Below, piece by piece: positions 1 through 64,000 of a stretch of 64,000 bases of DNA. Made by a program: the position numbers and the translations under genes. The notes under the pieces are model-generated. The model was not told the origin of the DNA, ran no database searches, and saw only the letters and a list, made by a program, of their open reading frames with translations. This DNA is from Albidovulum aestuarii (GTDB taxonomy: Bacteria; Pseudomonadota; Alphaproteobacteria; Rhodobacterales; Rhodobacteraceae): the NCBI RefSeq assembly GCF_029961185.1, contig NZ_JASBQQ010000001.1, forward strand, positions 476,552-540,551. Reading direction: 5' to 3'. Position 1 is the stretch's first letter. Every line of letters begins with the position of its first letter.

Positions 1-64
1 CATTTGGTTTCGGCCGCGCATTCGCCTCGCCCCATCCGCCGGGGAGGCGCTGCCTCCCCGGACC

Positions 65-92
65 CCTCCGGAGTATTTTCTGACAGAAAGTG
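65..92 (+). repeat. GGAGTATTTT/GACAGAAAGTG dispersed repeat, window start
   Basis: CCTCCGGAGTATTTTCTG followed by ACAGAAAGTG. GACAGAAAGTG (82-92) is matched by CACTTTCTGTC at 113-123, an 11-bp inverted repeat. A degenerate reverse copy of the composite runs on to about 195. The first 284 bases of the window hold no other recognisable gene. Confidence 0.65.
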
Positions 93-109
93 AAGGCGGC
101 GACCCGCAT

Positions 110-195
110 TGCCACTTTCTGTCCGGCAGATAGTCCCACCGGAGGCGATCCGAGTCACCCCGGCCGCGTCCGGGGCGACGCGACCTGTCTTGATC
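110..195 (-). repeat. degenerate reverse copy of the composite repeat
   Basis: On the minus strand: AGACAGGTCGCGTC, a CCCCGG/CCGGGG hairpin, CTCGGATCGCCTCCGG, then GGGACTATCTGCCGG and ACAGAAAGTGG. Matches the modules at 39737-39870 with many changes. Confidence 0.55.
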
Positions 196-284
196 CGGAA
201 CGGGCCTCCACGTCGAAGTCGCCCGGACCGTGAGATGTCGCTTTCCGGCTGGACGCGGCGGCGCAGCCCGGATAGCGGAGGACC

Positions 285-1220
285 ATGAACCCGACCGACC
301 GCATCCTGACCGGCGTCGTGCTGATGATCGGCTTTTGCATCTTCGCGCCGCTCATCGACGTCGCCTCGAAGCTCGCCGCGCAGGAGGTGCCGGTGGGCGT
401 CGTCACGCTTGGCCGCTTCATCGTGCAGGCTGCGCTTATGCTGCCAGTCGTGTTGCTGATGCGGCTCAGCTTCCGGCTGACGCCGCAGACGCTCGGCCTG
501 ACTGCGATCCGGGCCTCGCTCGCCATCGCCTCGACCTATTGCTTCATCGCCGCCGTCAAGGTCATGCCCATCGCCGATGCGCTTGCCATCGTCTTTGTCG
601 AGCCTTTCATCATCCTGCTGGTCGGCAAGCTGGCTCTGTCCGAACAGGTCGGGCCGCGGCGGCTTGGGGCGGCTGTCGTCGGTTTCGGCGGCTCACTCCT
701 GGTCATCCAGCCGTCTTTCGCCGCCTTCGGCGCGGTTGCGCTCTTCCCGCTCGGAACGGCGGTGTTTTTCGCCTTCTACATACTGGTCACGCGCCATCTG
801 TCGCAACGCATGCATCCGGTGACGATGCAGTTTCACACGGCTGTGGTCGCGGCTTTTCTCTGCCTGCCATTTCTTGCAGCAGGTCAAAGCCTCGGCTGGG
901 CGGCGTTGGATTTCATCCTGCCCGAGGGGATCTTCTGGCTCTGGTGCTTCTCGGTCGGCCTCGCCGCCACCATCAGCCATATGGCGATGACCTATGCGCT
1001 AAAATTCGCGCCGTCCTCCACCCTGGCGCCGCTGCATTACCTTGAAATCGTGACCGCAACGCTCTTCGGCTATCTCTTCTTCGGCGATTTCCCCGATGCG
1101 GTGACCCTGACCGGGGTCGCGATCATCGTCGCCTCCGGACTCTATGTCATCCACCGCGAGCGTCAGGTGGCCCGCGCCGCGCGCCTCACGCTCGATCCCC
1201 CGGCGCCAGAGCTGCGATAG
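285..1220 (+). CDS. EamA-family (DMT superfamily) inner-membrane transporter
   Basis: Integral membrane transporter of the drug/metabolite superfamily; the substrate cannot be read from sequence. The 311-residue product has about ten hydrophobic segments arranged as two five-helix EamA repeats (roughly residues 8-140 and 150-290), the usual length for the family. The ATG follows a strong ribosome site (AGCGGAGG) a few bases upstream. The last 35 bases overlap, tail to tail, the end of the thiamine pyrophosphokinase gene on the other strand. It stands alone after a repeat-containing intergenic region, so context gives no clue to the cargo. Confidence 0.88.
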   Translation: MNPTDRILTGVVLMIGFCIFAPLIDVASKLAAQEVPVGVVTLGRFIVQAALMLPVVLLMRLSFRLTPQTLGLTAIRASLAIASTYCFIAAVKVMPIADALAIVFVEPFIILLVGKLALSEQVGPRRLGAAVVGFGGSLLVIQPSFAAFGAVALFPLGTAVFFAFYILVTRHLSQRMHPVTMQFHTAVVAAFLCLPFLAAGQSLGWAALDFILPEGIFWLWCFSVGLAATISHMAMTYALKFAPSSTLAPLHYLEIVTATLFGYLFFGDFPDAVTLTGVAIIVASGLYVIHRERQVARAARLTLDPPAPELR

Positions 1221-1857
1221 CCGCAGCGAGGCAATCACGCGGCAGCATCACCAGCATCCGCGCCGCGTCGAATTCCAGGTCAACGGGGCCCGTCGCCCGG
1301 TTCGACGTGCCGATGCGGCCATCGGGGGCAAAGCCGATACCGTCGATGGGCCAGAACAGCCCCTCCGACCGCCCGCTGACCGCGCCCATCGGAAAGAGCG
1401 ACACCCGCGCGCCCTCGGCCAGGTCAAGGCGAAGCTGCCGCGGCGACAGGAAAACCACGTCCTCCCGCCCCAGAATCAGGCAGCGCCGGTCCGGATAGCG
1501 CGCCAGCACCGTCCAGACCGCCGCGACATGATCGAGCCGCCCGCCCGCGAATCCGACGCCAAGGATCAGCGGCGCCGCGATCCGTGAAAGGCATTTCTCG
1601 AAATCCGTGCTATCCTGTTCGGCAATGTGCCAGAGTCGGTCGCCGGGAACGGCCGATCGGGTTTCCGCGCTGATCGAATCGAAGTCGCCGATCACGACGT
1701 CGGGAACATGACCGGCGGCAAGCGCCACATTCGCGCCACCATCCGCGGCTACAAGAAATGGTGCGTAAGCAAGGGCTTCGGCAAGACAGCCACCCGTCGA
1801 GTCGCCGGCACCGAGAAGCGTAACAGGTGAATCGGCCCGGACGACTTGATCATACAT
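1186..1857 (-). CDS. thiN: thiamine pyrophosphokinase
   Basis: Transfers pyrophosphate from ATP to thiamine to make thiamine diphosphate in the cytoplasm. The family motifs are visible in order: VAADGGAN near the N-terminus, the acidic metal-binding IGDFDSIS, QDSTDFEK, and GGRLDH in the middle, then a beta-rich C-terminal thiamine-binding part. From the ATG at 1857 the product is 223 residues. An upstream in-frame ATG at 1890 would add 11 residues (MSFLQNRHQCA) that do not resemble family members, and neither start has a clear ribosome site, so the shorter form is preferred. Its 3' end overlaps the EamA gene by 35 bases. Confidence 0.86.
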   Translation of the reverse strand: MYDQVVRADSPVTLLGAGDSTGGCLAEALAYAPFLVAADGGANVALAAGHVPDVVIGDFDSISAETRSAVPGDRLWHIAEQDSTDFEKCLSRIAAPLILGVGFAGGRLDHVAAVWTVLARYPDRRCLILGREDVVFLSPRQLRLDLAEGARVSLFPMGAVSGRSEGLFWPIDGIGFAPDGRIGTSNRATGPVDLEFDAARMLVMLPRDCLAAAIAALAPGDRA

Positions 1858-1993
1858 GGCGCATTGATGACGATTTTGAAGAAATGACACAATATGGGCC
1901 GAAAATTATCCTTCAATTAACCTCTTTTTATCCACGTATTGAAACATGGTCGGACTGATCAAATTGGCAGGCAAGGCAGAAAGCAGGTAATCC

Positions 1994-4201
1994 ATGGTCG
2001 GTGCAAGCAAGATCCTCACGGTCTCGTACGGCACATTCTCCTGTACGCTGGAAGGGTTTGACGATCCTTTCACCACGATGAAGGCAATCGCGGAATATTT
2101 CCGCGAGTTGGCCGCCGATGACCGGTTTTTCGGTGCCGAGCCGCCCACGCCGGATGCCAACATGCTGCACCGTATTGCCGAGCGTGAGATTCAGCGCCGG
2201 GTGGAGGCAAAGGTCAGCGACAAGGGTGTCGTTCTGCGCGCCGAACGCGCGCCGGACACGACGGCTGCGCAGGCCGAACCCACCGCTTCCACACGACGCC
2301 CCGCGATGGACCTCGCCGCAGTCCTTGCTGCCCGCGCCCGGTCCGTGGCTCCGGCCGCCGCGCCTTCTTCCACCACAGACACCGATGCTGACAGCATCGC
2401 CGCGAAGCTCAACCGCATCCGCGCCGTGGTCAACACCGAGCACGATGTCACCGACGCCGCCGGCAGCGCGTTCGAGGATGACGACCAGACCGGCGATCTT
2501 GCCGTGGCGGACCCCGAACCGGCAGGTGATTTTGATTTCGAGATCGACCTCGGCGATGCCGTAGCACTCGACGCGGCTGCGGCCATTGACGAGACCGTGG
2601 CAGAGACCGACCCCATCGGGGGCGATCAGACCGAGGATGAGGGTTACGCAGCCGAGGTTGCCGCCGACACAGCAGAAATCGACGCGCCCGAAGCGCCCCC
2701 CGTCACCGCGGGTGCGGAGGCCATGGAAGCCTTGGACGAAAGCATCGACTCGGAAATCGACGATCAGGCAGATGTCGCTTTGACTGCCGGGGAAACCGCC
2801 GAAGCGGATGTCGCGCTTGAGATGGAGGCGCGGATTGCCGATATCGAAGACTCGCCCGCCGCCGGGGCACTCGAAGCCGTGCAGGCAGAAGACGCTGTTG
2901 CCGAGGGTGTAACTGCCGAGGATGACGGAATCGCGGAAGAACAAGCCGGGGAGGCGACGGCGAGCACCGACGGCGTACTCGATCTCGGCGCGTGGCGGAT
3001 GGATGACGACGCGCCCGACATGACCGGCGCAACCCCGGAAGCTGCCCCCGCCGACGAAACGCCCGCCCCGAAGGGCCGCGTCTTCAAGATCGAGCGCGCC
3101 GACACGGCCCCGATCGCCGAAGCAGCGGAAGACACCGCCCAGGCAGACGAGGCCGCCAGTGCCGAAGATCAGAGCCGCACCGCAATCTTTGCCGCGCTCG
3201 CCGAAGATATCGGTGTGGACGAAGAAGAGCAGACCAACGAACCGCAAAACGAAGAGCTGGAGGCGACCGAGGATAACGACGATGCATTGCTCGCCGGAAT
3301 CGGCGCCGCAATCGGCTCGAGCGGTCTTGAACCGGATGCCGAAGATGCGCTGCTGCGCGAACTGGCCGCGGTCGCCCGCGAGGCCCGCCGCGACGCCCAT
3401 GAGGGCCGCGCCATCCTTGAAAGCACATCGCGCGATGACGGTGCGTCGGTCGAACGGCTCATGGAAGAGGCGAAGTCCAAGCTTGAGGGCGACGAAAACC
3501 GCCGCCGCTTCTCGGCAATCTCTCATCTGAAAGCCGCCGTGGCCGCTACCGTCGCCGACCGGCAGATGAAGTCGCAGGGCGCACAGGCCGAATTGCCGCA
3601 CGACGACCGGACCGACCTCGACCGCTACCGCGACGATCTGTCCAAGGCCGTCCGTCCACGCCGGTCTGAGACCGAGCAGGCCCCGGCTGCCGAGCAGGCG
3701 CCTGCGTCAGAACAGGCCGCACCGGAAGCGCGGCCGGCGCCGCTGGTTCTGGTTTCGGAACAGCGCATCGACACGCCGCAAAGCGACAACACAAGCGGCG
3801 CCGTGCGCCCCAGCCGTGTCGACACTGCCAAGTTCATGCGCGATGAGGAGAGCGATCTGGACGATATCTTCGTCCCCGTCGCCGAAACCCCGGTCTCGCC
3901 GGGCGACGCCAAGAACTTCGCGGAGTTCGCTGAACGACTGGGTGCGACCAGCCTGCCCGAGCTGCTTGAAGCCGCCGCTGCCTACACGGCTACGGTCGAA
4001 GGCCAGCCGCATTTCTCGCGCCCGCAGATCCTGCGCAAGGTGGCGCATGTCTCGGAAGATGCCGATTTCAGCCGTGAAGACGGGCTGCGCTCTTTCGGGA
4101 TGCTCCTCAGAGAAGGCAAGATCCAGAAGATCAGCCGTGGCCAGTTCATGATCACGGAAGGCTCGAAATTCCTGTCGGAAGACCGGACAGCTTCCCGTTA
4201 G
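1994..4201 (+). CDS. conserved 735-residue acidic protein of unknown function
   Basis: No enzyme family is recognised. The product has three parts. An ordered N-terminus (about residues 1-75) contains SYGTFSCTLEGFDDPF and then a helix-rich stretch. A very long, acidic, Ala/Glu/Asp-rich, probably disordered middle spans about 75-640. An ordered C-terminus (about 640-720) is helical and ends with GKIQKISRGQFMIT, resembling a small winged-helix or protein-interaction fold. There is no signal peptide or membrane segment. The ATG follows a weak AGGTAATCC ribosome site. A hairpin terminator follows at 4229-4263. The charge pattern suggests a cytoplasmic scaffold, but this is inference. Confidence 0.72.
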   Translation: MVGASKILTVSYGTFSCTLEGFDDPFTTMKAIAEYFRELAADDRFFGAEPPTPDANMLHRIAEREIQRRVEAKVSDKGVVLRAERAPDTTAAQAEPTASTRRPAMDLAAVLAARARSVAPAAAPSSTTDTDADSIAAKLNRIRAVVNTEHDVTDAAGSAFEDDDQTGDLAVADPEPAGDFDFEIDLGDAVALDAAAAIDETVAETDPIGGDQTEDEGYAAEVAADTAEIDAPEAPPVTAGAEAMEALDESIDSEIDDQADVALTAGETAEADVALEMEARIADIEDSPAAGALEAVQAEDAVAEGVTAEDDGIAEEQAGEATASTDGVLDLGAWRMDDDAPDMTGATPEAAPADETPAPKGRVFKIERADTAPIAEAAEDTAQADEAASAEDQSRTAIFAALAEDIGVDEEEQTNEPQNEELEATEDNDDALLAGIGAAIGSSGLEPDAEDALLRELAAVAREARRDAHEGRAILESTSRDDGASVERLMEEAKSKLEGDENRRRFSAISHLKAAVAATVADRQMKSQGAQAELPHDDRTDLDRYRDDLSKAVRPRRSETEQAPAAEQAPASEQAAPEARPAPLVLVSEQRIDTPQSDNTSGAVRPSRVDTAKFMRDEESDLDDIFVPVAETPVSPGDAKNFAEFAERLGATSLPELLEAAAAYTATVEGQPHFSRPQILRKVAHVSEDADFSREDGLRSFGMLLREGKIQKISRGQFMITEGSKFLSEDRTASR

Positions 4202-4228
4202 CATCGCCCGCTAATTGAGAAGTGCCAG

Positions 4229-4263
4229 CGGAGCGGCCCTAGGACCGCTCCGTTTTCTTTTCC
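4229..4263 (+). terminator. rho-independent terminator after the acidic protein gene
   Basis: CGGAGCGG (4229-4236) pairs with CCGCTCCG (4245-4252) across an 8-base loop and is followed by TTTTCTTTTC. It ends the plus-strand gene and overlaps the last bases of the DUF2842 gene on the other strand. Confidence 0.8.
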
Positions 4264-4483
4264 GTATCCGGATTGGGCTTGCCAATGCCACGGAACACCG
4301 CCCTGAAAGGCAGGATCCAGAGGAACCCAAGGACAACATAGATCAGCGCCTCGGCCCAGATTGGCTGTCGTCCCCAGGTCGCATCCATCCAGTTCACCGC
4401 CGTGATCGCGACGACCAGATAGGCGGGCAGCCCGACCAGCAGGATCAGAAGCGCAAGGCGGCGGCGGGCGCGATAGCTCAGCA

Positions 4484-4484
<1 letters not shown>
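4239..4484 (-). CDS. DUF2842 family small membrane protein
   Basis: An 81-residue inner-membrane protein with two hydrophobic helices (about residues 11-30 and 44-62) separated by WMDATWGRQPIW and a basic tail ending in KKTERS. It matches the DUF2842 pattern common in alphaproteobacteria; the function is unknown. Its ATG overlaps the purA stop codon by one base (TGATG), so it is translated from the purA transcript. Its 3' end runs into the terminator of the convergent gene. Confidence 0.82.
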
Positions 4485-5776
<1,292 letters not shown>

Positions 5777-5874
5777 CCGTCACGCTCCCTAAAAGGCAAA
5801 CCCGGCACGGTATAGCGGGCTGTGCCGCCGGGCGAAACCGGATTCTTGCCCGCAGGGCAGAACGGCCGGGCAAA

Positions 5875-5898
5875 GGAAGACTTTTCAAAAAGTCTTCC
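5875..5898. repeat. perfect 11-bp inverted repeat between purA and the DUF6524 gene
   Basis: GGAAGACTTTT (5875-5885) and AAAAGTCTTCC (5888-5898) form a perfect hairpin with a 2-base loop in the roughly 200-base gap between two divergent genes. It could be an operator or a dispersed palindrome; there is no following T tract on either side that would make it a typical terminator. Confidence 0.5.
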
Positions 5899-5976
5899 GA
5901 CGGAAGATCATTTTCGGTCGGCCCGCTGGACAGGCCGGGCGCAAGGCGGTAGCCCAAGAAAAAAGGGAGGCCGATC

Positions 5977-6372
5977 ATGGGATTTCTTCTGCGCTGGCTC
6001 GCCGCATTCGGGCTCCTGTCGGCCACCTATAACCCGACCGGATGGAGCTTCATCCATTGGGCGCGGGACTCGTTTTCGGGCCAGATGCCGATGATCGTCC
6101 TCGCCGGGCTGCTGCTCTTCGTGGGCTACGTTATCTATCTCAGGGCCACGATCCGCTCCATCGGCGCTTTCGGCATGCTTCTGGTCACGGCTCTCGTGGC
6201 GGCCCTTGCATGGGTGCTGATCGATCAGGGTCTGCTCCGGCTCGACAATCCCTCGCTCAATGCCTGGCTCGGCATCCTCGCGCTGTCGGTCGTTCTCGGC
6301 ACCGGGCTGAGCTGGAGCCATGTGCGCCGCCGCCTCTCCGGTCAATCCGACATGGACGATCTCGGCGACTGA
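5977..6372 (+). CDS. DUF6524-like four-helix membrane protein
   Basis: A 131-residue inner-membrane protein with four predicted helices and the characteristic N-terminus GFLLRWLAAFGLL.ATYNPTG, ending in a short charged tail (SDMDDLGD). It resembles a small conserved membrane family (DUF6524) with no known role. The ATG is preceded by AGGGAGG about 9 bases upstream. It reads toward secG, with 68 bases between them, and may be co-transcribed with it. The family assignment is from memory of the conserved N-terminus and should be treated as probable. Confidence 0.75.
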   Translation: MGFLLRWLAAFGLLSATYNPTGWSFIHWARDSFSGQMPMIVLAGLLLFVGYVIYLRATIRSIGAFGMLLVTALVAALAWVLIDQGLLRLDNPSLNAWLGILALSVVLGTGLSWSHVRRRLSGQSDMDDLGD

Positions 6373-6440
6373 GGGGTTGCGGTGCCGACAGGTTGCGCCT
6401 AGATAGGCGCGTCACGACGATATTTGGATACCGGGCCCAG

Positions 6441-6797
6441 ATGGAAAACGTTCTGCTCACCGTTCTGCTGATCCTCGCGCTCCTGCTGATTGGGGTCGTG
6501 CTGCTGCAGCGGTCCGAAGGCGGCGGTCTTCTCTCGGGCGGCGGTGCGATGTCGGCACGGGGCGCGGCCAACGCACTGACCAAGCTGACCTGGCTTTTCG
6601 GCGCGGGCTTCATGGCGACCTCGCTCGCCCTGACGATTATCTCCGCGCAGAACAACGGGGGTGGGTCGATCCTCGACACTGCCGGTGACGCCCCGGCTGA
6701 AAGCGCCGACGCACCGGCCCTCCCGGCCCTGCCCGAGGGCGATCTTCTGCCGCCGACCACCGGTGACGCCCCGGCCTCTCCGCCCCCGGCTGAATAA
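6441..6797 (+). CDS. secG: preprotein translocase subunit SecG
   Basis: Small accessory subunit of the SecYEG translocon in the inner membrane. The start is the ATG of MENVLLTVLLILALLLIGVV, giving 118 residues. The two expected helices (about residues 3-21 and 50-68) flank the conserved loop QRSEGGGL and GGGAMSARGAANALTK. The C-terminal Pro/Ala/Asp-rich tail is longer than in E. coli but common in this group. No good ribosome site is seen before the ATG. It is followed by a palindrome-bearing gap and then pyrG. Confidence 0.92.
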   Translation: MENVLLTVLLILALLLIGVVLLQRSEGGGLLSGGGAMSARGAANALTKLTWLFGAGFMATSLALTIISAQNNGGGSILDTAGDAPAESADAPALPALPEGDLLPPTTGDAPASPPPAE

Positions 6798-6800
6798 TCT

Positions 6801-6838
6801 GACCACCACGATTTGACCTCAAGGTCAAAGACCACCAC
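6801..6838. repeat. direct-repeat-flanked palindrome between secG and pyrG
   Basis: GACCACCAC occurs at 6801-6809 and again at 6830-6838, flanking the palindrome TTTGACCT-CA-AGGTCAAA (6812-6829). It lies 3 bases after the secG stop and about 125 bases before pyrG. There is no T tract, so it is not an obvious terminator. A regulator-binding site or mRNA hairpin is possible. Confidence 0.5.
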
Positions 6839-6962
6839 AACACCTTGCGGTCTGGTTGCGGGCAGCTCGCGAATCTGTTACTTGTTAAATCCCGTGATGC
6901 AGCGTCGCGAAAAGACGCCGCAAACCCAAGAAACTTGAGGCACTCACGGGGAGTTTTCACCA

Positions 6963-8606
6963 ATGGCGCGTTACGTATTCATCACCGGCGGTGTGGTCTC
7001 CTCGCTTGGCAAGGGGCTCGCCTCGGCCGCCCTCGGGGCGCTCCTGCAGGCGCGCGGCTATTCGGTGCGGCTGCGCAAGCTCGACCCCTATCTGAACGTC
7101 GATCCCGGCACCATGTCGCCCTTCGAACATGGCGAGGTTTTCGTCACCGATGACGGGGCGGAAACCGACCTCGACCTCGGCCATTACGAACGCTTCACCG
7201 GTGTCCATGCCCGCAAGACCGACTCGATCTCCTCCGGCCGCATCTATTCCAACGTCTTGGAGAAGGAGCGTCGCGGCGACTACCTCGGCAAGACGATCCA
7301 GGTCATTCCCCACGTCACCAACGAGATCAAGGACTTCCTGAAGATCGGCGACGATGAGGTCGATTTCATGCTCTGCGAAATCGGCGGCACCGTCGGCGAT
7401 ATTGAGGGGCTGCCGTTCTTCGAGGCCATCCGCCAGTTCATCCACGAACGCCCGCGCGGCCAATCGATCCTGATGCACCTCACGCTGCTCCCCTATCTCG
7501 CGGCGTCGGGCGAGTTGAAAACCAAGCCCACCCAGCACAGCGTCAAGGAACTCCAGTCCATCGGCCTCGCCCCCGATGTCCTCGTCTGCCGGTCTGAACA
7601 TCCGATCCCGGAAAAGGAACGCGCCAAGATCGCGCTTTTCTGCAATGTCCGCGAAGAGGCGGTCATCCCCGCCTATGACCTGAAGACAATCTACGAGGCG
7701 CCCCTCGCCTATCACCGCGAAGGGCTCGATCAGGCGGTTTTGGACGCCTTCGGCATCGCGCCCGCGCCCAAGCCCAACATGGACCGGTGGGAAGACGTGA
7801 TGGACCGGCTGACCAATGCCGAGGGCGAGGTCCGCGTCGCCATCGTCGGCAAGTACACACAGCTTGAGGACGCCTACAAGTCGATCGCCGAGGCGCTGAC
7901 CCATGGCGGCATGGCCAACCGCGTGCGCGTCAAATCCGAATGGATCGATGCCGAGATCTTCGAACGCGAAGACCCGGCACCTTATCTTGAACGCTTCCAC
8001 GCGATCCTCGTCCCCGGCGGCTTCGGCGAACGGGGCACCGAGGGCAAGATCAAGGCCGCCCAGTTCGCGCGGGAAAAGAACATCCCCTATCTCGGCATCT
8101 GCCTCGGCATGCAGATGGCGGTGATCGAGGCCGCGCGGAACAAGGCTGGCGTGACAAAAGCCGGGTCGGAAGAGTTCGACCACGAGAAGGGCGCCAAACG
8201 GTTCGAGCCGGTCGTCTATCACCTGAAGGAATGGGTGCAGGGCAACCACATGGTCCAACGCAAGGCTGATGACGACAAGGGCGGCACGATGCGGCTCGGC
8301 GCCTATACCGCGCATCTGAAAGAGGGCTCCAAGGTCGCCCAGGTCTATGGCGACACGGTGATCGAGGAACGCCACCGCCACCGTTACGAGGTGGACGTGA
8401 AATACCGCGAGAAGCTGGAAAACTGCGGGCTGGTCTTTTCCGGGATGAGCCCCGACGGACGGTTGCCCGAGATCGTCGAATGGAAGGACCACCCGTGGTT
8501 CATCGGCGTCCAGTTCCACCCCGAACTAAAATCCAAACCCTTCGCGCCCCATCCGCTCTTTGCGGATTTCGTCCGGGCGGCGAAGGAGGTTGAGCGGTTG
8601 GTGTAG
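6963..8606 (+). CDS. pyrG: CTP synthase
   Basis: Converts UTP to CTP using glutamine and ATP. The 547-residue product is full length. The N-terminal synthase domain (about 1-270) opens with [14 protein letters not shown] and [15 protein letters not shown]. The class I glutamine amidotransferase domain (about 290-540) carries the nucleophile in [10 protein letters not shown] and the His/Glu pair in [16 protein letters not shown] lies about 12 bases before the ATG. It is the last housekeeping gene before a low-GC stretch holding the acyltransferase. Confidence 0.97.
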
Positions 8607-8830
8607 ATAATTTGCACCCCGGCGACGGTGACAATCCCAATCCGCACCCAAGTTCGTTCAGATTCTCGGAACGAAAAAGATGGAATAGTGCCGGTGTTTC
8701 CCTGCACCATCACGAAAGAATTGACAACCTCCGCTGGTCGGCTAACAAAAATGTCAGATCAAAGTTAAGATAGTTTAAGTTGTCACGACCTACCGGTTGG
8801 CGACAGAATCCTCGGAAGATTGATGGTCGC

Positions 8831-9856
8831 ATGCTGATCGGGGTACAGTACCTACGCGCTGTCGCGGCCAGCCTCGTCGTAGTTTCTCACATTACCTATC
8901 TAGTCCCGGGCGGGAAGTGGCATTTCAATGGCAACTTCGGCGTCGATATTTTCTTTCTGATATCAGGATTTGTTATCTGGGTGTCTGGTGCCAAAATTCC
9001 GGCCGGTGCATTCGCGCTACGACGTATCATCCGGATCGTACCGATTTACTGGATGGTAACACTCTATGCTTCATTGGTTGACGTAAGGAATGGGCTTGAA
9101 TTCGGTTTCTGGCCGGAAACGGAGGACTTTTTACGCTCGCTTTTGTTCATTCCATATCAGAACGCAGAGCGGGGGGGCGACATATCACCAATATTAGGTG
9201 TCGGCTGGTCGCTGAACCTGGAGATGTATTTCTACGCGTTGTTCACGGTCGGCATTTTTGTCGCGCGAAAGCACCTTCTTGCCTTTGTTGTCTGCATACT
9301 TTGCCTGGTTCCAGTGCTCGTAAATCTTGGCGGAACAACCGATATCATTTTTGCCTTTTATTCGCGTAACATTACGCTGGAATTCGCGGGCGGCATGATT
9401 TTGGGGGCAACTTATGTGTCAAGGGGCCAACTCGGTGGGCCAATTCATGGGGCAACAGCACTCTTCATAGCATTTGCGCTTCTTGCCTTCGCGCCTTCCG
9501 TCGGCTTTCGTGCCATCGACTCTGGCGTTCCGGCAGCCCTCATCTTGATCGCTGTGATCGCGCTTGAGCCACTATTCCGGATACGCCCTCAAAGGTGGGG
9601 AGTGTTGCTGGGCGACAGCTCCTATTCGCTCTACCTACTTCACGGCCAGGTGCTTTTTTTCTTCGGCCCGTTGGTAAGCATGGGACTATTGCCGAGGATT
9701 GGCTGGGTCACGCGCCCTCTTGCATTCGTCGCATGTGTTCTTACCGCGATAGCGCTACATCTGATGTTCGAGAAACCAGCGACCCGCCTGTTACGTCACA
9801 TGCTCGCGAGGTGGAAACGCAACGGCGATGGAACTGAGGCCCGCGATCGCGCGTAG
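8831..9856 (+). CDS. acyltransferase 3 family membrane O-acyltransferase (low GC, probably acquired)
   Basis: Multi-helix acyltransferase of the OafA/YrhL-like family that adds acyl groups to surface sugars. Starting at the ATG of MLIGVQYLRAVAA it has 341 residues and about ten helices. The family signature is present: RAVAASLVVVSHITY with the catalytic His, NFGVDIFFLISGFVI, and YSLYLLHG near the C-terminus. A TTG start at 8780 would add 17 residues of no known motif; GGAAG at 8814-8818 favours 8831. Base composition is clearly lower in GC than its neighbours, as are the 170 or so bases before it. A GTAG-headed REP begins 19 bases after the stop. Confidence 0.87.
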   Translation: MLIGVQYLRAVAASLVVVSHITYLVPGGKWHFNGNFGVDIFFLISGFVIWVSGAKIPAGAFALRRIIRIVPIYWMVTLYASLVDVRNGLEFGFWPETEDFLRSLLFIPYQNAERGGDISPILGVGWSLNLEMYFYALFTVGIFVARKHLLAFVVCILCLVPVLVNLGGTTDIIFAFYSRNITLEFAGGMILGATYVSRGQLGGPIHGATALFIAFALLAFAPSVGFRAIDSGVPAALILIAVIALEPLFRIRPQRWGVLLGDSSYSLYLLHGQVLFFFGPLVSMGLLPRIGWVTRPLAFVACVLTAIALHLMFEKPATRLLRHMLARWKRNGDGTEARDRA

Positions 9857-9875
9857 TCGCGACGCACAGCGAACC

Positions 9876-9899
9876 GTAGGGTGCTTGCTCGTACGCACC
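9876..9899 (+). repeat. degenerate GTAG-headed REP after the acyltransferase
   Basis: GTAG followed by GGTGC, a loop and GCACC, a diverged copy of the REP seen intact at 10036, 32908 and 33003. It begins 19 bases after the acyltransferase stop and points the same way as that gene. Confidence 0.65.
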
Positions 9900-9949
9900 G
9901 TATCTGCACATTCCCCCACCGCCTCCCCCCTCACGATTAGACCCCCGGC

Positions 9950-9980
9950 AAGTCAAGGCACTGCCTCAACGACCACGCCT
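9950..9980 (+). repeat. dispersed repeat AAGTC(A/G)AGGCACTGCCTC, copy 1
   Basis: AAGTCAAGGCACTGCCTC followed by AACGACCACGCCT. The same string with A/G differences occurs at 49502-49532. Both copies lie roughly 75-100 bases downstream of a GTAG-headed REP and after an accessory gene, so the REP and this block look like parts of one composite element. Confidence 0.6.
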
Positions 9981-10035
9981 CCCCTCACCCTCGTGGGGAG
10001 GGGATGGGGGGGGCAGCGAGCCGCAAGATAGCCGC

Positions 10036-10060
10036 GTAGGGTGCGCATTCATTGCGCACC
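10036..10060 (+). repeat. intact GTAG-headed REP
   Basis: A GTAG tetranucleotide followed by an 8-bp stem GGTGCGCA / TGCGCACC with a TTCAT loop. It is identical to the copies next to the RAYT gene. It lies in the 334-base non-coding stretch 9857-10190, which otherwise holds the degenerate REP, the AAGTCAAGGC repeat, and a GGGGAGGGGATGGGG G-rich run; no gene is seen there. Confidence 0.75.
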
Positions 10061-10190
10061 GCTGTTACCCCCCACGCGCTTTGCAGAATCCGTTCAAAGA
10101 CCGCACGCCGCCATCCGAACAGCCCATCCCGGCCCCATTGCCGCCTCTATTCAACAATAGGTTTCCCCAACGGAAACGGATGAGATCGGC

Positions 10191-10430
10191 ATGAGATATG
10201 TTCAGGCCCTCATTTCGCTCGGCCTTTTCGGCTGGCTGTCATGGTCGGTCGCGACCGGCGCCTTTCCCGGCGGGGATGGCGGGTCGTCGAAGACACGGGC
10301 GCTGAAATCCATGGTCGGCTCGGCCACGGACAATTTCGGCGTGATGCCCACCGCAGCAGGCCTTGCCGTCATCGGAATCGGGCTGGCGCTCTTCTTCCTT
10401 CTCCGTCGCGGAGAGGAAGCAGAGGCCTGA
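10191..10430 (+). CDS. small membrane protein, unknown function
   Basis: A 79-residue product with two hydrophobic segments (about residues 4-24 and 53-72). They are joined by a Gly/Ser/Lys loop (GGDGGSSKTRALKSMVGSATDNFG) and followed by a charged tail (RRGEEAEA). This layout predicts a hairpin inner-membrane protein. No family is recognised. The first of a run of small genes that leads to the terB-like gene; the codon choice matches the chromosome, which supports it being real. Confidence 0.6.
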   Translation: MRYVQALISLGLFGWLSWSVATGAFPGGDGGSSKTRALKSMVGSATDNFGVMPTAAGLAVIGIGLALFFLLRRGEEAEA

Positions 10431-10595
10431 TCCGGCCCCGGGCGGGTCCGTCTGGCCGACATGGACCCGCCCGCACTCCCCACAGCCGTTCATCCGGAAT
10501 TCACATATTTTCCCGACCTCGCCCCGGCTCTTCCCAAATCCCGCCACATTGCAGGCGCCCAATGCTTGTCAGGGGATAGGACGAAAGGGGCCGAC

Positions 10596-10796
10596 ATGGT
10601 CATCGGGGCCGTCATCGCAGGAACAATCGCCGGCATCGCCGCCGCCATCGTCGCCGTGATGGGCTTTGGTCTTCCGGTCTGGGCGGGAATTCTGATCTGG
10701 TCCGGCTTCGGATCGCTCGTGACGCTCCTGCCGCTGATCGCGCTCGCGCTCCTGCCCGAGGACGATATGCCCGACGAGGCGCTCGCCACCGCCTGA
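10596..10796 (+). CDS. small hydrophobic membrane protein, unknown function
   Basis: A 66-residue, almost wholly hydrophobic protein with two predicted helices (about residues 3-24 and 29-53) and a short acidic tail (LPEDDMPDEALATA). The ATG has a clear AAAGGGG ribosome site 6 bases upstream. Upstream in-frame sequence lacks membrane-protein character and is not counted. No family is recognised. It sits between another tiny membrane protein and the TerB gene. Confidence 0.6.
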   Translation: MVIGAVIAGTIAGIAAAIVAVMGFGLPVWAGILIWSGFGSLVTLLPLIALALLPEDDMPDEALATA

Positions 10797-10812
10797 CCGG
10801 CAGGTCCGACGC

Positions 10813-10854
10813 TTGCCATACGTTTTGCCGACATTTCGCATGCGCTTTGCAGAC
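10813..10854. repeat. CATACG/TTTGC iteron repeat, copy A
   Basis: Two tandem versions of CATACGTTTTGCCGAC / CATGCGCTTTGCAGAC lie upstream of the terB-like gene. TGCCATACGTTTTGC is shared with the element at 31879-31920, read there on the other strand. The role is unknown; it could be a regulator site or a dispersed repeat. Confidence 0.5.
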
Positions 10855-10872
10855 CTCTGAAAACCAGCCTAT

Positions 10873-11325
10873 ATGGCGGGCATGTTCGGACGTCTCCTCA
10901 CCCAGTTACTCACCCCGGAACCCACCCCCCTGCCCGCACCCGAGGCGCGGCTGGCGCTGGCCGCGCTTCTCGTTCGTCTGGCGAGGGCGGACGAACACTA
11001 CACCGATCCAGAACGCGCCCGGATCGACCGGGTGCTAGCCAACCGCTACGGGGTCTCCCCCTTCGAGGCGGCAAAGATCCGCGCCGAGGCCGAGGTGCTG
11101 GAGGCCGAAGCCCCCGACACGGTCCGCTTCACACGCGCACTGAAGGACGCCGTGCCCCATGAGGACCGGATGAGCCTGATGGAGGCGCTGTGGTCCGTGG
11201 CGCTGATCGACAACGACCGCGACCCGCGCGAGGACGCCATGATCCGTCAGGCGGCCGATCTTCTGGGCGTGTCTGACATGGACCGCGCCATCGCCCGCCA
11301 AACAATTGAGAAAAAACAGAAATGA
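10873..11325 (+). CDS. TerB-family tellurite-resistance-like protein
   Basis: A 150-residue helical protein of the TerB / TerB-like superfamily. The acidic metal-binding helix pairs are visible: ARADEHYTDPERARIDRVL near residues 37-55 and ALIDNDRDPREDAMIRQAADLLG near 112-134. Members occur in the cytoplasm and the biochemical role is poorly known; this does not establish tellurite resistance. It overlaps the next gene by four bases (ATGA), so the two are translationally coupled. Confidence 0.82.
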   Translation: MAGMFGRLLTQLLTPEPTPLPAPEARLALAALLVRLARADEHYTDPERARIDRVLANRYGVSPFEAAKIRAEAEVLEAEAPDTVRFTRALKDAVPHEDRMSLMEALWSVALIDNDRDPREDAMIRQAADLLGVSDMDRAIARQTIEKKQK

Positions 11326-12083
11326 TCGCCAGCCTCGCGATGTATGACTGGCCGCAGGTCGCGGCCGAACATGACCGCCTGTGGTCTCTGATCCGCGCAG
11401 CCCTCGCCGATGAGGGGATCGACGCGCCAGAGGCGCTGACCCGCAACGGCAGCCTGTGGGATATCTGGGAAAGCCCGGACCTGCTGCTCGGCCAGACCTG
11501 TGGCATGCCCTACCGGACCCGGCTGCATGGCCATGTGACGCTGGTCGGAACGCTCGACTACGCCCTGCCCGACGCGCCGCCGGGCTACTATTATTCGCAG
11601 CTCATCACCCGCGCGGATGAGCCGGGCGACGTTCTGGATTTCATCGACCGGACGCTCGCCTTCAACGGGCAGGACAGCCAGTCGGGCTGGGCCGCGCCGC
11701 AGAATCACGTGGCGCCCCTGATCTTCAAACACACCCGCCATACCGGTGCCCACCGCGACAGCGCCCACGCCGTCGCAACCGGCCGCGCCGACATCGCCGC
11801 AATCGACGCTGTGACCTGGCGGCTTATCGGGACCCACATGCCGGAGCTTGCCGCAAAGCTTCGCGTCATTGGCCATACCGCGCCCACACCCGGCCTTCCG
11901 CTGATCACCGCCGCCCACCGCGATCCCGCGCCGATCGCCCGCGCGGTGACGAATGCCGTGACGTCACTTTCGCCTGCGGACCGCGACATGCTTGGCCTTT
12001 GCGGCCTCGTGATGATCCCGGCAAGTGCCTATATTTCCGTGCCAACCCCACCGCCGCCATCGCAAGATGTGCCGGTGAACTGA
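11322..12083 (+). CDS. PhnD/SsuA-like substrate-binding-fold protein without signal peptide
   Basis: A 253-residue protein resembling the phosphate/phosphonate-binding PhnD family: LLLGQTCGMPY, YSQLITRAD, FNGQDSQSGWAA and GRADIAAIDAVTW follow the order of that fold. It has no recognisable signal peptide or lipobox and no permease or ATPase genes nearby. It may therefore act in the cytoplasm or as a stand-alone sensor, which is inference. It is coupled to the terB-like gene by an ATGA overlap. Confidence 0.7.
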   Translation: MIASLAMYDWPQVAAEHDRLWSLIRAALADEGIDAPEALTRNGSLWDIWESPDLLLGQTCGMPYRTRLHGHVTLVGTLDYALPDAPPGYYYSQLITRADEPGDVLDFIDRTLAFNGQDSQSGWAAPQNHVAPLIFKHTRHTGAHRDSAHAVATGRADIAAIDAVTWRLIGTHMPELAAKLRVIGHTAPTPGLPLITAAHRDPAPIARAVTNAVTSLSPADRDMLGLCGLVMIPASAYISVPTPPPPSQDVPVN

Positions 12084-12176
12084 GCGGATCGCCGGGAATT
12101 TCCTGCAAGACCGATCAAAAAGCGCGTTGTAAAGCGGCAAAATTTCCGCACTACTCTCCGCCGGGGAGTACCGAAC

Positions 12177-12956
12177 GTGACAGAACAAGAAATACCGGTC
12201 ATCGAAATCCGGAACCTGCACAAGGCGTATGGCAATCTTGAGGTCATCAAGGGGGTTTCGCTTGCCGCGCATCGCGGCAAGGTCATCTCGCTTATCGGGT
12301 CGTCAGGATCCGGCAAATCGACCATCTTGCGTTGCTGCAACCTTCTGGAGGACAGCCAGCAGGGCGATGTGATCTTCAAGGGCGAGAAGGTGATCTGGAA
12401 GGGCGAGGGGTTGGGACGCCATCCCGCCGACCGCGAACAGATGATCCGCATCCGCACGAATCTTTCGATGGTCTTCCAGCAGTTCAACCTTTGGGCCCAT
12501 ATGACGATCCTTCAAAACGTCATGGAAGCGCCGCTGACCGTCCTGAAGCGAGACCGGGCAGAGGTTGAGGCGGCGGCACGCAAATATCTCGACAAGGTCG
12601 GCATCGGCGACAAATGCGATGTCTATCCCGCGCAGCTTTCCGGCGGCCAGCAGCAGCGTGCTGCCATCGCGCGGGCGCTCTGCATGGAGCCGACGGCACT
12701 TCTTTTCGATGAGCCGACCTCGGCCCTCGACCCTGAATTGCAGCAGGAAGTGGTGAAGGTGATCAAGGCTCTGGCCGAAGAACACCGCACAATGATCATC
12801 GTGACCCACGACATGCGGCTAGCGGCCGACGTCTCGGACCACGTCGTCTTCCTCCATCAGGGCAAGATCGAAGAGGAAGGCCCGCCTGCCGAGCTTTTCG
12901 GCAACCCGAAAACCGAACGCCTGCAAGGGTTCCTGAGCGCGACCGTTGCGGCCTGA
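12177..12956 (+). CDS. polar amino acid ABC transporter, ATP-binding subunit
   Basis: Energises import by the permease pair encoded downstream. The 259-residue product has the full ABC signature: Walker A GSSGSGKST (about residues 43-51), Q-loop MVFQQFNLW, signature LSGGQQQR, Walker B ALLFDEPTSALDPE and switch His in VTHDM. The insertion between Walker A and the Q-loop is typical of HisP/AotP-type subunits. The start is GTG with GGGGAGTA just upstream. It is the first gene of a four-gene operon. Confidence 0.93.
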   Translation: MTEQEIPVIEIRNLHKAYGNLEVIKGVSLAAHRGKVISLIGSSGSGKSTILRCCNLLEDSQQGDVIFKGEKVIWKGEGLGRHPADREQMIRIRTNLSMVFQQFNLWAHMTILQNVMEAPLTVLKRDRAEVEAAARKYLDKVGIGDKCDVYPAQLSGGQQQRAAIARALCMEPTALLFDEPTSALDPELQQEVVKVIKALAEEHRTMIIVTHDMRLAADVSDHVVFLHQGKIEEEGPPAELFGNPKTERLQGFLSATVAA

Positions 12957-12995
12957 CCAACCAAAGCAGCTCAATAAGAAACTGGGAGTAACCTA

Positions 12996-13715
12996 ATGAA
13001 CAAGTTGATCCTTTCCGTCGCCGCACTGGCGCTTAGCGCCGGACTTGCCTCGGCCCAGACCGTGCGCATGGGGACCGAGGGCGCCTATCCTCCGTACAAC
13101 TTCATCAACGATGCGGGCGAAGTGGACGGGTTCGAGCGGGAACTGGGCGACGAGCTTTGCGCCCGCGCCGAACTGACCTGCGAATGGGTGACCAACGACT
13201 GGGATTCGATCATTCCTAACCTCGTCTCGGGCAACTACGATACGATCATCGCCGGCATGTCGATCACCGACGAGCGCGACGAAGTCATCGATTTCACCCA
13301 GAACTACACCCCGCCGGCCGCTTCGGCCTATGTCGGGCTCTCGGCCGATGCTGATGTTACCGGAATCGTCGCCGCGCAGGCCGCTACTATCCAGGCCGCC
13401 CATGTCGCCGAAACCGGCGCCACTTTGCTCGAATTCCCGACGCCGGACGAAACGATCGCCGCCGTCCGCAACGGCGAAGCCGATGCGGTTCTTGCCGACA
13501 AGGACTTCCTCGTCCCGATCGTCAACGAATCGAACGGCGAACTGGCCTTCGTCGGCGAGGATGTGCCGCTCGGCGGCGGCATCGGCATGGGTGTGCGGGA
13601 ATCGGACGGTGAACTGAAGGGCAAGTTCGACGCCGCGATCCAGTCGATGAAAGATGACGGCACGCTGAACGCCATGATCAAGAAGTGGTTCGGCGACGAA
13701 GCACTCGTCTTCTGA
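12996..13715 (+). CDS. periplasmic amino acid-binding protein of the ABC transporter
   Basis: A 239-residue family 3 solute-binding protein. A signal peptide ends at LASAQ (about residue 21), so the protein is exported. Ligand-fold motifs include GTEGAYPPYNFINDAGEVDGFERELG, DWDSIIPNLVSGNYDTIIAGMSITDER and a C-terminal KKWFGDEALVF. The strength of the match points to polar or basic amino acids or opine-like ligands; the exact ligand is not readable. It is followed by a stable hairpin (13723-13748). Confidence 0.9.
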   Translation: MNKLILSVAALALSAGLASAQTVRMGTEGAYPPYNFINDAGEVDGFERELGDELCARAELTCEWVTNDWDSIIPNLVSGNYDTIIAGMSITDERDEVIDFTQNYTPPAASAYVGLSADADVTGIVAAQAATIQAAHVAETGATLLEFPTPDETIAAVRNGEADAVLADKDFLVPIVNESNGELAFVGEDVPLGGGIGMGVRESDGELKGKFDAAIQSMKDDGTLNAMIKKWFGDEALVF

Positions 13716-13722
13716 GGATAAT

Positions 13723-13748
13723 GGGCGGGGTTCGTGAGGACCCCGCCC
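13723..13748 (+). promoter_or_regulatory. intergenic hairpin after the binding-protein gene
   Basis: GGGCGGGGT (13723-13731) pairs perfectly with ACCCCGCCC (13740-13748). It has no T tract. In ABC operons such hairpins after the binding-protein gene often stabilise that part of the mRNA or limit readthrough, so more binding protein than permease is made; that role is inferred here. Confidence 0.65.
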
Positions 13749-13758
13749 GATATGACCC

Positions 13759-14643
13759 ATGTTCAGCTATTGCACCGATCCCGGTACGCTTGAGGGCCTG
13801 ACCTGGCTCAGCTGCTACCTGACAACAGGCAAGCACCAGTCGATCTATTGGGCCGTGGGAACGGTGCTGCTGCTACTGGCGATCACCGCCCCCACAGCGC
13901 TTCTTTTCGGCTTCGGCGGCGCCTCGGCGGCCCGCAGCCGGTTCGCGCCGCTGTCATGGTTCGGCAAGATCTATATCTCGGTCGTACGCGGCGTGCCCGA
14001 TATCGCCTTTTTCCTCTTCTTCGTCATCGCGCTGGACCAGGCCTTCGAATGGGTTCGCCACAAGGTGAAATGCCCCGACTGGGATCAGGAAGTCTGGCAG
14101 GGCAACGATTTCGTGGTCTGCGCCGAGGCCAAACTGCCGCTCGGCAATGCTGCGCAATGGGTGCATGAGACTTATGGGTTCTTCCTTGCCGTCCTGACCT
14201 TCGCCATCGTCTTCGGCGCCTTCGCCGCCAACGTGCTCTACGGCGCGATGCAGGCCGTGCCGCGCGCCCAGATCGAGACGGCCGAGGCTTATGGGATGAG
14301 CAACCGGCAAGCCTTCTGGCGCATTCTCGTGCCGCAGATGTGGGTCTATGCCCTGCCCGGCCTTTCCAACCTCTGGATGGTGCTGATCAAGGCGACGCCC
14401 CTGCTGTTCCTGCTCGGGGTCGAAGACATCGTTTATTGGGCGCGCGAGCTTGGCGGGTCCAAGACCGCACAGTTCACCGACTACCCGCATCCCGACTGGC
14501 GGATGTGGTATTTCGCGGCACTTCTGATCTTTTATCTCGGCTTCACCCGCGTCTCTGAAATCGTCCTCGACAAGATCATGCGGCGTCTGACCAAGGGGCA
14601 GGCGACGATGGCTGGCGAGGCACAGCGAAAGGCGGCGGCATGA
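13759..14643 (+). CDS. amino acid ABC transporter permease (HisQ type)
   Basis: A 294-residue inner-membrane permease. The BPD-transporter core has the EAA loop ETAEAYGMSNRQAFWRILVPQ that docks to the ATPase, and FIAFGA-type helices around it. It also has an unusually long periplasmic insert (about residues 95-130, including KVKCPDWDQEVWQGNDFVVC) with two Cys, not present in minimal HisQ proteins. It overlaps the next permease gene by four bases (ATGA). No ribosome site is clear; the preceding hairpin is close. Confidence 0.9.
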   Translation: MFSYCTDPGTLEGLTWLSCYLTTGKHQSIYWAVGTVLLLLAITAPTALLFGFGGASAARSRFAPLSWFGKIYISVVRGVPDIAFFLFFVIALDQAFEWVRHKVKCPDWDQEVWQGNDFVVCAEAKLPLGNAAQWVHETYGFFLAVLTFAIVFGAFAANVLYGAMQAVPRAQIETAEAYGMSNRQAFWRILVPQMWVYALPGLSNLWMVLIKATPLLFLLGVEDIVYWARELGGSKTAQFTDYPHPDWRMWYFAALLIFYLGFTRVSEIVLDKIMRRLTKGQATMAGEAQRKAAA

Positions 14644-15446
14644 GTTGCTGGGACACGATCGCGGATTACGGGCTGCGCAGCCTTGGCCACGGCGAACGGC
14701 TGCTGCCGCGCTCCGACTTCACGCTCTGCCAGCAGTTCACGCTGATCGGCTCGGGCATGATCTGGAATATCTATTTCGGTACGCTGGCGCTGATCTCGGG
14801 TTTCGTCCTGGCCACGGCTGTCGCCATGGGAAAGGCTGCGCGCAACCCCTGGCTGCGCAAGCCCGCCGAATGGTTTGTCTTTGTCTTCCGCGGTTCGCCT
14901 CTCTTCATCCAGTTCTTCTTTGCCTATTTTCTGTTTCTCAGCCTCAAATCCACCTATCCGGTCTTTTCTCCCCTGACGGCCGCGGCTTTAGGCGCGCTGA
15001 TCGTTCTCTTTCTCAACACCGCCGCCTATTCGGCCGAGATTTTCTACGGCGCGCTGCAATCCATTCCCAAAGGCGATATCGAGGCCGCTGACGCTTATGG
15101 CATGTCGGGTTGGAGCCGTTTTCGCCGGGTGATCTGGCCGACCATGCTGCGGCTTGGCTGGCCCGCCTATACGAATGAGGCGATCTTTCTCTTCCATGCC
15201 ACGACGCTTGTGTTCTTCTCGGGATTCCCGACGATCAAGCAGAAGGGCGACGCGCTCTATTACGCCAGCTATTTCGCGGACAAGACCTTCAACCCGTTCA
15301 TCCCCTATCCGATCCTTGCCTTCTACTTCATCCTGCTGACGCTTGCGGTCATCTTCCTCTTCGGTCGCGTGAATGCGCGGCTCAACCGCCACCTGCCTCA
15401 GGAAACGCGCAGCAGAATTCGCTTGCGTCCACAGCTGATCCGGTAG
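14640..15446 (+). CDS. amino acid ABC transporter permease (HisM type)
   Basis: Second permease of the transporter, 268 residues. The N-terminus is extended before the first helix (SCWDTIADYGLRSLGHGERLL). The core has EWFVFVFRGSPLFIQFFF, an FRGxPL signature of amino acid importers, and the EAA loop DIEAADAYGMSGWSRFRRVIWP. Co-transcribed and translationally coupled to the previous permease. The operon ends here, followed by a 195-base gap holding two ATTTGATCA sites. Confidence 0.9.
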   Translation: MSCWDTIADYGLRSLGHGERLLPRSDFTLCQQFTLIGSGMIWNIYFGTLALISGFVLATAVAMGKAARNPWLRKPAEWFVFVFRGSPLFIQFFFAYFLFLSLKSTYPVFSPLTAAALGALIVLFLNTAAYSAEIFYGALQSIPKGDIEAADAYGMSGWSRFRRVIWPTMLRLGWPAYTNEAIFLFHATTLVFFSGFPTIKQKGDALYYASYFADKTFNPFIPYPILAFYFILLTLAVIFLFGRVNARLNRHLPQETRSRIRLRPQLIR

Positions 15447-15454
15447 TATCTCTT

Positions 15455-15466
15455 ATTTGATCAAAT
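15455..15466. promoter_or_regulatory. perfect palindrome ATTTGATCAAAT upstream of the glutamine synthetase-like cluster
   Basis: A 12-base perfect palindrome between the permease stop and the synthetase start. A second ATTTGATCA lies at 15530. The spacing (75 bases) and symmetry suggest an operator for a repressor of the downstream genes. Confidence 0.5.
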
Positions 15467-15529
15467 TATTGGCGCGAGCGGCGGCCCTGTTTTCCGTCAC
15501 TTGGCGGCGCACAAAGCCCCCCGCCTGTG

Positions 15530-15540
15530 ATTTGATCATA
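15530..15540. promoter_or_regulatory. second ATTTGATCA half-palindrome before the synthetase cluster
   Basis: ATTTGATCATA repeats nine bases of the palindrome at 15455, about 110 bases before the ATG of the first glutamine synthetase-like gene. Confidence 0.45.
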
Positions 15541-15641
15541 AACAGCTAAGGCCCAAGGGCATGGGCCGATGCTGCCGGGCGGACTGACGTCCCAACCAAG
15601 GCGGTTTCGGAACCACGGCTCGGACCCGTTCAGGTGAGACG

Positions 15642-16979
15642 ATGAAGAACTGGCTCAGAAAACACCCCGAGGTGCGCACGATCCGTGTGGCCGCCGCGGA
15701 CCTCAATGGACAGCCGCGCGGCAAGCGCGTGCCGGTCCGCTTTGCCGATACCGTTGTTGAAAACGGCACCCGCTATCCGATGTCGGTCCTCAATCTCGAC
15801 ATCTGGGGTGAGGATATCGAAGACAGCCCGCTGGTCTTCGAATCGGGCGACAAGGATGGCATCCTGATGCCCACGGAACGCGGCTTCATGCCAATGCCGT
15901 GGCTCGACAGCCCCTCGGCGCTTCTGCCGATCTGGATGTTCCGAGAAAGCGGCAAACCCTACGAGGGCGATCCGCGCCACGCGTTGTCACGCATCGTCAA
16001 GCGCTACAAGGCGCTTGGCCTGACGCCAGTCTGCGCGATGGAACTGGAATTCTTCCTGATCGACGACAGTGGCAAGACGCTTCAGGTTCCGACTTCGCCC
16101 CGTTCGGGCAAGCGCCGCAAGGCGGCCGAGATCATGTCGATCCGGGCGCTCGACGCCTTCGACACGTTCTTCACGGACCTCTATGACGCCTGCGAAGAGA
16201 TGGACATTCCGGCCGACACCGCGATTTCCGAATCCGGTCTCGGACAGTTCGAAATCAACCTGATGCATTGCGACGACGCGTTGCGAGCCGCAGACGATGC
16301 GTGGCTGTTCAAGATGCTCCTGAAAGGCATGGCCCGCCATCATGGCTTTGCCGCCAGCTTCATGGCCAAACCCTACCCCGAATATTCGGGCAATGGGCTG
16401 CACACCCATTTCTCGGTCATCGACAAGGACGGCGACAACGTCTTCGACAACGAGGGGCCGGAAGGCTCGGACATGCTGAAACATGCCGTTGCTGGCTGCC
16501 TCGCCGCGATGCGAGACTGCACGCTTCTGTTTGCGCCTCATTCCAACAGCTACGACCGGCTTATCCCCGAATCGCATGCCCCGAACGCCATCTGCTGGGC
16601 CTATGAAAACCGCACCTCGGCGCTGCGTATCCCGTCCGGGAACCCCAAGGCGCGACGGATTGAACATCGTGTGGCAGGTGGCGACGTGAACCCCTACCTC
16701 ATGCTGGCCGGCATCCTCGGAGCCGCCCTGATCGGCATCGAGGACCAGATGGAACCGCCCGCACCGATCACCGGCAACGCCTATGCGATCGAGGATCTGC
16801 CGCTTCTTTGTGAGACCTGGGAAGAGGCCATCGACGCGTTCGAGAACAGCGAGATGGTCGCCCGGATCTTCCCCAAGGAACTGATCCGCAACCTCGTCAT
16901 GACAAAGCGCCAGGAACTGCACTACATGGCGGAACTGTCGCCCGAGGAGAAGACCGAGATCTACCTCGACACCGTGTGA
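15642..16979 (+). CDS. glutamine synthetase family protein (gamma-glutamyl amine ligase-like)
   Basis: A 445-residue member of the glutamine synthetase fold that probably ligates glutamate to an amine rather than ammonia. The catalytic C-terminal domain shows AMELEFFLID, SESGLGQFEINL, the histidine motif NGLHTHFSV and the arginine-rich ENRTSALRIPSG. It begins with MKNWLRKHPEVRTIRVAAADLNGQPRGKR-type sequence typical of PuuA-like proteins. AGGTGAG precedes the ATG. It opens a cluster with an amidotransferase and a second synthetase. Confidence 0.85.
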   Translation: MKNWLRKHPEVRTIRVAAADLNGQPRGKRVPVRFADTVVENGTRYPMSVLNLDIWGEDIEDSPLVFESGDKDGILMPTERGFMPMPWLDSPSALLPIWMFRESGKPYEGDPRHALSRIVKRYKALGLTPVCAMELEFFLIDDSGKTLQVPTSPRSGKRRKAAEIMSIRALDAFDTFFTDLYDACEEMDIPADTAISESGLGQFEINLMHCDDALRAADDAWLFKMLLKGMARHHGFAASFMAKPYPEYSGNGLHTHFSVIDKDGDNVFDNEGPEGSDMLKHAVAGCLAAMRDCTLLFAPHSNSYDRLIPESHAPNAICWAYENRTSALRIPSGNPKARRIEHRVAGGDVNPYLMLAGILGAALIGIEDQMEPPAPITGNAYAIEDLPLLCETWEEAIDAFENSEMVARIFPKELIRNLVMTKRQELHYMAELSPEEKTEIYLDTV

Positions 16980-17053
16980 CCCGCACGGGCCGCTTGCAAA
17001 GCCATGCGGCCCGGCGCACCCTTCCCGACAAACCCGCGAACCAAGAGACCAAA

Positions 17054-17734
17054 ATGCGTATCGGCATCCTTCAGACCGGCCAGGCCCCCGACATCCTTCG
17101 TGAAAAGATGGGCGACTACCCGGACATGTTCATCCGGCTCCTGGCCGGGCGCGGGCTCGACTTCACGTCCTACCATGTGGAGGGGATGGAGTTTCCCGAA
17201 AGCGTCCATGACTGCGACGGCTGGCTGATCACCGGGTCGCGCCACGGCGCTTACGAGGATCATCCTTTCATCAAGCCTTTGGAGGATTTCATCCGCAAGG
17301 CCTATGCCGAAAAGGTGCCAATGGTCGGCATCTGTTTCGGTCACCAGATCATTGCGCAGGCATTGGGCGGCAAGGTCGAAAAGTTCAAGGGCGGCTGGGC
17401 CGTGGGTCCGCAGGACTATCAGTTCAACGGCGAGACGGTGAATCTGAATGCGTGGCATCAGGATCAGGTCGTCGAAAAGCCCGCCGTCGCCGAAACCATC
17501 GGCACCAATGCCTTCTGTGAACATGCAGCACTTCTCTACGACGACCGCGCCTATACGGTTCAGGCCCATCCCGAATACGGCAACGACTTCATCGACGGGC
17601 TGATGACAACGCGCGGCAAGGGCCTTGTCCCCGAGGAGATCATGGACGCCGCCCGCGCCCGCTTTGCCCCCACCAATTCATCCGCCGCGATTGCCGACCG
17701 GATCGCGGATTTCTTCAAGCAAACCCGAAACTGA
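17054..17734 (+). CDS. class I glutamine amidotransferase-like hydrolase
   Basis: A 226-residue stand-alone type 1 amidotransferase of the GMP synthase-like group. The catalytic nucleophile lies in VGICFGHQIIAQALGG (about residue 96), and the His/Glu pair in VQAHPEYG (about 175). A likely role is to hydrolyse a gamma-glutamyl intermediate made by the flanking synthetases, by analogy with PuuD/PauD pathways; that is inference. The ATG at 17054 matches family starts; an in-frame GTG at 16976 overlapping the previous stop is less likely. Confidence 0.83.
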   Translation: MRIGILQTGQAPDILREKMGDYPDMFIRLLAGRGLDFTSYHVEGMEFPESVHDCDGWLITGSRHGAYEDHPFIKPLEDFIRKAYAEKVPMVGICFGHQIIAQALGGKVEKFKGGWAVGPQDYQFNGETVNLNAWHQDQVVEKPAVAETIGTNAFCEHAALLYDDRAYTVQAHPEYGNDFIDGLMTTRGKGLVPEEIMDAARARFAPTNSSAAIADRIADFFKQTRN

Positions 17735-17748
17735 AAGCAGTGTGACTC

Positions 17749-19107
17749 ATGTCCGACTGGACCCAGAAACTGCCCGAAGCTGCCCAGGAATACATCGCCG
17801 GCCGCCGTCTGGATGAGGTCGAATGCCTCGTCTCCGACCTTGCCGGCGTGGCCAAGGGCAAGGCGATGCCCGCCTCTAAATTCGGCAAGCAGAAATACTT
17901 CCATCTGCCCAATTCGATCTTCGCCCAGACGATCACGGGCGATTATGCCGACATGCCGGATGAAAGCGAGTTTACCGAGCCCGACATGGTGCTGGTGCCC
18001 GATTTCTCGACCGCGACGGCAGTGCCGTGGACGGCGGACTGGACCTTGCAGGTCATCCATGACGTGCTGGACCAGAAGGGCGAGCCGGTACCAATGGCCC
18101 CGCGCAACGTCCTTAAGCATCTGGTTAAGCTCTATGCCGATCAGGGCTGGCGGCCCATCGTGGCGCCCGAGATGGAGTTTTACATCGTCGCGCGCAACAT
18201 CGACCCGAACCAGCCGGTCATTCCGCCGATCGGCCGCTCGGGGCGCCGGGTGATGGCCAATCAGGCCTATTCGATGTCGGCCGTCGATGAATACGGCAAG
18301 GTGATCGACGACATCTACGACTTTGCCGAAGCTCAGGGGCTGGAGATCGACGGCATCGTGCAGGAAGGCGGCGCGGGACAGGTCGAGCTGAACCTCAGCC
18401 ACGGCGATCCGGTCGTACTGGCCGACGAAGTGTTCTACTTCAAGCGGCTGATCCGCGAGGCGGCCCTGCGCCACGACAGCTTCGCCACCTTCATGGCGAA
18501 ACCGATAGAAGGTGAACCCGGGTCGGCGATGCATATCCATCAATCGGTCGTCGACATCAAAACCGGCACGAACATCTTTGCCGACAAAAAAGGCGAAGAG
18601 ACCCCGGAATTTATGCATTTCATCGCCGGGATGCAGAACTACCTGCCTGCCGTCGTCGCCCTGATGGCACCCTACGTGAATTCCTATCGCCGCTACGTCC
18701 CCGATTTCGCCGCCCCCATCAACCTCGAATGGGGCCGCGACAACCGGACGACGGGCCTGCGCGTGCCGATCTCGGAACCTGCCGCACGGCGTCTGGAAAA
18801 CCGCCTGCCGGGCATGGATTGCAACCCGTATCTCGGCATGGTCGCCACGATGGTTTGCGGCTATCTCGGCCTGATGGAAAAGAAGATGCCGCGACCGGAG
18901 AAATCCGGAAACGCCTATATCGATTCCGACGAACTGCCGACCACGCTCGGTGATGCGCTCGACCTCTTTTCCGAGTGTCAGCCGGTGCGCGACGTCCTGG
19001 GGACCGAGTTCTGCGACATCTACGAGGCGGTCAAGCGCAATGAATACAAGGAATTCCTGCAGGTCATCAGCCCGTGGGAACGTGAGCACTTGCTCCTGAA
19101 CGTCTGA
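17749..19107 (+). CDS. glutamine synthetase family protein, second copy (PuuA-like)
   Basis: A 452-residue glutamine synthetase-fold ligase distinct from the one upstream. Motifs include VAPEMEFYIVA, QEGGAGQVELNLSHGDP, GSAMHIHQSV and NRTTGLRVPIS; the C-terminus ends SPWEREHLLLNV as in gamma-glutamylputrescine synthetase relatives. It starts 14 bases after the amidotransferase. A GC-rich hairpin (19131-19152) follows. The two synthetases are only moderately alike, so they may have different amine partners. Confidence 0.87.
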   Translation: MSDWTQKLPEAAQEYIAGRRLDEVECLVSDLAGVAKGKAMPASKFGKQKYFHLPNSIFAQTITGDYADMPDESEFTEPDMVLVPDFSTATAVPWTADWTLQVIHDVLDQKGEPVPMAPRNVLKHLVKLYADQGWRPIVAPEMEFYIVARNIDPNQPVIPPIGRSGRRVMANQAYSMSAVDEYGKVIDDIYDFAEAQGLEIDGIVQEGGAGQVELNLSHGDPVVLADEVFYFKRLIREAALRHDSFATFMAKPIEGEPGSAMHIHQSVVDIKTGTNIFADKKGEETPEFMHFIAGMQNYLPAVVALMAPYVNSYRRYVPDFAAPINLEWGRDNRTTGLRVPISEPAARRLENRLPGMDCNPYLGMVATMVCGYLGLMEKKMPRPEKSGNAYIDSDELPTTLGDALDLFSECQPVRDVLGTEFCDIYEAVKRNEYKEFLQVISPWEREHLLLNV

Positions 19108-19130
19108 TTGCAACATTCCGCTGATTTTAG

Positions 19131-19152
19131 CAGGCCGCCTTCGGGCGGCCTG
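19131..19152 (+). terminator. stem-loop after the second synthetase gene
   Basis: CAGGCCGCC (19131-19139) and GGCGGCCTG (19144-19152) close a TTCG loop 24 bases after the stop. There is no strong T tract, so it may be a weak terminator or mRNA stabiliser. Confidence 0.6.
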
Positions 19153-19214
19153 TGGCGTTCGCGGTTGGGCTAAGGTAAGGAATAGTGAAATTCGAGATTT
19201 CAAAAAGGTGAAAC

Positions 19215-20411
19215 ATGGCCACCGCCACCCTCGCCACTCCAAAGGCCCCGGACCCCTATCAGGCCGAGCCGATCCCCGAGGCCGCACGGGTCGAGATCGA
19301 CCGGCTTCTGACCACGGGTGACCTGTTCCGTTACACCGCGCCCGAAGGTGCGCCGGTGGCGCTCCTGGAGGCTGAATTTGCCGCCTTCATGGGCACGCGG
19401 TACGCGCTTGCCGTCTCGTCCTGCTCGGCGGCCCTGTTCCTGGCGCTGAAGGCGCTGGACCTGCCGCGCGGCGCGCGGGTGCTGATCCCGGCATTTACGT
19501 TCGCTGCCGTGCCCTCTGCGGTCGTCCATGCCGACTGCATCCCGGTACTGGTGGAAGTCGGATCGAACTTCCGCATCGATCTCGACGATTTCCGCGCCAA
19601 GCTCGACGGGGCCGACGCAGTTCTGATCAGCCATATGCGTGGCCATACCTCTGACATGGACGCGATCATGGCCGAATGCGCGACGCGGGGCCTGCCGGTT
19701 GTGGAGGATGCCGCCCATTCGCTCGGCACTCTCTGGAACGGTCGCAAGATCGGCACGATCGGCAGGATCGGTTGTTTCTCGTTCCAGTCCTACAAGCTGG
19801 TGAATGCGGGCGAAGGAGGCATGTTCGTCACCGACGATCCCGAACTGGCCGCCCGCGCGGTGATCATGTCCGGCGCCTATGAACATAACTGGAAGAAACA
19901 TCCCGGCCTGCAGAACAGCTTCCTGAACTGGCAGAACAAGCTGCCGCTTTACAACATGCGGATGCAGAACCTTTCCGCCGCCGTGATCCGGCCGCAGATC
20001 GGCGAGATCAATGCACGTGTCGCCGCCGGGCGCCGCAATCATGACTATGTCGCAGAGCGGCTGAATACCTCCCCCTGGATCGACGTGCCACCCGCCCTGA
20101 AACAGGAAGAGCGCGCGCCGGATTCGCTCCAGTTCAACCTCACAGGCTTCGACAGCGATGATGAGGCCCGCGCCTTTCAGGACGCCGCCAAAATGCGGGG
20201 CGTCAGCGTGCAGGTCTTTGGCCTTTCAGCCGACAATGCCCGCGCCTACTGGAACTGGCAGTTCCTCGGCGACCTTCCCGACCTGCCCAAAACCCGCGAG
20301 ATGCTGATGCGTGCGAGTGATGTGCGCCTGCCCGCGCGCCTGACGAGGCCCGAGCTTGACATCATCGCAGATGCGCTGATCGCAGCCGCGCAGGACATCA
20401 AGGGCACCTGA
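19215..20411 (+). CDS. DegT/DnrJ/EryC1/StrS-type PLP aminotransferase
   Basis: A 398-residue PLP enzyme of the sugar aminotransferase group. The PLP-binding Lys is in FSFQSYKLVNAGEGG (about residue 195), after VVEDAAHSLGTLW with the conserved Asp that contacts the pyridine nitrogen. AAGGTG lies before the ATG. It follows the amine-ligase cluster by 107 bases but is separated by a hairpin, so it could be a separate unit. Substrate is not readable: nucleotide sugars are usual for the family, but the location suggests a small amine pathway. Confidence 0.85.
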   Translation: MATATLATPKAPDPYQAEPIPEAARVEIDRLLTTGDLFRYTAPEGAPVALLEAEFAAFMGTRYALAVSSCSAALFLALKALDLPRGARVLIPAFTFAAVPSAVVHADCIPVLVEVGSNFRIDLDDFRAKLDGADAVLISHMRGHTSDMDAIMAECATRGLPVVEDAAHSLGTLWNGRKIGTIGRIGCFSFQSYKLVNAGEGGMFVTDDPELAARAVIMSGAYEHNWKKHPGLQNSFLNWQNKLPLYNMRMQNLSAAVIRPQIGEINARVAAGRRNHDYVAERLNTSPWIDVPPALKQEERAPDSLQFNLTGFDSDDEARAFQDAAKMRGVSVQVFGLSADNARAYWNWQFLGDLPDLPKTREMLMRASDVRLPARLTRPELDIIADALIAAAQDIKGT

Positions 20412-20419
20412 CCCGCCCC

Positions 20420-20453
20420 ACTTTCTGTCCCAAAATACTCCCGCCGGAGGCTC
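20420..20453 (-). repeat. GGAGTATTTT/GACAGAAAGTG dispersed repeat
   Basis: Read on the minus strand: CCTCCGGCGGGAGTATTTT, then GGGACAGAAAGTGGGG. It fills the short gap between two convergent genes. Other copies are at 65-92, 110-195 (degenerate), 39796-39827 and, more diverged, 25738-25790 and 61437-61590. Confidence 0.7.
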
Positions 20454-20477
20454 CTGACCGGGCCACCGGCGAAACAC

Positions 20478-21050
20478 TCAGAGTTTCGAAAGCTTGGACT
20501 GCAACTCGGCAAGCTGCTTCTTGATGGCTTCCAGATCTTCCCCGCCCTTGGGTTTCGCCTTCGACTTCGACGGCGCTTCCTCTTCCTCCGGCTCGGGCCC
20601 AGACGATCCCGAGAAGCCGCCCATGATCGACTTCAGGAAGGCCTGCTGCTGGCGCTGAAGCGCATCAAAGCCCGGCATCGAGGCCATGGGATTGGGGAAG
20701 GTAGAGAGGTTTTCCAGCATCTTGGACTGGCCCTCGCGTAGCATCTCGAAGCTCGCGGCCAGAAATTGCGGTACGACGCTTTGTGCATTCGTCGTGTAGC
20801 TGCGCACCAAGTCGGTCAGTACGTCTATGGGCAGAACGCTTTCGCCGCGACTTTCATGCTCGGCGATGATCTGCAACAGGTATTGCCGGGTCAGGTCGTC
20901 GCCCGACTTCAGATCGACGATCTGCACTTCGCGCCCGTCGCGGATGAAGGCGGCGATATCCTCCAGCGTCACGTAGTCGCTGGTCTCCGTGTTATAGAGC
21001 CGTCGGCTCGCATAACGTTTAATCAGCAGCGGCTTGGCGTCGTCGGCCAT
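20478..21050 (-). CDS. phaR: polyhydroxyalkanoate synthesis repressor PhaR
   Basis: DNA-binding repressor that senses PHA granules and controls phasin and synthase genes. The 190-residue product opens with the conserved DNA-binding region KRYASRRLYNTETSDYVTLEDIAAFIRDG, then the PHB-accumulation regulatory region with LTRQYLLQIIAEHE. A Gln/Met-rich middle and acidic Lys-rich C-terminus with a short coiled coil (IKKQLAELQSKLSKL) follow. The CTGC/TTGC-GCAG site upstream (21077-21087) suggests self-repression. Confidence 0.93.
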   Translation of the reverse strand: MADDAKPLLIKRYASRRLYNTETSDYVTLEDIAAFIRDGREVQIVDLKSGDDLTRQYLLQIIAEHESRGESVLPIDVLTDLVRSYTTNAQSVVPQFLAASFEMLREGQSKMLENLSTFPNPMASMPGFDALQRQQQAFLKSIMGGFSGSSGPEPEEEEAPSKSKAKPKGGEDLEAIKKQLAELQSKLSKL

Positions 21051-21076
21051 TAGCCATCCTCCCCAGGATCATTCTT

Positions 21077-21087
21077 TTGCGTTGCAG
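21077..21087. promoter_or_regulatory. candidate PhaR operator upstream of phaR
   Basis: TTGC-GTT-GCAG, 27 bases before the phaR ATG. PhaR of Rhodobacter relatives is known to bind CTGC-N3-4-GCAG; this copy has one changed base in the left half. Confidence 0.6.
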
Positions 21088-21127
21088 CGAGATTAAGCCG
21101 CGCGGCAGAAAACACAACCAAAAGAAA

Positions 21128-21150
21128 AGGCGGGCACAATGTGCCCGCCT
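21128..21150 (-). terminator. rho-independent terminator of the phasin gene
   Basis: AGGCGGGCAC and GTGCCCGCCT form a perfect 10-bp stem with a 3-base loop. On the minus strand the stem is followed by TTTCTTTTGG. It lies about 70 bases after the phaP stop. Confidence 0.85.
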
Positions 21151-21217
21151 GAGTGCGGTCTCACCGACAGGGAGGAGTGAGGAGACCGTAAAACTTTACT
21201 CGTTACCGAATTCGAAC

Positions 21218-21667
21218 TTACTTCACCGAAGCGGTGGCTTTCTTCGCGGCAGCGGTCACTTCGGCCTGGGCCTTCTTGACGGCAGCAGTCGCGTCTTCCG
21301 AGAAGTCCTTGCCAGCGGCAAGCATCAGTTCGACGGTTTCCATCTGGGCTTTCTTCGCGACTTCAGCGAAGGCAGCGAGGTTCGCAGCGGCTAGTTCGGC
21401 AGCGGACGAAGCGAAGTCCGAAACGGCTTTCGAATAGTCGGCCGGCTCGTCCTTGACGGCGGTCAGCGTGCTGACCTTGCCGAGCGTTTCTTTCGTCCAC
21501 TTGGACGAGATCTCGTTCGACTTTTCGGCAGCTTCGAGAGCAACCTTGGCGACCTTCTCACCGAGAACGGCGGAGGTCTTGAACGTGTCCTGTAGAGCTT
21601 TCGCGTCGAACGGGAAAGCGGCAGCCATGTCGTTCATGACTTTGGTAAAGTCCTGAGTCTTCTGCAT
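21218..21667 (-). CDS. phaP: phasin, PHA granule surface protein
   Basis: Coats PHA granules. The 149-residue product is a helical, Ala/Lys-rich phasin: MQKTQDFTKVMNDMAAAFPFD at the N-terminus, a central amphipathic coiled-coil region and an Ala-Lys-rich tail (KAQAEVTAAAKKATASVK). The start at 21667 is preceded by AAGGAGA, so the upstream in-frame extension is excluded. Two CTGC-N3-GCAG sites lie 62-100 bases upstream, so PhaR control is likely. Confidence 0.92.
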   Translation of the reverse strand: MQKTQDFTKVMNDMAAAFPFDAKALQDTFKTSAVLGEKVAKVALEAAEKSNEISSKWTKETLGKVSTLTAVKDEPADYSKAVSDFASSAAELAAANLAAFAEVAKKAQMETVELMLAAGKDFSEDATAAVKKAQAEVTAAAKKATASVK

Positions 21668-21728
21668 CTGTCTATCTCCTTGCATCGGGCGGGGGGTGCC
21701 CTTTCTGCGTCTGTAATGAAGATAGATG

Positions 21729-21739
21729 CTGCGCCGCAG
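21729..21739. promoter_or_regulatory. PhaR operator 1 upstream of phaP
   Basis: CTGC-GCC-GCAG, an exact match to the known PhaR consensus (CTGC-N3-4-GCAG), between phaC and phaP. Confidence 0.75.
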
Positions 21740-21756
21740 CATTTCAAGTGTTTTTG

Positions 21757-21767
21757 CTGCAGTGCAG
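21757..21767. promoter_or_regulatory. PhaR operator 2 upstream of phaP
   Basis: CTGC-AGT-GCAG, a second exact match 28 bases further from the phaP start, followed by a run of A residues. Confidence 0.75.
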
Positions 21768-21790
21768 AAAAAAGTTTTTCGGCTTATTTT

Positions 21791-23584
21791 TCAGATGATT
21801 GGTGTCTCGGTGACATAGGTACCGGGCGCTGGCGCCAGAACTGGGTGCTTCGAATCACCCAAGTCACGCGCCTCAATCATCTTGCCTGCGCGAGGTTTCA
21901 TCCATGCTTCCCAGCGCGGCCACCAGCTGCCGTCATGGAATGTCGCCGTGGCCAGCCAGTCATCGGCCTCGCCCATTTCAGTATCGTTTGTGTAATGGCC
22001 ATACTTGTTCTTCGAGGGCGGATTGATGATCCCCGCGATATGGCCGGATTGCGAAACGACAAAGGTCTTGTCCTTCGAGCCATATTGCCGGATGCCGTTG
22101 AACGACCCTTTCCACGGCGCGATGTGATCGGCCTCGCAGGCCACAGCGAAGAGCGGGATCTTCACATCCTTTAACCCGATCGTCTCGCCGCAGATCTCGA
22201 TCGTGCCATCGGCAAGCCGGTTCGCCTGACAGATCCAGCGCAGATATTCGACCGCCATCTTGGCGGGCAGGTTGGTGCCGTCACCATTCCAGTAGAGAAG
22301 ATCGAAGGCCGGCGGCTTGTCGCCAAGCATGTAGTTGCGGATCGCGGGCGCATAGACGAGGTCATTCGAGCGCAGGAAGGAGAAGGTCCGCGCCATGAAA
22401 TACTTGTCGAGATAGCCGTCGCGGCCGACCTGTTCCTCGATCCCGTCGATGAAGTCGTCGTCAAGGAAGACCGACACTTCGCCCGGATCGGAGAAATCCG
22501 TGAGCGTGGTGAAGAAGGTGGCCGATTTGACCGACTTGTCGCCACGCTTGGCCAGAACCGCCTGCGTCAGGGTCAGGGTCGTTCCGGCAATGCAGTAGCC
22601 GACCGCATTGACCTGCTTTTCGCCAGTGATCTTCTTGGCCTCTTCGATGGCCGCGATGAACCCTTCCTCGACATATTCGTCGAGGCCGACATCGGCATAG
22701 CTCTTGTCAGGGTTCTTCCAGCTGACCACAAACAGCGTATAGCCCTGATCGACGATCCACTTGATCAGCGAGTTCGAGGGCTTGAGGTCCATGATGTAGA
22801 ACTTGTTGATCCAGGGCGGGAAGATCACGATCGGCGTTGCATGCACCTTCTCAGTCGTCGCCTTGTACTGGATCAGTTCGATCATCCGGTTGCGATAGAC
22901 AACCGCGCCTTCGGTCGCGCCGATATTGTCGCCGAGCACAAAGGCATCAGGATCGGCCAGTCGCACCAGGAAATCGCCGTGATTGCTCTCGATGTCGTGG
23001 ACGAGGTTCTCGAGCCCCTTAACAAGGCTTTCGCCATCCGTCTCGACCGCACGTTCCAGCGCATCGGGATTTGTGGCGAGGAAATTCGTCGGCGCCAGCA
23101 TGTCCATCAGCTGATGCGCGAAATGCTCCACGCGCTTCCTTTCATGCGGTTCCAGATCATCGATATCCGACAGCGCCATCTCCATCGCTTCGACATTGCG
23201 GAAATACTGCTGCTTGACGAAGTTGAAATAGGGATGGGTCTTCCACAGCGGGTTCGAAAACCGCCGGTCGGTCGGCGTGTCGTCGTCGGGCGCGGTGAAT
23301 TTTCCCGAGGCAAGCGCATGCTGCGCGTCGATATAGTGCTTGAGCGTCTTGCCCCAGAGCGTGGCCTGCTGTTCGATCAGCTTGCCGGGGTTTTCCATCG
23401 CCTCTTTCCAGTAGGCGGTTACCGCATGGGTGAACAATCCCATCCCGGGCGCTTCCACGGCGGGATTCGGCGTGCGCTTCTGCGACACGGCCTGGACCAG
23501 ACGCTGAGTCAATTCTTCCAATCTGGTGAGATTTGACGCCAGTTTCTCAAGATTCTCGGAAGGGACGTTGAGATCGGTTGTCAT
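21791..23584 (-). CDS. phaC: class I poly(3-hydroxyalkanoate) synthase
   Basis: Polymerises hydroxyacyl-CoA into PHA at the granule surface. The 597-residue product has an N-terminal PhaC domain (about 90-260) and an alpha/beta-hydrolase core. The catalytic Cys sits in the lipase-like box NAVGYCIAGTTL, the Asp in the WNGDGTNLP region or nearby, and the His in SQSGHIAGIINPP. Divergent from phaZ with two PhaR-like sites between them. Confidence 0.96.
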   Translation of the reverse strand: MTTDLNVPSENLEKLASNLTRLEELTQRLVQAVSQKRTPNPAVEAPGMGLFTHAVTAYWKEAMENPGKLIEQQATLWGKTLKHYIDAQHALASGKFTAPDDDTPTDRRFSNPLWKTHPYFNFVKQQYFRNVEAMEMALSDIDDLEPHERKRVEHFAHQLMDMLAPTNFLATNPDALERAVETDGESLVKGLENLVHDIESNHGDFLVRLADPDAFVLGDNIGATEGAVVYRNRMIELIQYKATTEKVHATPIVIFPPWINKFYIMDLKPSNSLIKWIVDQGYTLFVVSWKNPDKSYADVGLDEYVEEGFIAAIEEAKKITGEKQVNAVGYCIAGTTLTLTQAVLAKRGDKSVKSATFFTTLTDFSDPGEVSVFLDDDFIDGIEEQVGRDGYLDKYFMARTFSFLRSNDLVYAPAIRNYMLGDKPPAFDLLYWNGDGTNLPAKMAVEYLRWICQANRLADGTIEICGETIGLKDVKIPLFAVACEADHIAPWKGSFNGIRQYGSKDKTFVVSQSGHIAGIINPPSKNKYGHYTNDTEMGEADDWLATATFHDGSWWPRWEAWMKPRAGKMIEARDLGDSKHPVLAPAPGTYVTETPII

Positions 23585-23607
23585 ATTAACCTTTCCTTCC
23601 TACTCTG

Positions 23608-23618
23608 TTGCAGTGCAG
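23608..23618. promoter_or_regulatory. candidate PhaR operator between phaC and phaZ
   Basis: TTGC-AGT-GCAG, the same core as the site at 21757 with one changed base, 24 bases before the phaC ATG. Confidence 0.6.
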
Positions 23619-23628
23619 CATAACGATG

Positions 23629-23640
23629 TTGCGACCGCAG
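23629..23640. promoter_or_regulatory. second candidate PhaR site between phaC and phaZ
   Basis: TTGC-GACC-GCAG, an N4-spaced variant of the PhaR motif on the phaZ side of the divergent promoter region. Confidence 0.5.
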
Positions 23641-23685
23641 GAAAAGCGACGATTCGGTAACGGTGCCGGCAAAGGAGACGCCATC

Positions 23686-24963
23686 ATGAAGAGTATGTTC
23701 TCTTACGACCTGATGGAAAGTGCCCGCAATACCAATGAATGGCTGGGCGCTTCGGCCCGCGCCATGGCCTCATACCCGGTCTGGGGACTGGTGCCGCATC
23801 CGATGTTCAAGGTCATGTCCGCCTGGGGCCGGGTGACCGAACGCAGCTTTGCCCGCATGGTGATCAAGCCAGACTGGGGCATCCGCACCGTGGTGGGCGA
23901 GGATGACCGCGATCATCTGGTCGAGATCGAGACCCTTGTCGACCGCCCCTTCGGCAGCCTCATTCATTTCAAGGTCGTCGGCCGCGATCCGATGCCGCGC
24001 CGCGTTCTTCTGGTCGCGCCGATGTCGGGCCACTATTCCACGCTGCTGCGGTCGACCGTTAAAAGCCTTCTGCCCGATTGCGACGTCTATGTTACCGACT
24101 GGCACAATGCCCGCGACATTCCCGTCAGCGCCGGAAAGTTCGATATCGAGGATTATGCCGCCTACCTCGTGGACTTCATGCGCCATCTCGGCCCTGACAT
24201 CCACGTCGTCGCGGTCTGCCAGCCGGTTCCGATCACGCTCGCCGCGACCGCGCTTCTGGCCGAAACCGACCCGGCCGCGCAACCACGGACCCTGACGCTG
24301 ATCGGTGGCCCGGTCGATCCGGATGCGGCGCCGACCGAGGTCACGGATTTCGGCCGCCGCCTGACCATGGGTCAGCTTGAACATCTCGCGATTCAGCGGG
24401 TGGGCTTCAAATATGCCGGGGCCGGACGTCTGGTCTATCCGGGGCTGTTGCAGCTCGCCTCCTTCATCTCGATGAACATGGACCGCCACGCCCAGGCATT
24501 TTCCGACAAGATCACCGCCGCAGCGAAGGGCGAAGACGGCGAACGCGACGCCCATAACCGGTTCTATGACGAATATCTCTCGGTCATGGACATGACGGCG
24601 GAATTCTACCTCTCGACGGTCGAACGTATCTTCAAGAACCGCGAGATCGCGCAGAATACCTTCTCGGTCGCCGGTCATCAGGTTGATATCGGCAAGATCA
24701 CCGATGTGGCGGTGCATGTCATCGAGGGAGAGAAAGACGACATCTCAGCCCCCGGCCAGTGCCTTGCAGCACTTGGCCTCTGCACCGGCCTGCCAGAGTC
24801 GAAAAAGGCGAGCCACGTAGAACCCGGCGCAGGCCATTACGGCATCTTCGCGGGCAAGTCCTGGCGCAATAATATCCGGCCGCTGGTGCTGGATTTCTTC
24901 GACGCCAATTCCAGCGCTCCGCGCCGCCGCTCAGCCGCCAAAACGGCCATTCGCGCCGTCTGA
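23686..24963 (+). CDS. phaZ: intracellular polyhydroxyalkanoate depolymerase
   Basis: Breaks down stored PHA granules. The 425-residue product matches the PhaZ1-type family: YVTDWHNARDIPVSAGKFDIEDY, followed by VVAVCQPVPITLAATALL where the Cys is the catalytic nucleophile, and a C-terminal His in GAGHYGIFAGKSWR. The ATG follows AAAGGAGA; an in-frame upstream ATG at 23608 overlaps the operator and is unlikely. Divergent from phaC, sharing one control region. Confidence 0.93.
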   Translation: MKSMFSYDLMESARNTNEWLGASARAMASYPVWGLVPHPMFKVMSAWGRVTERSFARMVIKPDWGIRTVVGEDDRDHLVEIETLVDRPFGSLIHFKVVGRDPMPRRVLLVAPMSGHYSTLLRSTVKSLLPDCDVYVTDWHNARDIPVSAGKFDIEDYAAYLVDFMRHLGPDIHVVAVCQPVPITLAATALLAETDPAAQPRTLTLIGGPVDPDAAPTEVTDFGRRLTMGQLEHLAIQRVGFKYAGAGRLVYPGLLQLASFISMNMDRHAQAFSDKITAAAKGEDGERDAHNRFYDEYLSVMDMTAEFYLSTVERIFKNREIAQNTFSVAGHQVDIGKITDVAVHVIEGEKDDISAPGQCLAALGLCTGLPESKKASHVEPGAGHYGIFAGKSWRNNIRPLVLDFFDANSSAPRRRSAAKTAIRAV

Positions 24964-24967
24964 AAGG

Positions 24968-25726
24968 TCAGGCTGCCTCACCGATCCGCTGGATTACCTT
25001 CAGCACGCTGAGCTCGATCAGCTTCAGGCATTCGGGTGTGGAAAACCGGTGGTCGGCATCCTTGACCAGTGTCAGCCTGATATCCGGCCCCGTCGCATGG
25101 TCGATCAGCCGCACCGCGACCGAGACCGGCACATCTGCATCGGCCGTTCCCTGCAGCATCCTGACCGGCATCGGCAGAGTGAGGGCTGAGCGCAGCACCA
25201 ATCGCTCACGCCCCTCCTCGATCAGCCGCTTCGTGATGATATAGGGCTCATCGGAATAATCCGACGGCAGGGCCACCTGCCCCGCCTCGATCAGCTCCTG
25301 CCGCTGGGTATCGGAAAACTCCTCCCACATCCCGTCCTCGGTAAAGTCCGGGGCGGCGGCAATCGTCACCAATCCCGCAACCTTTTCAGGGCATTCCCGC
25401 GCCATCAGCAGCGAAATCCAGCTGCCCATCGACGATCCCACCAATACCTGCGGCCCTTCGGTCAGTTCCAGAATCGCGGCCCGCGCATCCTCGAACCAGT
25501 CACCGATGCACCCGTCGAGAAAATCGCCCGAGGATTGCCCGTGCCCGGAATAGTCAAAGCGCAGGAAGGCGCGGCCATGGCGCTTCGCCCATGCCTCCAG
25601 TGCCAGCGCCTTGGTGCCTTCTTTGTCCGATCGGAACCCGCCCAGAAACACCACGCCCGGCCCGGCGCCTTCTATGCGGTCATAGGCAATATCGCGGCCG
25701 TCAGGCGTCTTCAGCATCTCACTCAT
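24968..25726 (-). CDS. alpha/beta-fold carboxylesterase
   Basis: A 252-residue serine hydrolase. The nucleophile elbow is VGSSMGSW (about residue 97), with Asp in GTADADVP and His in KDADHRFS, a complete catalytic triad. It resembles the ABHD10-like bacterial esterases. It lies convergent with and 4 bases from phaZ, so a role in hydroxyacyl metabolism is possible but not shown. Confidence 0.87.
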   Translation of the reverse strand: MSEMLKTPDGRDIAYDRIEGAGPGVVFLGGFRSDKEGTKALALEAWAKRHGRAFLRFDYSGHGQSSGDFLDGCIGDWFEDARAAILELTEGPQVLVGSSMGSWISLLMARECPEKVAGLVTIAAAPDFTEDGMWEEFSDTQRQELIEAGQVALPSDYSDEPYIITKRLIEEGRERLVLRSALTLPMPVRMLQGTADADVPVSVAVRLIDHATGPDIRLTLVKDADHRFSTPECLKLIELSVLKVIQRIGEAA

Positions 25727-25737
25727 CGGCGTCCCCC

Positions 25738-25790
25738 TGCTTCTTCTGTTCCCAAATACCTCCGGGGGTCCGAGTGTGGAACCCCCGGCC
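25738..25790 (-). repeat. diverged copy of the GTATTT/GAACAGAAG dispersed repeat
   Basis: On the minus strand this reads CTCGGACCCCCGGAGG, TATTTGGGAACAGAAG. It shares the CTCGG, CCGGAGG, TATTT and ACAGAA blocks with the repeats at 20420 and 39796. It lies just upstream of the esterase gene. Confidence 0.5.
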
Positions 25791-25881
25791 GTTGACTTCC
25801 CGCACGCGATCTACCAATAAGCCCAAGACATAACCCGCAACCGGGCGTTCCGTGGGCGCCAAACCGACGAGGAGCTGGGCC

Positions 25882-27834
25882 ATGAGCCAGATTTCCCTGA
25901 CATTCCCCGATGGCAATGCGCGTGACTACGCCAAGGGCGTGACCGCCGCCGAAGTGGCGCAGTCCATTGCACCGTCGCTCGCCAAGGCCGCAATCTCGGC
26001 CAGCATCGACGGCCAGCACTGGGACCTTCAATGGCCCATCGAGGTCGACGCGAAAATCGCCATCCATACGATGAAGGACGACGCGCAGGCGCTGGAACTC
26101 ATCCGCCACGACTTCGCCCATGTCATGGCGCGCGCGGTGCAGAAACTCTGGCCCGAGGTCAAGGTCACGATCGGCCCGGTGATCGAGAACGGCTGGTACT
26201 ACGATTTCGACCGCGATGAACCCTTCACGCCCGAGGATCTCGGCGCGATCGAAAAGGAAATGAAGGCGATCATCAACGAACGCGACCCGGTCCGGACCGA
26301 GGTCTGGGACCGGTCGCGCGCGATCAAGCACTATGTCGAGAAGAAAGAGCCCTTCAAGGTTGAACTGATCGAGGCGATCCCGGGCGATGAGCCCCTGCGC
26401 ATGTATTGGCACGGCCATTGGCAGGACCTCTGCCGTGGCCCGCATCTTCAGCATACGGGCCAGTTGCCCGCCGACGCCTTCAAGCTGATGTCGGTGGCCG
26501 GCGCCTATTGGCGGGGCGATCACACCAAGAAACAGCTTCAGCGCATCTACGGCGTCGCCTTCAAGAACCGCGACGATCTGAAAGCGCATCTGACGATGCT
26601 GGAAGAGGCCGCAAAGCGCGACCACCGCAAGTTGGGGCGCGAGATGGAGCTGTTCCACCTTCAGGAAGAAGCCCCCGGCATGGTCTTCTGGCATCCGAAC
26701 GGCTGGACCATCTACCGCGAGCTTGAGGACTATATGCGCCGCCGTCTGCGCACGGCGGGCTACAAGGAAATCAAGACCCCGCAGGTCGTCGATCGTGTCC
26801 TCTGGGAACGGTCGGGCCATTGGGAGGCCTACCGCGAAAACATGTTCATCGTCGAGGTCGAAGAGGAACACGCCAAGGAAAAGCGCACAAATGCGCTGAA
26901 GCCGATGAACTGCCCCTGCCATGTGCAGGTCTACAATCAGGGCCTGAAGTCCTACCGCGACCTGCCGCTCAGGCTAGCCGAATTCGGCTCCTGCCACCGT
27001 TACGAATCGTCGGGCTCCATGCACGGGCTGATGCGGGTGCGCGGCTTCGTGCAGGACGACGCGCATATCTTCTGCACTGAAGATCAGATCGAACAGGAAT
27101 GCGCGGGCTTCATCGGGCTTCTCTCGTCGATCTACAGCGACCTCGGCTTCACCCAGTTCGACATCAAGCTCTCGACCCGCCCCGATGTGCGGGTGGGCAG
27201 CGACGAGATCTGGGACAAGGCTGAAACCGCGCTGGAAAGCGCGGTCCGAAAGGTCACGAATGATTACGAGGTCGATCCCGGCGAAGGCGCCTTCTACGGG
27301 CCGAAGCTCGATTTCAAGCTGACCGACGCGATTGGCCGCGAATGGCAATGCGGCACCTTCCAGGCCGATTTCAACCTGCCGGTCCGACTCGGCGCGGAAT
27401 ATGTGGGCGAGGATGGGGCCAAGCACCGCCCGGTCATGCTGCACCGCGCGATCCTCGGCTCGTTCGAGCGTTTCCTCGGGATTCTCATCGAGAACTATGC
27501 AGGTAAGCTGCCCTTCTGGCTTGCCCCCCGTCAGGTCGTCGTCGCCTCCATCGTCTCGGATGCGGACGATTACGTGGCCGAGGTCGTGGCCAAGCTGCGC
27601 GCGGCGGGCATCCGGGCCGAGGCCGATACGCGGAACGAGAAGATCAACTACAAGGTGCGCGAACACTCGGTCGGTAAAGTCCCCGTGATCATGGCCATCG
27701 GCATGAAGGAGGTCGAGACCCGGACTGTTTCAGTCAGACGGCTCGGCGAGAACCGGACTGAGACGATGGACCTTGCCGCGGCGCTTGATACCTTTACCGC
27801 CGAGGCGACACCGCCGGACCTGAAAAACAAATAA
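25882..27834 (+). CDS. thrS: threonyl-tRNA synthetase
   Basis: Charges tRNA-Thr. The 650-residue product has the TGS domain (about 1-60, [16 protein letters not shown]), the editing domain with the HxxxH-like [13 protein letters not shown], the catalytic core with the zinc-ligand region [10 protein letters not shown] and motif 2 [20 protein letters not shown], and the C-terminal anticodon-binding domain. The ATG at 25882 has GAGGAG upstream. A strong terminator follows. Confidence 0.97.
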
Positions 27835-27848
27835 CAACAATATTTTAC

Positions 27849-27880
27849 GGGCGTTCCTTCGGGGACGCCCTTTTGGTTTT
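27849..27880 (+). terminator. rho-independent terminator of thrS
   Basis: GGGCGTTCC (27849-27857) pairs with GGGACGCCC (27862-27870), one G-T pair included, around a TTCG loop, followed by TTTTGGTTTT. Confidence 0.88.
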
Positions 27881-27918
27881 CGGTGATTTCCCCCCAGCCA
27901 AAAGTGTTTCAAAACATC

Positions 27919-27946
27919 ACGCAGCTGTGGCCCCACAGCTTCGTGA
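27919..27946. promoter_or_regulatory. 28-base imperfect palindrome upstream of the bufferin operon
   Basis: CACG-C-AGCTGTGG-CC-CCACAGCT-T-CGTG: 8 central and 4 outer base pairs on each side with a single mismatch between them. It lies about 80 bases before bufA1 and after the thrS terminator. A dimeric-regulator operator is the simplest reading; no T tract follows, so it is not a terminator. Confidence 0.6.
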
Positions 27947-28026
27947 ATGGCCAAAGACAGACCCATCCAGCTACGTTCCTGACTGTCGCAAGAACGACAA
28001 TCTGAACATTAACAAGGGAAGTACCC

Positions 28027-28323
28027 ATGTCTCACTCGATGAAGACCCTCGCCGTTGCCGGTTCGCTCGCCGCCGCTCTCTCCGCGCATTTCGTGACGCC
28101 TGCCGCAGCTCAAGACGACAAGGAAAAGTGCTTCGGTGTCGCACTCGCCGGTCAGAATGACTGCGCCGCGGGCCCGGGCACGACCTGCGCCGGCACCTCG
28201 AAAGTGGACTATCAGGGCAATGCCTGGAAACTCGTCCCGGCTGGCACTTGCGCCACGATGGAACTGCCGGATGGCCGCATGGGCGCACTCGAAGCGCTTG
28301 ACCGCGACCTGCCGCAGGGCTGA
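28027..28323 (+). CDS. bufA1: bufferin precursor peptide (BufA1 / DUF2282)
   Basis: Exported precursor of a ribosomally made, modified peptide that binds copper. The 98-residue product has a signal peptide ending near AAAQD (about residue 28). Four Cys at about positions 35, 46, 54 and 75 sit in [26 protein letters not shown] and [13 protein letters not shown], the hallmark DUF2282 pattern. In characterised bufferins the two central Cys become thiooxazoles. GGGAAG lies upstream of the ATG. First gene of a four-gene operon. Confidence 0.9.
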
Positions 28324-28402
28324 GACTGATCTGGCGCCTCCGGCATATGGCCGGGGGTGCCCACCACGACCCAAGACCAAAGCTGACAAAGGGGGGGACA
28401 CC

Positions 28403-29257
28403 ATGCTCGACCAATCCGCCAAGCGTGAGCTGCCGCCCCGGCCCGGCATCGGTTACAAGCCCCAGCACTTTTCGAACATTTTACAGGATGCAGAGCCGGT
28501 GAAATGGCTCGAAATCCATGCAGAAAACTACATGGGCGACGGTGGCCGCCCGCTTGCGCAGCTTCGCCATCTCGCCGAACGCTTTCCAATCTCGGTCCAC
28601 GGCGTCGGCCTCTCCATCGGCGGAGAAGGCCCCCTGAACCGAGATCACCTCGCCCGCCTGAAGCATCTCTGCGACTGGCTTGATCCGGCTAGTTTCTCCG
28701 AACACCTCGCTTGGTCCACACATGGTGCGGAGTTCCTGAACGACCTTCTTCCCCTGCCCTACACGCCCGAGACGCTTTCCCGTGTCGTGGATCATATCGA
28801 TGAGGTGCAGGATCATGTCGGTCGCCGGATGCTGCTCGAAAACCCCTCGGTCTATGTGAACTTCACCGAGACGAATATGGGCGAGATCGAGTTTCTGACC
28901 GAGATCGCGAAACGCACCGGCTGCGGTCTGCTTCTCGACGTCAATAACGTCTATGTCTCCTGCACCAACCGGCAGACGAATCCTTACGACTATATCGACC
29001 GCTTCCCGCACAATCTGGTGGGTGAAATCCATCTCGGCGGACATGACGAGGACACCGACGACATGGGCGCGCCTTTGCTGATCGACGCCCATGGCAGCGA
29101 AGTCGTTGATCCGGTCTGGCAACTCTACGCCCATACGATCACGAAATCAGGTCCGAAGCCGACACTGATCGAGTGGGACAATGACGTGCCCGACTGGCCC
29201 GTCCTGGCTGAAGAGGCCAACCGCGCCGCCCGCATTCTCGACAAGGTAATCGCATGA
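28403..29257 (+). CDS. bufB1: MNIO-family (DUF692) oxidative enzyme, bufferin-modifying BufB
   Basis: Multinuclear non-heme iron enzyme that modifies Cys residues of the precursor. The 284-residue TIM-barrel product shows expected metal-ligand motifs: [77 protein letters not shown] and [10 protein letters not shown] purine-rich site (GGGGGGGAC) precedes the ATG at 28403. The upstream in-frame stretch overlaps bufA1 and is not counted. It overlaps bufC1 by four bases. Confidence 0.93.
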
Positions 29258-29997
29258 GCCAGACCGAGTTCCGTGCGGCATTGCTGGACCCTGAACGTCC
29301 GGTCCCGGCAGGTCTGACCGACCCGCAGGGCCGCCCCGCCGGGCGCCGCTTTGATGTCTACCGCAATAATGTCACCGTCTCGCTGACCGAGGCGCTTCGT
29401 CAGGCCTTCCCGGTGATCCGCAAACTGGTCGGCGAAGAGTTTTTCACCGCAATGGCGCGCGAGCATGTCCGCGCCCATCCGCCAACCTCGCCCATGATGA
29501 TGCATTACGGCCGCAACATGCCGGTATTTCTGGAAAACTTCCCGCCGGTGCAGCATCTTGGGTATCTGCCCGACATCGCGCGGCTGGAACTGGCCTTGCG
29601 TGAAAGCTACCACGCCACCGACGCCGCCCCCGTCCCCGCAGAGGCGCTTCAGGCGCTTTCCGCCGATGTGCTCACGGCGTCGCGACTCATGCTCGCCCCC
29701 TCGATCCGGCTGATCCGTTCGCGCTGGCCGATCCATGCGATCTGGTCGGCGAATATGCGCGGCACCGACGCGCCAAAGGCGGCCGTGGCCGAAGATGTGC
29801 TGATCGCGCGGCCGGACTATGACCCAGAACCGCATTGCCTGCCCGATGGTGCTGCCCCCTTTATTGCCGCTCTCATAGGCGGTGAAACGGTGGCCGACGC
29901 GCTGGAGGCGGGGCCAGAATTCGACCTGATCGCGATGCTCGGACTGCTGCTCGCAACCCGCGCCATCGTTGAAATCACACCGGGAGACAAGACGTGA
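29254..29997 (+). CDS. bufC1: BufC, DUF2063-type partner of the MNIO enzyme
   Basis: Partner protein that helps the MNIO enzyme recognise the precursor. The 247-residue product has the conserved N-terminal domain: [32 protein letters not shown] and [15 protein letters not shown], then [20 protein letters not shown], typical of the HvfC/BufC N-terminal domain, followed by a second half of about 120 residues. It is translationally coupled on both sides (ATGA with bufB1, GTGA with the DoxX gene). Confidence 0.92.
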
Positions 29998-30533
29998 TCG
30001 CCCTTTATGACCGCCTCGCCAACGGCCTTTCGCGCCTCGCCCCTGTCGCCTTGCCGACGCTCGCCCGGCTGACCTTTGCCGGCGTTCTCCTGATCTATTT
30101 CTGGAACTCCGCCCGCACCAAGTTCGGCGAGGGCTTTGCCGGGCTCTTCACCCCGTCTGACGGGGCCTATTACCAGATTTTCCCCAAGGCGATCGAAGCG
30201 GCGGGATACGATTTCTCGCAACTGACCACGTTCCACTGGGCCGTGGTCATGGCCGGAACATGGGCCGAGGTGTTTCTGCCGCTCTGCATCATCATCGGGC
30301 TGTTCACCCGGCTCGCGGCACTCGGTATGATCGGTTTCGTCATCGTGCAAAGCCTGACTGACATCTATGGCCACGGGGTCGGTGGCGACGACCTCGGCCG
30401 CTGGTTCGACGCAGCCTCGGGCGCTCTCATCCTCGATCAGCGGGCGCTCTGGATCACGCTGCTCATGACCCTCGTTCTGATGGGGGCGGGTCCGCTGTCT
30501 CTCGACCGTATCCTCGCCAGCAAACGGTCCTGA
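29994..30533 (+). CDS. bufD1: DoxX-family membrane protein of the bufferin operon
   Basis: A 179-residue inner-membrane protein with four helices and the DoxX core (RLTFAGVLLIYFWNSARTKFG, then GTWAEVFLPLCIIIGLFTRLAALGM). DoxX genes are routine last members of bufferin operons, but the role is unclear. The start is GTG, overlapping bufC1. The last helix ends just before the C-terminus. The gene closes the operon. Confidence 0.88.
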   Translation: MIALYDRLANGLSRLAPVALPTLARLTFAGVLLIYFWNSARTKFGEGFAGLFTPSDGAYYQIFPKAIEAAGYDFSQLTTFHWAVVMAGTWAEVFLPLCIIIGLFTRLAALGMIGFVIVQSLTDIYGHGVGGDDLGRWFDAASGALILDQRALWITLLMTLVLMGAGPLSLDRILASKRS

Positions 30534-30707
30534 ACCCCCTCTCCCGTCAACAATCTTGATTTTTTAAGGGAATCGCTCATCATTCGGCGTGCGTGACCGC
30601 AGACTTTCCTACCGCCTCCCTCGATCATGGGGCAGCCGGAAGACCCGAAAGACCTGGCTGCACGACCCCGGCAATGGCGCCGGGGACTTACGACGGAGGA
30701 GAAACGG

Positions 30708-30914
30708 ATGGCCACTGGCACCGTGAAATGGTTCAACACCACCAAGGGCTTCGGCTTCATCGCGCCGGACGATGGCGGCAAGGATGTGTTTGTACACATT
30801 TCCGCCGTCGAACGCGCCGGTCTGAAGACGCTCGCCGACAATCAGAAAGTGTCCTACGAGATGCAGTCGGGCCGCGATGGCCGGTCCTCGGCTGGCGATC
30901 TCAAACTGCTCTGA
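30708..30914 (+). CDS. cspA: cold-shock domain protein
   Basis: A 68-residue nucleic-acid-binding protein with the two RNP motifs: [19 protein letters not shown] (RNP1 KGFGFI) and DVFVHISAV (RNP2), a complete CSD. The ATG at 30708 follows GGAGGAG. The long upstream frame is excluded because its extension has no CSD sequence. A terminator follows at 30937, so it is a single-gene unit. Roles range from cold adaptation to general RNA chaperoning; which applies is not readable. Confidence 0.94.
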
Positions 30915-30936
30915 GCCCTCGGGATCAGGACCATCG

Positions 30937-30963
30937 AGGCCCGCGCTTGTCGCGGGCCTTTTT
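30937..30963 (+). terminator. rho-independent terminator after the cold-shock gene
   Basis: AGGCCCGCG and CGCGGGCCT form a perfect 9-bp stem with a CTTGT loop and a T5 tract. It abuts the stop codon of the convergent ArsC-like gene at 30963. Confidence 0.9.
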
Positions 30964-31289
30964 CATGCCAGCAGGTCGGCCTGCACATCCTTGCCCCAGC
31001 CGAGCGTAAGGTGACCGTCCCGCTCGATCACCGGGCGTTTCATCAAGGCAGGGTGCGCGGCCAGCAGCGCCTCGGGCGGGCCGCCGCGTTCGGCCTCGGA
31101 CAGCCCGCGCCAGGTGGTGGAGGCGCGGTTGATCAGGCGGTCTCCGAAGGCGGATTGAAAGACCGCGATCTCGGCCTGTGACAGCGGGGTGTCCCGGACA
31201 TCGCGGAACGTCACCTCATGCCCCGCCGCGGCAAGCGCCTTCAGCGCCTTGCGGCAGGTGTCACAGTTTTTCAGCCCGTACAGGATCAT
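30963..31289 (-). CDS. ArsC/Spx-family (YffB-like) thioredoxin-fold protein
   Basis: A 108-residue thioredoxin-fold protein of the ArsC superfamily. It opens MILYGLKNCDTCRKALKAL, so the redox motif is Cys-x-x-Cys (residues 8-11), and ends with TWGKDVQADLLA-like sequence. The conserved KRPVIERDG motif is present. The ATG at 31289 is the standard family start; an upstream ATG would add an unrelated 19 residues. Arsenate reduction is not implied by the family, many members being general reductases. Confidence 0.86.
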   Translation of the reverse strand: MILYGLKNCDTCRKALKALAAAGHEVTFRDVRDTPLSQAEIAVFQSAFGDRLINRASTTWRGLSEAERGGPPEALLAAHPALMKRPVIERDGHLTLGWGKDVQADLLA

Positions 31290-31536
31290 CGCCAGCCCCC
31301 TCAGTCCCCTATCCGTAGACACCGAAACGTCGCGTAACACAACCACTGGGCGGAACTTTGCCAGTCGGGGCTTGATGGGCCGCCCGGATCGGCGGAAATC
31401 CGATCACCGTCGGCAGCTTTTCGTCGTTTCCGTGATGTCAACATTTCGTGCCATTGCGAGAATCTTCATGGCGTTTTAGCAACAGTACAGGTGGGCAGTA
31501 CGAGTCTCGTTTCACAGCAACTAAGGACGAAATGCG

Positions 31537-31569
31537 TTCCGCGCCCCTGCCCTCACGGGGTGCGCGGAA
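31537..31569 (+). repeat. hairpin in the leader of the 93-residue protein gene
   Basis: TTCCGCGCCCC (31537-31547) pairs with GGGGTGCGCGGAA (31557-31569), with a 2-base bulge. It lies 10 bases before the ATG and beside the ribosome site, so it could affect translation. The rest of the 289-base gap from 31290 is low in GC and holds no other gene. Confidence 0.5.
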
Positions 31570-31578
31570 GGGGGCACA

Positions 31579-31860
31579 ATGACAGTATCAAATGACCTGA
31601 TCGAGCGGTTGTCGACCGAGACCGGACGCCGCATGATCGACACGGCGCGGCAGGGGCGGCGCCGGGCTCTGGCGACGATTTCGCATATCTGCGTGACGGT
31701 TACGACCGACGGGCAGACCACGCGGGAAGAACTTTTCGACGAGAGGCCGACCCTTGGCCAGATCGTCGACCGGGTGGGGCCCAAGGCCTATGTCGTCTCG
31801 ATCACGCTGAAGCGCAAATCGCTGCGCGACCGCATCCGGCTGGCGCTTCTGGCGGCCTGA
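31579..31860 (+). CDS. small conserved-looking protein, function unknown
   Basis: A 93-residue basic, mostly helical/beta protein with no signal or membrane segment: MTVSNDLIERLSTETGRRMIDTARQGRR, then a likely beta-strand region LATISHICVTVTTDGQTTREE. GGGGGC lies upstream of the ATG. No family is recognised. It is convergent with the DUF4342 gene, with an iteron repeat between the two. It could be an RNA- or nucleic-acid-binding protein because of the basic composition; this is a guess. Confidence 0.55.
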   Translation: MTVSNDLIERLSTETGRRMIDTARQGRRRALATISHICVTVTTDGQTTREELFDERPTLGQIVDRVGPKAYVVSITLKRKSLRDRIRLALLAA

Positions 31861-31878
31861 AAACCGCGTCGGATCCGC

Positions 31879-31920
31879 GTCTGCAAAACGTATGGCAGGC
31901 GTATGGCATCCGTCCCGACA
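31879..31920 (-). repeat. CATACG/TTTGC iteron repeat, copy B
   Basis: Read on the minus strand: TGTCGGGACGGATGCCATAC, then GCCTGCCATACGTTTTGC and AGAC. The first 12 bases and the spacing of the CATACG units match copy C at 51100-51136. It lies between two convergent genes. Confidence 0.6.
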
Positions 31921-31923
31921 AAG

Positions 31924-32226
31924 TCAGTCGCCGGTTTCCGGCGGGTCGGTGCGGACGATCTCGATCTTCACCTTGGTGACGAAGGCGGCAAGCGCGCCGA
32001 TCACCGCCAGAAGGGGTGCTGCCAGCACGACCGCGCCCCCGGCCAGCGCGCCGATGGTCAGTGGCACTTCCAGAACCAGATCGCCATCGGGTTCGGTGAT
32101 GCGGATGCGCTTGACCTCCGCCTCGGCGGCAAGCTCCTTCACCCGCGCCACAAGCTGATCGCCCGCGACCTCGATCTCTTCGGTCCAGGTCCGCTTCTTC
32201 GGGTCTTTGGGGTCGGTGTCGGGCAT
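31924..32226 (-). CDS. DUF4342 family membrane protein
   Basis: A 100-residue protein with the DUF4342 layout: a basic/acidic N-terminal stretch (KRTWTEEIEVAGDQLVARVKELAAEAEVKRIRIT) followed by one long hydrophobic region (about residues 53-85) that could form two membrane helices, and a short tail. Function unknown. The ATG is preceded by AGGAGGCAGAG. Divergent from the RAYT gene. Confidence 0.75.
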   Translation of the reverse strand: MPDTDPKDPKKRTWTEEIEVAGDQLVARVKELAAEAEVKRIRITEPDGDLVLEVPLTIGALAGGAVVLAAPLLAVIGALAAFVTKVKIEIVRTDPPETGD

Positions 32227-32380
32227 GTCTCTGCCTCCTCATGATGGCTGGCGGCAGGTTGGGCCGAGTCGGCGCGGCTGTCGTTGACGGGGATCAAGAA
32301 GAACGCGCCTCCCATCCCGAAGAGAGGGCACGGGTATTGCGGTTTACCTGCCATTAACCCTGCAGCGCCGATCATCGGCC

Positions 32381-32911
32381 ATGTCCCGCTACCGTCGCCC
32401 GACCATCCCCGGCGCCACGGTCTTCTTCACCGTCGCGCTCGCCGACCGCCGCTCGGACCTTCTGGTCCGCGAGATCGGGACGTTGCGCAAAGCCGTGCGG
32501 GCGACACGGGCGGAGCGGCCCTTTGCGATCGATGCATGGGTGGTCCTGCCCGATCACATGCATTGCGTTTGGACCTTGCCGAAAGGCGACGCGGATTTTT
32601 CGACGCGCATGGCCGCGATCAAGGCCCGGTTCACGCGTGACATCCGTAGGTCGGGGTTCACCCCGACTCCGCCCGCCAATCCATATGGTGCGAGGGCCGG
32701 ACGGAAGAGAGTCGGGGTGAACCCCGACCTACAAAAGGATGAAGCGCCGGTTTGGCAGAAACGGTTCTGGGAACATCACATCCGGGACGAGGCGGATTAT
32801 CAGGCGCATGTCCGGTATTGTTGGATCAACCCCGTCAAACACGGATTGGTCGAACGGCCCGAGGATTGGCCGTATTCGTCATACCACCGCGACGGCGGTG
32901 TAATCCCGTAG
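32381..32911 (+). CDS. REP-associated tyrosine transposase (RAYT)
   Basis: Single-strand endonuclease of the IS200/TnpA-like HUH group that acts on REP hairpins. The 176-residue product shows the HUH pair in VVLPDHMHCVW (about residues 54-64), the core QKRFWEHHIRD, and the catalytic Tyr in YCWINPVKHGLV. Codons for about residues 89-117 (GFTPTPPANPYG to VGVNPDLQ) are made of an 87-base REP pair inserted in frame. The TAG stop is itself part of a GTAG-headed REP (32908). Intact, so probably able to act on its REPs. Confidence 0.9.
   Translation: MSRYRRPTIPGATVFFTVALADRRSDLLVREIGTLRKAVRATRAERPFAIDAWVVLPDHMHCVWTLPKGDADFSTRMAAIKARFTRDIRRSGFTPTPPANPYGARAGRKRVGVNPDLQKDEAPVWQKRFWEHHIRDEADYQAHVRYCWINPVKHGLVERPEDWPYSSYHRDGGVIP
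32646..32732. repeat. REP inverted pair (BIME) inside the RAYT coding sequence
   Basis: A perfect 23-base inverted repeat (32646-32668 and 32710-32732) with a 41-base spacer. Each arm has a GTAG head and an inner hairpin GTCGGGG/CCCCGAC with a TTCA or TGAA loop. Total length is 87 bases, a multiple of three, so the reading frame stays open. It belongs to a different REP family from the GTAG-GGTGCGCA copies but has the same GTAG head and a TTCA loop. Confidence 0.9.
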
Positions 32912-32932
32912 GGTGCGCATTCATTGCGCACC
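32908..32932 (+). repeat. GTAG-headed REP overlapping the RAYT stop codon
   Basis: GTAG, then GGTGCGCA / TGCGCACC with a TTCAT loop. The TAG at 32909-32911 is the RAYT stop codon. An inverted copy 70 bases on (33003-33027) makes a REP pair. Confidence 0.88.
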
Positions 32933-33002
32933 CGGGGTGATGGGAAGCGGGGGCGGGGATGACGGAAAAAAGGGGCAAATTTGGAAGCGGTCCCGAAGGT
33001 GT

Positions 33003-33027
33003 GGTGCGCAATGAATGCGCACCCTAC
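33003..33027 (-). repeat. GTAG-headed REP, opposite orientation
   Basis: Exact reverse complement of the copy at 32908. In the orientation of the accessory gene at 33047-33748 it begins 19 bases after that gene's stop codon. Confidence 0.88.
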
Positions 33028-33046
33028 GGCTGGCTACGGCTTGCTC

Positions 33047-33748
33047 TCACGAGCCAAGCAGCTTTCTTGCGATTCCGACAAACTCAGAGACCCCAACATT
33101 GCACTTTTTGTCGTATGTATTCCAAGCGGTTAGAGACATTTTCCGATCTTTCGATTCAAGCGCAATATCCTTATCGACTAGGGAGCTGTGCATCGCGTCC
33201 GCCACGTCGCGCAGTTTCGAGTAGATTTCTTCGGGGAAGAAAAGTTCGTTACGACGAACCAAGGCATCAAATTTCGTAAACGCCGCGATGGCTTCACTCA
33301 ATCGCAAACGGTCAATCATTGCCGTAAAGGCTTCTTGTATGTTTGTAGATCCGAGTACTTCCTTTTTTTGCCACGCTTGGAGCGCAAAGGAATCCATGTA
33401 CTCTTCTCTCGCGTCGTTATCCATCTTTCTTAGGTCGGCGTATGACTGCAGCGGGGAAAGGCTCGCGACAATCTTAGTTTGCGCGTCTTTGAGGGAATCC
33501 CAAATATCTCGAAGTGACTCGAATTGCCTCTCCTGAAGTCGGACCTGCGCCTTCAGGCTTCCGTCAATTTCAGCGCGTAGCTTCTCAAGGTCTTTTGCAT
33601 TCGAGTGTCGAAACATCTCAAGCTTTTGGGAGAACTTGGAATCGAGCCACGTTTCCCCGAAGTGCCTGAAGACATAGTAGGCGACTACCGCACCGCCGCC
33701 GCCAGCGCTGACAATTGCCCAAAAGAGTTTTGCGACATCAACGTCCAA
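33047..33748 (-). CDS. membrane-anchored coiled-coil accessory protein, unknown function
   Basis: A 233-residue protein with one N-terminal membrane helix (about residues 7-27, FWAIVSAGGGGAVVAYYVF). A long helical, probably coiled-coil region follows (about 35-110: QKLEMFRHSNAKDLEKLRAEID and on), then a charged helical domain. No family is recognised. The start is TTG, 3 bases after the thyX stop on the same strand. GC is clearly lower than thyX. A GTAG-headed REP follows the stop in the same orientation. It looks like an acquired cassette riding on thyX. Confidence 0.68.
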   Translation of the reverse strand: MDVDVAKLFWAIVSAGGGGAVVAYYVFRHFGETWLDSKFSQKLEMFRHSNAKDLEKLRAEIDGSLKAQVRLQERQFESLRDIWDSLKDAQTKIVASLSPLQSYADLRKMDNDAREEYMDSFALQAWQKKEVLGSTNIQEAFTAMIDRLRLSEAIAAFTKFDALVRRNELFFPEEIYSKLRDVADAMHSSLVDKDIALESKDRKMSLTAWNTYDKKCNVGVSEFVGIARKLLGS

Positions 33749-33751
33749 AAC

Positions 33752-34657
33752 TCACCCCCAAACGCCCTCAAACTCGCGCCATTCGCCCTTGGACATGCCG
33801 GAGTTTTCCTGCGTCACGACCTCTCCGGCCAGCCGACGCTTCAGCACCTCGACCCCCTTGCCCGACAGGTTCACCCCGCCCATCCGGTAGTCCTCGAACG
33901 CGCCGTAGGCCAAGGGCACCCAGTCGCGGACGATGTCGCACATCACCTCGGCATAGGCGCGGATTTCGTATTGGGCGTGGGTGTCGGCGCGCAGGCGCAG
34001 GAAGTGGAAGAGGTTGTGCAGGTCCACCTTCCAGTACCATTGCGTATAGACATTGGCGGGCAGGTTCATGCGGGCGAGTTCGCGGGCGAGGCCCTTCTGG
34101 CCCTCCTGGCTCAGCATATCCTCGTAATGGTCATAGGCCCGCGTGGCGTCGTCGCGCAGGATGTCGAGGACGCGCTGCGCCTCTTCGCCCTGCAAGAGCT
34201 CCCCCCGCCCCTGATTGTTCACCGTCGATTGCGCCGCCAGATGCTCCGGCGCGGGGATGTAAAACTCGCGGTCGAGGATCGAGTAGCGGGCGCTGTATTC
34301 GTTCACATTGGCGGTGCGGTGGCGGATCCACTGGCGGGCGACGAAGACCGGCAGCTTGACGTGGAACTTGACCTCGCACATCTCGAAGGGCGTCGAGTGC
34401 CAGTGGCGCATGAGGTAGCGGATGAGGCCTTCGTCATTCGTGACATGCTTGGTGCCCTTGCCATAGCTGACCCGCGCGGCCTGGGTGATGGCGTTGTCGT
34501 CGCCCATATAGTCGATGACGCGGACAAGGCCGTGGTCGAGCACTTCGTGGGCCACGTAGAGGCGCTTTTCCATCCCCTCGGAGGTGACGCGCAGCGTCGG
34601 TCTGGTCTCGGCGCGGGCCTCTTCGATCTCGGCCTTCTGTTCGGGGGTGAGTGTCAT
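33752..34657 (-). CDS. thyX: FAD-dependent thymidylate synthase
   Basis: Makes dTMP from dUMP with FAD and methylene-tetrahydrofolate. The diagnostic ThyX motif [15 protein letters not shown] is present at about residues 110-125, with RQWIR before it. The 301-residue start at 34657 has GGAGG upstream; the ATG at 34672 would add MPEDA only. An accessory gene starts 3 bases after the stop. Presence of ThyX rather than ThyA fits the proposed lineage. Confidence 0.96.
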
Positions 34658-34833
34658 GGCGTCCTCCGGCATCTCGAATCGTCACCCACTATATCTATGG
34701 GTTGGCCGGGCGGTAAACGCGATAGAGTGTATCAGGGGCACATTTTCTGTCCGGTCACGATTTTCTGTGGATCGGGCCGCTTGGCGGCGGGGTAGCGGGG
34801 CTGTTAGGCTGCGGAAAAATAAGGGAGCGACGC

Positions 34834-35262
34834 ATGGGCCTGAAATATCTGCACACGATGGTGAGGGTGAAGGATCTGGACGCCTCGATGGCGTTTTACC
34901 GGCTTCTGGGGCTGGAAGAAACGCGGCGCTGGGACAATGAGGGGGGTCGGTTCACGCTCGTGTTCATGGCGCCGCCGGGGCAGCCGGAGTGCCCGGTGGA
35001 GCTGACGTATAATTGGGACGGGGATGAGGGGCTGCCCTCGGACAGCCGCCATTTCGGGCATCTGGCCTATGAGGTCGACGACATCTATGCGACCTGCGCC
35101 CATCTGAAGGCCAATGGCGTCACGATCAACCGGCCGCCGCGCGACGGGCGGATGGCGTTCGTCCGCTCGCCCGACAATGTGTCGGTGGAGCTGTTGCAGG
35201 CGGGGGAGGCCAAGGCGCCGGCGGAGCCCTGGGCGAGCATGGAGAATACCGGTCATTGGTGA
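34834..35262 (+). CDS. gloA: lactoylglutathione lyase (glyoxalase I)
   Basis: Converts the methylglyoxal-glutathione adduct to lactoylglutathione. The 142-residue VOC-fold product has the metal ligands in LHTMVRVKD (His), ELTYNW (Glu), HFGHLAYEV (His) and VSVELLQ (Glu). AAGGGAG precedes the ATG. Its stop overlaps the start of the first DUF1194 gene, so all three genes may be co-transcribed. Confidence 0.94.
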   Translation: MGLKYLHTMVRVKDLDASMAFYRLLGLEETRRWDNEGGRFTLVFMAPPGQPECPVELTYNWDGDEGLPSDSRHFGHLAYEVDDIYATCAHLKANGVTINRPPRDGRMAFVRSPDNVSVELLQAGEAKAPAEPWASMENTGHW

Positions 35263-35948
35263 GGCTTTCGCTGACGCTGGTTCTGTGTCTGACAGCGTGG
35301 CCAGCGATGGCCGCCTGTCGGCTGGCCCTGCTGCTGGCGCTCGATGTCTCGGCCTCGGTCGACAGGGACGAGGACCTGTTGCAAAGGCAGGGACTGGCGC
35401 GGGCATTGCTGGCCCCGGCGGTGGCGGACGCATTCCTGGCGTTTGGCGACGAACACGTGGCGCTCGCCGTCTATGAATGGAGCGGGCGGCATCAGCAGGA
35501 TCTTCTGCTGGACTGGACTTTGGTCACGGGGCCAGAGGATCTGGCGGTGGTGGCGGCGACGGTGGCCACGAGCGAGCGGGGCCATGACGACATGCCGACG
35601 GCGCTTGGCTATGCGCTGGGCCACGCGGCGGGATTGTTCGAACGGGCGCCGGATTGCGTGGCATGGAAGCTCGACGTGTCGGGCGACGGGCGCAACAATG
35701 AAGGCTTCGGGCCGGATCTGGCCTATCGCGAGTTTCCGCTGGACCGGGTGACCGTGAACGGGCTGGCGATTTCCGAAAGCGACCGGGAGATCGCGGATTA
35801 TTACCGGCGGGTGCTGATCCGGGGGCCGGGGGCGTTTGTCATCGAAGTGACGCGGTTCGAGGATTACGAGGCGGCGATGACGGAAAAGCTGCTGAGGGAG
35901 CTGGAAGGCCCGGTGATCGGTATGCTGATCCCGCAGGCGCCCGGATGA
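35259..35948 (+). CDS. DUF1194 family vWA-like exported protein, copy 1
   Basis: A 229-residue protein with a signal peptide (MRLSLTLVLCLTAWPAMA) and a von Willebrand factor A-like core with a metal-site motif LDVSASVD. The DUF1194 assignment rests on the LDVSASVDxxE and GDGxNNEG motifs. The GTG start at 35259 overlaps the gloA stop; TTG at 35256 would give one more residue. It overlaps the second DUF1194 gene by four bases (ATGA). Confidence 0.83.
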   Translation: MRLSLTLVLCLTAWPAMAACRLALLLALDVSASVDRDEDLLQRQGLARALLAPAVADAFLAFGDEHVALAVYEWSGRHQQDLLLDWTLVTGPEDLAVVAATVATSERGHDDMPTALGYALGHAAGLFERAPDCVAWKLDVSGDGRNNEGFGPDLAYREFPLDRVTVNGLAISESDREIADYYRRVLIRGPGAFVIEVTRFEDYEAAMTEKLLRELEGPVIGMLIPQAPG

Positions 35949-36715
35949 TCCGGGCTGCTCTTTCGGCCTTTCTACTGGCCACAGCTCCGGCGCATGCCGC
36001 CTGCCGTCAGGCGCTGGCCATAGGTCTCGACGTTTCCGGTTCGGTCGATCAGCGGGAATTTGTCCTGCAGGTGCAGGGACTTGCCGCCGCGCTTACATCG
36101 GATACGGTGCGCGGGGTGCTCTTGGAGGCACCGGGCTATCCGGTCGCTTTGGCGGTCTATGACTGGTCGGGGGCCGAACACCAGCGGTTGATCCTCGACT
36201 GGGTGGAGATCACCGACGAGGCTGTGCTTGAGCGGGTGGCGGGTGTGATCGCGACGGCGGTCCGGATCGAACGGTCGCCCGCGACCGGCGTCGGCGCGGC
36301 AATGCTTTACGGTGACGCGCTTCTGGCGCAGCGGCCCGATTGCCCGCGCGCGGCGCTGGATCTGACGGGTGACGGGCTGTCGAATTCCGGGCCACAGCCG
36401 CGCGATGTCGTGCTGCCGGGCCGCGTGCCCGAGGTCACGGTCAATGCGCTGGTGATCGGGGTGAACCGGGACGAGGGCTGGGATGGCGGCGATCCCGGCG
36501 TGGCGGAACTGACCGCGTGGTTTACGTCGGAGGTGATCCGGGGGCCGGATGCCTTTGTCGAGGTCGCCCTGGGATTCGAGGATTTCGCAGCGGCGATGGA
36601 GCGGAAGCTCTTGCGTGAACTTGCCGGGCTGACGGTCAGCGCATTTCCCGGGCCGGATGACAGGGTGGCGCTCAGCAATCGGGGCGCCGCCCCGCGAATA
36701 TTCCGGGAACGATGA
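35945..36715 (+). CDS. DUF1194 family vWA-like exported protein, copy 2
   Basis: A 256-residue paralogue of the preceding gene, with signal peptide (LSAFLLATAPAHA), the LDVSGSVDQREFVLQVQG metal-site region and LTGDGLSNSG. The two share the segment ALDVSxSVD, RGPDAFVE/RGPGAFVI and FEDxxAAMxxKLLRELxG. Tandem duplication is likely. Known relatives are called vWA-domain exported proteins with no assigned function. Confidence 0.83.
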   Translation: MIRAALSAFLLATAPAHAACRQALAIGLDVSGSVDQREFVLQVQGLAAALTSDTVRGVLLEAPGYPVALAVYDWSGAEHQRLILDWVEITDEAVLERVAGVIATAVRIERSPATGVGAAMLYGDALLAQRPDCPRAALDLTGDGLSNSGPQPRDVVLPGRVPEVTVNALVIGVNRDEGWDGGDPGVAELTAWFTSEVIRGPDAFVEVALGFEDFAAAMERKLLRELAGLTVSAFPGPDDRVALSNRGAAPRIFRER

Positions 36716-36724
36716 ATGTGGCGC

Positions 36725-37222
<498 letters not shown>

Positions 37223-37297
37223 CTCTTTCTCCGCCGTTTCTGCTGCTGGCCACAGCGTCAACGGAAAGAGGAAAATTTCGGTTAAAAGCGAACGAGT

Positions 37298-37573
37298 TCA
37301 GGACCGGGCGCGGTTCCGGTCCTGGGCAAACCCGGAGATGTCCGCAACCAGGGACGCAAATCTGCCCGGCGCAGGCGCGGCGCCGGTCATCCATTGGTAG
37401 AGATCCTGATCGTTCTCCCCCAGCAGCGCGTCGTAAAGCGCGAGGCGCTCGGTCGGCATGGTCGCCAGATGAGCATCGGCATATGGCCCGAGGATCAGAT
37501 CCATCTCTTTCGTGCCGCGCCGCCATGACCGCATGGCGACGCGCTTCAGCCGGGCTTCAGGTGTTTCGCTCAC
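37298..37573 (-). CDS. sdhE: succinate dehydrogenase assembly factor SdhE
   Basis: Small flavinylation factor for succinate dehydrogenase. The 91-residue product has the RRGTKEMDLILGPYADAHL motif (RGxxE box) and LLGENDQDLYQWMTG. The start is GTG, overlapping the previous gene's stop (GTGA); longer in-frame upstream sequence belongs to the XRE gene in another frame. Translationally coupled to the XRE regulator, which is an unusual pairing. Confidence 0.9.
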   Translation of the reverse strand: MSETPEARLKRVAMRSWRRGTKEMDLILGPYADAHLATMPTERLALYDALLGENDQDLYQWMTGAAPAPGRFASLVADISGFAQDRNRARS

Positions 37574-37989
37574 GCGGCACCCTGTTCGAGCCCGTGGCGG
37601 AGCTTCTTTTCCAGCCGTCCCAGGCGTCCGGTCATCGCGGTCATCGCGGCGCGCAATTCGCGGATTTCGGCAAGCACGCCCTTGACTTGCGCGCTGTCGT
37701 CGCCGTCTTCGGTCATCTCGACGCCATCGCCCTCGCCGGTCAGCAGCCACATCAGCGATACGCCCAGCATACCGGCCAGCATCTGCAGCCGGTTGGCGCG
37801 CGGTTCTTTCGCATCGGCCTCCCAATGCTCGACGACCCTGGTTTTCACGCCCAGTCTCTGCGCCAGGTCAGCCTGACTCAAACCGGCGGCCTCACGCGCG
37901 GCAGCCAGCCGGTCACCGAAGGTCGCAGCCTCGTTGCTGTACCAGTTCTCGGCGGTTTCTGCTGTCTTTTCGAGCGTATCGGCGGTCAT
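37570..37989 (-). CDS. XRE-family DNA-binding protein with coiled-coil tail
   Basis: A 139-residue protein: an XRE helix-turn-helix (about residues 25-85, FGDRLAAAREAAGLSQADLAQRLGV) and a C-terminal coiled coil (RELRAAMTAMTGRLGRLEKKLRHGL). It is a likely cytoplasmic regulator. It overlaps sdhE by four bases and sits upstream of it, suggesting an operon in which a small regulator precedes an assembly factor. Confidence 0.82.
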   Translation of the reverse strand: MTADTLEKTAETAENWYSNEAATFGDRLAAAREAAGLSQADLAQRLGVKTRVVEHWEADAKEPRANRLQMLAGMLGVSLMWLLTGEGDGVEMTEDGDDSAQVKGVLAEIRELRAAMTAMTGRLGRLEKKLRHGLEQGAA

Positions 37990-38039
37990 CTCAATTCCTT
38001 TTCGAAGTCGCTTGCGGGAGAAGAGGGGTCTATCTATGA

Positions 38040-39278
<1,239 letters not shown>

Positions 39279-39287
39279 GGGGAAACC

Positions 39288-39716
39288 ATGGCGGGCGATC
39301 TGCCGGACTATTACTTCCGCATCCGCGAAAATGGTGCTGCGGTCTTTCGGGTGGATACCGAAAACCGCCAGCGGCGGATCGAGATGGACCAGATCGCCGT
39401 CGTCAATGTGAAGAACGGCGAGATCAAGCCGCAGGGTGACCGCAAGCTGTCGCCCGAGGACATGGCGACGATCCGCGACTGGCTGGAGGCGCGGCGGGCA
39501 TTGCTGGCCCGCCGGGATGTCGACGATATCCTCCGCGCGGTCGATCACCTCAACCTCACCACGCAATGGGCGCAGTCAAAGGCGACCGATGCGCAGCTGG
39601 AGGACGTGACCGACGCGCTCCTGCTTGCGATGCATGACCTGCGGTCGGTGCTGGTGCGCAAGAAATCCGAGCGGGTCCTGGCATCGCAGGGCGACAAAGC
39701 GACCGGCAGTTCCTGA
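39288..39716 (+). CDS. conserved hypothetical protein downstream of aspC
   Basis: A 142-residue, mixed-charge, soluble protein. It opens GDLPDYYFRIRENGAAVFRVDTENRQRRIEM and ends in a helical Ala/Lys-rich tail. The ATG follows GGGGGAAA and is 9 bases after the aspC stop, so the two are probably co-transcribed. It has no signal or membrane segment and no recognised family. The strong start site and good codon usage support it. Confidence 0.72.
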   Translation: MAGDLPDYYFRIRENGAAVFRVDTENRQRRIEMDQIAVVNVKNGEIKPQGDRKLSPEDMATIRDWLEARRALLARRDVDDILRAVDHLNLTTQWAQSKATDAQLEDVTDALLLAMHDLRSVLVRKKSERVLASQGDKATGSS

Positions 39717-39736
39717 TCACGCTGTTTTCAGATTGT

Positions 39737-39870
39737 GGCGCCCGTTCCGGGCGCCAAGACATATCTCGCCCCCGCAAGAGCGGGGGCTCGGGCCTGCCTC
39801 CGGCGGGAGTATTTCCGGACAGAAAGTAACAGTCCTTTATCCACTTTCTGTCGGAAAAAAACTCCGGGGT
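39737..39870 (+). repeat. composite dispersed repeat with three palindromes
   Basis: Order of parts: GGCGCCCG/CGGGCGCC hairpin, AAGACATATCTCG, a GCCCCCGC/GCGGGGGC hairpin, CTCGGGCCTGCCTCCGGCGGG, AGTATTTCCGGACAGAAAGT, then an inverted partial copy (ACTTTCTGTC at 39843-39852). It fills most of the 230-base gap between the previous gene and MATE. The same modules appear in reverse order at 61500-61590. Confidence 0.7.
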
Positions 39871-39946
39871 TTGGGGCAGCGCCCCAACCGGCCGCGCCGA
39901 TGCGCGGCCCCAGTAAAGGAATGGCCCGGAACGGGCCGCCTTGGGA

Positions 39947-41308
39947 TCAGGCCAGTTCCACCTGCCCCCAACGCCCCCAGAACCGCCACATCAGGAGGAT
40001 TGCGGCGACCGCAAGCCCGACGGTGAGCCCCAACCAGAGCCCGGCCCCGCCGAAGCCCATAGGGAAGGCCAGAAGATAGCTCGCCGGGATGCCGATCACC
40101 CAGTAGCTGATCACCGTGATCCAGAGTGGACCGGCCGTATCCTGCACCCCGCGCAGAAGCCCAAGCGCCATGACCTGTGCGGCATCGAACATCTGGAAAA
40201 GCGCCGCGAAGGCCAGAAGCACGGTTCCGAACGCGACGATCGCCTCCACCTCCGGCTTCGCCTCGTCGAGGAAAAGCCCGATGATCGGCCCCGGCAGGAT
40301 CAGGAAGACCGCCACGACGACAAGCCCGAAGAGAAGCGACATCGCGATCGCCGCAACGGCCCCGTCGCGCAGCCCGACAAAGTCGCCCCGCCCCTCGGCA
40401 TGGCCGACCCGCACGGTCGCGGCATTGGAAAGCCCCAGATGCACCATGAAGGCCAAAGCCGCGACCTCGATCGCGATGCCATGGGCGGCCAGTTCCACCG
40501 TGCCGACCCAGCCCATCATCAGCGCCGAAGCGTTGAAAAGCCCACCCTCGGCGAGCCCCGTCAGCCCGACCGGCCAGCCGAGCCGCCAGACCCGTTTGAA
40601 GGCTGGCCAGTCCGGCCGCCAGAACCGCTGGAAGAGGTGGAACCGCCTGAGATCGGGTTGCCGCGCTGCGTAAAGTGCCAGGAGGAGCGCCGTGACGCTC
40701 TGCGTCACCAGCGTCGCCACCGCCGCGCCGCGCACGCCAAGCTCGGGCGCGCCCCAGTTGCCGAAGATCAGCATCCAGTTGAGCGCCACGTTGACACAGG
40801 CCCCCGCCATCGTGGCCCACAGCACCACCCCGGTCCGTTCCAGTGCCGACAGATAGCCGCGGAACGTATTGACCAGCAAAGCCGGGATCAGGCCGAAGCC
40901 CGCGATCCTCAGGTAATCCTGCGCCAGCGCCGCAAGCTCCGGCTCCTGCCCGAGTGCGGCAAGGACCGGGCCGGACCACCACATCACCGGCAGAACCGCC
41001 ACGCCGAAAAGGATCGAATGCCACATCGTCATGCGTGTATCGCGGCGGACCTGCGTCTCGTCCCCCTTGCCGAGCGACGAGGCCACCATGCCCATCATCG
41101 CGATGGAATACCCCGCACCGAGAATGAAGAGGATGAAGAAAGTTGAGGCGCCAAGGACGACCGAGGCCAGAGCCTCGACCCCGTACCAGCCCAGCATCAC
41201 CGTATCGGTGACATGCAGCACCATCTGCGCAAGGTTCGAGCCGATGAGCGGCAGTCCGAGCGCAAGAAGCGCCCGCATATGGGCGCCGTATGTAAGCCGT
41301 TCCGTCAT
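39947..41308 (-). CDS. MATE-family multidrug/toxin efflux transporter
   Basis: A 453-residue inner-membrane exporter with twelve predicted helices in two MatE repeats. The core sequences GLPLIGSNLAQMVLHVTDTVMLGWYG and LGWPVGLTGLAEGGLFNASALMMG begin the two halves; driven by Na+ or H+. The gene stands alone, with a repeat-bearing gap downstream and GNAT beyond its start. Confidence 0.92.
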   Translation of the reverse strand: MTERLTYGAHMRALLALGLPLIGSNLAQMVLHVTDTVMLGWYGVEALASVVLGASTFFILFILGAGYSIAMMGMVASSLGKGDETQVRRDTRMTMWHSILFGVAVLPVMWWSGPVLAALGQEPELAALAQDYLRIAGFGLIPALLVNTFRGYLSALERTGVVLWATMAGACVNVALNWMLIFGNWGAPELGVRGAAVATLVTQSVTALLLALYAARQPDLRRFHLFQRFWRPDWPAFKRVWRLGWPVGLTGLAEGGLFNASALMMGWVGTVELAAHGIAIEVAALAFMVHLGLSNAATVRVGHAEGRGDFVGLRDGAVAAIAMSLLFGLVVVAVFLILPGPIIGLFLDEAKPEVEAIVAFGTVLLAFAALFQMFDAAQVMALGLLRGVQDTAGPLWITVISYWVIGIPASYLLAFPMGFGGAGLWLGLTVGLAVAAILLMWRFWGRWGQVELA

Positions 41309-41352
41309 CCCCGAGCCTTACGCCCGACCGGGGGTAAGGTCCAGAGGCTGTC

Positions 41353-41832
41353 TCAGGCTGCGATATGCGCCGTCACGACAGCCGGATCACGCTCCGGCAG
41401 GCGGATGAAACCCGCCCGGTCGGAGATCCTCCGGATCGCGGTATTGGTCCTCAGGAAATGGATCCAGATGTCACGCAGCCCGCGCCGCCGCGCCTCGCCC
41501 ACGACGCCGTCAAAGAGCGCACCGCCGATTCCGGCCCTTCGCGTGTCCTCATCGACCGAAAGCGCGATCTCCGCTATCGGATCGCCGCCCTCGCCGATAT
41601 GCAGTTCGGCAAGGCCGCACAATCGCCCATCAATCCGTGCCCCGAGGATGAGTGCCGGACGGGTGGCTGCCGCGTAGCGCATGACGGCCGCGTCCGAGGA
41701 CCAGACGAGGAACCGGTTCAGCCGCGATTCCGGGCCAAGATGCAAAAGATGGGCCCGCAGGACGGGTCGCCACACCGGGTCGTCCTGCCGCCAGGCGTCA
41801 AAGTTCAGCCGGGATAAAACTGGATCGGACAT
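41353..41832 (-). CDS. GNAT N-acetyltransferase
   Basis: A 159-residue acetyltransferase; the acetyl-CoA-binding loop is EDTRRAGIGGALFDG (R/Q-x-x-G-x-G/A) in the second half, followed by GLRDIWIHFLRTNTAIRRISDRAGF. The ATG at 41832 is preferred; an upstream ATG at 41880 adds 16 residues outside the family pattern. The substrate is unknown. Downstream of its end lies MATE in the same orientation, 44 bases away. Confidence 0.85.
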   Translation of the reverse strand: MSDPVLSRLNFDAWRQDDPVWRPVLRAHLLHLGPESRLNRFLVWSSDAAVMRYAAATRPALILGARIDGRLCGLAELHIGEGGDPIAEIALSVDEDTRRAGIGGALFDGVVGEARRRGLRDIWIHFLRTNTAIRRISDRAGFIRLPERDPAVVTAHIAA

Positions 41833-41966
41833 CCTGCCCGCCCCTGATTCTGCGCATGCATTGCCGCAATGCAGCATCAAGATGGGGCTTCAATGGCGTC
41901 AGGGGAATACCCAGTAACCGCAATTCCGGTCTGCAGGGCAAACAAGTCACGCCCCCTGCGCCCGGT

Positions 41967-43034
41967 TCATGCCTTGCTTGTCGCGGCAGCCCTCCGCCTT
42001 GGTGCCGGCTTCGCGGCGGTTTCAGCCGCTACCGGTTCCTTGCCGTTCTGACCGGGTTTGCGGCGCAGATTCGGATGCATCGACGCGCCGAGGATATGGT
42101 CTGAGCCGTGGACGACATGGCTCGCCCGGCCGACGATCAGGGGATCGGGTGCGCCGACAACCTCATTGTCCTTGTCGGGATAGTCGAGCGAGGCGAGGAA
42201 ATGGCGCATGCAATTGAGCCGCGCCCGTTTCTTGTCATTCGACTTGATGATCGTCCAGGGCGCATCGGCAGTATCGGTGTAGAAGAACATCGCCTCTTTC
42301 GCCTCGGTATAATCGTCCCACTTGTCGAGCGATGCCTTGTCGATCGGCGACAGTTTCCAGCGCTTCAGGGGATCGGTTTCCCGCGACTTGAACCGGCGGC
42401 GCTGCTCCGTTTGCGTGACCGAGAACCAGTATTTGTAAAGCCGGATGCCAGAACGGACGAGCATTCGTTCCATCTCGGGCGCCTGGCGCATGAATTCGAG
42501 GTAATCGGTGGGCGAGCAGAAGCCCATCACCCGCTCCACGCCTGCCCGGTTGTACCAACTCCGGTCATAGAAGACCATTTCGCCCGCCGTCGGCAGGTGT
42601 TCGATATAGCGCTGGAAGAACCACTGGCCGCGTTCCTCGTCTGTCGGCTTGTTCAGCGCCACGACGCGCGCGAAGCGGGGGTTGAGATGCTCCATGAACC
42701 GCTTGATCGTGCCGCCCTTGCCCGCGGCGTCGCGGCCCTCGAAGAGGATGACGAATTTCTGACCCGTCTCCAGCGCCCATTTCTGGACCTTCAGCAGTTC
42801 AGCCTGAAGCCGGGCTTTCTCGGCCTCGTAATCGCGGCGGATCATCTTGCGGGAATAGGGATAGCGGCCGCTTTCAAAGGCGTGCCGGATCGCGTCTGCA
42901 TCGACGACAGGAAAGCTCTTCAGCCCAGGTTTCCGCTCGACTGGATCAGACGGCACATCCGCGCCATTACCCGCCTCAGGCGTCGTGGCAGGGGTTTCAA
43001 CAACGGTTTCAACAAGGGCTTCCTGTTCGGTCAT
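41967..43034 (-). CDS. ppk2: polyphosphate kinase 2
   Basis: Interconverts polyphosphate and nucleoside phosphates. The 355-residue product has Walker A LFEGRDAAGKGGTIKRF (about residues 98-113), Walker B YDRSWYNRAGVERVMGF and the lid KWKLSPIDKASLDKWDDY. Class I PPK2 fits the single-domain length. A Pro/Thr-rich N-terminal extension (about 1-40) and a Lys/Ala/Arg-rich C-terminal tail (about 335-355) are extras. ATG at 43034. Confidence 0.93.
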   Translation of the reverse strand: MTEQEALVETVVETPATTPEAGNGADVPSDPVERKPGLKSFPVVDADAIRHAFESGRYPYSRKMIRRDYEAEKARLQAELLKVQKWALETGQKFVILFEGRDAAGKGGTIKRFMEHLNPRFARVVALNKPTDEERGQWFFQRYIEHLPTAGEMVFYDRSWYNRAGVERVMGFCSPTDYLEFMRQAPEMERMLVRSGIRLYKYWFSVTQTEQRRRFKSRETDPLKRWKLSPIDKASLDKWDDYTEAKEAMFFYTDTADAPWTIIKSNDKKRARLNCMRHFLASLDYPDKDNEVVGAPDPLIVGRASHVVHGSDHILGASMHPNLRRKPGQNGKEPVAAETAAKPAPRRRAAATSKA

Positions 43035-43183
43035 GCCGGTCCTCCGTCCTGTTCGATGATCTGCGGATTCTAGATGACCTGCCAACCGCACGCCTTGACC
43101 CGTGTCAAAAACCCTGAAGGAATCCTTCCCCCTGCCCCAAGGTCGCGCTACCGATAGGATCAGCAATCCCACCGGAGGCCCCA

Positions 43184-43843
43184 ATGCTCACGATCTACGG
43201 CGTCTATCGCAGCCGCGCGTCGCGCAACTTCTGGCTGCTGGAGGAACTGAACATGGAGTTTGACCATGTTCCGGTGATCCAGGGCTACCGCCTGCCCGAT
43301 CCCGAGGCAGCGGACGCGCCCTTCAACACGCTCTCGCCCGGTTTCGTCGCGATCAGCCCTGCAGGTGCCGTGCCAGTTCTGAAGGACGGCGACTTCGTGC
43401 TGTCGGAATCGCTCGCGATGAACCTTTACATCGCGCGCAAGGCGGGCGGGCCGCTCGCCCCGGCGGATGCCCGGGAAAACGCGCTGATGGAGCAATGGGC
43501 GCTTTACGGCATGACCGCGATCGAGACCCATGCGCTCGCCATCATGTACGCCCATGCCGAGGGACGGGCGAAGACACCGGCAGGCGAGGCCGAGATCGCG
43601 ATGGAGACGGCCCGCCTCCGCCGTCCGCTCAAGGTCCTCAACGCGCATCTGCGCGAAAACGGCCATATGGTCGGCGACCGTTTCACCGTCGCGGACATCA
43701 ACATGGCCGAGATCATCCGCTACGCACAAGCCGAGCCGGGGTTGGTCGACCAGTTCCCCGCCATCGCGGGCTGGATGTCAGCCTGCCAGGACCGGCCTGC
43801 GTTCAAGTCGATGTGGGCGAAACGGCTGGCCGAACCGGCGTGA
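43184..43843 (+). CDS. glutathione S-transferase family protein
   Basis: A 219-residue GST: N-terminal thioredoxin-like domain with IYGVYRSRASRNFWLLEELN and SPAGAVPVLKDGDFVLSESLAMNLYIA (the SES motif for glutathione), then the all-helical C-terminal domain with FTVADINMAEII. CCGGAGG lies before the ATG. Substrate unknown. Confidence 0.9.
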   Translation: MLTIYGVYRSRASRNFWLLEELNMEFDHVPVIQGYRLPDPEAADAPFNTLSPGFVAISPAGAVPVLKDGDFVLSESLAMNLYIARKAGGPLAPADARENALMEQWALYGMTAIETHALAIMYAHAEGRAKTPAGEAEIAMETARLRRPLKVLNAHLRENGHMVGDRFTVADINMAEIIRYAQAEPGLVDQFPAIAGWMSACQDRPAFKSMWAKRLAEPA

Positions 43844-43910
43844 GGCGTTGCTGGCTTCAACCCGAAGCGGGCCTTGGTTCCGGACCGAGTTCGCACCGAA
43901 ACAGAGATCA

Positions 43911-44624
43911 CTAAGGCGTTGTGTGTTCCAGCATCAAGATTTTTGCCGGATCTTCTTTGGTGCGGTGATAGAACCAACGATCCATGGTTCGGGCCAGAAG
44001 CGCGTCACCACTCAGAAAGAGCCGACCGGTCTCAATCTCGCGGGGGATAGTTGTCCGTCCCAGCAGAATTGAAGAAATCGAAAATCGATCGGTTTCGATG
44101 AACAGGTCAACGTCAAAACCGGGGATCGACGAACAGATTTCTATCGGCAATCCGGGGCGGATAAGCACCCAATATGTATCATATTCAAGACCCGGATCGC
44201 TAAACCGGAACTGAATGACCACCTGACGCTTTGGCAGTTCGTCCAAGTCGAAGTAATTCCGCATCTGCCACATCAGGTTGGAGACAGAGAGTTTTTCGAG
44301 CGCCTGTCGGGCCTCGATGTTGCACTGTGCCCAGTTCCCAAGTGCGTCCAGCGCGGGTTCCAGATCGATCGCGCGTTGCGTGCGCACGTAGTGCACCTCG
44401 CCCGTCGCCCGGTCCTCGAGCCTCTCGACCAGCCCGTGCGCCTCAAGTTCCTTCAGACGTTTCGACAAAAGGGTTGGTGAGATACTGCCGACCCCGCGCT
44501 TGATGTCGTTGAACTTGGTCGATCCGCCCCACATCTCGGTCAGGATCGGGATCGTCCAGCGCGGCTCCAGAATTTCGCAGGCATGTGATATCGGGCAGAT
44601 CAGTCCATAAGGCTTGACGCTCAT
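43911..44624 (-). CDS. HxlR-type winged-helix regulator with C-terminal domain
   Basis: A 237-residue regulator. The N-terminal HxlR domain (about 1-100) has CEILEPRWTIPILTEMWGGSTKFNDIKRG and ISPTLLSKRLKELEAHGLVERL. A C-terminal domain of about 120 residues, resembling the SCP2-like extension found on some HxlR regulators, would sense a ligand. Divergent from the DUF4242 gene. The control region between them has an inverted repeat (44674 and 44731) that may be its operator. Moderately lower GC than its neighbours. Confidence 0.83.
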   Translation of the reverse strand: MSVKPYGLICPISHACEILEPRWTIPILTEMWGGSTKFNDIKRGVGSISPTLLSKRLKELEAHGLVERLEDRATGEVHYVRTQRAIDLEPALDALGNWAQCNIEARQALEKLSVSNLMWQMRNYFDLDELPKRQVVIQFRFSDPGLEYDTYWVLIRPGLPIEICSSIPGFDVDLFIETDRFSISSILLGRTTIPREIETGRLFLSGDALLARTMDRWFYHRTKEDPAKILMLEHTTP

Positions 44625-44673
44625 CGGGCAAATTCCTCCGGAATTCAGCCTAATGAAGGCTTGGCCTTTGGGT

Positions 44674-44738
44674 CCAGTACACAATCTGTATTGGGTGTGG
44701 TTCTCTTTTTATACTACCCGGTCCTCGCTTTGTACTGG
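44674..44738. promoter_or_regulatory. inverted repeat CCAGTACA / TGTACTGG between HxlR and DUF4242 genes
   Basis: CCAGTACA at 44674-44681 and TGTACTGG at 44731-44738, perfect inverted copies 49 bases apart inside the divergent promoter region. GTAC-centred arms resemble sites bound by HxlR-type repressors; self- and cross-control is proposed. Confidence 0.45.
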
Positions 44739-44796
44739 CAGCATCTGCAAATCACCGAAGTTGCGAAGGCAGATAGCCAGAGAAAGGAAGGATGAT

Positions 44797-45069
44797 ATGC
44801 GTCGATTTGTTATTGAGCGGGAGATCCCGACCGTCGGAAGTTTTGATCGCGGCCAGCTTCGCGACGCTTCACGGACATCTAACGATGCTTTGGCCAAGCT
44901 TTCGCCGAAGGTTCAGTGGGAACACTCCTATGTCGCTGATAACAAGACATTTTGCGTCTATCTTGCTGATGACGAGGACGCCATCCACGAACATGCCAAG
45001 CTGAGCGGGTTTCCGGCAAACCGCATCACGCCGATTTCGTCGGTTATCGATCCGACGACAGCCAACTGA
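44797..45069 (+). CDS. DUF4242 family small protein
   Basis: A 90-residue protein of the DUF4242 (nickel-binding-like ferredoxin-fold) family: RRFVIEREIPTVGSFDRGQLRDAS, VQWEHSYVADNKTFCVYLADDEDAIHEHAKLSGFP. The ATG follows AGGAAGGA. The typical His/Glu/Cys-containing central part suggests metal or small-molecule binding. Divergent from the HxlR regulator, so likely its target. Confidence 0.82.
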   Translation: MRRFVIEREIPTVGSFDRGQLRDASRTSNDALAKLSPKVQWEHSYVADNKTFCVYLADDEDAIHEHAKLSGFPANRITPISSVIDPTTAN

Positions 45070-45174
45070 CGTGGTAGATTTGGCCGGTGTGCTTTCTCCC
45101 AGCCACCGGTCAAATACCGATGCGTCTCAAAAGCGCACGTGCGCTGTCTCCTACATTCGCACTGTTCGTCTGTC

Positions 45175-45954
45175 TTATCTGAGCCTGTCTGGAATCTCGC
45201 AGACCGGAATCGGCACCATCTTGTGCTGGTTGGCCCGGTTCAGGCGGCGGTAGATCGCCATGACCTCGGCCTGCCTGCCGGTCAAGGCGGCCTCGTCACC
45301 CGTGAAGCTCATCGCCCATTCCAACTCGGGATAGCTCGCGCCGATCTGGTCCTCGTCGGTGCGGCTGTCACCCCAGAGCCCATCTGTGGGTGGCGCGCCG
45401 AGAATGGCGTCATTGACGCCCAGCGCCCGGCCGATCTCATAGACCTCGGACTTCATCAGATCGGCAATCGGGCTCAGGTCCACCCCGCCATCGCCGTATT
45501 TGGTAAAGAACCCGACGCCGAAATCCTCGACCTTGTTGCCAGTGCCGACAACCAGACGGCCATGCTGGCCAGCAAGGTAGTAAAGCGTGGTCATCCTCAG
45601 TCGCGCACGAGTATTGACCAATGCCATCTCGCGCGCGGCACCCTGCGGTTCCCCAGGCAATGCGGCGACAAGACTGTCGAAGACGCCGGTCAGCTCCACC
45701 TCGACACCGTCAACCGCCGGATGCCGCGCCTTCAGCATTGCGATATGGTCGCGCGCCCGGCTGACCTGATCCTTGCTTTGGTGGATCGGCATCTCAACCA
45801 CCAGGGTCGGCCGTCCGGTCCGTGCCGCAAGCGCCGAGGAGACGGCGGAATCGATCCCGCCCGACACGCCGACGACGAAACCCTTCATTCCGGCCCGGGC
45901 GCAATAGTCCTCAAGCCAGCCTGTGATGTGGTCAATGACCGCCTCGGTCTTCAT
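45175..45954 (-). CDS. nadE: ammonia-dependent NAD+ synthetase
   Basis: Last step of NAD+ synthesis, amidating deamido-NAD+. The 259-residue product is the short form without an amidotransferase domain, so it uses free ammonia. The ATP pyrophosphatase motif SGGIDSAV occurs at about residue 31, and GTGNKVEDFGVGFFTKYGDGGVDLSPIADLMK later. Full length for the short class. Its start is 46 bases from the methyltransferase stop, same strand. Confidence 0.95.
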   Translation of the reverse strand: MKTEAVIDHITGWLEDYCARAGMKGFVVGVSGGIDSAVSSALAARTGRPTLVVEMPIHQSKDQVSRARDHIAMLKARHPAVDGVEVELTGVFDSLVAALPGEPQGAAREMALVNTRARLRMTTLYYLAGQHGRLVVGTGNKVEDFGVGFFTKYGDGGVDLSPIADLMKSEVYEIGRALGVNDAILGAPPTDGLWGDSRTDEDQIGASYPELEWAMSFTGDEAALTGRQAEVMAIYRRLNRANQHKMVPIPVCEIPDRLR

Positions 45955-46000
45955 CTAATTCTCCCTTCAGGGTTCATCGATATGGCGTCCCCGCCTGAAT

Positions 46001-46600
46001 TCAAGCAGCGCCCGGCTTTCGCGCCACGAAATCAATCAGCGCCGAGCGTCCCGAATGCCCCGTGCCTTCGTCGACATCGGCATCGAAATCCTCGGCCCGC
46101 AGCACTTCATACCCCGCGAAGGCGTCGTGCAGGAGGTCGAGCGTATACATATTCGCGGAATCGGGCGGGCCACCCGTGCCGTAGCCCACCTGACGCGGGG
46201 CATAACCGTGAAGCAGAAGCAGCCCGCCCGGCTTCAGCGCCCGGTCGATGCGGCGGAACAGCTCCGCCCGGTCGGCGGGGCCGACGAACTGGATGAAGAT
46301 GCCCGCGACGGTGTCGTATTGCCGCGACCAGTCCCAGCCATCGAGATCGGTCACATGAAAGGTGACCTCAGCCCCTTTTGCCGCTGCAAGAAGCCGTGCC
46401 TTGGCCACCGCGTTCTCCGCCGGATCGAAGGCGGTGACGCGCATCCCCTGACCGGCCAGCCAGACTGATTTCCGCCCCTCTCCGTCGGCGATGCAGAGCA
46501 CCTCGTCGCCCGGCACCAGCCAGCCTGCCGCGCGATGCAGGAAATCCGCTGGTTCCGTGCCGAAGAGATAGTCGTCGCCCGCATAGCGTTCATTCCACAT
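46001..46600 (-). CDS. class I SAM-dependent methyltransferase
   Basis: A 199-residue methyltransferase. The SAM-binding site is VLCIADGEGRKSVWLAGQGMRVTAFDPAENAVAKAR (motif I and acidic loop), then HVTDLDGWDW and PGGLLLLHGYAP. The MWNERYAGDDYLFGTEPADFL start resembles the TehB/thiopurine-type group; substrate unknown. The start at 46600 is the family's; an upstream Met is rejected. Confidence 0.87.
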   Translation of the reverse strand: MWNERYAGDDYLFGTEPADFLHRAAGWLVPGDEVLCIADGEGRKSVWLAGQGMRVTAFDPAENAVAKARLLAAAKGAEVTFHVTDLDGWDWSRQYDTVAGIFIQFVGPADRAELFRRIDRALKPGGLLLLHGYAPRQVGYGTGGPPDSANMYTLDLLHDAFAGYEVLRAEDFDADVDEGTGHSGRSALIDFVARKPGAA

Positions 46601-46736
46601 CCCGCTCTCCTTGGTGGCGCAACTTTTCCCGACCGCAATATTTCGTGGATATCCGCCCGGCGCAAGGGCAAGCCCGCTTGCCCCGCCGCCCCCCGCATGG
46701 TCTAATCGCCGACCAATCAAGAAGACGAGCAGCACC

Positions 46737-48688
<1,952 letters not shown>

Positions 48689-48692
<4 letters not shown>

Positions 48693-49405
48693 GTGAAAAT
48701 GTCAAAAGACGCACGAACTCCTTAGGATGGATCGGAATTCTCTCATCTCTTTGTTACGTCGTAGCGGTCGCCTTCTTTCAATGGGAAAACCTGCTCGGGA
48801 TTCGACAGCTTCAACTCAATGAATTCGGCGATTTCCTTGCAGGTATTTTTGGGCCACTTGCGATATTCTGGCTAATACTCGGATTCTTTCAGCAGGGAGA
48901 AGAACTGAGAAACTCAGTCGAAACATTGAAACTACAAGCAAAGGAACTTGCAAACTCGGTCGAGCAACAACGTGAATTAGTTAGCGTGACCAGGGAAACT
49001 CTCGAACATGAACGGAACATGTTGGAGGAAGAGCGAAAAACTCGAAAAAGAAGCATTCAACCAAGGTTTGCCGTCATTAGCGCAGGCGGTTCACAAAGTG
49101 GTGGCAAGTACACCAACCGAATTCACATAACGAATACAGGAAATGAAGTGTCACTCGTTTCTGTATGGATGGAACCAGCGCCAGAAGATGGATCTACAAT
49201 TAGACGAGATCATTGGCCGAATGGACTTAGGCAAGAGTGGAGCGTTCGACTTGAAGAGATTGGTCCAAACTCCCGTGAACGCGTTTTGTTCATAGAATTC
49301 AATGACCGCGATGGCTCGGTGGGCAGGTCATCATTTAAAGTTGCAGTGGCAAAAGAAGACTCGCCATTCCAACTTGATTGCGAAGAACTTTCCAGCGGGC
49401 TGTAG
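48689..49405 (+). CDS. membrane-anchored coiled-coil accessory protein appended to parE
   Basis: A 238-residue protein with two N-terminal membrane helices (about 13-32 and 48-67: FGDFLAGIFGPLAIFWLILGF), a long coiled coil (about 70-120, EELRNSVETLKLQAKELANSVEQQ) and a C-terminal beta-rich domain (about 125-235). No family is recognised. The start is TTG and overlaps the parE stop. The stop TAG is part of a GTAG-headed REP. GC is much lower than parE. Looks like an acquired cassette. Confidence 0.68.
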
Positions 49406-49423
49406 GGTGCGCTTCAATGCACC
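49402..49423 (+). repeat. GTAG-headed REP overlapping the accessory gene stop
   Basis: GTAGGGTGCGCTTCAATG followed by CACC; a 6-bp stem (one G-T pair) with a short loop, diverged from the intact copies. The TAG at 49403 is the stop codon of the preceding gene. Confidence 0.75.
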
Positions 49424-49501
49424 ATCCCGCCGCGTTGACCACACCCAACGCCTACTCTTTCTCTCGACATCACCATTCCCCCGCCCGATTTGTCCCGCGA
49501 C

Positions 49502-49532
49502 AAGTCGAGGCACTGCCTCGACGGCCGCGCCT
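49502..49532 (+). repeat. dispersed repeat AAGTC(A/G)AGGCACTGCCTC, copy 2
   Basis: AAGTCGAGGCACTGCCTC then GACGGCCGCGCCT. In this copy GTCGAGGCA and TGCCTCGAC form a perfect 9-bp hairpin with one central base. Same composite as at 9950 after the acyltransferase. Confidence 0.65.
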
Positions 49533-49585
49533 GCCACCCGGCCCGCCCGACGCGGGCGGGCGTTCGACCGGGGTGAGGAGGACAA

Positions 49586-49610
49586 GCAAACGCTCCGGTG
49601 GAGCGTTTGC
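49586..49610. repeat. hairpin GCAAACGCTCC / GGAGCGTTTGC
   Basis: Perfect 11-bp stem with a 3-base loop in the 412-base gene-free stretch 49406-49817. It is one of several palindromes there; no T tract follows. Confidence 0.7.
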
Positions 49611-49766
49611 CCGACGAACGTCCACCGGACCGTTTCTGATCCGGTCTCACCCCCCGGCAGGCGCGTTACCGCGCCCGCCAAGTCAGGCGCGCCCCGGTTT
49701 ACAACCGATGGAGCCAGCCGCACCCCCCTTTGCCCTCCGGCTCGCGCCTCCGGGCAATCGGACCTA

Positions 49767-49789
49767 CCGAAGGTCCACTGGACCTTCGG
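49767..49789. repeat. hairpin CCGAAGGTCC / GGACCTTCGG
   Basis: Perfect 10-bp stem with a 3-base ACT loop near the end of the 49406-49817 non-coding stretch, 29 bases before the stop of the convergent SnoaL-like gene. Confidence 0.7.
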
Positions 49790-49817
49790 CTGACGGTCCT
49801 CGGACGCTTCCGCCGCC

Positions 49818-50150
49818 CTATTTCTTCAACAATGTCGCCCCGGTTTCGGTCCTCAGGATCTTGCCGTCCTTCAGCGTATGGACCCCCATCACCGCCTCGC
49901 TCGTGCCGTCGGGGAAATCCATCACTGAATGCTCAACGAGAATGTCGCCGTTTTCATAGATCAGCCGCTGGTCGCGGATCGCCATCTTGTCGCTGGCCAT
50001 CATCCGCCGGACCATCTCTGCCATCGCGGCCTTGCCCATCGTCTCGCCGCTCTGGTGGCGAACGAAAGTGAAGTCGTCGTGCATGAGGTCGATATAGGCC
50101 TCGGCGTCACGGGCCTCCATCGCCTTATCGAGCATCTGGTAAAGTGCCAT
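49818..50150 (-). CDS. nuclear transport factor 2 / SnoaL-like protein
   Basis: A 110-residue protein of the NTF2-like fold: ALYQMLDKAMEARDAEAYIDLMHDDFTFVRHQSGE and GDILVEHSVMDFPDGTSEAVMGVHTLKDGKI fit the cone-shaped fold. The GGAGG ribosome site before 50150 fixes the start. Substrate and role unknown. Confidence 0.78.
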   Translation of the reverse strand: MALYQMLDKAMEARDAEAYIDLMHDDFTFVRHQSGETMGKAAMAEMVRRMMASDKMAIRDQRLIYENGDILVEHSVMDFPDGTSEAVMGVHTLKDGKILRTETGATLLKK

Positions 50151-50477
50151 CGCATCCTCCCTCGCTGTGCCGATGTCCAAGGGTGAACCTCGGCCGCCCG
50201 TGGGGCAAGGAGAAAGGCAAGTGTACGACTCGCCCGCCCCTCGTGCGAGGGAGGGTGTCTTCCCCAAACGCCCACAAGTCGATTTCCGCACAGGACCCGC
50301 ACATCCCCCTTGCGGACCACCACAGCCGCACTAGATTCCCCTTGCAGGCCCGGGCCACGACGCCCCCTGCTGCCCATCGGGATCATCGCCCTGTCCGACA
50401 GACAGGCTCCCCTGCCCCCCTGAGCACCGATCCGGACGGCATCAGCCGCCCGGTCCTCACGCGATAAGGGAAGACAA

Positions 50478-50609
50478 ATGTCCAAGGAAAAAAGCCGCGG
50501 TAACCGCGAAGCCAAGAAGCCGAAGAAGGAAAAGCCGAAGGTGCTCGCCACCGCCAATTCCGGTGCCGCCAAGGCCGACACCGTGATCGCCGGCAAGAAG
50601 GTCAAGTGA
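50478..50609 (+). CDS. small Lys-rich protein (43 residues)
   Basis: A 43-residue, strongly basic protein (MSKEKSRGNREAKKPKKEKP, then KVLATANSGAAKADTVIAGK and KVK). It is preceded by AAGGGAAG 7-14 bases before the ATG. Similar short Lys-rich proteins are annotated in related genomes; the function is unknown and the gene is easily missed. The stretch 50151-50477 before it is otherwise gene-free and holds only a CCCTCG/CGAGGG hairpin. Confidence 0.6.
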   Translation: MSKEKSRGNREAKKPKKEKPKVLATANSGAAKADTVIAGKKVK

Positions 50610-50706
50610 CCCCGAGGCGGGCGGGCCTGCCCGGCCCGCCCCCTCCGATTGCATTGCCGCCCGCCTTGGCCGAAACTGCCCCTCGAACGCAATCAAGGGG
50701 GCAGGC

Positions 50707-51081
50707 ATGACCGAGGTCACCGGCGGATGCCAATGCGGCGCGGTGCGGATCGCCGCGCGGGGGGAGCCTCTGCGCGTCGGCATCTGCCATTGCCTCGACT
50801 GCCGCAAGCATCACGGCGCGCTCTTCCACGCCTCGGCGATCTTTCCCGAAGCCGCCGTCACGGTGACGGGTGAGACGCGCGCCTATAAGGGCCGGCATTT
50901 CTGCCCCACCTGCGGCTCCTCGGTCTATTCCCGGTCGGGGGACGAGATGGAACTGCATCTCGGCATGTTCGACGCGCCCGACAGGTTCCGCCCGACTTAC
51001 GAGCTCTGGACCATCCGCCGCGAGGGCTGGCTGCCATCCTTCCCGACCGACCGCCTGTTCCCACGCAACCGCGAGGAGTGA
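50707..51081 (+). CDS. GFA-domain glutathione-dependent protein (formaldehyde-activating-like)
   Basis: A 124-residue zinc protein of the GFA/CENP-V family: GGCQCGAVR, CHCLDCRKHHGA and HFCPTCGSSVY supply the Cys ligands. The family name comes from one member's link to formaldehyde; the activity here is not established. AGGGGGCAGGC lies before the ATG. The class III dehydrogenase gene at 56544 is also in the window but not nearby. Confidence 0.88.
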   Translation: MTEVTGGCQCGAVRIAARGEPLRVGICHCLDCRKHHGALFHASAIFPEAAVTVTGETRAYKGRHFCPTCGSSVYSRSGDEMELHLGMFDAPDRFRPTYELWTIRREGWLPSFPTDRLFPRNREE

Positions 51082-51099
51082 CTTCACTGTAACGACATC

Positions 51100-51136
51100 T
51101 GTCGGGACGGAGGCTGTACGCAGGCCATACGCTTGC
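51100..51136 (+). repeat. CATACG/TTTGC iteron repeat, copy C
   Basis: TGTCGGGACGGAGGCTGTAC then GCAGGCCATACGCTTGC. Identical to copy B (31879-31920) over TGTCGGGACGGA and in the spacing of the TACG units. It lies between the GFA stop and the next gene. Confidence 0.6.
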
Positions 51137-51180
51137 GGTACGGATACCATACCGGGTTTGCGGCAAGACGGGCGGGCATC

Positions 51181-51939
51181 ATGGATTTCATCACCGACAA
51201 CCAGCTGCCGCTGATCCTGATGTGTTTCGTGGTCGGCTGCCTTTTCACCTCTTACCTTTTCCGCCGCCATGTCTCGCAGAAAGCGTGGAAAATCGCCGAT
51301 CTGGTGTGGATCTGCCTCGGCGGGATCGGGGCATTAACCGCAGTGATTGCAGGGGTTTACGCCGAGGATTCGTCCCGCCTCTCGCGCCAGATCGACATCG
51401 CCTATGCCACCACCCGCGAATTCGACCGCGACGCCGCAAGGTTCCGGCTGGCCCATTGCGAGGTAAACCACCCCGCCGCCACCTTCCGCACCGCCATCCG
51501 CGACCTCTGCGACAAGGTCGAATTCCTCTCCGCCTCCACCGCCGGCAACGCCCAGTTACCGCTCTTCATCGCCGTCACCGAACGCGCCGCGCCGCTGCAG
51601 GGGTTGAACCTGTTTTTCGGAAGTAAATCCAGTGATATGGAGGACGAAGTTGAGAGCTTTGATATGGCTGAATTCCTCGCCTTTGAACCGCGCGACGCCA
51701 TGACAGAGGCGGCTGTGGCGCTGCTTCGTCAGGCCCCCAGCGTCGCTGGGATCGCCGCCGAGTTTCAGGTCATCGCCAAGGCCTATGAGGACCTGATCGG
51801 CGAGGTCATGCATCTGAGGGATGAATGGCAGGTGCTGGAGGACAGTGCGGGCATCCTGACGCTTCAGATCCTCGCGCTCTGTCTCGTCGCCTTTGCGGCC
51901 CCCTTCCGGTTAGGCAAATCCATCGTCGATCTGATCTGA
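51181..51939 (+). CDS. membrane protein with three helices, unknown function
   Basis: A 252-residue protein: two N-terminal helices (about 9-28, 38-60), a soluble central domain of about 150 residues with two Cys (CEVN and DLCDKVEF), and a C-terminal helix (about 225-245). No family is recognised. A start at 51133 would add 16 residues and overlap the iteron repeat; the ATG at 51181 is preferred although no good ribosome site is seen. It ends 2 bases from the convergent cytochrome gene. Confidence 0.65.
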   Translation: MDFITDNQLPLILMCFVVGCLFTSYLFRRHVSQKAWKIADLVWICLGGIGALTAVIAGVYAEDSSRLSRQIDIAYATTREFDRDAARFRLAHCEVNHPAATFRTAIRDLCDKVEFLSASTAGNAQLPLFIAVTERAAPLQGLNLFFGSKSSDMEDEVESFDMAEFLAFEPRDAMTEAAVALLRQAPSVAGIAAEFQVIAKAYEDLIGEVMHLRDEWQVLEDSAGILTLQILALCLVAFAAPFRLGKSIVDLI

Positions 51940-51941
51940 AC

Positions 51942-52340
51942 TTATTCCTGCAAGCCCTTTAGATAATTGGCTAATGCCACGAGATTGGCTGGTGTGGGCG
52001 TCGCGATCCCGTCGCCGGTATCGACCCGCACCAGAGGCCCTTCCTGCAAGGCAACGCCCAGTTCCGGCATCACCGAACTGCGGTCGCCGCGTCGGGAATA
52101 GCCGTCAATAACCGACATCACCTGCGCCATCGGGAAAGTGCCGCCATTGCGCGCCGAGATGGTCGTCAGGTCAGCCGGGGCCTTGCCAAGCCCCTCCGCC
52201 GCCGGACCGTCACCCCGACCGCCCGCCCCGTGGCAGGACAGGCAATAGTCCTGATAGAGCGCCCGGCCTGATACCTGCCGCTCGGGCGCGCAGGCCGTTA
52301 GTGCGCAGGCTGCCGCGATGGGTATGAGGATCCGGATCAT
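51942..52340 (-). CDS. mono-heme cytochrome c lipoprotein
   Basis: A 132-residue c-type cytochrome. Signal and lipobox (CALTACAPE, Cys about residue 17) predict a lipoprotein; the heme site is CLSCH, and an axial Met is likely in SVMPELG. The ISARNGGTFPMAQVMSVIDGYSRRG section is shared with the cytochrome encoded next door, so the two are paralogues. It lies 25 bases downstream of that gene on the same strand. Confidence 0.88.
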   Translation of the reverse strand: MIRILIPIAAACALTACAPERQVSGRALYQDYCLSCHGAGGRGDGPAAEGLGKAPADLTTISARNGGTFPMAQVMSVIDGYSRRGDRSSVMPELGVALQEGPLVRVDTGDGIATPTPANLVALANYLKGLQE

Positions 52341-52365
52341 GGTTTGTCCTTTCGTGACGGTGTCG

Positions 52366-52764
52366 TCATTCTTCCACCTGTATCGCAGCCAGATAGTCTA
52401 CGACAGCCAGAACCCGTTCGGAGGTGATGACCGGCGTGCCGTCACGGGCATCGGCCACGGAGGCATCGCCCGCAAAGACCGTGCCGAACAGAGGCATCGG
52501 CCCACCATGGCCACGCAGACCAGTGCGGCCGTCGATGATATGGACCACCTTCAGCCAGGGGAACTCCCCGCCATTGCGCGCGGCGATGCGGGTCAGATCG
52601 GGAACCGGTATCGTGATCAGATCGCGCATTGGCCCGTCACCTGTCGCCTTTTCCCCGTGACAGGCGGCACAGGCACCGGCAAAGACCTCGGCGCCAAGCG
52701 TGATGTCGGTTGCGGCTTGAGCCGGGTATGCGAAGAGGCAGAGAATGAGGACGAGGGGGCGCAT
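52366..52764 (-). CDS. mono-heme periplasmic cytochrome c
   Basis: A 132-residue c-type cytochrome: cleavable signal (LVLILCLFAYPAQA), heme site CAACH, then IAARNGGEFPWLKVVHIIDGRTGLRG and axial Met in MPLFG. The ATG at 52764 is preferred; an upstream in-frame Met adds 23 residues without signal character. It is upstream of its lipoprotein paralogue; a two-cytochrome electron-transfer unit is plausible. Confidence 0.88.
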   Translation of the reverse strand: MRPLVLILCLFAYPAQAATDITLGAEVFAGACAACHGEKATGDGPMRDLITIPVPDLTRIAARNGGEFPWLKVVHIIDGRTGLRGHGGPMPLFGTVFAGDASVADARDGTPVITSERVLAVVDYLAAIQVEE

Positions 52765-52842
52765 TTCGCGGTCTCCTGTTGCGTCGGTCCCATCCTGCGG
52801 CGGGCCTGACGCCTGCACCTTGATCAGGATCATATCGGCCGC

Positions 52843-53349
52843 TCAGAGCGGTTGCAGTCCCGCCGGATCATAGCCGTTGAAGCGCAGCACATCCCGCGCC
52901 GCCTGCATCAGGTCGGGCCGCACCTCCGGCGTGCGCGACAGGATGCGGGCAAAGTGCCGCGACGGGGTACCGATCACTGCAATCCGGTAATCGGCATCGG
53001 TCCAGAGCACCCAGAGTGCCTCAGTTCCCTCCGGCATCCGTCGCTCTATACGGCCGGGGCCGGTGACCGCCGCTTCGGTCGCGAAAGTCCGCGATCCGGA
53101 CGGCCCGCAGACCGTGCCGGTGACGCGATAGCGCCCCGCGCCGGTCACGTCCCAGGTCTCCGCGTGCGGACCGCAGGCCGGGTCGCCGATTGTCGCCGCG
53201 ACATGCCAGACATCCGCGAACCGTCCCGCGTCGAAAAAGGCCGCCGAGGACATTCCGGGGGGCTCCGGTGCGGGCGGCGTCCGGTCGCATCCGGCAAGCG
53301 CAGCCAGAACAAGAGGCAGCAGCACGGCAAGATCTGTCAGGCGGGGCAT
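52843..53349 (-). CDS. lipocalin-like lipoprotein
   Basis: A 168-residue protein with a lipobox (LVLAALAGC, Cys about residue 20) and a lipocalin beta-barrel: FADVWHVAATIG (GxW-like start), ALWVLWTDADYRIAVIGTPSRHFARILSRTPE. Similar to Blc/apolipoprotein D-type lipocalins of the outer membrane. Next to two cytochromes but with its own gap of about 78 bases. It probably carries a lipophilic ligand. Confidence 0.82.
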   Translation of the reverse strand: MPRLTDLAVLLPLVLAALAGCDRTPPAPEPPGMSSAAFFDAGRFADVWHVAATIGDPACGPHAETWDVTGAGRYRVTGTVCGPSGSRTFATEAAVTGPGRIERRMPEGTEALWVLWTDADYRIAVIGTPSRHFARILSRTPEVRPDLMQAARDVLRFNGYDPAGLQPL

Positions 53350-53454
53350 TCAAGGAGTTCCGGGCGAAGGGGACGCCTCGTCACCCTTATCGAGACCGGC
53401 CCGATGCGCAAGGCGGCTTGCCGGCCAGAGCTTGACCGAATACGAAACGAATTG

Positions 53455-54453
53455 ATGAAACGCGAAAAGCCGATCTTTGCCCCGGACCCCGCGCCGCTCG
53501 ACGTGGCGGTGCTGGTCATGGCCGATACCAACGCCCTGTCGCTCGCCGCCGCGGTCGATCCGATGCGGGCGGCAAATCGCCGGGCGGGACGAACGCTCTT
53601 TACCTGGCGCTATTACAGTGCGGCGGCGGGCGCGATTCCGGTGACGACCGGGTTCCGGATCGACGCGGACGCGCTGCCGGACCGGATCGAAGCGGACATC
53701 CTGCTGATCGTCGCGGGCTTTCGGCTGATCGAACAGGCAACGCCGCCGCTGCTGGCCCGGCTGAGGCGTCTTGCCCCGCGGCTCAGGGCGATGATCGGGG
53801 TCGATGGCGGTCCGTGGTTCCTTGCGCTCGCGGGGCTCCTAGATGGGCGGTCGGCGACGGTGCATTGGGAAGACCTCGAAACCTTCGCCGACCGGTTTCC
53901 CGCCGTCGACGTCCGTCAGGACCGCTACGTGATCTCGGGGCCTTTTGTGACCACCGGGGGGGCGGCGCCCTGCCTTGATATGATGCTGGAACTGATCCGC
54001 ACACGGCACGGCGCAGAACTGGCGCTAAGGGTCGCGGGGGCCTTTCTTTACGAGCCGGTCCATGCCGCGACCGTGCCGCAGCAGGCAGTGTCGGCCGCAA
54101 GGCTGGCCAAGGGCGATCCCGCACTTGGCCGCGCGATCGCGCTGATGGAACGAGGCGTGGAGAACCCGATCCCCATTGCCGCCATTGCCCGGCGCATCGG
54201 CCTGTCGCAACGGCGGCTTGAGATGCTATTCGCCGAAAGGCTTGGCACCAGCCCGGGCCGGTTCTTCCTTGACCTCAGGCTTGACGAGGCGCGGCGCATG
54301 GTCGTCGATACACGGCTTCCCCTGCAGGAGGTCGCGCTCAGAACCGGGTTTTCCAGCCAGATGGCCTTTGCCCGCGCTTTCCGGGCGCGGTTCGGCGCAC
54401 CGGCCTCGGCGCTCAGACGGTCAGCGGGGGCGGTTCAGGCAAAGACACCCTGA
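53455..54453 (+). CDS. GlxA-type transcriptional regulator (DJ-1/PfpI domain plus AraC HTH)
   Basis: A 332-residue regulator: an N-terminal DJ-1/PfpI-like amidase domain (about 15-185, with VLVMADTNALSLAAAVDPMRAANR and MIGVDGGPWFLALAG) and a C-terminal AraC double helix-turn-helix (about 230-320, IAAIARRIGLSQRRLEMLFAERLGTSPGRFF). The ATG at 53455 opens the amidase domain. Its 3' end overlaps imuB by 19 bases, tail to tail. It is likely to control amine or carnitine/betaine genes, but the target is not seen. Confidence 0.88.
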   Translation: MKREKPIFAPDPAPLDVAVLVMADTNALSLAAAVDPMRAANRRAGRTLFTWRYYSAAAGAIPVTTGFRIDADALPDRIEADILLIVAGFRLIEQATPPLLARLRRLAPRLRAMIGVDGGPWFLALAGLLDGRSATVHWEDLETFADRFPAVDVRQDRYVISGPFVTTGGAAPCLDMMLELIRTRHGAELALRVAGAFLYEPVHAATVPQQAVSAARLAKGDPALGRAIALMERGVENPIPIAAIARRIGLSQRRLEMLFAERLGTSPGRFFLDLRLDEARRMVVDTRLPLQEVALRTGFSSQMAFARAFRARFGAPASALRRSAGAVQAKTP

Positions 54454-56075
54454 CAGAACCAGCCGCCTGACACTGCCCCGCCATGGGCGTAGTAGAGCCA
54501 GAGCCTTTCGCCCGTCGTCACCTCCACCCGCCAGTAATCGCGGGTGCCCGAACGCCAGCCGGGTTCATCGAGCCACCATTCCGGTGCGATCCGTTCCGGG
54601 CCGGTGGCCGAGGCCGTCACCAGAACGCGTCGGCGCCAGCGGAAGCGGGCGGGCACCATCGGGTCGTCATGGGCCTGAACCGGCTCGCAGCGGAAAAGCA
54701 CGACGGGCCGGGGGTTGCGGGGCGGCGGCCATATCTCGGCCGGTTTCGACCAGGCGACGGGCAGGATTTTCGCGGTCTTCTCGGGGATATGGGTATCGAC
54801 CGGGACGAGCCGGGTGATCGCCTCCATCCCGACCCGGGTCCCGAGCCGCGAGACCAACCTTTCGAACTCCTCCCCTTCGGGGCAGCCCTCGACCGGGTCA
54901 TAGGGGCCGCGATGCTGACGGGCTTGGACCGGTTCGGTGACATGCGCCTCCAGCCGGAGCGTGTCGATGCCGAACCCCGCCTCCACCCCGGCCAGCTTCA
55001 GCACCAGAAGCGGGCGCAGCATGGCGGGGTCGGCGCTGGCCCGGGCCAGACCGATCTCGATCTCCTGCATCCTGTGATCGGCGTGGAAAAGCTGCAGCCG
55101 GACCCGCCGCGCGCCCTGCCCCCGCGCCTTCAAGCGATCGCAGAGCGCAGGCAGAAGCCGGTCGATCCCGGCCATGATGTCCTCGGTGAGCCCGATCGGA
55201 TCGGGCAGCGTCAGGCGCACCGCGAAATGCAGGGGTGGACGGGCGGGCGAGACCGGCTCCTCCTCCAGCCCCAGGGCCTGATCGAGACGGCGGACCAGTT
55301 CGCGGCCAAAGCGCCGCGTAAGAGGCGCGCGCGGCGTGCCGAGGACATCGCCGACATGGCGCAGGCCGAGGCGCGCAAGCCCGTGGACTGTCTTCTCATC
55401 GATGCGCAGGGCTGCGAGCGGCAGGGGCGCCAGCGCCTGCCGGGTCTGGCCCGGCGCGGCAACGCGGGCGACGGGTGCGGGCGGGGCGATGGTGACCGGC
55501 GCGGCCCCGCCCCTGATCCAGTGCCGTTTCGCCGAGCGCGACCGGGTCGCCCGCGCCTCCTGATCAATGGCATCGCCGTTGCGGGTCACCGCACCGGGCT
55601 TGCCGGCATACCGCGCAAGCCCCCAGGCAGTGCCGACCGTATCGGCGATACCTGCCTCCACCGTCAGCCCGAGACCCTCGCAATCCGCGGCCACGGCCGC
55701 AAGCACGCCCTCCTCGCCGCCGAAAAGATGGGCGGCGCCGGTCAGGTCGATGACCAGCCCGTCTGGCGCCTCCTCACCCACCCAGGGGCTGAACCGGCCC
55801 GCCCAGCGCCGAAGCGCGGCCAGAAAGGCCGCCTCCACTTGCGGATTGCGGATGCGGGTGACAAGGTCGGGGCACATCGCGCGCGCATCCGGCAAGGGCT
55901 GACCGAGATAAAGTCCCTTCGCTTCCGCCTCCGCGCTCAGTGAGGTCAGGACCTGACGGTTGGCCTCTTCCCCGACAATGGCGAAAAGTTCAGGCGGCAG
56001 GCCACGCATCCGCCGCAGCAGACATTCCGCCCCGAGGCGGGGGAACCAGAGGGACAGAATCCGGCGGCAGCGCAT
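54435..56075 (-). CDS. imuB: ImuB, catalytically inactive Y-family polymerase-like mutagenesis factor
   Basis: A 546-residue Y-family-like protein that links the ImuA-DnaE2 mutagenic polymerase to the sliding clamp. Palm and fingers sequence is recognisable (LSLWFPRLGAECLLRR at the N-terminus where polymerases carry a catalytic Asp; ARAMCPDLVTRIRNP), but the catalytic acidic residues are missing, as expected of ImuB. An HhH-like VHGLARLGLRHVGDVL and little-finger part follow. A LexA box sits 8 bases before the ATG. No imuA or dnaE2 lies next to it; imuA is 4 kb away. Confidence 0.92.
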   Translation of the reverse strand: MRCRRILSLWFPRLGAECLLRRMRGLPPELFAIVGEEANRQVLTSLSAEAEAKGLYLGQPLPDARAMCPDLVTRIRNPQVEAAFLAALRRWAGRFSPWVGEEAPDGLVIDLTGAAHLFGGEEGVLAAVAADCEGLGLTVEAGIADTVGTAWGLARYAGKPGAVTRNGDAIDQEARATRSRSAKRHWIRGGAAPVTIAPPAPVARVAAPGQTRQALAPLPLAALRIDEKTVHGLARLGLRHVGDVLGTPRAPLTRRFGRELVRRLDQALGLEEEPVSPARPPLHFAVRLTLPDPIGLTEDIMAGIDRLLPALCDRLKARGQGARRVRLQLFHADHRMQEIEIGLARASADPAMLRPLLVLKLAGVEAGFGIDTLRLEAHVTEPVQARQHRGPYDPVEGCPEGEEFERLVSRLGTRVGMEAITRLVPVDTHIPEKTAKILPVAWSKPAEIWPPPRNPRPVVLFRCEPVQAHDDPMVPARFRWRRRVLVTASATGPERIAPEWWLDEPGWRSGTRDYWRVEVTTGERLWLYYAHGGAVSGGWFCQGVFA

Positions 56076-56083
56076 AGCAGAAT

Positions 56084-56098
56084 GTTCCTGATATGTTC
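56084..56098 (-). promoter_or_regulatory. LexA (SOS) box upstream of imuB
   Basis: GTTC-CTGATAT-GTTC, the alphaproteobacterial LexA site (GTTC-N7-GTTC). It lies immediately before the imuB ATG and overlaps its likely ribosome-binding bases. Confidence 0.88.
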
Positions 56099-56186
56099 CA
56101 CTCTATGCCCCTTCGGCCGCCGAGTCGAGTCGCCCCGGAAAGCCGGAACGTAAGGTGAGTTTAAACCCACCTTACCCGGGAAACCC

Positions 56187-56465
56187 TCAACCGCAGCGGA
56201 TCGCGGCGATGCGACCTTCCGCGTCGATTTCGACATTCAGGCGTTGCAGGCTGAAGTCCATCGTGACCGCATCACCGGGATGGATGACACGGACGGGTTC
56301 GTCGAATCCGCTTGGGTCAAAGGCGGATTCCGGTTGTCCGACAAGATGTTGCAGCCCTTCGGCCGAACAACTTGCAATTGGTGGATCAGGTCGGTCCGCC
56401 ACGTCCTGAACGCAACCGCACAGCCCGACCAGAACCGAAAAAACGGCAAAAGCTTTCATTTTCAT
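56187..56465 (-). CDS. I78-family peptidase inhibitor lipoprotein
   Basis: A 92-residue lipoprotein: MKMKAFAVFSVLVGLCGC is a signal with lipobox (Cys about residue 18). The I78 inhibitor domain follows with LVGQPESAFDPS and RVIHPGDAVTMDFSLQRLNVEIDAEGRI. An elastase-like protease inhibitor role is expected in the periplasm. ATG at 56465. Divergent from the dehydrogenase gene and downstream, in the same orientation, of nothing else. Confidence 0.83.
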   Translation of the reverse strand: MKMKAFAVFSVLVGLCGCVQDVADRPDPPIASCSAEGLQHLVGQPESAFDPSGFDEPVRVIHPGDAVTMDFSLQRLNVEIDAEGRIAAIRCG

Positions 56466-56543
56466 GTCGTTTCCCGAATTGCATTGCGAGCCACTATCGC
56501 ACAGGGTCGATGAAAGAGAACGAAGGAATTGGGAGGATCTCTT

Positions 56544-57671
<1,128 letters not shown>

Positions 57672-57694
57672 GCCACGGAGACACGCAAACGAAG

Positions 57695-57722
57695 GGGCAA
57701 GGCGGTGGCCTTGCCCTTTTTC
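57695..57722 (+). terminator. rho-independent terminator after frmA
   Basis: GGGCAAGGC (57695-57703) and GCCTTGCCC (57708-57716), 9-bp stem with a 4-base loop, followed by TTTTTC. Confidence 0.9.
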
Positions 57723-57822
57723 GTGGCGACGCGTCCTTCGCGCTGCAATCAGGTCCGCCAGAGGCGGCTATCATCGGAGCCATTGAGGTTCCATTATTGG
57801 AAACTGCGGGTAATCTGGTCCC

Positions 57823-58761
57823 ATGGGGAACAAGACCAGCTTCACGACAACAAAGGATCGGGTCTGGTCTGCATATGCCGTTCTCGCCGGATGGCTGGCG
57901 CGTCAGCCTCAGCTTGTCCGGAAACTCGGCTATAGTCTTTTCGGACTGGCCCTTTGGATCGCTTACCTGCTACCGGGAAATCTGGTGCGACCGACATTCG
58001 CCGCTTTGGCAAAACAGACGAAGGCCGGGAATGCTCTGCGCCTTTTCGCAAGGTACGTGCGCGAGTTCTGCCGAGGCATAGACAGGCTCGAGCAGGTGCG
58101 GCACGGCCGCACCGATGCGATCGACCGTATGTTCCGGATCCCCGAGGAACAACGATTCCGGACGATCACGGCAGAACGTGGGTGCATTCTGGTGCTTCCC
58201 CACACCCAAGCCGGTTTTCCCATGGGCCGCGGGTTCTCTGCGCGCTACCCGCTTCTGGCCCTGGTGCGCTCGGCGACGGACAAGCGACGTGCCGCGGCCG
58301 AATGGGAGGTCTATCAGCACCTCGACGCCGAGGTCCTGGATGTCCGCGTGGAACAACAGACGACCGTCGCGCGGAAGGTTCTTGGCACGCTCAGGCAGGG
58401 AAAACTGGTGCTTGGTGTGGTCGATCGCATCCGAACGGCGCCACCGCCTGAAGCACCGGTAGATCCGTCAACAGATACTGTACGCGCCACCGCCTTCGGC
58501 CAACCCGTCGGGATCACTGGCTGGCCCGCCCGGTTCGCACGCAAGGCCGGTGCGCCCATCCTGCCCGCCATGGTGGTGCAGACGAAGGATGCGATTTCGC
58601 TGCAGATTGGAGCCGCCATAGAACCCGGCGTCGATCTGGTGGCCACGACGCAGGCTTGGCTTGCGGAGATGGAACGGCTGATCAGGGAATATCCGGAAGA
58701 GTGGACCTTCGCGCTCGACAAGCACTGGTCTCGGGTCCTGCGCGCAGATGCTGACAGCTGA
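57823..58761 (+). CDS. LpxL/HtrB-type acyltransferase-like protein
   Basis: A 312-residue protein with a hydrophobic N-terminus (about 35-60) and sequence like lysophospholipid/lipid A acyltransferases: ILVLPHTQAGFPMGRGF holds the possible catalytic His, and later LGVVDRIRTAPPP and ARKAGAPILPAMVV, RLIREYPEEWTFALDKHW. The usual HxxxxD box is not intact (His-Thr-Gln-Ala-Gly-Phe), so the activity is uncertain. It starts 152 bases after the frmA stop. Confidence 0.6.
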   Translation: MGNKTSFTTTKDRVWSAYAVLAGWLARQPQLVRKLGYSLFGLALWIAYLLPGNLVRPTFAALAKQTKAGNALRLFARYVREFCRGIDRLEQVRHGRTDAIDRMFRIPEEQRFRTITAERGCILVLPHTQAGFPMGRGFSARYPLLALVRSATDKRRAAAEWEVYQHLDAEVLDVRVEQQTTVARKVLGTLRQGKLVLGVVDRIRTAPPPEAPVDPSTDTVRATAFGQPVGITGWPARFARKAGAPILPAMVVQTKDAISLQIGAAIEPGVDLVATTQAWLAEMERLIREYPEEWTFALDKHWSRVLRADADS

Positions 58762-58896
58762 ATGGCCAAAGCCAAGAACCTGGCTGTATGATCCTGTCTA
58801 TTCAGAATCCAAATAGTCGCGGCAGAAAGCAAACCCCATCAGCCCACGCCCGGCCATCTGCCTCGCAGACCTGTCTTCCCACATATCGCAGCCCGA

Positions 58897-59940
58897 TCAA
58901 TAAGGCATCGGGTGCGCCTTGTGCGCCTCCGCGATCTCGGCCAGCACCTCGTCGGTGAGCTTTATCTCCACCACGTCCAGCGCCGGGGCAAGCTGATCAA
59001 GCGTTGTCGCGCCAAAGATCGGCACCGTCGGGAACGGCCGCGTCAGCGTCCAGGCCAGCGCCATCTGTGCGGGGTCGAGCCCGTGGCGATGCGCGATACC
59101 GAGATAGGCCGAAACCGCCTCCCAGACCCGCGGCGAGATGCGGCCGCCCAGCGCTGGGTTCGCCTCGCGCCGCGACCCGGCCGGGATTACGTCGCCTGCA
59201 TATTTTCCAGTCAGGAGCCCCGCACCCATCGGCGAGAAGGCGAGGAGCGTCACCTGCTCGTTATGGCCAAGCTCCGCCAGGTCGGTGTCGTAGAGGCGGC
59301 AAAGCAGCGAATATTCGTTCTGCAGCGAAACCGGACGCGGCCCCCTGCCCTCATCCGCCAGCCGGATCCATTGCGCCATGCCCCAGGCGCTTTCATTCGA
59401 CAGACCCCAATGGCGGATCTTGCCCTCGGTGACGAGCGCGCAGAGTGTCTCCAGACACTCCTCCATATTCGCGATCACCGCCGCCCGGTCCTGTTTTGAT
59501 GGATCAAAGCGCCAGTTCTGGCGGAACATGTAGCTGCCGCGATTGGGCCAGTGAAACTGGTAGAGATCGACGTGATCGGTCCGGAGCCGCCGCAGCGAGG
59601 CTTCGAGTGCCTTGCGGATAGACCGCCCGTCGATCACCTCGCCCTTATCGCGCGCAATGGACCCTTCGCCGGCGATCTTGGTCGCAATCACCCAGTCGCC
59701 GCGATTGCCGCCCTTCGCGATCCAGTTGCCGATGATCTCCTCGGTCCGGCCCAAGGTCTCCTTGCGGACCGGGTTGACCGGATACATCTCGGCCGTATCC
59801 ATGAAATTCACGCCGCGTTCGGAAGCCATGTCGATCTGGGCATGGGCCTCGGCTTCCGGCGTCTGGCTGCCCCAGGTCATCGTCCCAAGGCAGAGGGCGG
59901 ACACCTCAAGGTCGGTCGCTCCCAATGTGACGCGTTTCAT
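58897..59940 (-). CDS. aldo/keto reductase (Tas-like)
   Basis: A 347-residue NADPH-dependent oxidoreductase: LGTMTWGSQTPEAEAHAQIDMA, FMDTAEMYPVNPVRKETLGRTEEIIG, DLYQFHWPNR, GLSNESAWGM and FGATTLDQL define the Tas-type group. The catalytic Asp, Tyr and Lys are in place in this TIM barrel. A strong AAGGAGG lies before the start at 59940. Substrate unknown. Confidence 0.93.
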   Translation of the reverse strand: MKRVTLGATDLEVSALCLGTMTWGSQTPEAEAHAQIDMASERGVNFMDTAEMYPVNPVRKETLGRTEEIIGNWIAKGGNRGDWVIATKIAGEGSIARDKGEVIDGRSIRKALEASLRRLRTDHVDLYQFHWPNRGSYMFRQNWRFDPSKQDRAAVIANMEECLETLCALVTEGKIRHWGLSNESAWGMAQWIRLADEGRGPRPVSLQNEYSLLCRLYDTDLAELGHNEQVTLLAFSPMGAGLLTGKYAGDVIPAGSRREANPALGGRISPRVWEAVSAYLGIAHRHGLDPAQMALAWTLTRPFPTVPIFGATTLDQLAPALDVVEIKLTDEVLAEIAEAHKAHPMPY

Positions 59941-60010
59941 GATGCCTCCTTGCGCTGACCCGGCGGACCTTGGCCCGGTGGGGGGCGGGCGTCAAGCGAT
60001 GGCGGATTGA

Positions 60011-60025
60011 GAACATAAAGAGAAC
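60011..60025 (+). promoter_or_regulatory. LexA (SOS) box upstream of imuA
   Basis: GAAC-ATAAAGA-GAAC, the same site as GTTC-N7-GTTC on the other strand, 16 bases before the imuA ATG. Confidence 0.88.
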
Positions 60026-60041
60026 ACGTTATTCTTTCCCC

Positions 60042-60710
60042 ATGACGACCCAGGATCTCGCCCGACTCATTTCGCGCCAGAACCGGCGGCCCCGCCCCGG
60101 CCTGCCCTTTCTCGGCGCGCTGTCGCTTGCGCGGGCGCGGGTGCATGAATTTTGCGGCCCCGCGCGGCGGGTGCTGGCGCTGATGGCAGCTCGCGGGACG
60201 CAAGGGCCGGTCCTCTGGCTGCGGCCCGGCTGGCTGCCCGAACGGCTTTTCCCCGAAGGGGTCGTGCCTTTCATAGAGCCGGGGCGGCTGATCTTCGTTA
60301 CCCCGGGCCGGATCGAAGACCTTCTGTGGTGTTTCGAGGAAGGCCTGCGCGCCGGAGCCACACCCCTCGTCGTTGCCGAACTGCCCGAACCACCGCGCCT
60401 GACCCCGGTGCGGCGGCTGCAACTGGCCGCCGAAACCGGCGCCGCCGAGGGCAGGATGGTGCCGACCGGGCTGATGCTGACCCCCGGAGCGGGCGGCGCG
60501 CCGGGGGTTGAAAGCCGCTGGTCCCTCGCGCCCGATCACGGGATGGGCCGGACCCGCTGGCAGCTCGACCTGCTGCGCGCCCGCGCCGACCCGCCGCAAA
60601 GTTGGGCGCTCACCACACGCACGGACGGGGCGGGGTTTGCCCTTGCCCGGGTGAAATCCCAATATCCCGATCACGGGGAAATGAGCGCGACCGGACAAGG
60701 GCAGGTATAG
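60042..60710 (+). CDS. imuA: ImuA, RecA-like mutagenesis factor
   Basis: A 222-residue ImuA-type protein that works with ImuB and DnaE2 in SOS mutagenesis. Hallmarks are LARARVHEFCGPARRVLALMAARG, GPVLWLRPGWLPERLFPEG, DLLWCFEEGLRAGATPLVVAELPEPP and LTPVRRLQLAAETGAAEG. It lacks RecA Walker motifs in normal form. An SOS box precedes it. imuB, normally just downstream, is 4 kb away and on the other strand; dnaE2 is not in this window. Confidence 0.92.
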   Translation: MTTQDLARLISRQNRRPRPGLPFLGALSLARARVHEFCGPARRVLALMAARGTQGPVLWLRPGWLPERLFPEGVVPFIEPGRLIFVTPGRIEDLLWCFEEGLRAGATPLVVAELPEPPRLTPVRRLQLAAETGAAEGRMVPTGLMLTPGAGGAPGVESRWSLAPDHGMGRTRWQLDLLRARADPPQSWALTTRTDGAGFALARVKSQYPDHGEMSATGQGQV

Positions 60711-60741
60711 ACTGGGCCGGACGCCATGACCCGGAGCCCGC

Positions 60742-61362
60742 ATGCGCCACGCCCGAAACCGAACGGCATTGCTTTTTCTCTTCGCACTGCTTGCAGCCTT
60801 GCGGCTTTGCAGCATCGCAACCGGCCATTCCCTGATCCCAGCCGCCCATGCGGCGGCCCTGACCTACGTGCTCGACAGGGAAGGCTCCGCCGTGGGATTC
60901 GAGACCGATTTCGGCCAGACCCCGATCCGCGGCCGGATGCCGGTCACATCGGCCGATCTCAGCCTCGATTTCGACCGGGCGGCGGCCAGCCATGTCGAGG
61001 TCACGCTGAATGCCGATGCCGCGCGGGCAAGCTTTCCCTTCGCCACACAGGCGATGAAAGGAGGGAGCGTTCTCGATACAGGCCGCTACCCCGAGATCCA
61101 CTTCGAAAGCACGCGGGTCCGCCCGACCGATACCGGCGCTGCCGTCACCGGGCTCCTCACGATCCGGGGCGTAACGCGCGAGATCACGCTCGACGCCCGG
61201 CTCTACCGGCCCGAGGGCACGGAGGTGGGCCATCGCGAAAACCTCTCAATCCTGCTCACCGGAAAAGTCAGCCGATCCGATTTCGGCGCGACCGGTTTCG
61301 CCGATATGGTCGGCGACGAGGTGCGGCTGAAGATCCTCGCCCGTATTCGTCGCGCGGGCTGA
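60742..61362 (+). CDS. YceI-family periplasmic lipid-binding-like protein
   Basis: A 206-residue protein with an N-terminal signal-like helix (residues 8-35) and a YceI beta-barrel. LTYVLDREGSAVGFETDFGQTPIRGRMPVTSADLSLDF is the entry of the fold; HFESTRVRPTDTGAAVTGLLTIRGVTREITLDA follows. YceI proteins bind isoprenoid-like molecules in the periplasm. It starts 31 bases after the imuA stop and may share its transcript. Confidence 0.88.
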   Translation: MRHARNRTALLFLFALLAALRLCSIATGHSLIPAAHAAALTYVLDREGSAVGFETDFGQTPIRGRMPVTSADLSLDFDRAAASHVEVTLNADAARASFPFATQAMKGGSVLDTGRYPEIHFESTRVRPTDTGAAVTGLLTIRGVTREITLDARLYRPEGTEVGHRENLSILLTGKVSRSDFGATGFADMVGDEVRLKILARIRRAG

Positions 61363-61436
61363 GCCGCCCGCGATCCGATTGAGTGCCCACGAAACGCGGG
61401 CACACGCCTTCTGGCACTTCGTTCAGTTCAGCTCCG

Positions 61437-61590
61437 CTCGGGAGGTATTTAAGAACGGAAGAAGTCAAAGGGCCTATCTGCTTCTCCTTTTCTCAAAGAC
61501 CTCCCGCCGGAGGCAATCCGAGTGCCCGGTGCCTTGCACCGGGTACGAGATATATCTTGCGCCCGCTTGCGGGCGCTCCGCCGGATCACA
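61437..61590 (-). repeat. composite dispersed repeat upstream of the MFS gene
   Basis: On the minus strand the order is GCGCCCGC/GCGGGCGC hairpin, AAGATATATCTCG, CCCGGTGC/GCACCGGG hairpin, CTCGGATTGCCTCCGGCGGG, AGGTCTTT. A plus-strand partner (CTCGGGAGGTATTTAAGAAC, GGAAGAAG) begins at 61439. Same modules as at 39737-39870. It fills most of the 317-base gap 61363-61679. Confidence 0.7.
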
Positions 61591-61679
61591 CCTGGCCAAA
61601 AAGCACACGGCGCGGTGTTTTACGCTGGGCTTTCCCGGCCCGGGAGGCCAAGGTGCCGGTGACATTCCGGACCTGTCCA

Positions 61680-62900
61680 ATGCGCCTTCTGATCTCCTTC
61701 GCTGCCCTGTTTCTGTCGGTCGTCCTTTTGCAGCTCGGCACCGGCGGCGTGGCGCCGCTCGATGCGCTTTCGGGTGTGGAGCTTGGCTTTTCCACTGCCG
61801 AAATCGGCACACTGGGTTCAGCGCATTTTTTCGGCTTTTTCATCGGCTGCTGGTGGGCGCCCCGGCTCATGGGCACTGTCGGCCACTCCCGCGCTTTCGC
61901 GGCCTTCACGGCCGCCGGCACGATCGGGCTTATCGCCCATATGATGATCGTCGACCCCATCGCATGGGCGCTTCTGCGCATGGCCTCGGGCGCTTGCGTC
62001 GCGGGCTGCTACACGATCATTGAGGCCTGGCTGCAGGCCAAGGTCACGAACGAGACGCGCGGCCGGGCGATGGGTATCTACCGTATCGTCGATGTCGGCG
62101 GCTCGCTCGCCGCACAGCTCGTCATCGGGGTCCTGAGCCCCGCTACCTATTTTTCCTATAACCTCCTTGCCATCATCTGCTGTGCCGCCCTTCTGCCCCT
62201 CACCGTCAGCCGCGCCGAACAGCCGGACACGCCCGAGGCCCCGCGGCTCAGGCCTTCAATGGCCTGGGCAAAGTCGCCGCTCGCCGCCGCCGGTGTCATC
62301 GTCTCCGGCGTCTCCACCGCCGCCTTCCGCATGGTCGGCCCGATCTACGGGATCGAGGTCGGACTTTCGGCCGACATGATCGCGCTTTTCCTTGCCGCCT
62401 TCGTCCTTGGCGGCGCCGTGGCGCAGTTCCCGGTCGGCTGGCTGGCCGACAAATACGACCGCCGCACGGTTCTCATGTGGCTTTCGGTCACGGCCGCCGT
62501 TGCCTGCGGCACCGCCGTCGCGCTGTCGGGCCTGGGCATCGTCGCGATCTTTCTTACGGCAGGGTTCTTCGGGATAACCACGATGCCGATCTATTCGGTT
62601 TCCACCGCCCATGCCCATGACTTCGCCACCGACGAGGAACGGGTGGAGCTGTCGGCCGCGCTCATGTTCCTTTACGCGCTCGGTGCAATCGCTTCGCCGC
62701 TGATCGCCTCCAGCCTGATCGCATGGTTCGGCCCGGCCTCGATGTTCGTCTTCATCGCGACGATTCATCTTGGCCTTCTCGCTTTTGGCGCGCTTCGCAT
62801 GCGCGCGCGCCCCGCACCCTCCGACCGCACCCGCTATGTCTACACGCCGCGCACGAGCTTCCTGATCGGGCGGCTCCTGAAGCGGAACGGCGAGGACTGA
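61680..62900 (+). CDS. MFS transporter
   Basis: A 406-residue inner-membrane transporter of the major facilitator superfamily, about twelve helices. The YcaD-like group is suggested by MRLLISFAALFLSVVLLQLG, ASGACVAGCYTIIEAWL and FPVGWLADKYDRRTVL (helix 2-3-type loop motif). The ATG at 61680 is chosen because the membrane part begins there; a much longer upstream frame runs through the dispersed repeat. Substrate unknown. Confidence 0.88.
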   Translation: MRLLISFAALFLSVVLLQLGTGGVAPLDALSGVELGFSTAEIGTLGSAHFFGFFIGCWWAPRLMGTVGHSRAFAAFTAAGTIGLIAHMMIVDPIAWALLRMASGACVAGCYTIIEAWLQAKVTNETRGRAMGIYRIVDVGGSLAAQLVIGVLSPATYFSYNLLAIICCAALLPLTVSRAEQPDTPEAPRLRPSMAWAKSPLAAAGVIVSGVSTAAFRMVGPIYGIEVGLSADMIALFLAAFVLGGAVAQFPVGWLADKYDRRTVLMWLSVTAAVACGTAVALSGLGIVAIFLTAGFFGITTMPIYSVSTAHAHDFATDEERVELSAALMFLYALGAIASPLIASSLIAWFGPASMFVFIATIHLGLLAFGALRMRARPAPSDRTRYVYTPRTSFLIGRLLKRNGED

Positions 62901-62963
62901 ACCCTCTGGCCCTTGCCGCCCAAAGCCGGTAAATCGGCCCGGCGACGGACGGAAAGGCGACAG

Positions 62964-64000
62964 ATGGCTCGGATTCTCATCACTTCGGCAATCCCTTACA
63001 TCAACGGGATCAAGCATCTCGGCAATCTCGTGGGGTCTCAGCTTCCGGCTGACCTTTATGCCCGCTACATGCGGGGACGCGGCCATGAGGTGATGTTCAT
63101 TTGTGCCACGGACGAACACGGTACCCCGGCCGAGCTTGCCGCCGCCAAGGCGGGCAAGCCGGTTGCCGAGTATTGCGCCGAGATGTGGCAGGTGCAAAGC
63201 GATCTGGCCAAGGGGTTCCGCCTGTCCTTCGACCATTTCGGCCGTTCGTCATCGGCGCGCAACCACACCCTGACCCAGCATTTCGCGAAGAAACTCGCCG
63301 AAAACGGCTTCATCGAGGAAGTGACCGAAAGCCAGGTCTTCTCCGTCGCCGACAACCGCTTCCTGCCCGACCGATATATCGAGGGCACCTGCCCGAATTG
63401 CGGGTACGACAAGGCCCGCGGCGATCAGTGCGAGAACTGCACCAAGCAGCTGGACCCCACCGATCTGATCGAACCCCGCTCGGCCATCTCAGGTTCGACC
63501 GAACTGGAGGTGCGCGAAACCAAGCATCTCTATCTCAAGCAGAAATCGCTGAAGGGTGAAATCGAGGCATGGATCGACAGCCAGCAGGACTGGCCGGTCC
63601 TGACCACGTCCATCGCCAAGAAATGGCTGCATGACGGTGACGGGTTGCAGGACCGGGGCATCACCCGCGACCTGAGTTGGGGTGTGCCGGTGCAGTTCGA
63701 GGGCGCGCCGTGGACTGGCATGGACGGCAAAGTCTTCTATGTCTGGTTCGACGCCCCCATCGAATATATCGCCGGCACCGCCGAATGGGCCGATGCGAAC
63801 GGCAAGACCGAGGCCGACTGGGAACGCTGGTGGCGCACCGACAAGGGCGCCGAGGATGTGCGTTACGTCCAGTTCATGGGCAAGGACAACGTGCCCTTCC
63901 ATACGCTCAGCTTCCCCGCGACGATCATGGGGTCGCGCGAGCCGTGGAAGAAGGTCGATTACATCAAGAGCTTCAACTACCTGAACTACGATGGTGGCCA
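62964..64000 (+). CDS. metG: methionyl-tRNA synthetase (partial, runs off the window)
   Basis: Charges tRNA-Met. The first 345 codons of a class I synthetase: the HIGH-like [13 protein letters not shown] at the N-terminus, the ATDEHG motif, and the zinc knuckle [24 protein letters not shown] lies before the ATG. The KMSKS loop and anticodon domain would lie beyond 64000. Confidence 0.95.

Follow-up and report, generated by a model that had tools for sequence, protein, structure and literature searches.

A REPIN-like pair of GTAG hairpins inside a RAYT gene and linker hairpins in related Rhodobacteraceae genes

Many Rhodobacteraceae genes for REP-associated tyrosine transposases (RAYTs) carry, as judged by sequence comparison, the hairpin class of their own genome's REPs in the segment encoding the loop between helix alphaC and strand beta4. 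We analyzed one RAYT gene with an 87-base insert at this site, located in a 64-kb window (the whole stretch of DNA that was analyzed). With a probability of roughly 0.55, we consider these 87 bases to be a REPIN-like pair in a disordered alphaC-beta4 loop that is kept as nucleic acid, likely as a cognate target retained within the gene.

The RAYT gene and its internal REP pair

The ORF at 32381-32911 (forward strand) encodes a protein of 176 amino acids, which matches the profile NF047646 for REP-associated tyrosine transposases (E 4e-54, 182 bits vs a cut-off of 80). A Pfam search of this protein gave no match, the name being supplied by NCBIfam. The E. coli transposase TnpAREP (PDB 4er8), the only solved relative found, matches with an E value of 5e-45 and 54% identity and superposes on the AlphaFold model of the window protein (mean pLDDT 84.7) with a Z score of 23.2 and an rmsd of 1.3 over 144 residues. 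Both proteins have the same fold and the same HUH, W-Q, E-H, R, and Tyr residues: W125, Q126, E131, H132, and R135 correspond to W94, Q95, E100, H101, and R104 of the E. coli enzyme. They would fit the E. coli-like subclass 2.2 (RAYT group 2) and are also common to subclass 2.4 of the TnpAREP proteins. The window protein combines the RAYT fold with an HUH motif (H59-M-H61, 32555-32563, forward strand) and a single tyrosine, Tyr146 (codon 32816-32818, forward strand), presumed catalytic from the family. H59, H61, and Y146 are invariant across 46 sequences, and the HUH motif is also aligned in 4er8.

Inside this gene lies an inverted repeat with arms at 32646-32669 and 32709-32732, which are 100% complementary and 39 nt apart. 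A preliminary description had reported a perfect repeat of 23 bases; its perfection holds, and the arms are 24 nt long. Each arm consists of a GTAG head, a 7-bp stem, and a TTCA loop, as originally described. The first REP, GTAG-GTCGGGG-TTCA-CCCCGAC, is located at 32646-32667 on the forward strand (the perfect arm reaches 32669), and the identical 22-mer lies inverted at 32711-32732 on the reverse strand (the perfect arm begins at 32709), with the GTAG heads outermost and the spacer at 32670-32708 between the arms. GTAG head, short palindromic stem with loop, and arrangement as an inverted pair are the hallmarks of GTAG-type REPs. The element spans 29 codons in frame with the ORF (32646-32732) and is positioned between H59/H61 and Tyr146. 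The earlier reading of a RAYT gene whose coding sequence contains REPs of a second family is supported. We rejected a chance palindrome: the internal 22-mer had 0 matches in 100 shuffles of the window, and when its 38 residues were re-encoded 20,000 times with synonymous codons, a 24-nt arm was attained 0 times.

In the AlphaFold model, a helix (residues 73-90) is followed by low confidence over most of 91-124, a strand (130-133), and a helix (137-153) containing Tyr146; the insert loop is predicted to be disordered (pLDDT about 44). The sequence alignment with 4er8 falls into two blocks, 1-86 and 124-171. Based on this alignment, the superposition, and the positions of helix and strand, we place the insert between alphaC and beta4 (elements named beta3, alphaC, and beta4 according to the text of PMC6006769), a site at which E. 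coli TnpAREP has about 6 residues. The first REP overlaps the 3′ end of the region encoding the DNA-binding helix alphaC (alpha3; residues 73-90 of the model, 32597-32650, forward strand). This helix has a REP-binding role in the E. coli enzyme (PMC8266576), and in the model the insert is located near those protein parts that contact the REP there. E. coli REPs have bulged stems, whereas those described here are perfectly paired.

Recurrence and nucleotide-level conservation of linker hairpins

The same genome contains a second RAYT (70% identity), in which a pair with another stem, GTAG-GCCGGGC-TTCA-GCCCGGC, occupies the identical site and frame. To look beyond this genome, relatives were collected from a family sample and 80 named loci, yielding 146 distinct RAYT genes. 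One or more GTAG hairpins were found in the linker of 56 of them, all 56 in Rhodobacteraceae, and such hairpins are almost absent from the body of the coding sequences outside the linker. A quirk of a single gene was rejected on the grounds of the paralogue and these 56 genes. The linker stems belong to classes A (TCGGGG), B (CCGGGC), C (GCGGGG), E (GGTGGGG/T), F (GGTGGGCA), and G (GATGGGTG).

The comparison of homologues also revealed insert-free genes (L007, L008, L009, L018, and others) alongside insert-bearing genes within the genus. Among parsable relatives outside Rhodobacteraceae (Stutzerimonas, Pseudomonas, Bradyrhizobium, and others), whose linkers are mostly 18-19 residues long, no linker REPs were found; this absence covers close relatives only, because the motif script did not parse many of the weak class-level matches. 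For samples at class and phylum level, the longest match listed outside the family spans ∼456 nt, compared with 435-441 nt without an insert. About ten insert-bearing long linkers show decayed arms or lost heads, which, together with the insert-free near-orthologues L007 and L009, indicates that the element is dispensable.

For codons aligned within classes, we determined the synonymous difference, defined as the fraction of codons that are unlike although they encode the same residue. Values for the arms lie at 0.03-0.09, those for the spacer at 0.51-0.69, and those for all other parts of the gene at 0.40-0.55; since the arms were picked via hairpin detection, this comparison is biased towards conservation. 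The difference between arms and spacer shows that the constraint acts on DNA or RNA and not only on the protein, and because the spacer is near synonymous saturation while the arms are held, the inserts are old. According to the preliminary description, homologues encoding the same residues with other codons and without an inverted repeat would speak for conservation of the protein. We found the opposite, arms that are frozen at synonymous sites next to a spacer that is not, and conservation at the protein level alone was rejected.

It is very improbable that the REP-encoded peptide serves the enzyme while the DNA palindrome is incidental. The reading frame is almost constant within each linker class, and type-B linkers keep a common peptide (LPVV.SGRYAGLKPGL), as a function of the peptide would predict. 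Such a function, however, accounts neither for the frozen synonymous sites nor for the finding that re-encoding the peptide with synonymous codons hardly ever yields such arms. In addition, the peptides are unlike between classes and occupy a loop that is predicted to be disordered.

The head is conserved as well as the stem. When stems of at least 7 bp were detected without any head requirement, 81 of 91 carried GTAG or CTAC, and the rare Leu codon CTA, which is part of CTAC, occurs in 6/593 cases in the cores vs 52/159 in the linkers. Variable stem pairs switch jointly on both sides between classes (U-A, G-C, or C-G at columns 6-21 and G-C, A-U, or C-G at columns 11-16), which would fit either replacement of the REP class or compensatory change. 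The dinucleotide CT beside the internal hairpins, a candidate for cleavage, is constant only in type A.

Conservation of perfect arms would also be expected if a long hairpin in the transcript lowered translation or called RNase III, thereby keeping the nuclease scarce. The internal pair folds stably as RNA (–64.3 kcal/mol, z –8.1 vs shuffles) and as single-stranded DNA (–36.3, z –7.5 vs shuffles), and a precedent for control by a hairpin exists in IS200, as cited in PMC3733652. We nevertheless regard control at the mRNA level as unlikely. Linkers of types F and G and some of type E contain a single REP and cannot form a long hairpin, yet they still keep the stem and the GTAG/CTAC head, which favors REP recognition over a plain RNA roadblock. 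Moreover, a plain RNA hairpin need not match the REP class of the genome.

Two further observations concern individual linkers. Nested in that of L132, a RAYT gene of Histidinibacterium lentulum, is a partial copy, GTAGGCCGGGCTGTAGGCCGGGCTTCAGCCCGGC, which looks like the insertion of one REP into another. In L065, L090, L053, L061, and L136, several linker REPs combine a perfect stem with a mutated head (GTAA, GCAG, CTGC, GTAC) and provide a natural series on the role of GTAG.

Match between internal, flanking, and genomic REPs

Like most of its relatives, the window RAYT gene is flanked by GTAG-headed REPs, whose stem differs from that of the internal pair, as already noticed in the first reading. 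One is located at 32908-32932 on the forward strand (GTGCGCATTCATTGCGCAC), and its inverted partner at 33003-33027 on the reverse strand. The RAYT gene takes its TAG stop codon from the GTAG head of the former (32908-32911), an arrangement common among relatives. GTAG supplying stop codons and REPs inside other genes were previously described by Di Nocera et al. (2013, PMC3733652). Clear REP hairpins of the window are almost all found at the RAYT gene; the exception is a solitary intergenic REP of the flanking class at 10036-10060 (GTGCGCATTCATTGCGCACC), with a degenerate GTAGGGTGCTTGCTCGTACGCACC ∼160 bases upstream.

Among the 42 genes having both internal and flanking REPs, the class is the same in 33 (shuffles: mean 8.6, maximum 17), and an exact 22-mer is common to both in 21 (shuffles: mean 3.9, maximum 10). 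Unusual loop variants are also shared between internal and flanking REPs (L023, L099, L063). We then counted REPs genome-wide by pattern searches with exact stems, internal copies included; L054, L094, and L063, whose stems are variant or degenerate, were counted among the "other" genomes. Stem A is present in 2, 3, 10, 15, and 30 copies in the five genomes with a type-A RAYT and in at most one copy in 37 others, type-A REPs reaching 10-30 copies in relatives of this type. Stem B was found 2-21 times in eight type-B genomes (at most once in 34 others) and stem C 5-65 times in 13 type-C genomes (at most five times in 31 others). Rank tests gave p values of about 1e-8, uncorrected for shared descent, and neither descent nor linkage is fully removed from this association. 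After subtraction of the internal copies, 0 exact A or B copies are left in the genome of the window gene and 0 exact B copies in genomes G013 and G018, and the remaining genomes keep the pattern. Outside RAYT genes, 26 of 31 REP copies are intergenic in a sample taken mostly from one genome.

The preliminary description had pictured a transposase gene that contains a target of its own kind. This is borne out for most relatives by the class match and the genome counts. The self-regulation that it also proposed, by cleavage of the gene or by a hairpin in the mRNA, would be a hypothetical consequence. It does not apply to the window gene, where the internal class differs from the flanking class and is not amplified: the genome-wide count that had been suggested gave two exact type-A copies, both inside the gene, far from the high copy number of a REP family. 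Elsewhere in this genome, near relatives of the internal REP are confined to the two arms of an intergenic inverted REP pair (L003 1501-1578, G000:C12:273037-273114), which are of unlike stem types (GGGCGGGG and GGCCGGGG).

The internal REPs could be tolerated debris, a reading that we hold possible though not probable. REPs often insert near RAYTs, and within the coding sequence only the disordered loop would tolerate an insertion in frame; the perfection of the arms would then stem from a recent insertion event or from conversion, either by genomic copies or of one arm by the other. The predicted disorder of the loop, the decay of some arms, and the intragenic REPs known from other genes (PMC3733652) agree with this, as does the class match with the flanks, which is the expectation from local insertion. 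Quentin et al. (2018, PMC6006769) judged such insertions to be of little impact. The saturated spacer, however, points to old insertions while the arms are frozen, and three genomes have no exact genomic donor for type B. In the genome of the window gene, G013, and G018, no exact type-B copy exists besides the internal ones, so that their perfection cannot be due to present-day refreshment by copies elsewhere in the genome. Conversion from arm to arm alone would keep the arms alike, but would leave unexplained why four genes remain identical to one another.

We favor a target kept in the gene and infer the following mechanism. The gene would become single-stranded at the replication fork or in the transcription bubble, and the RAYT may then recognize and nick the GTAG hairpins of its own gene. 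If it can do so, the gene itself would be part of the REP population served by the enzyme. A possible benefit would be self-limitation or easier exchange of the segment.

Relation to known elements and segment exchange

Quentin et al. (2018, PMC6006769) reported in-frame REPs inside tnpAREP genes as unique to subclass 2.4, in which a variable domain separates beta3 from alphaC. Just as in the window gene, these REPs lie between the HUH and Tyr motifs, and REPs flank the gene too. However, subclass 2.4 is abundant in Cyanobacteria and Bacteroidetes, whereas the insert described here, after helix 73-90 and before strand 130-133, occupies the alphaC-beta4 site in a Rhodobacteraceae group that is putatively E. 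coli-like. The text of PMC6006769 reports neither synonymous constraint nor class matching for subclass 2.4, both of which were found here. With two inverted REPs, GTAG at the outer ends, and a short spacer, the pair resembles a REPIN or BIME, but it is located within the RAYT's own coding sequence. Intragenic REPs (PMC3733652) and Rickettsia palindromic elements (RPEs) are likewise short in-frame palindromes, often dimers coding for 20-30 residues. They are reported in repair, replication, and other host genes, whereas here the host is a transposase gene, always with the same loop of the protein and with several stem classes. REPs inside RAYT genes were not found in PMC3116915, PMC3686654, PMC2817692, and PMC12306157. 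Because of the in-frame REPs in tnpAREP genes and the intragenic REPs elsewhere, this kind of element is already known. Relative to the freely accessible article texts, what appears to be new is the alphaC-beta4 site, its occurrence in the putatively E. coli-like group of Rhodobacteraceae, the constraint at synonymous sites, the agreement of REP classes, and the exchange of segments.

Such an exchange is apparent in the window gene. In coding blocks outside the linker, it is 80-96% identical to the insert-free gene L007, with which it also shares the flanking REP pair; from the helix end to WQK, it resembles type-A genes. By this comparison, the window gene is a mosaic, in which a segment of type-A descent (helix end, linker, and WQK; approximately 32606-32764, forward strand, limits estimated) lies within a backbone whose flanking REPs belong to the GTGCGCA family. 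The segment comprising helix end, linker, and start of beta4 has evidently been exchanged between RAYT genes. In a tree based on the core only (134 columns, poorly resolved), the stem classes are scattered, and a single clade of type-B cores was rejected (AU p 0.002).

The helix residues differ between REP classes: GAIK is found in A, B, C, and E and RKIK in F, and insert-free genes with GTGCG-type flanks mostly show RLIK, SIIK, or SVIK. Among insert-free genes, the mutual information between helix motif and flanking REP class is 1.51 (shuffled maximum 1.39). Since helix and linker adjoin, their association with the class may be due to linkage or descent. We propose tentatively, and with some doubt, that helix, linker, and beta4 form an exchangeable specificity cassette whose coding DNA holds a copy of the hairpin that it enables the enzyme to recognize; recombination of the cassette would swap specificity and target together.

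These findings bear on how RAYTs are paired with their REPs and on the joint persistence of enzymes and repeats. A REP of the same class inside the RAYT gene is a sequence label tying the enzyme to a repeat family, and the natural RAYT variants, with helix residues varying with class, are a set for finding the determinants of REP specificity. The genes also present a case of a coding sequence under constraint as nucleic acid, which the encoded enzyme may itself exert. Within the helix, residues 77-79 (window numbering) vary with the flanking REP class even in insert-free RAYTs and may represent a specificity code.
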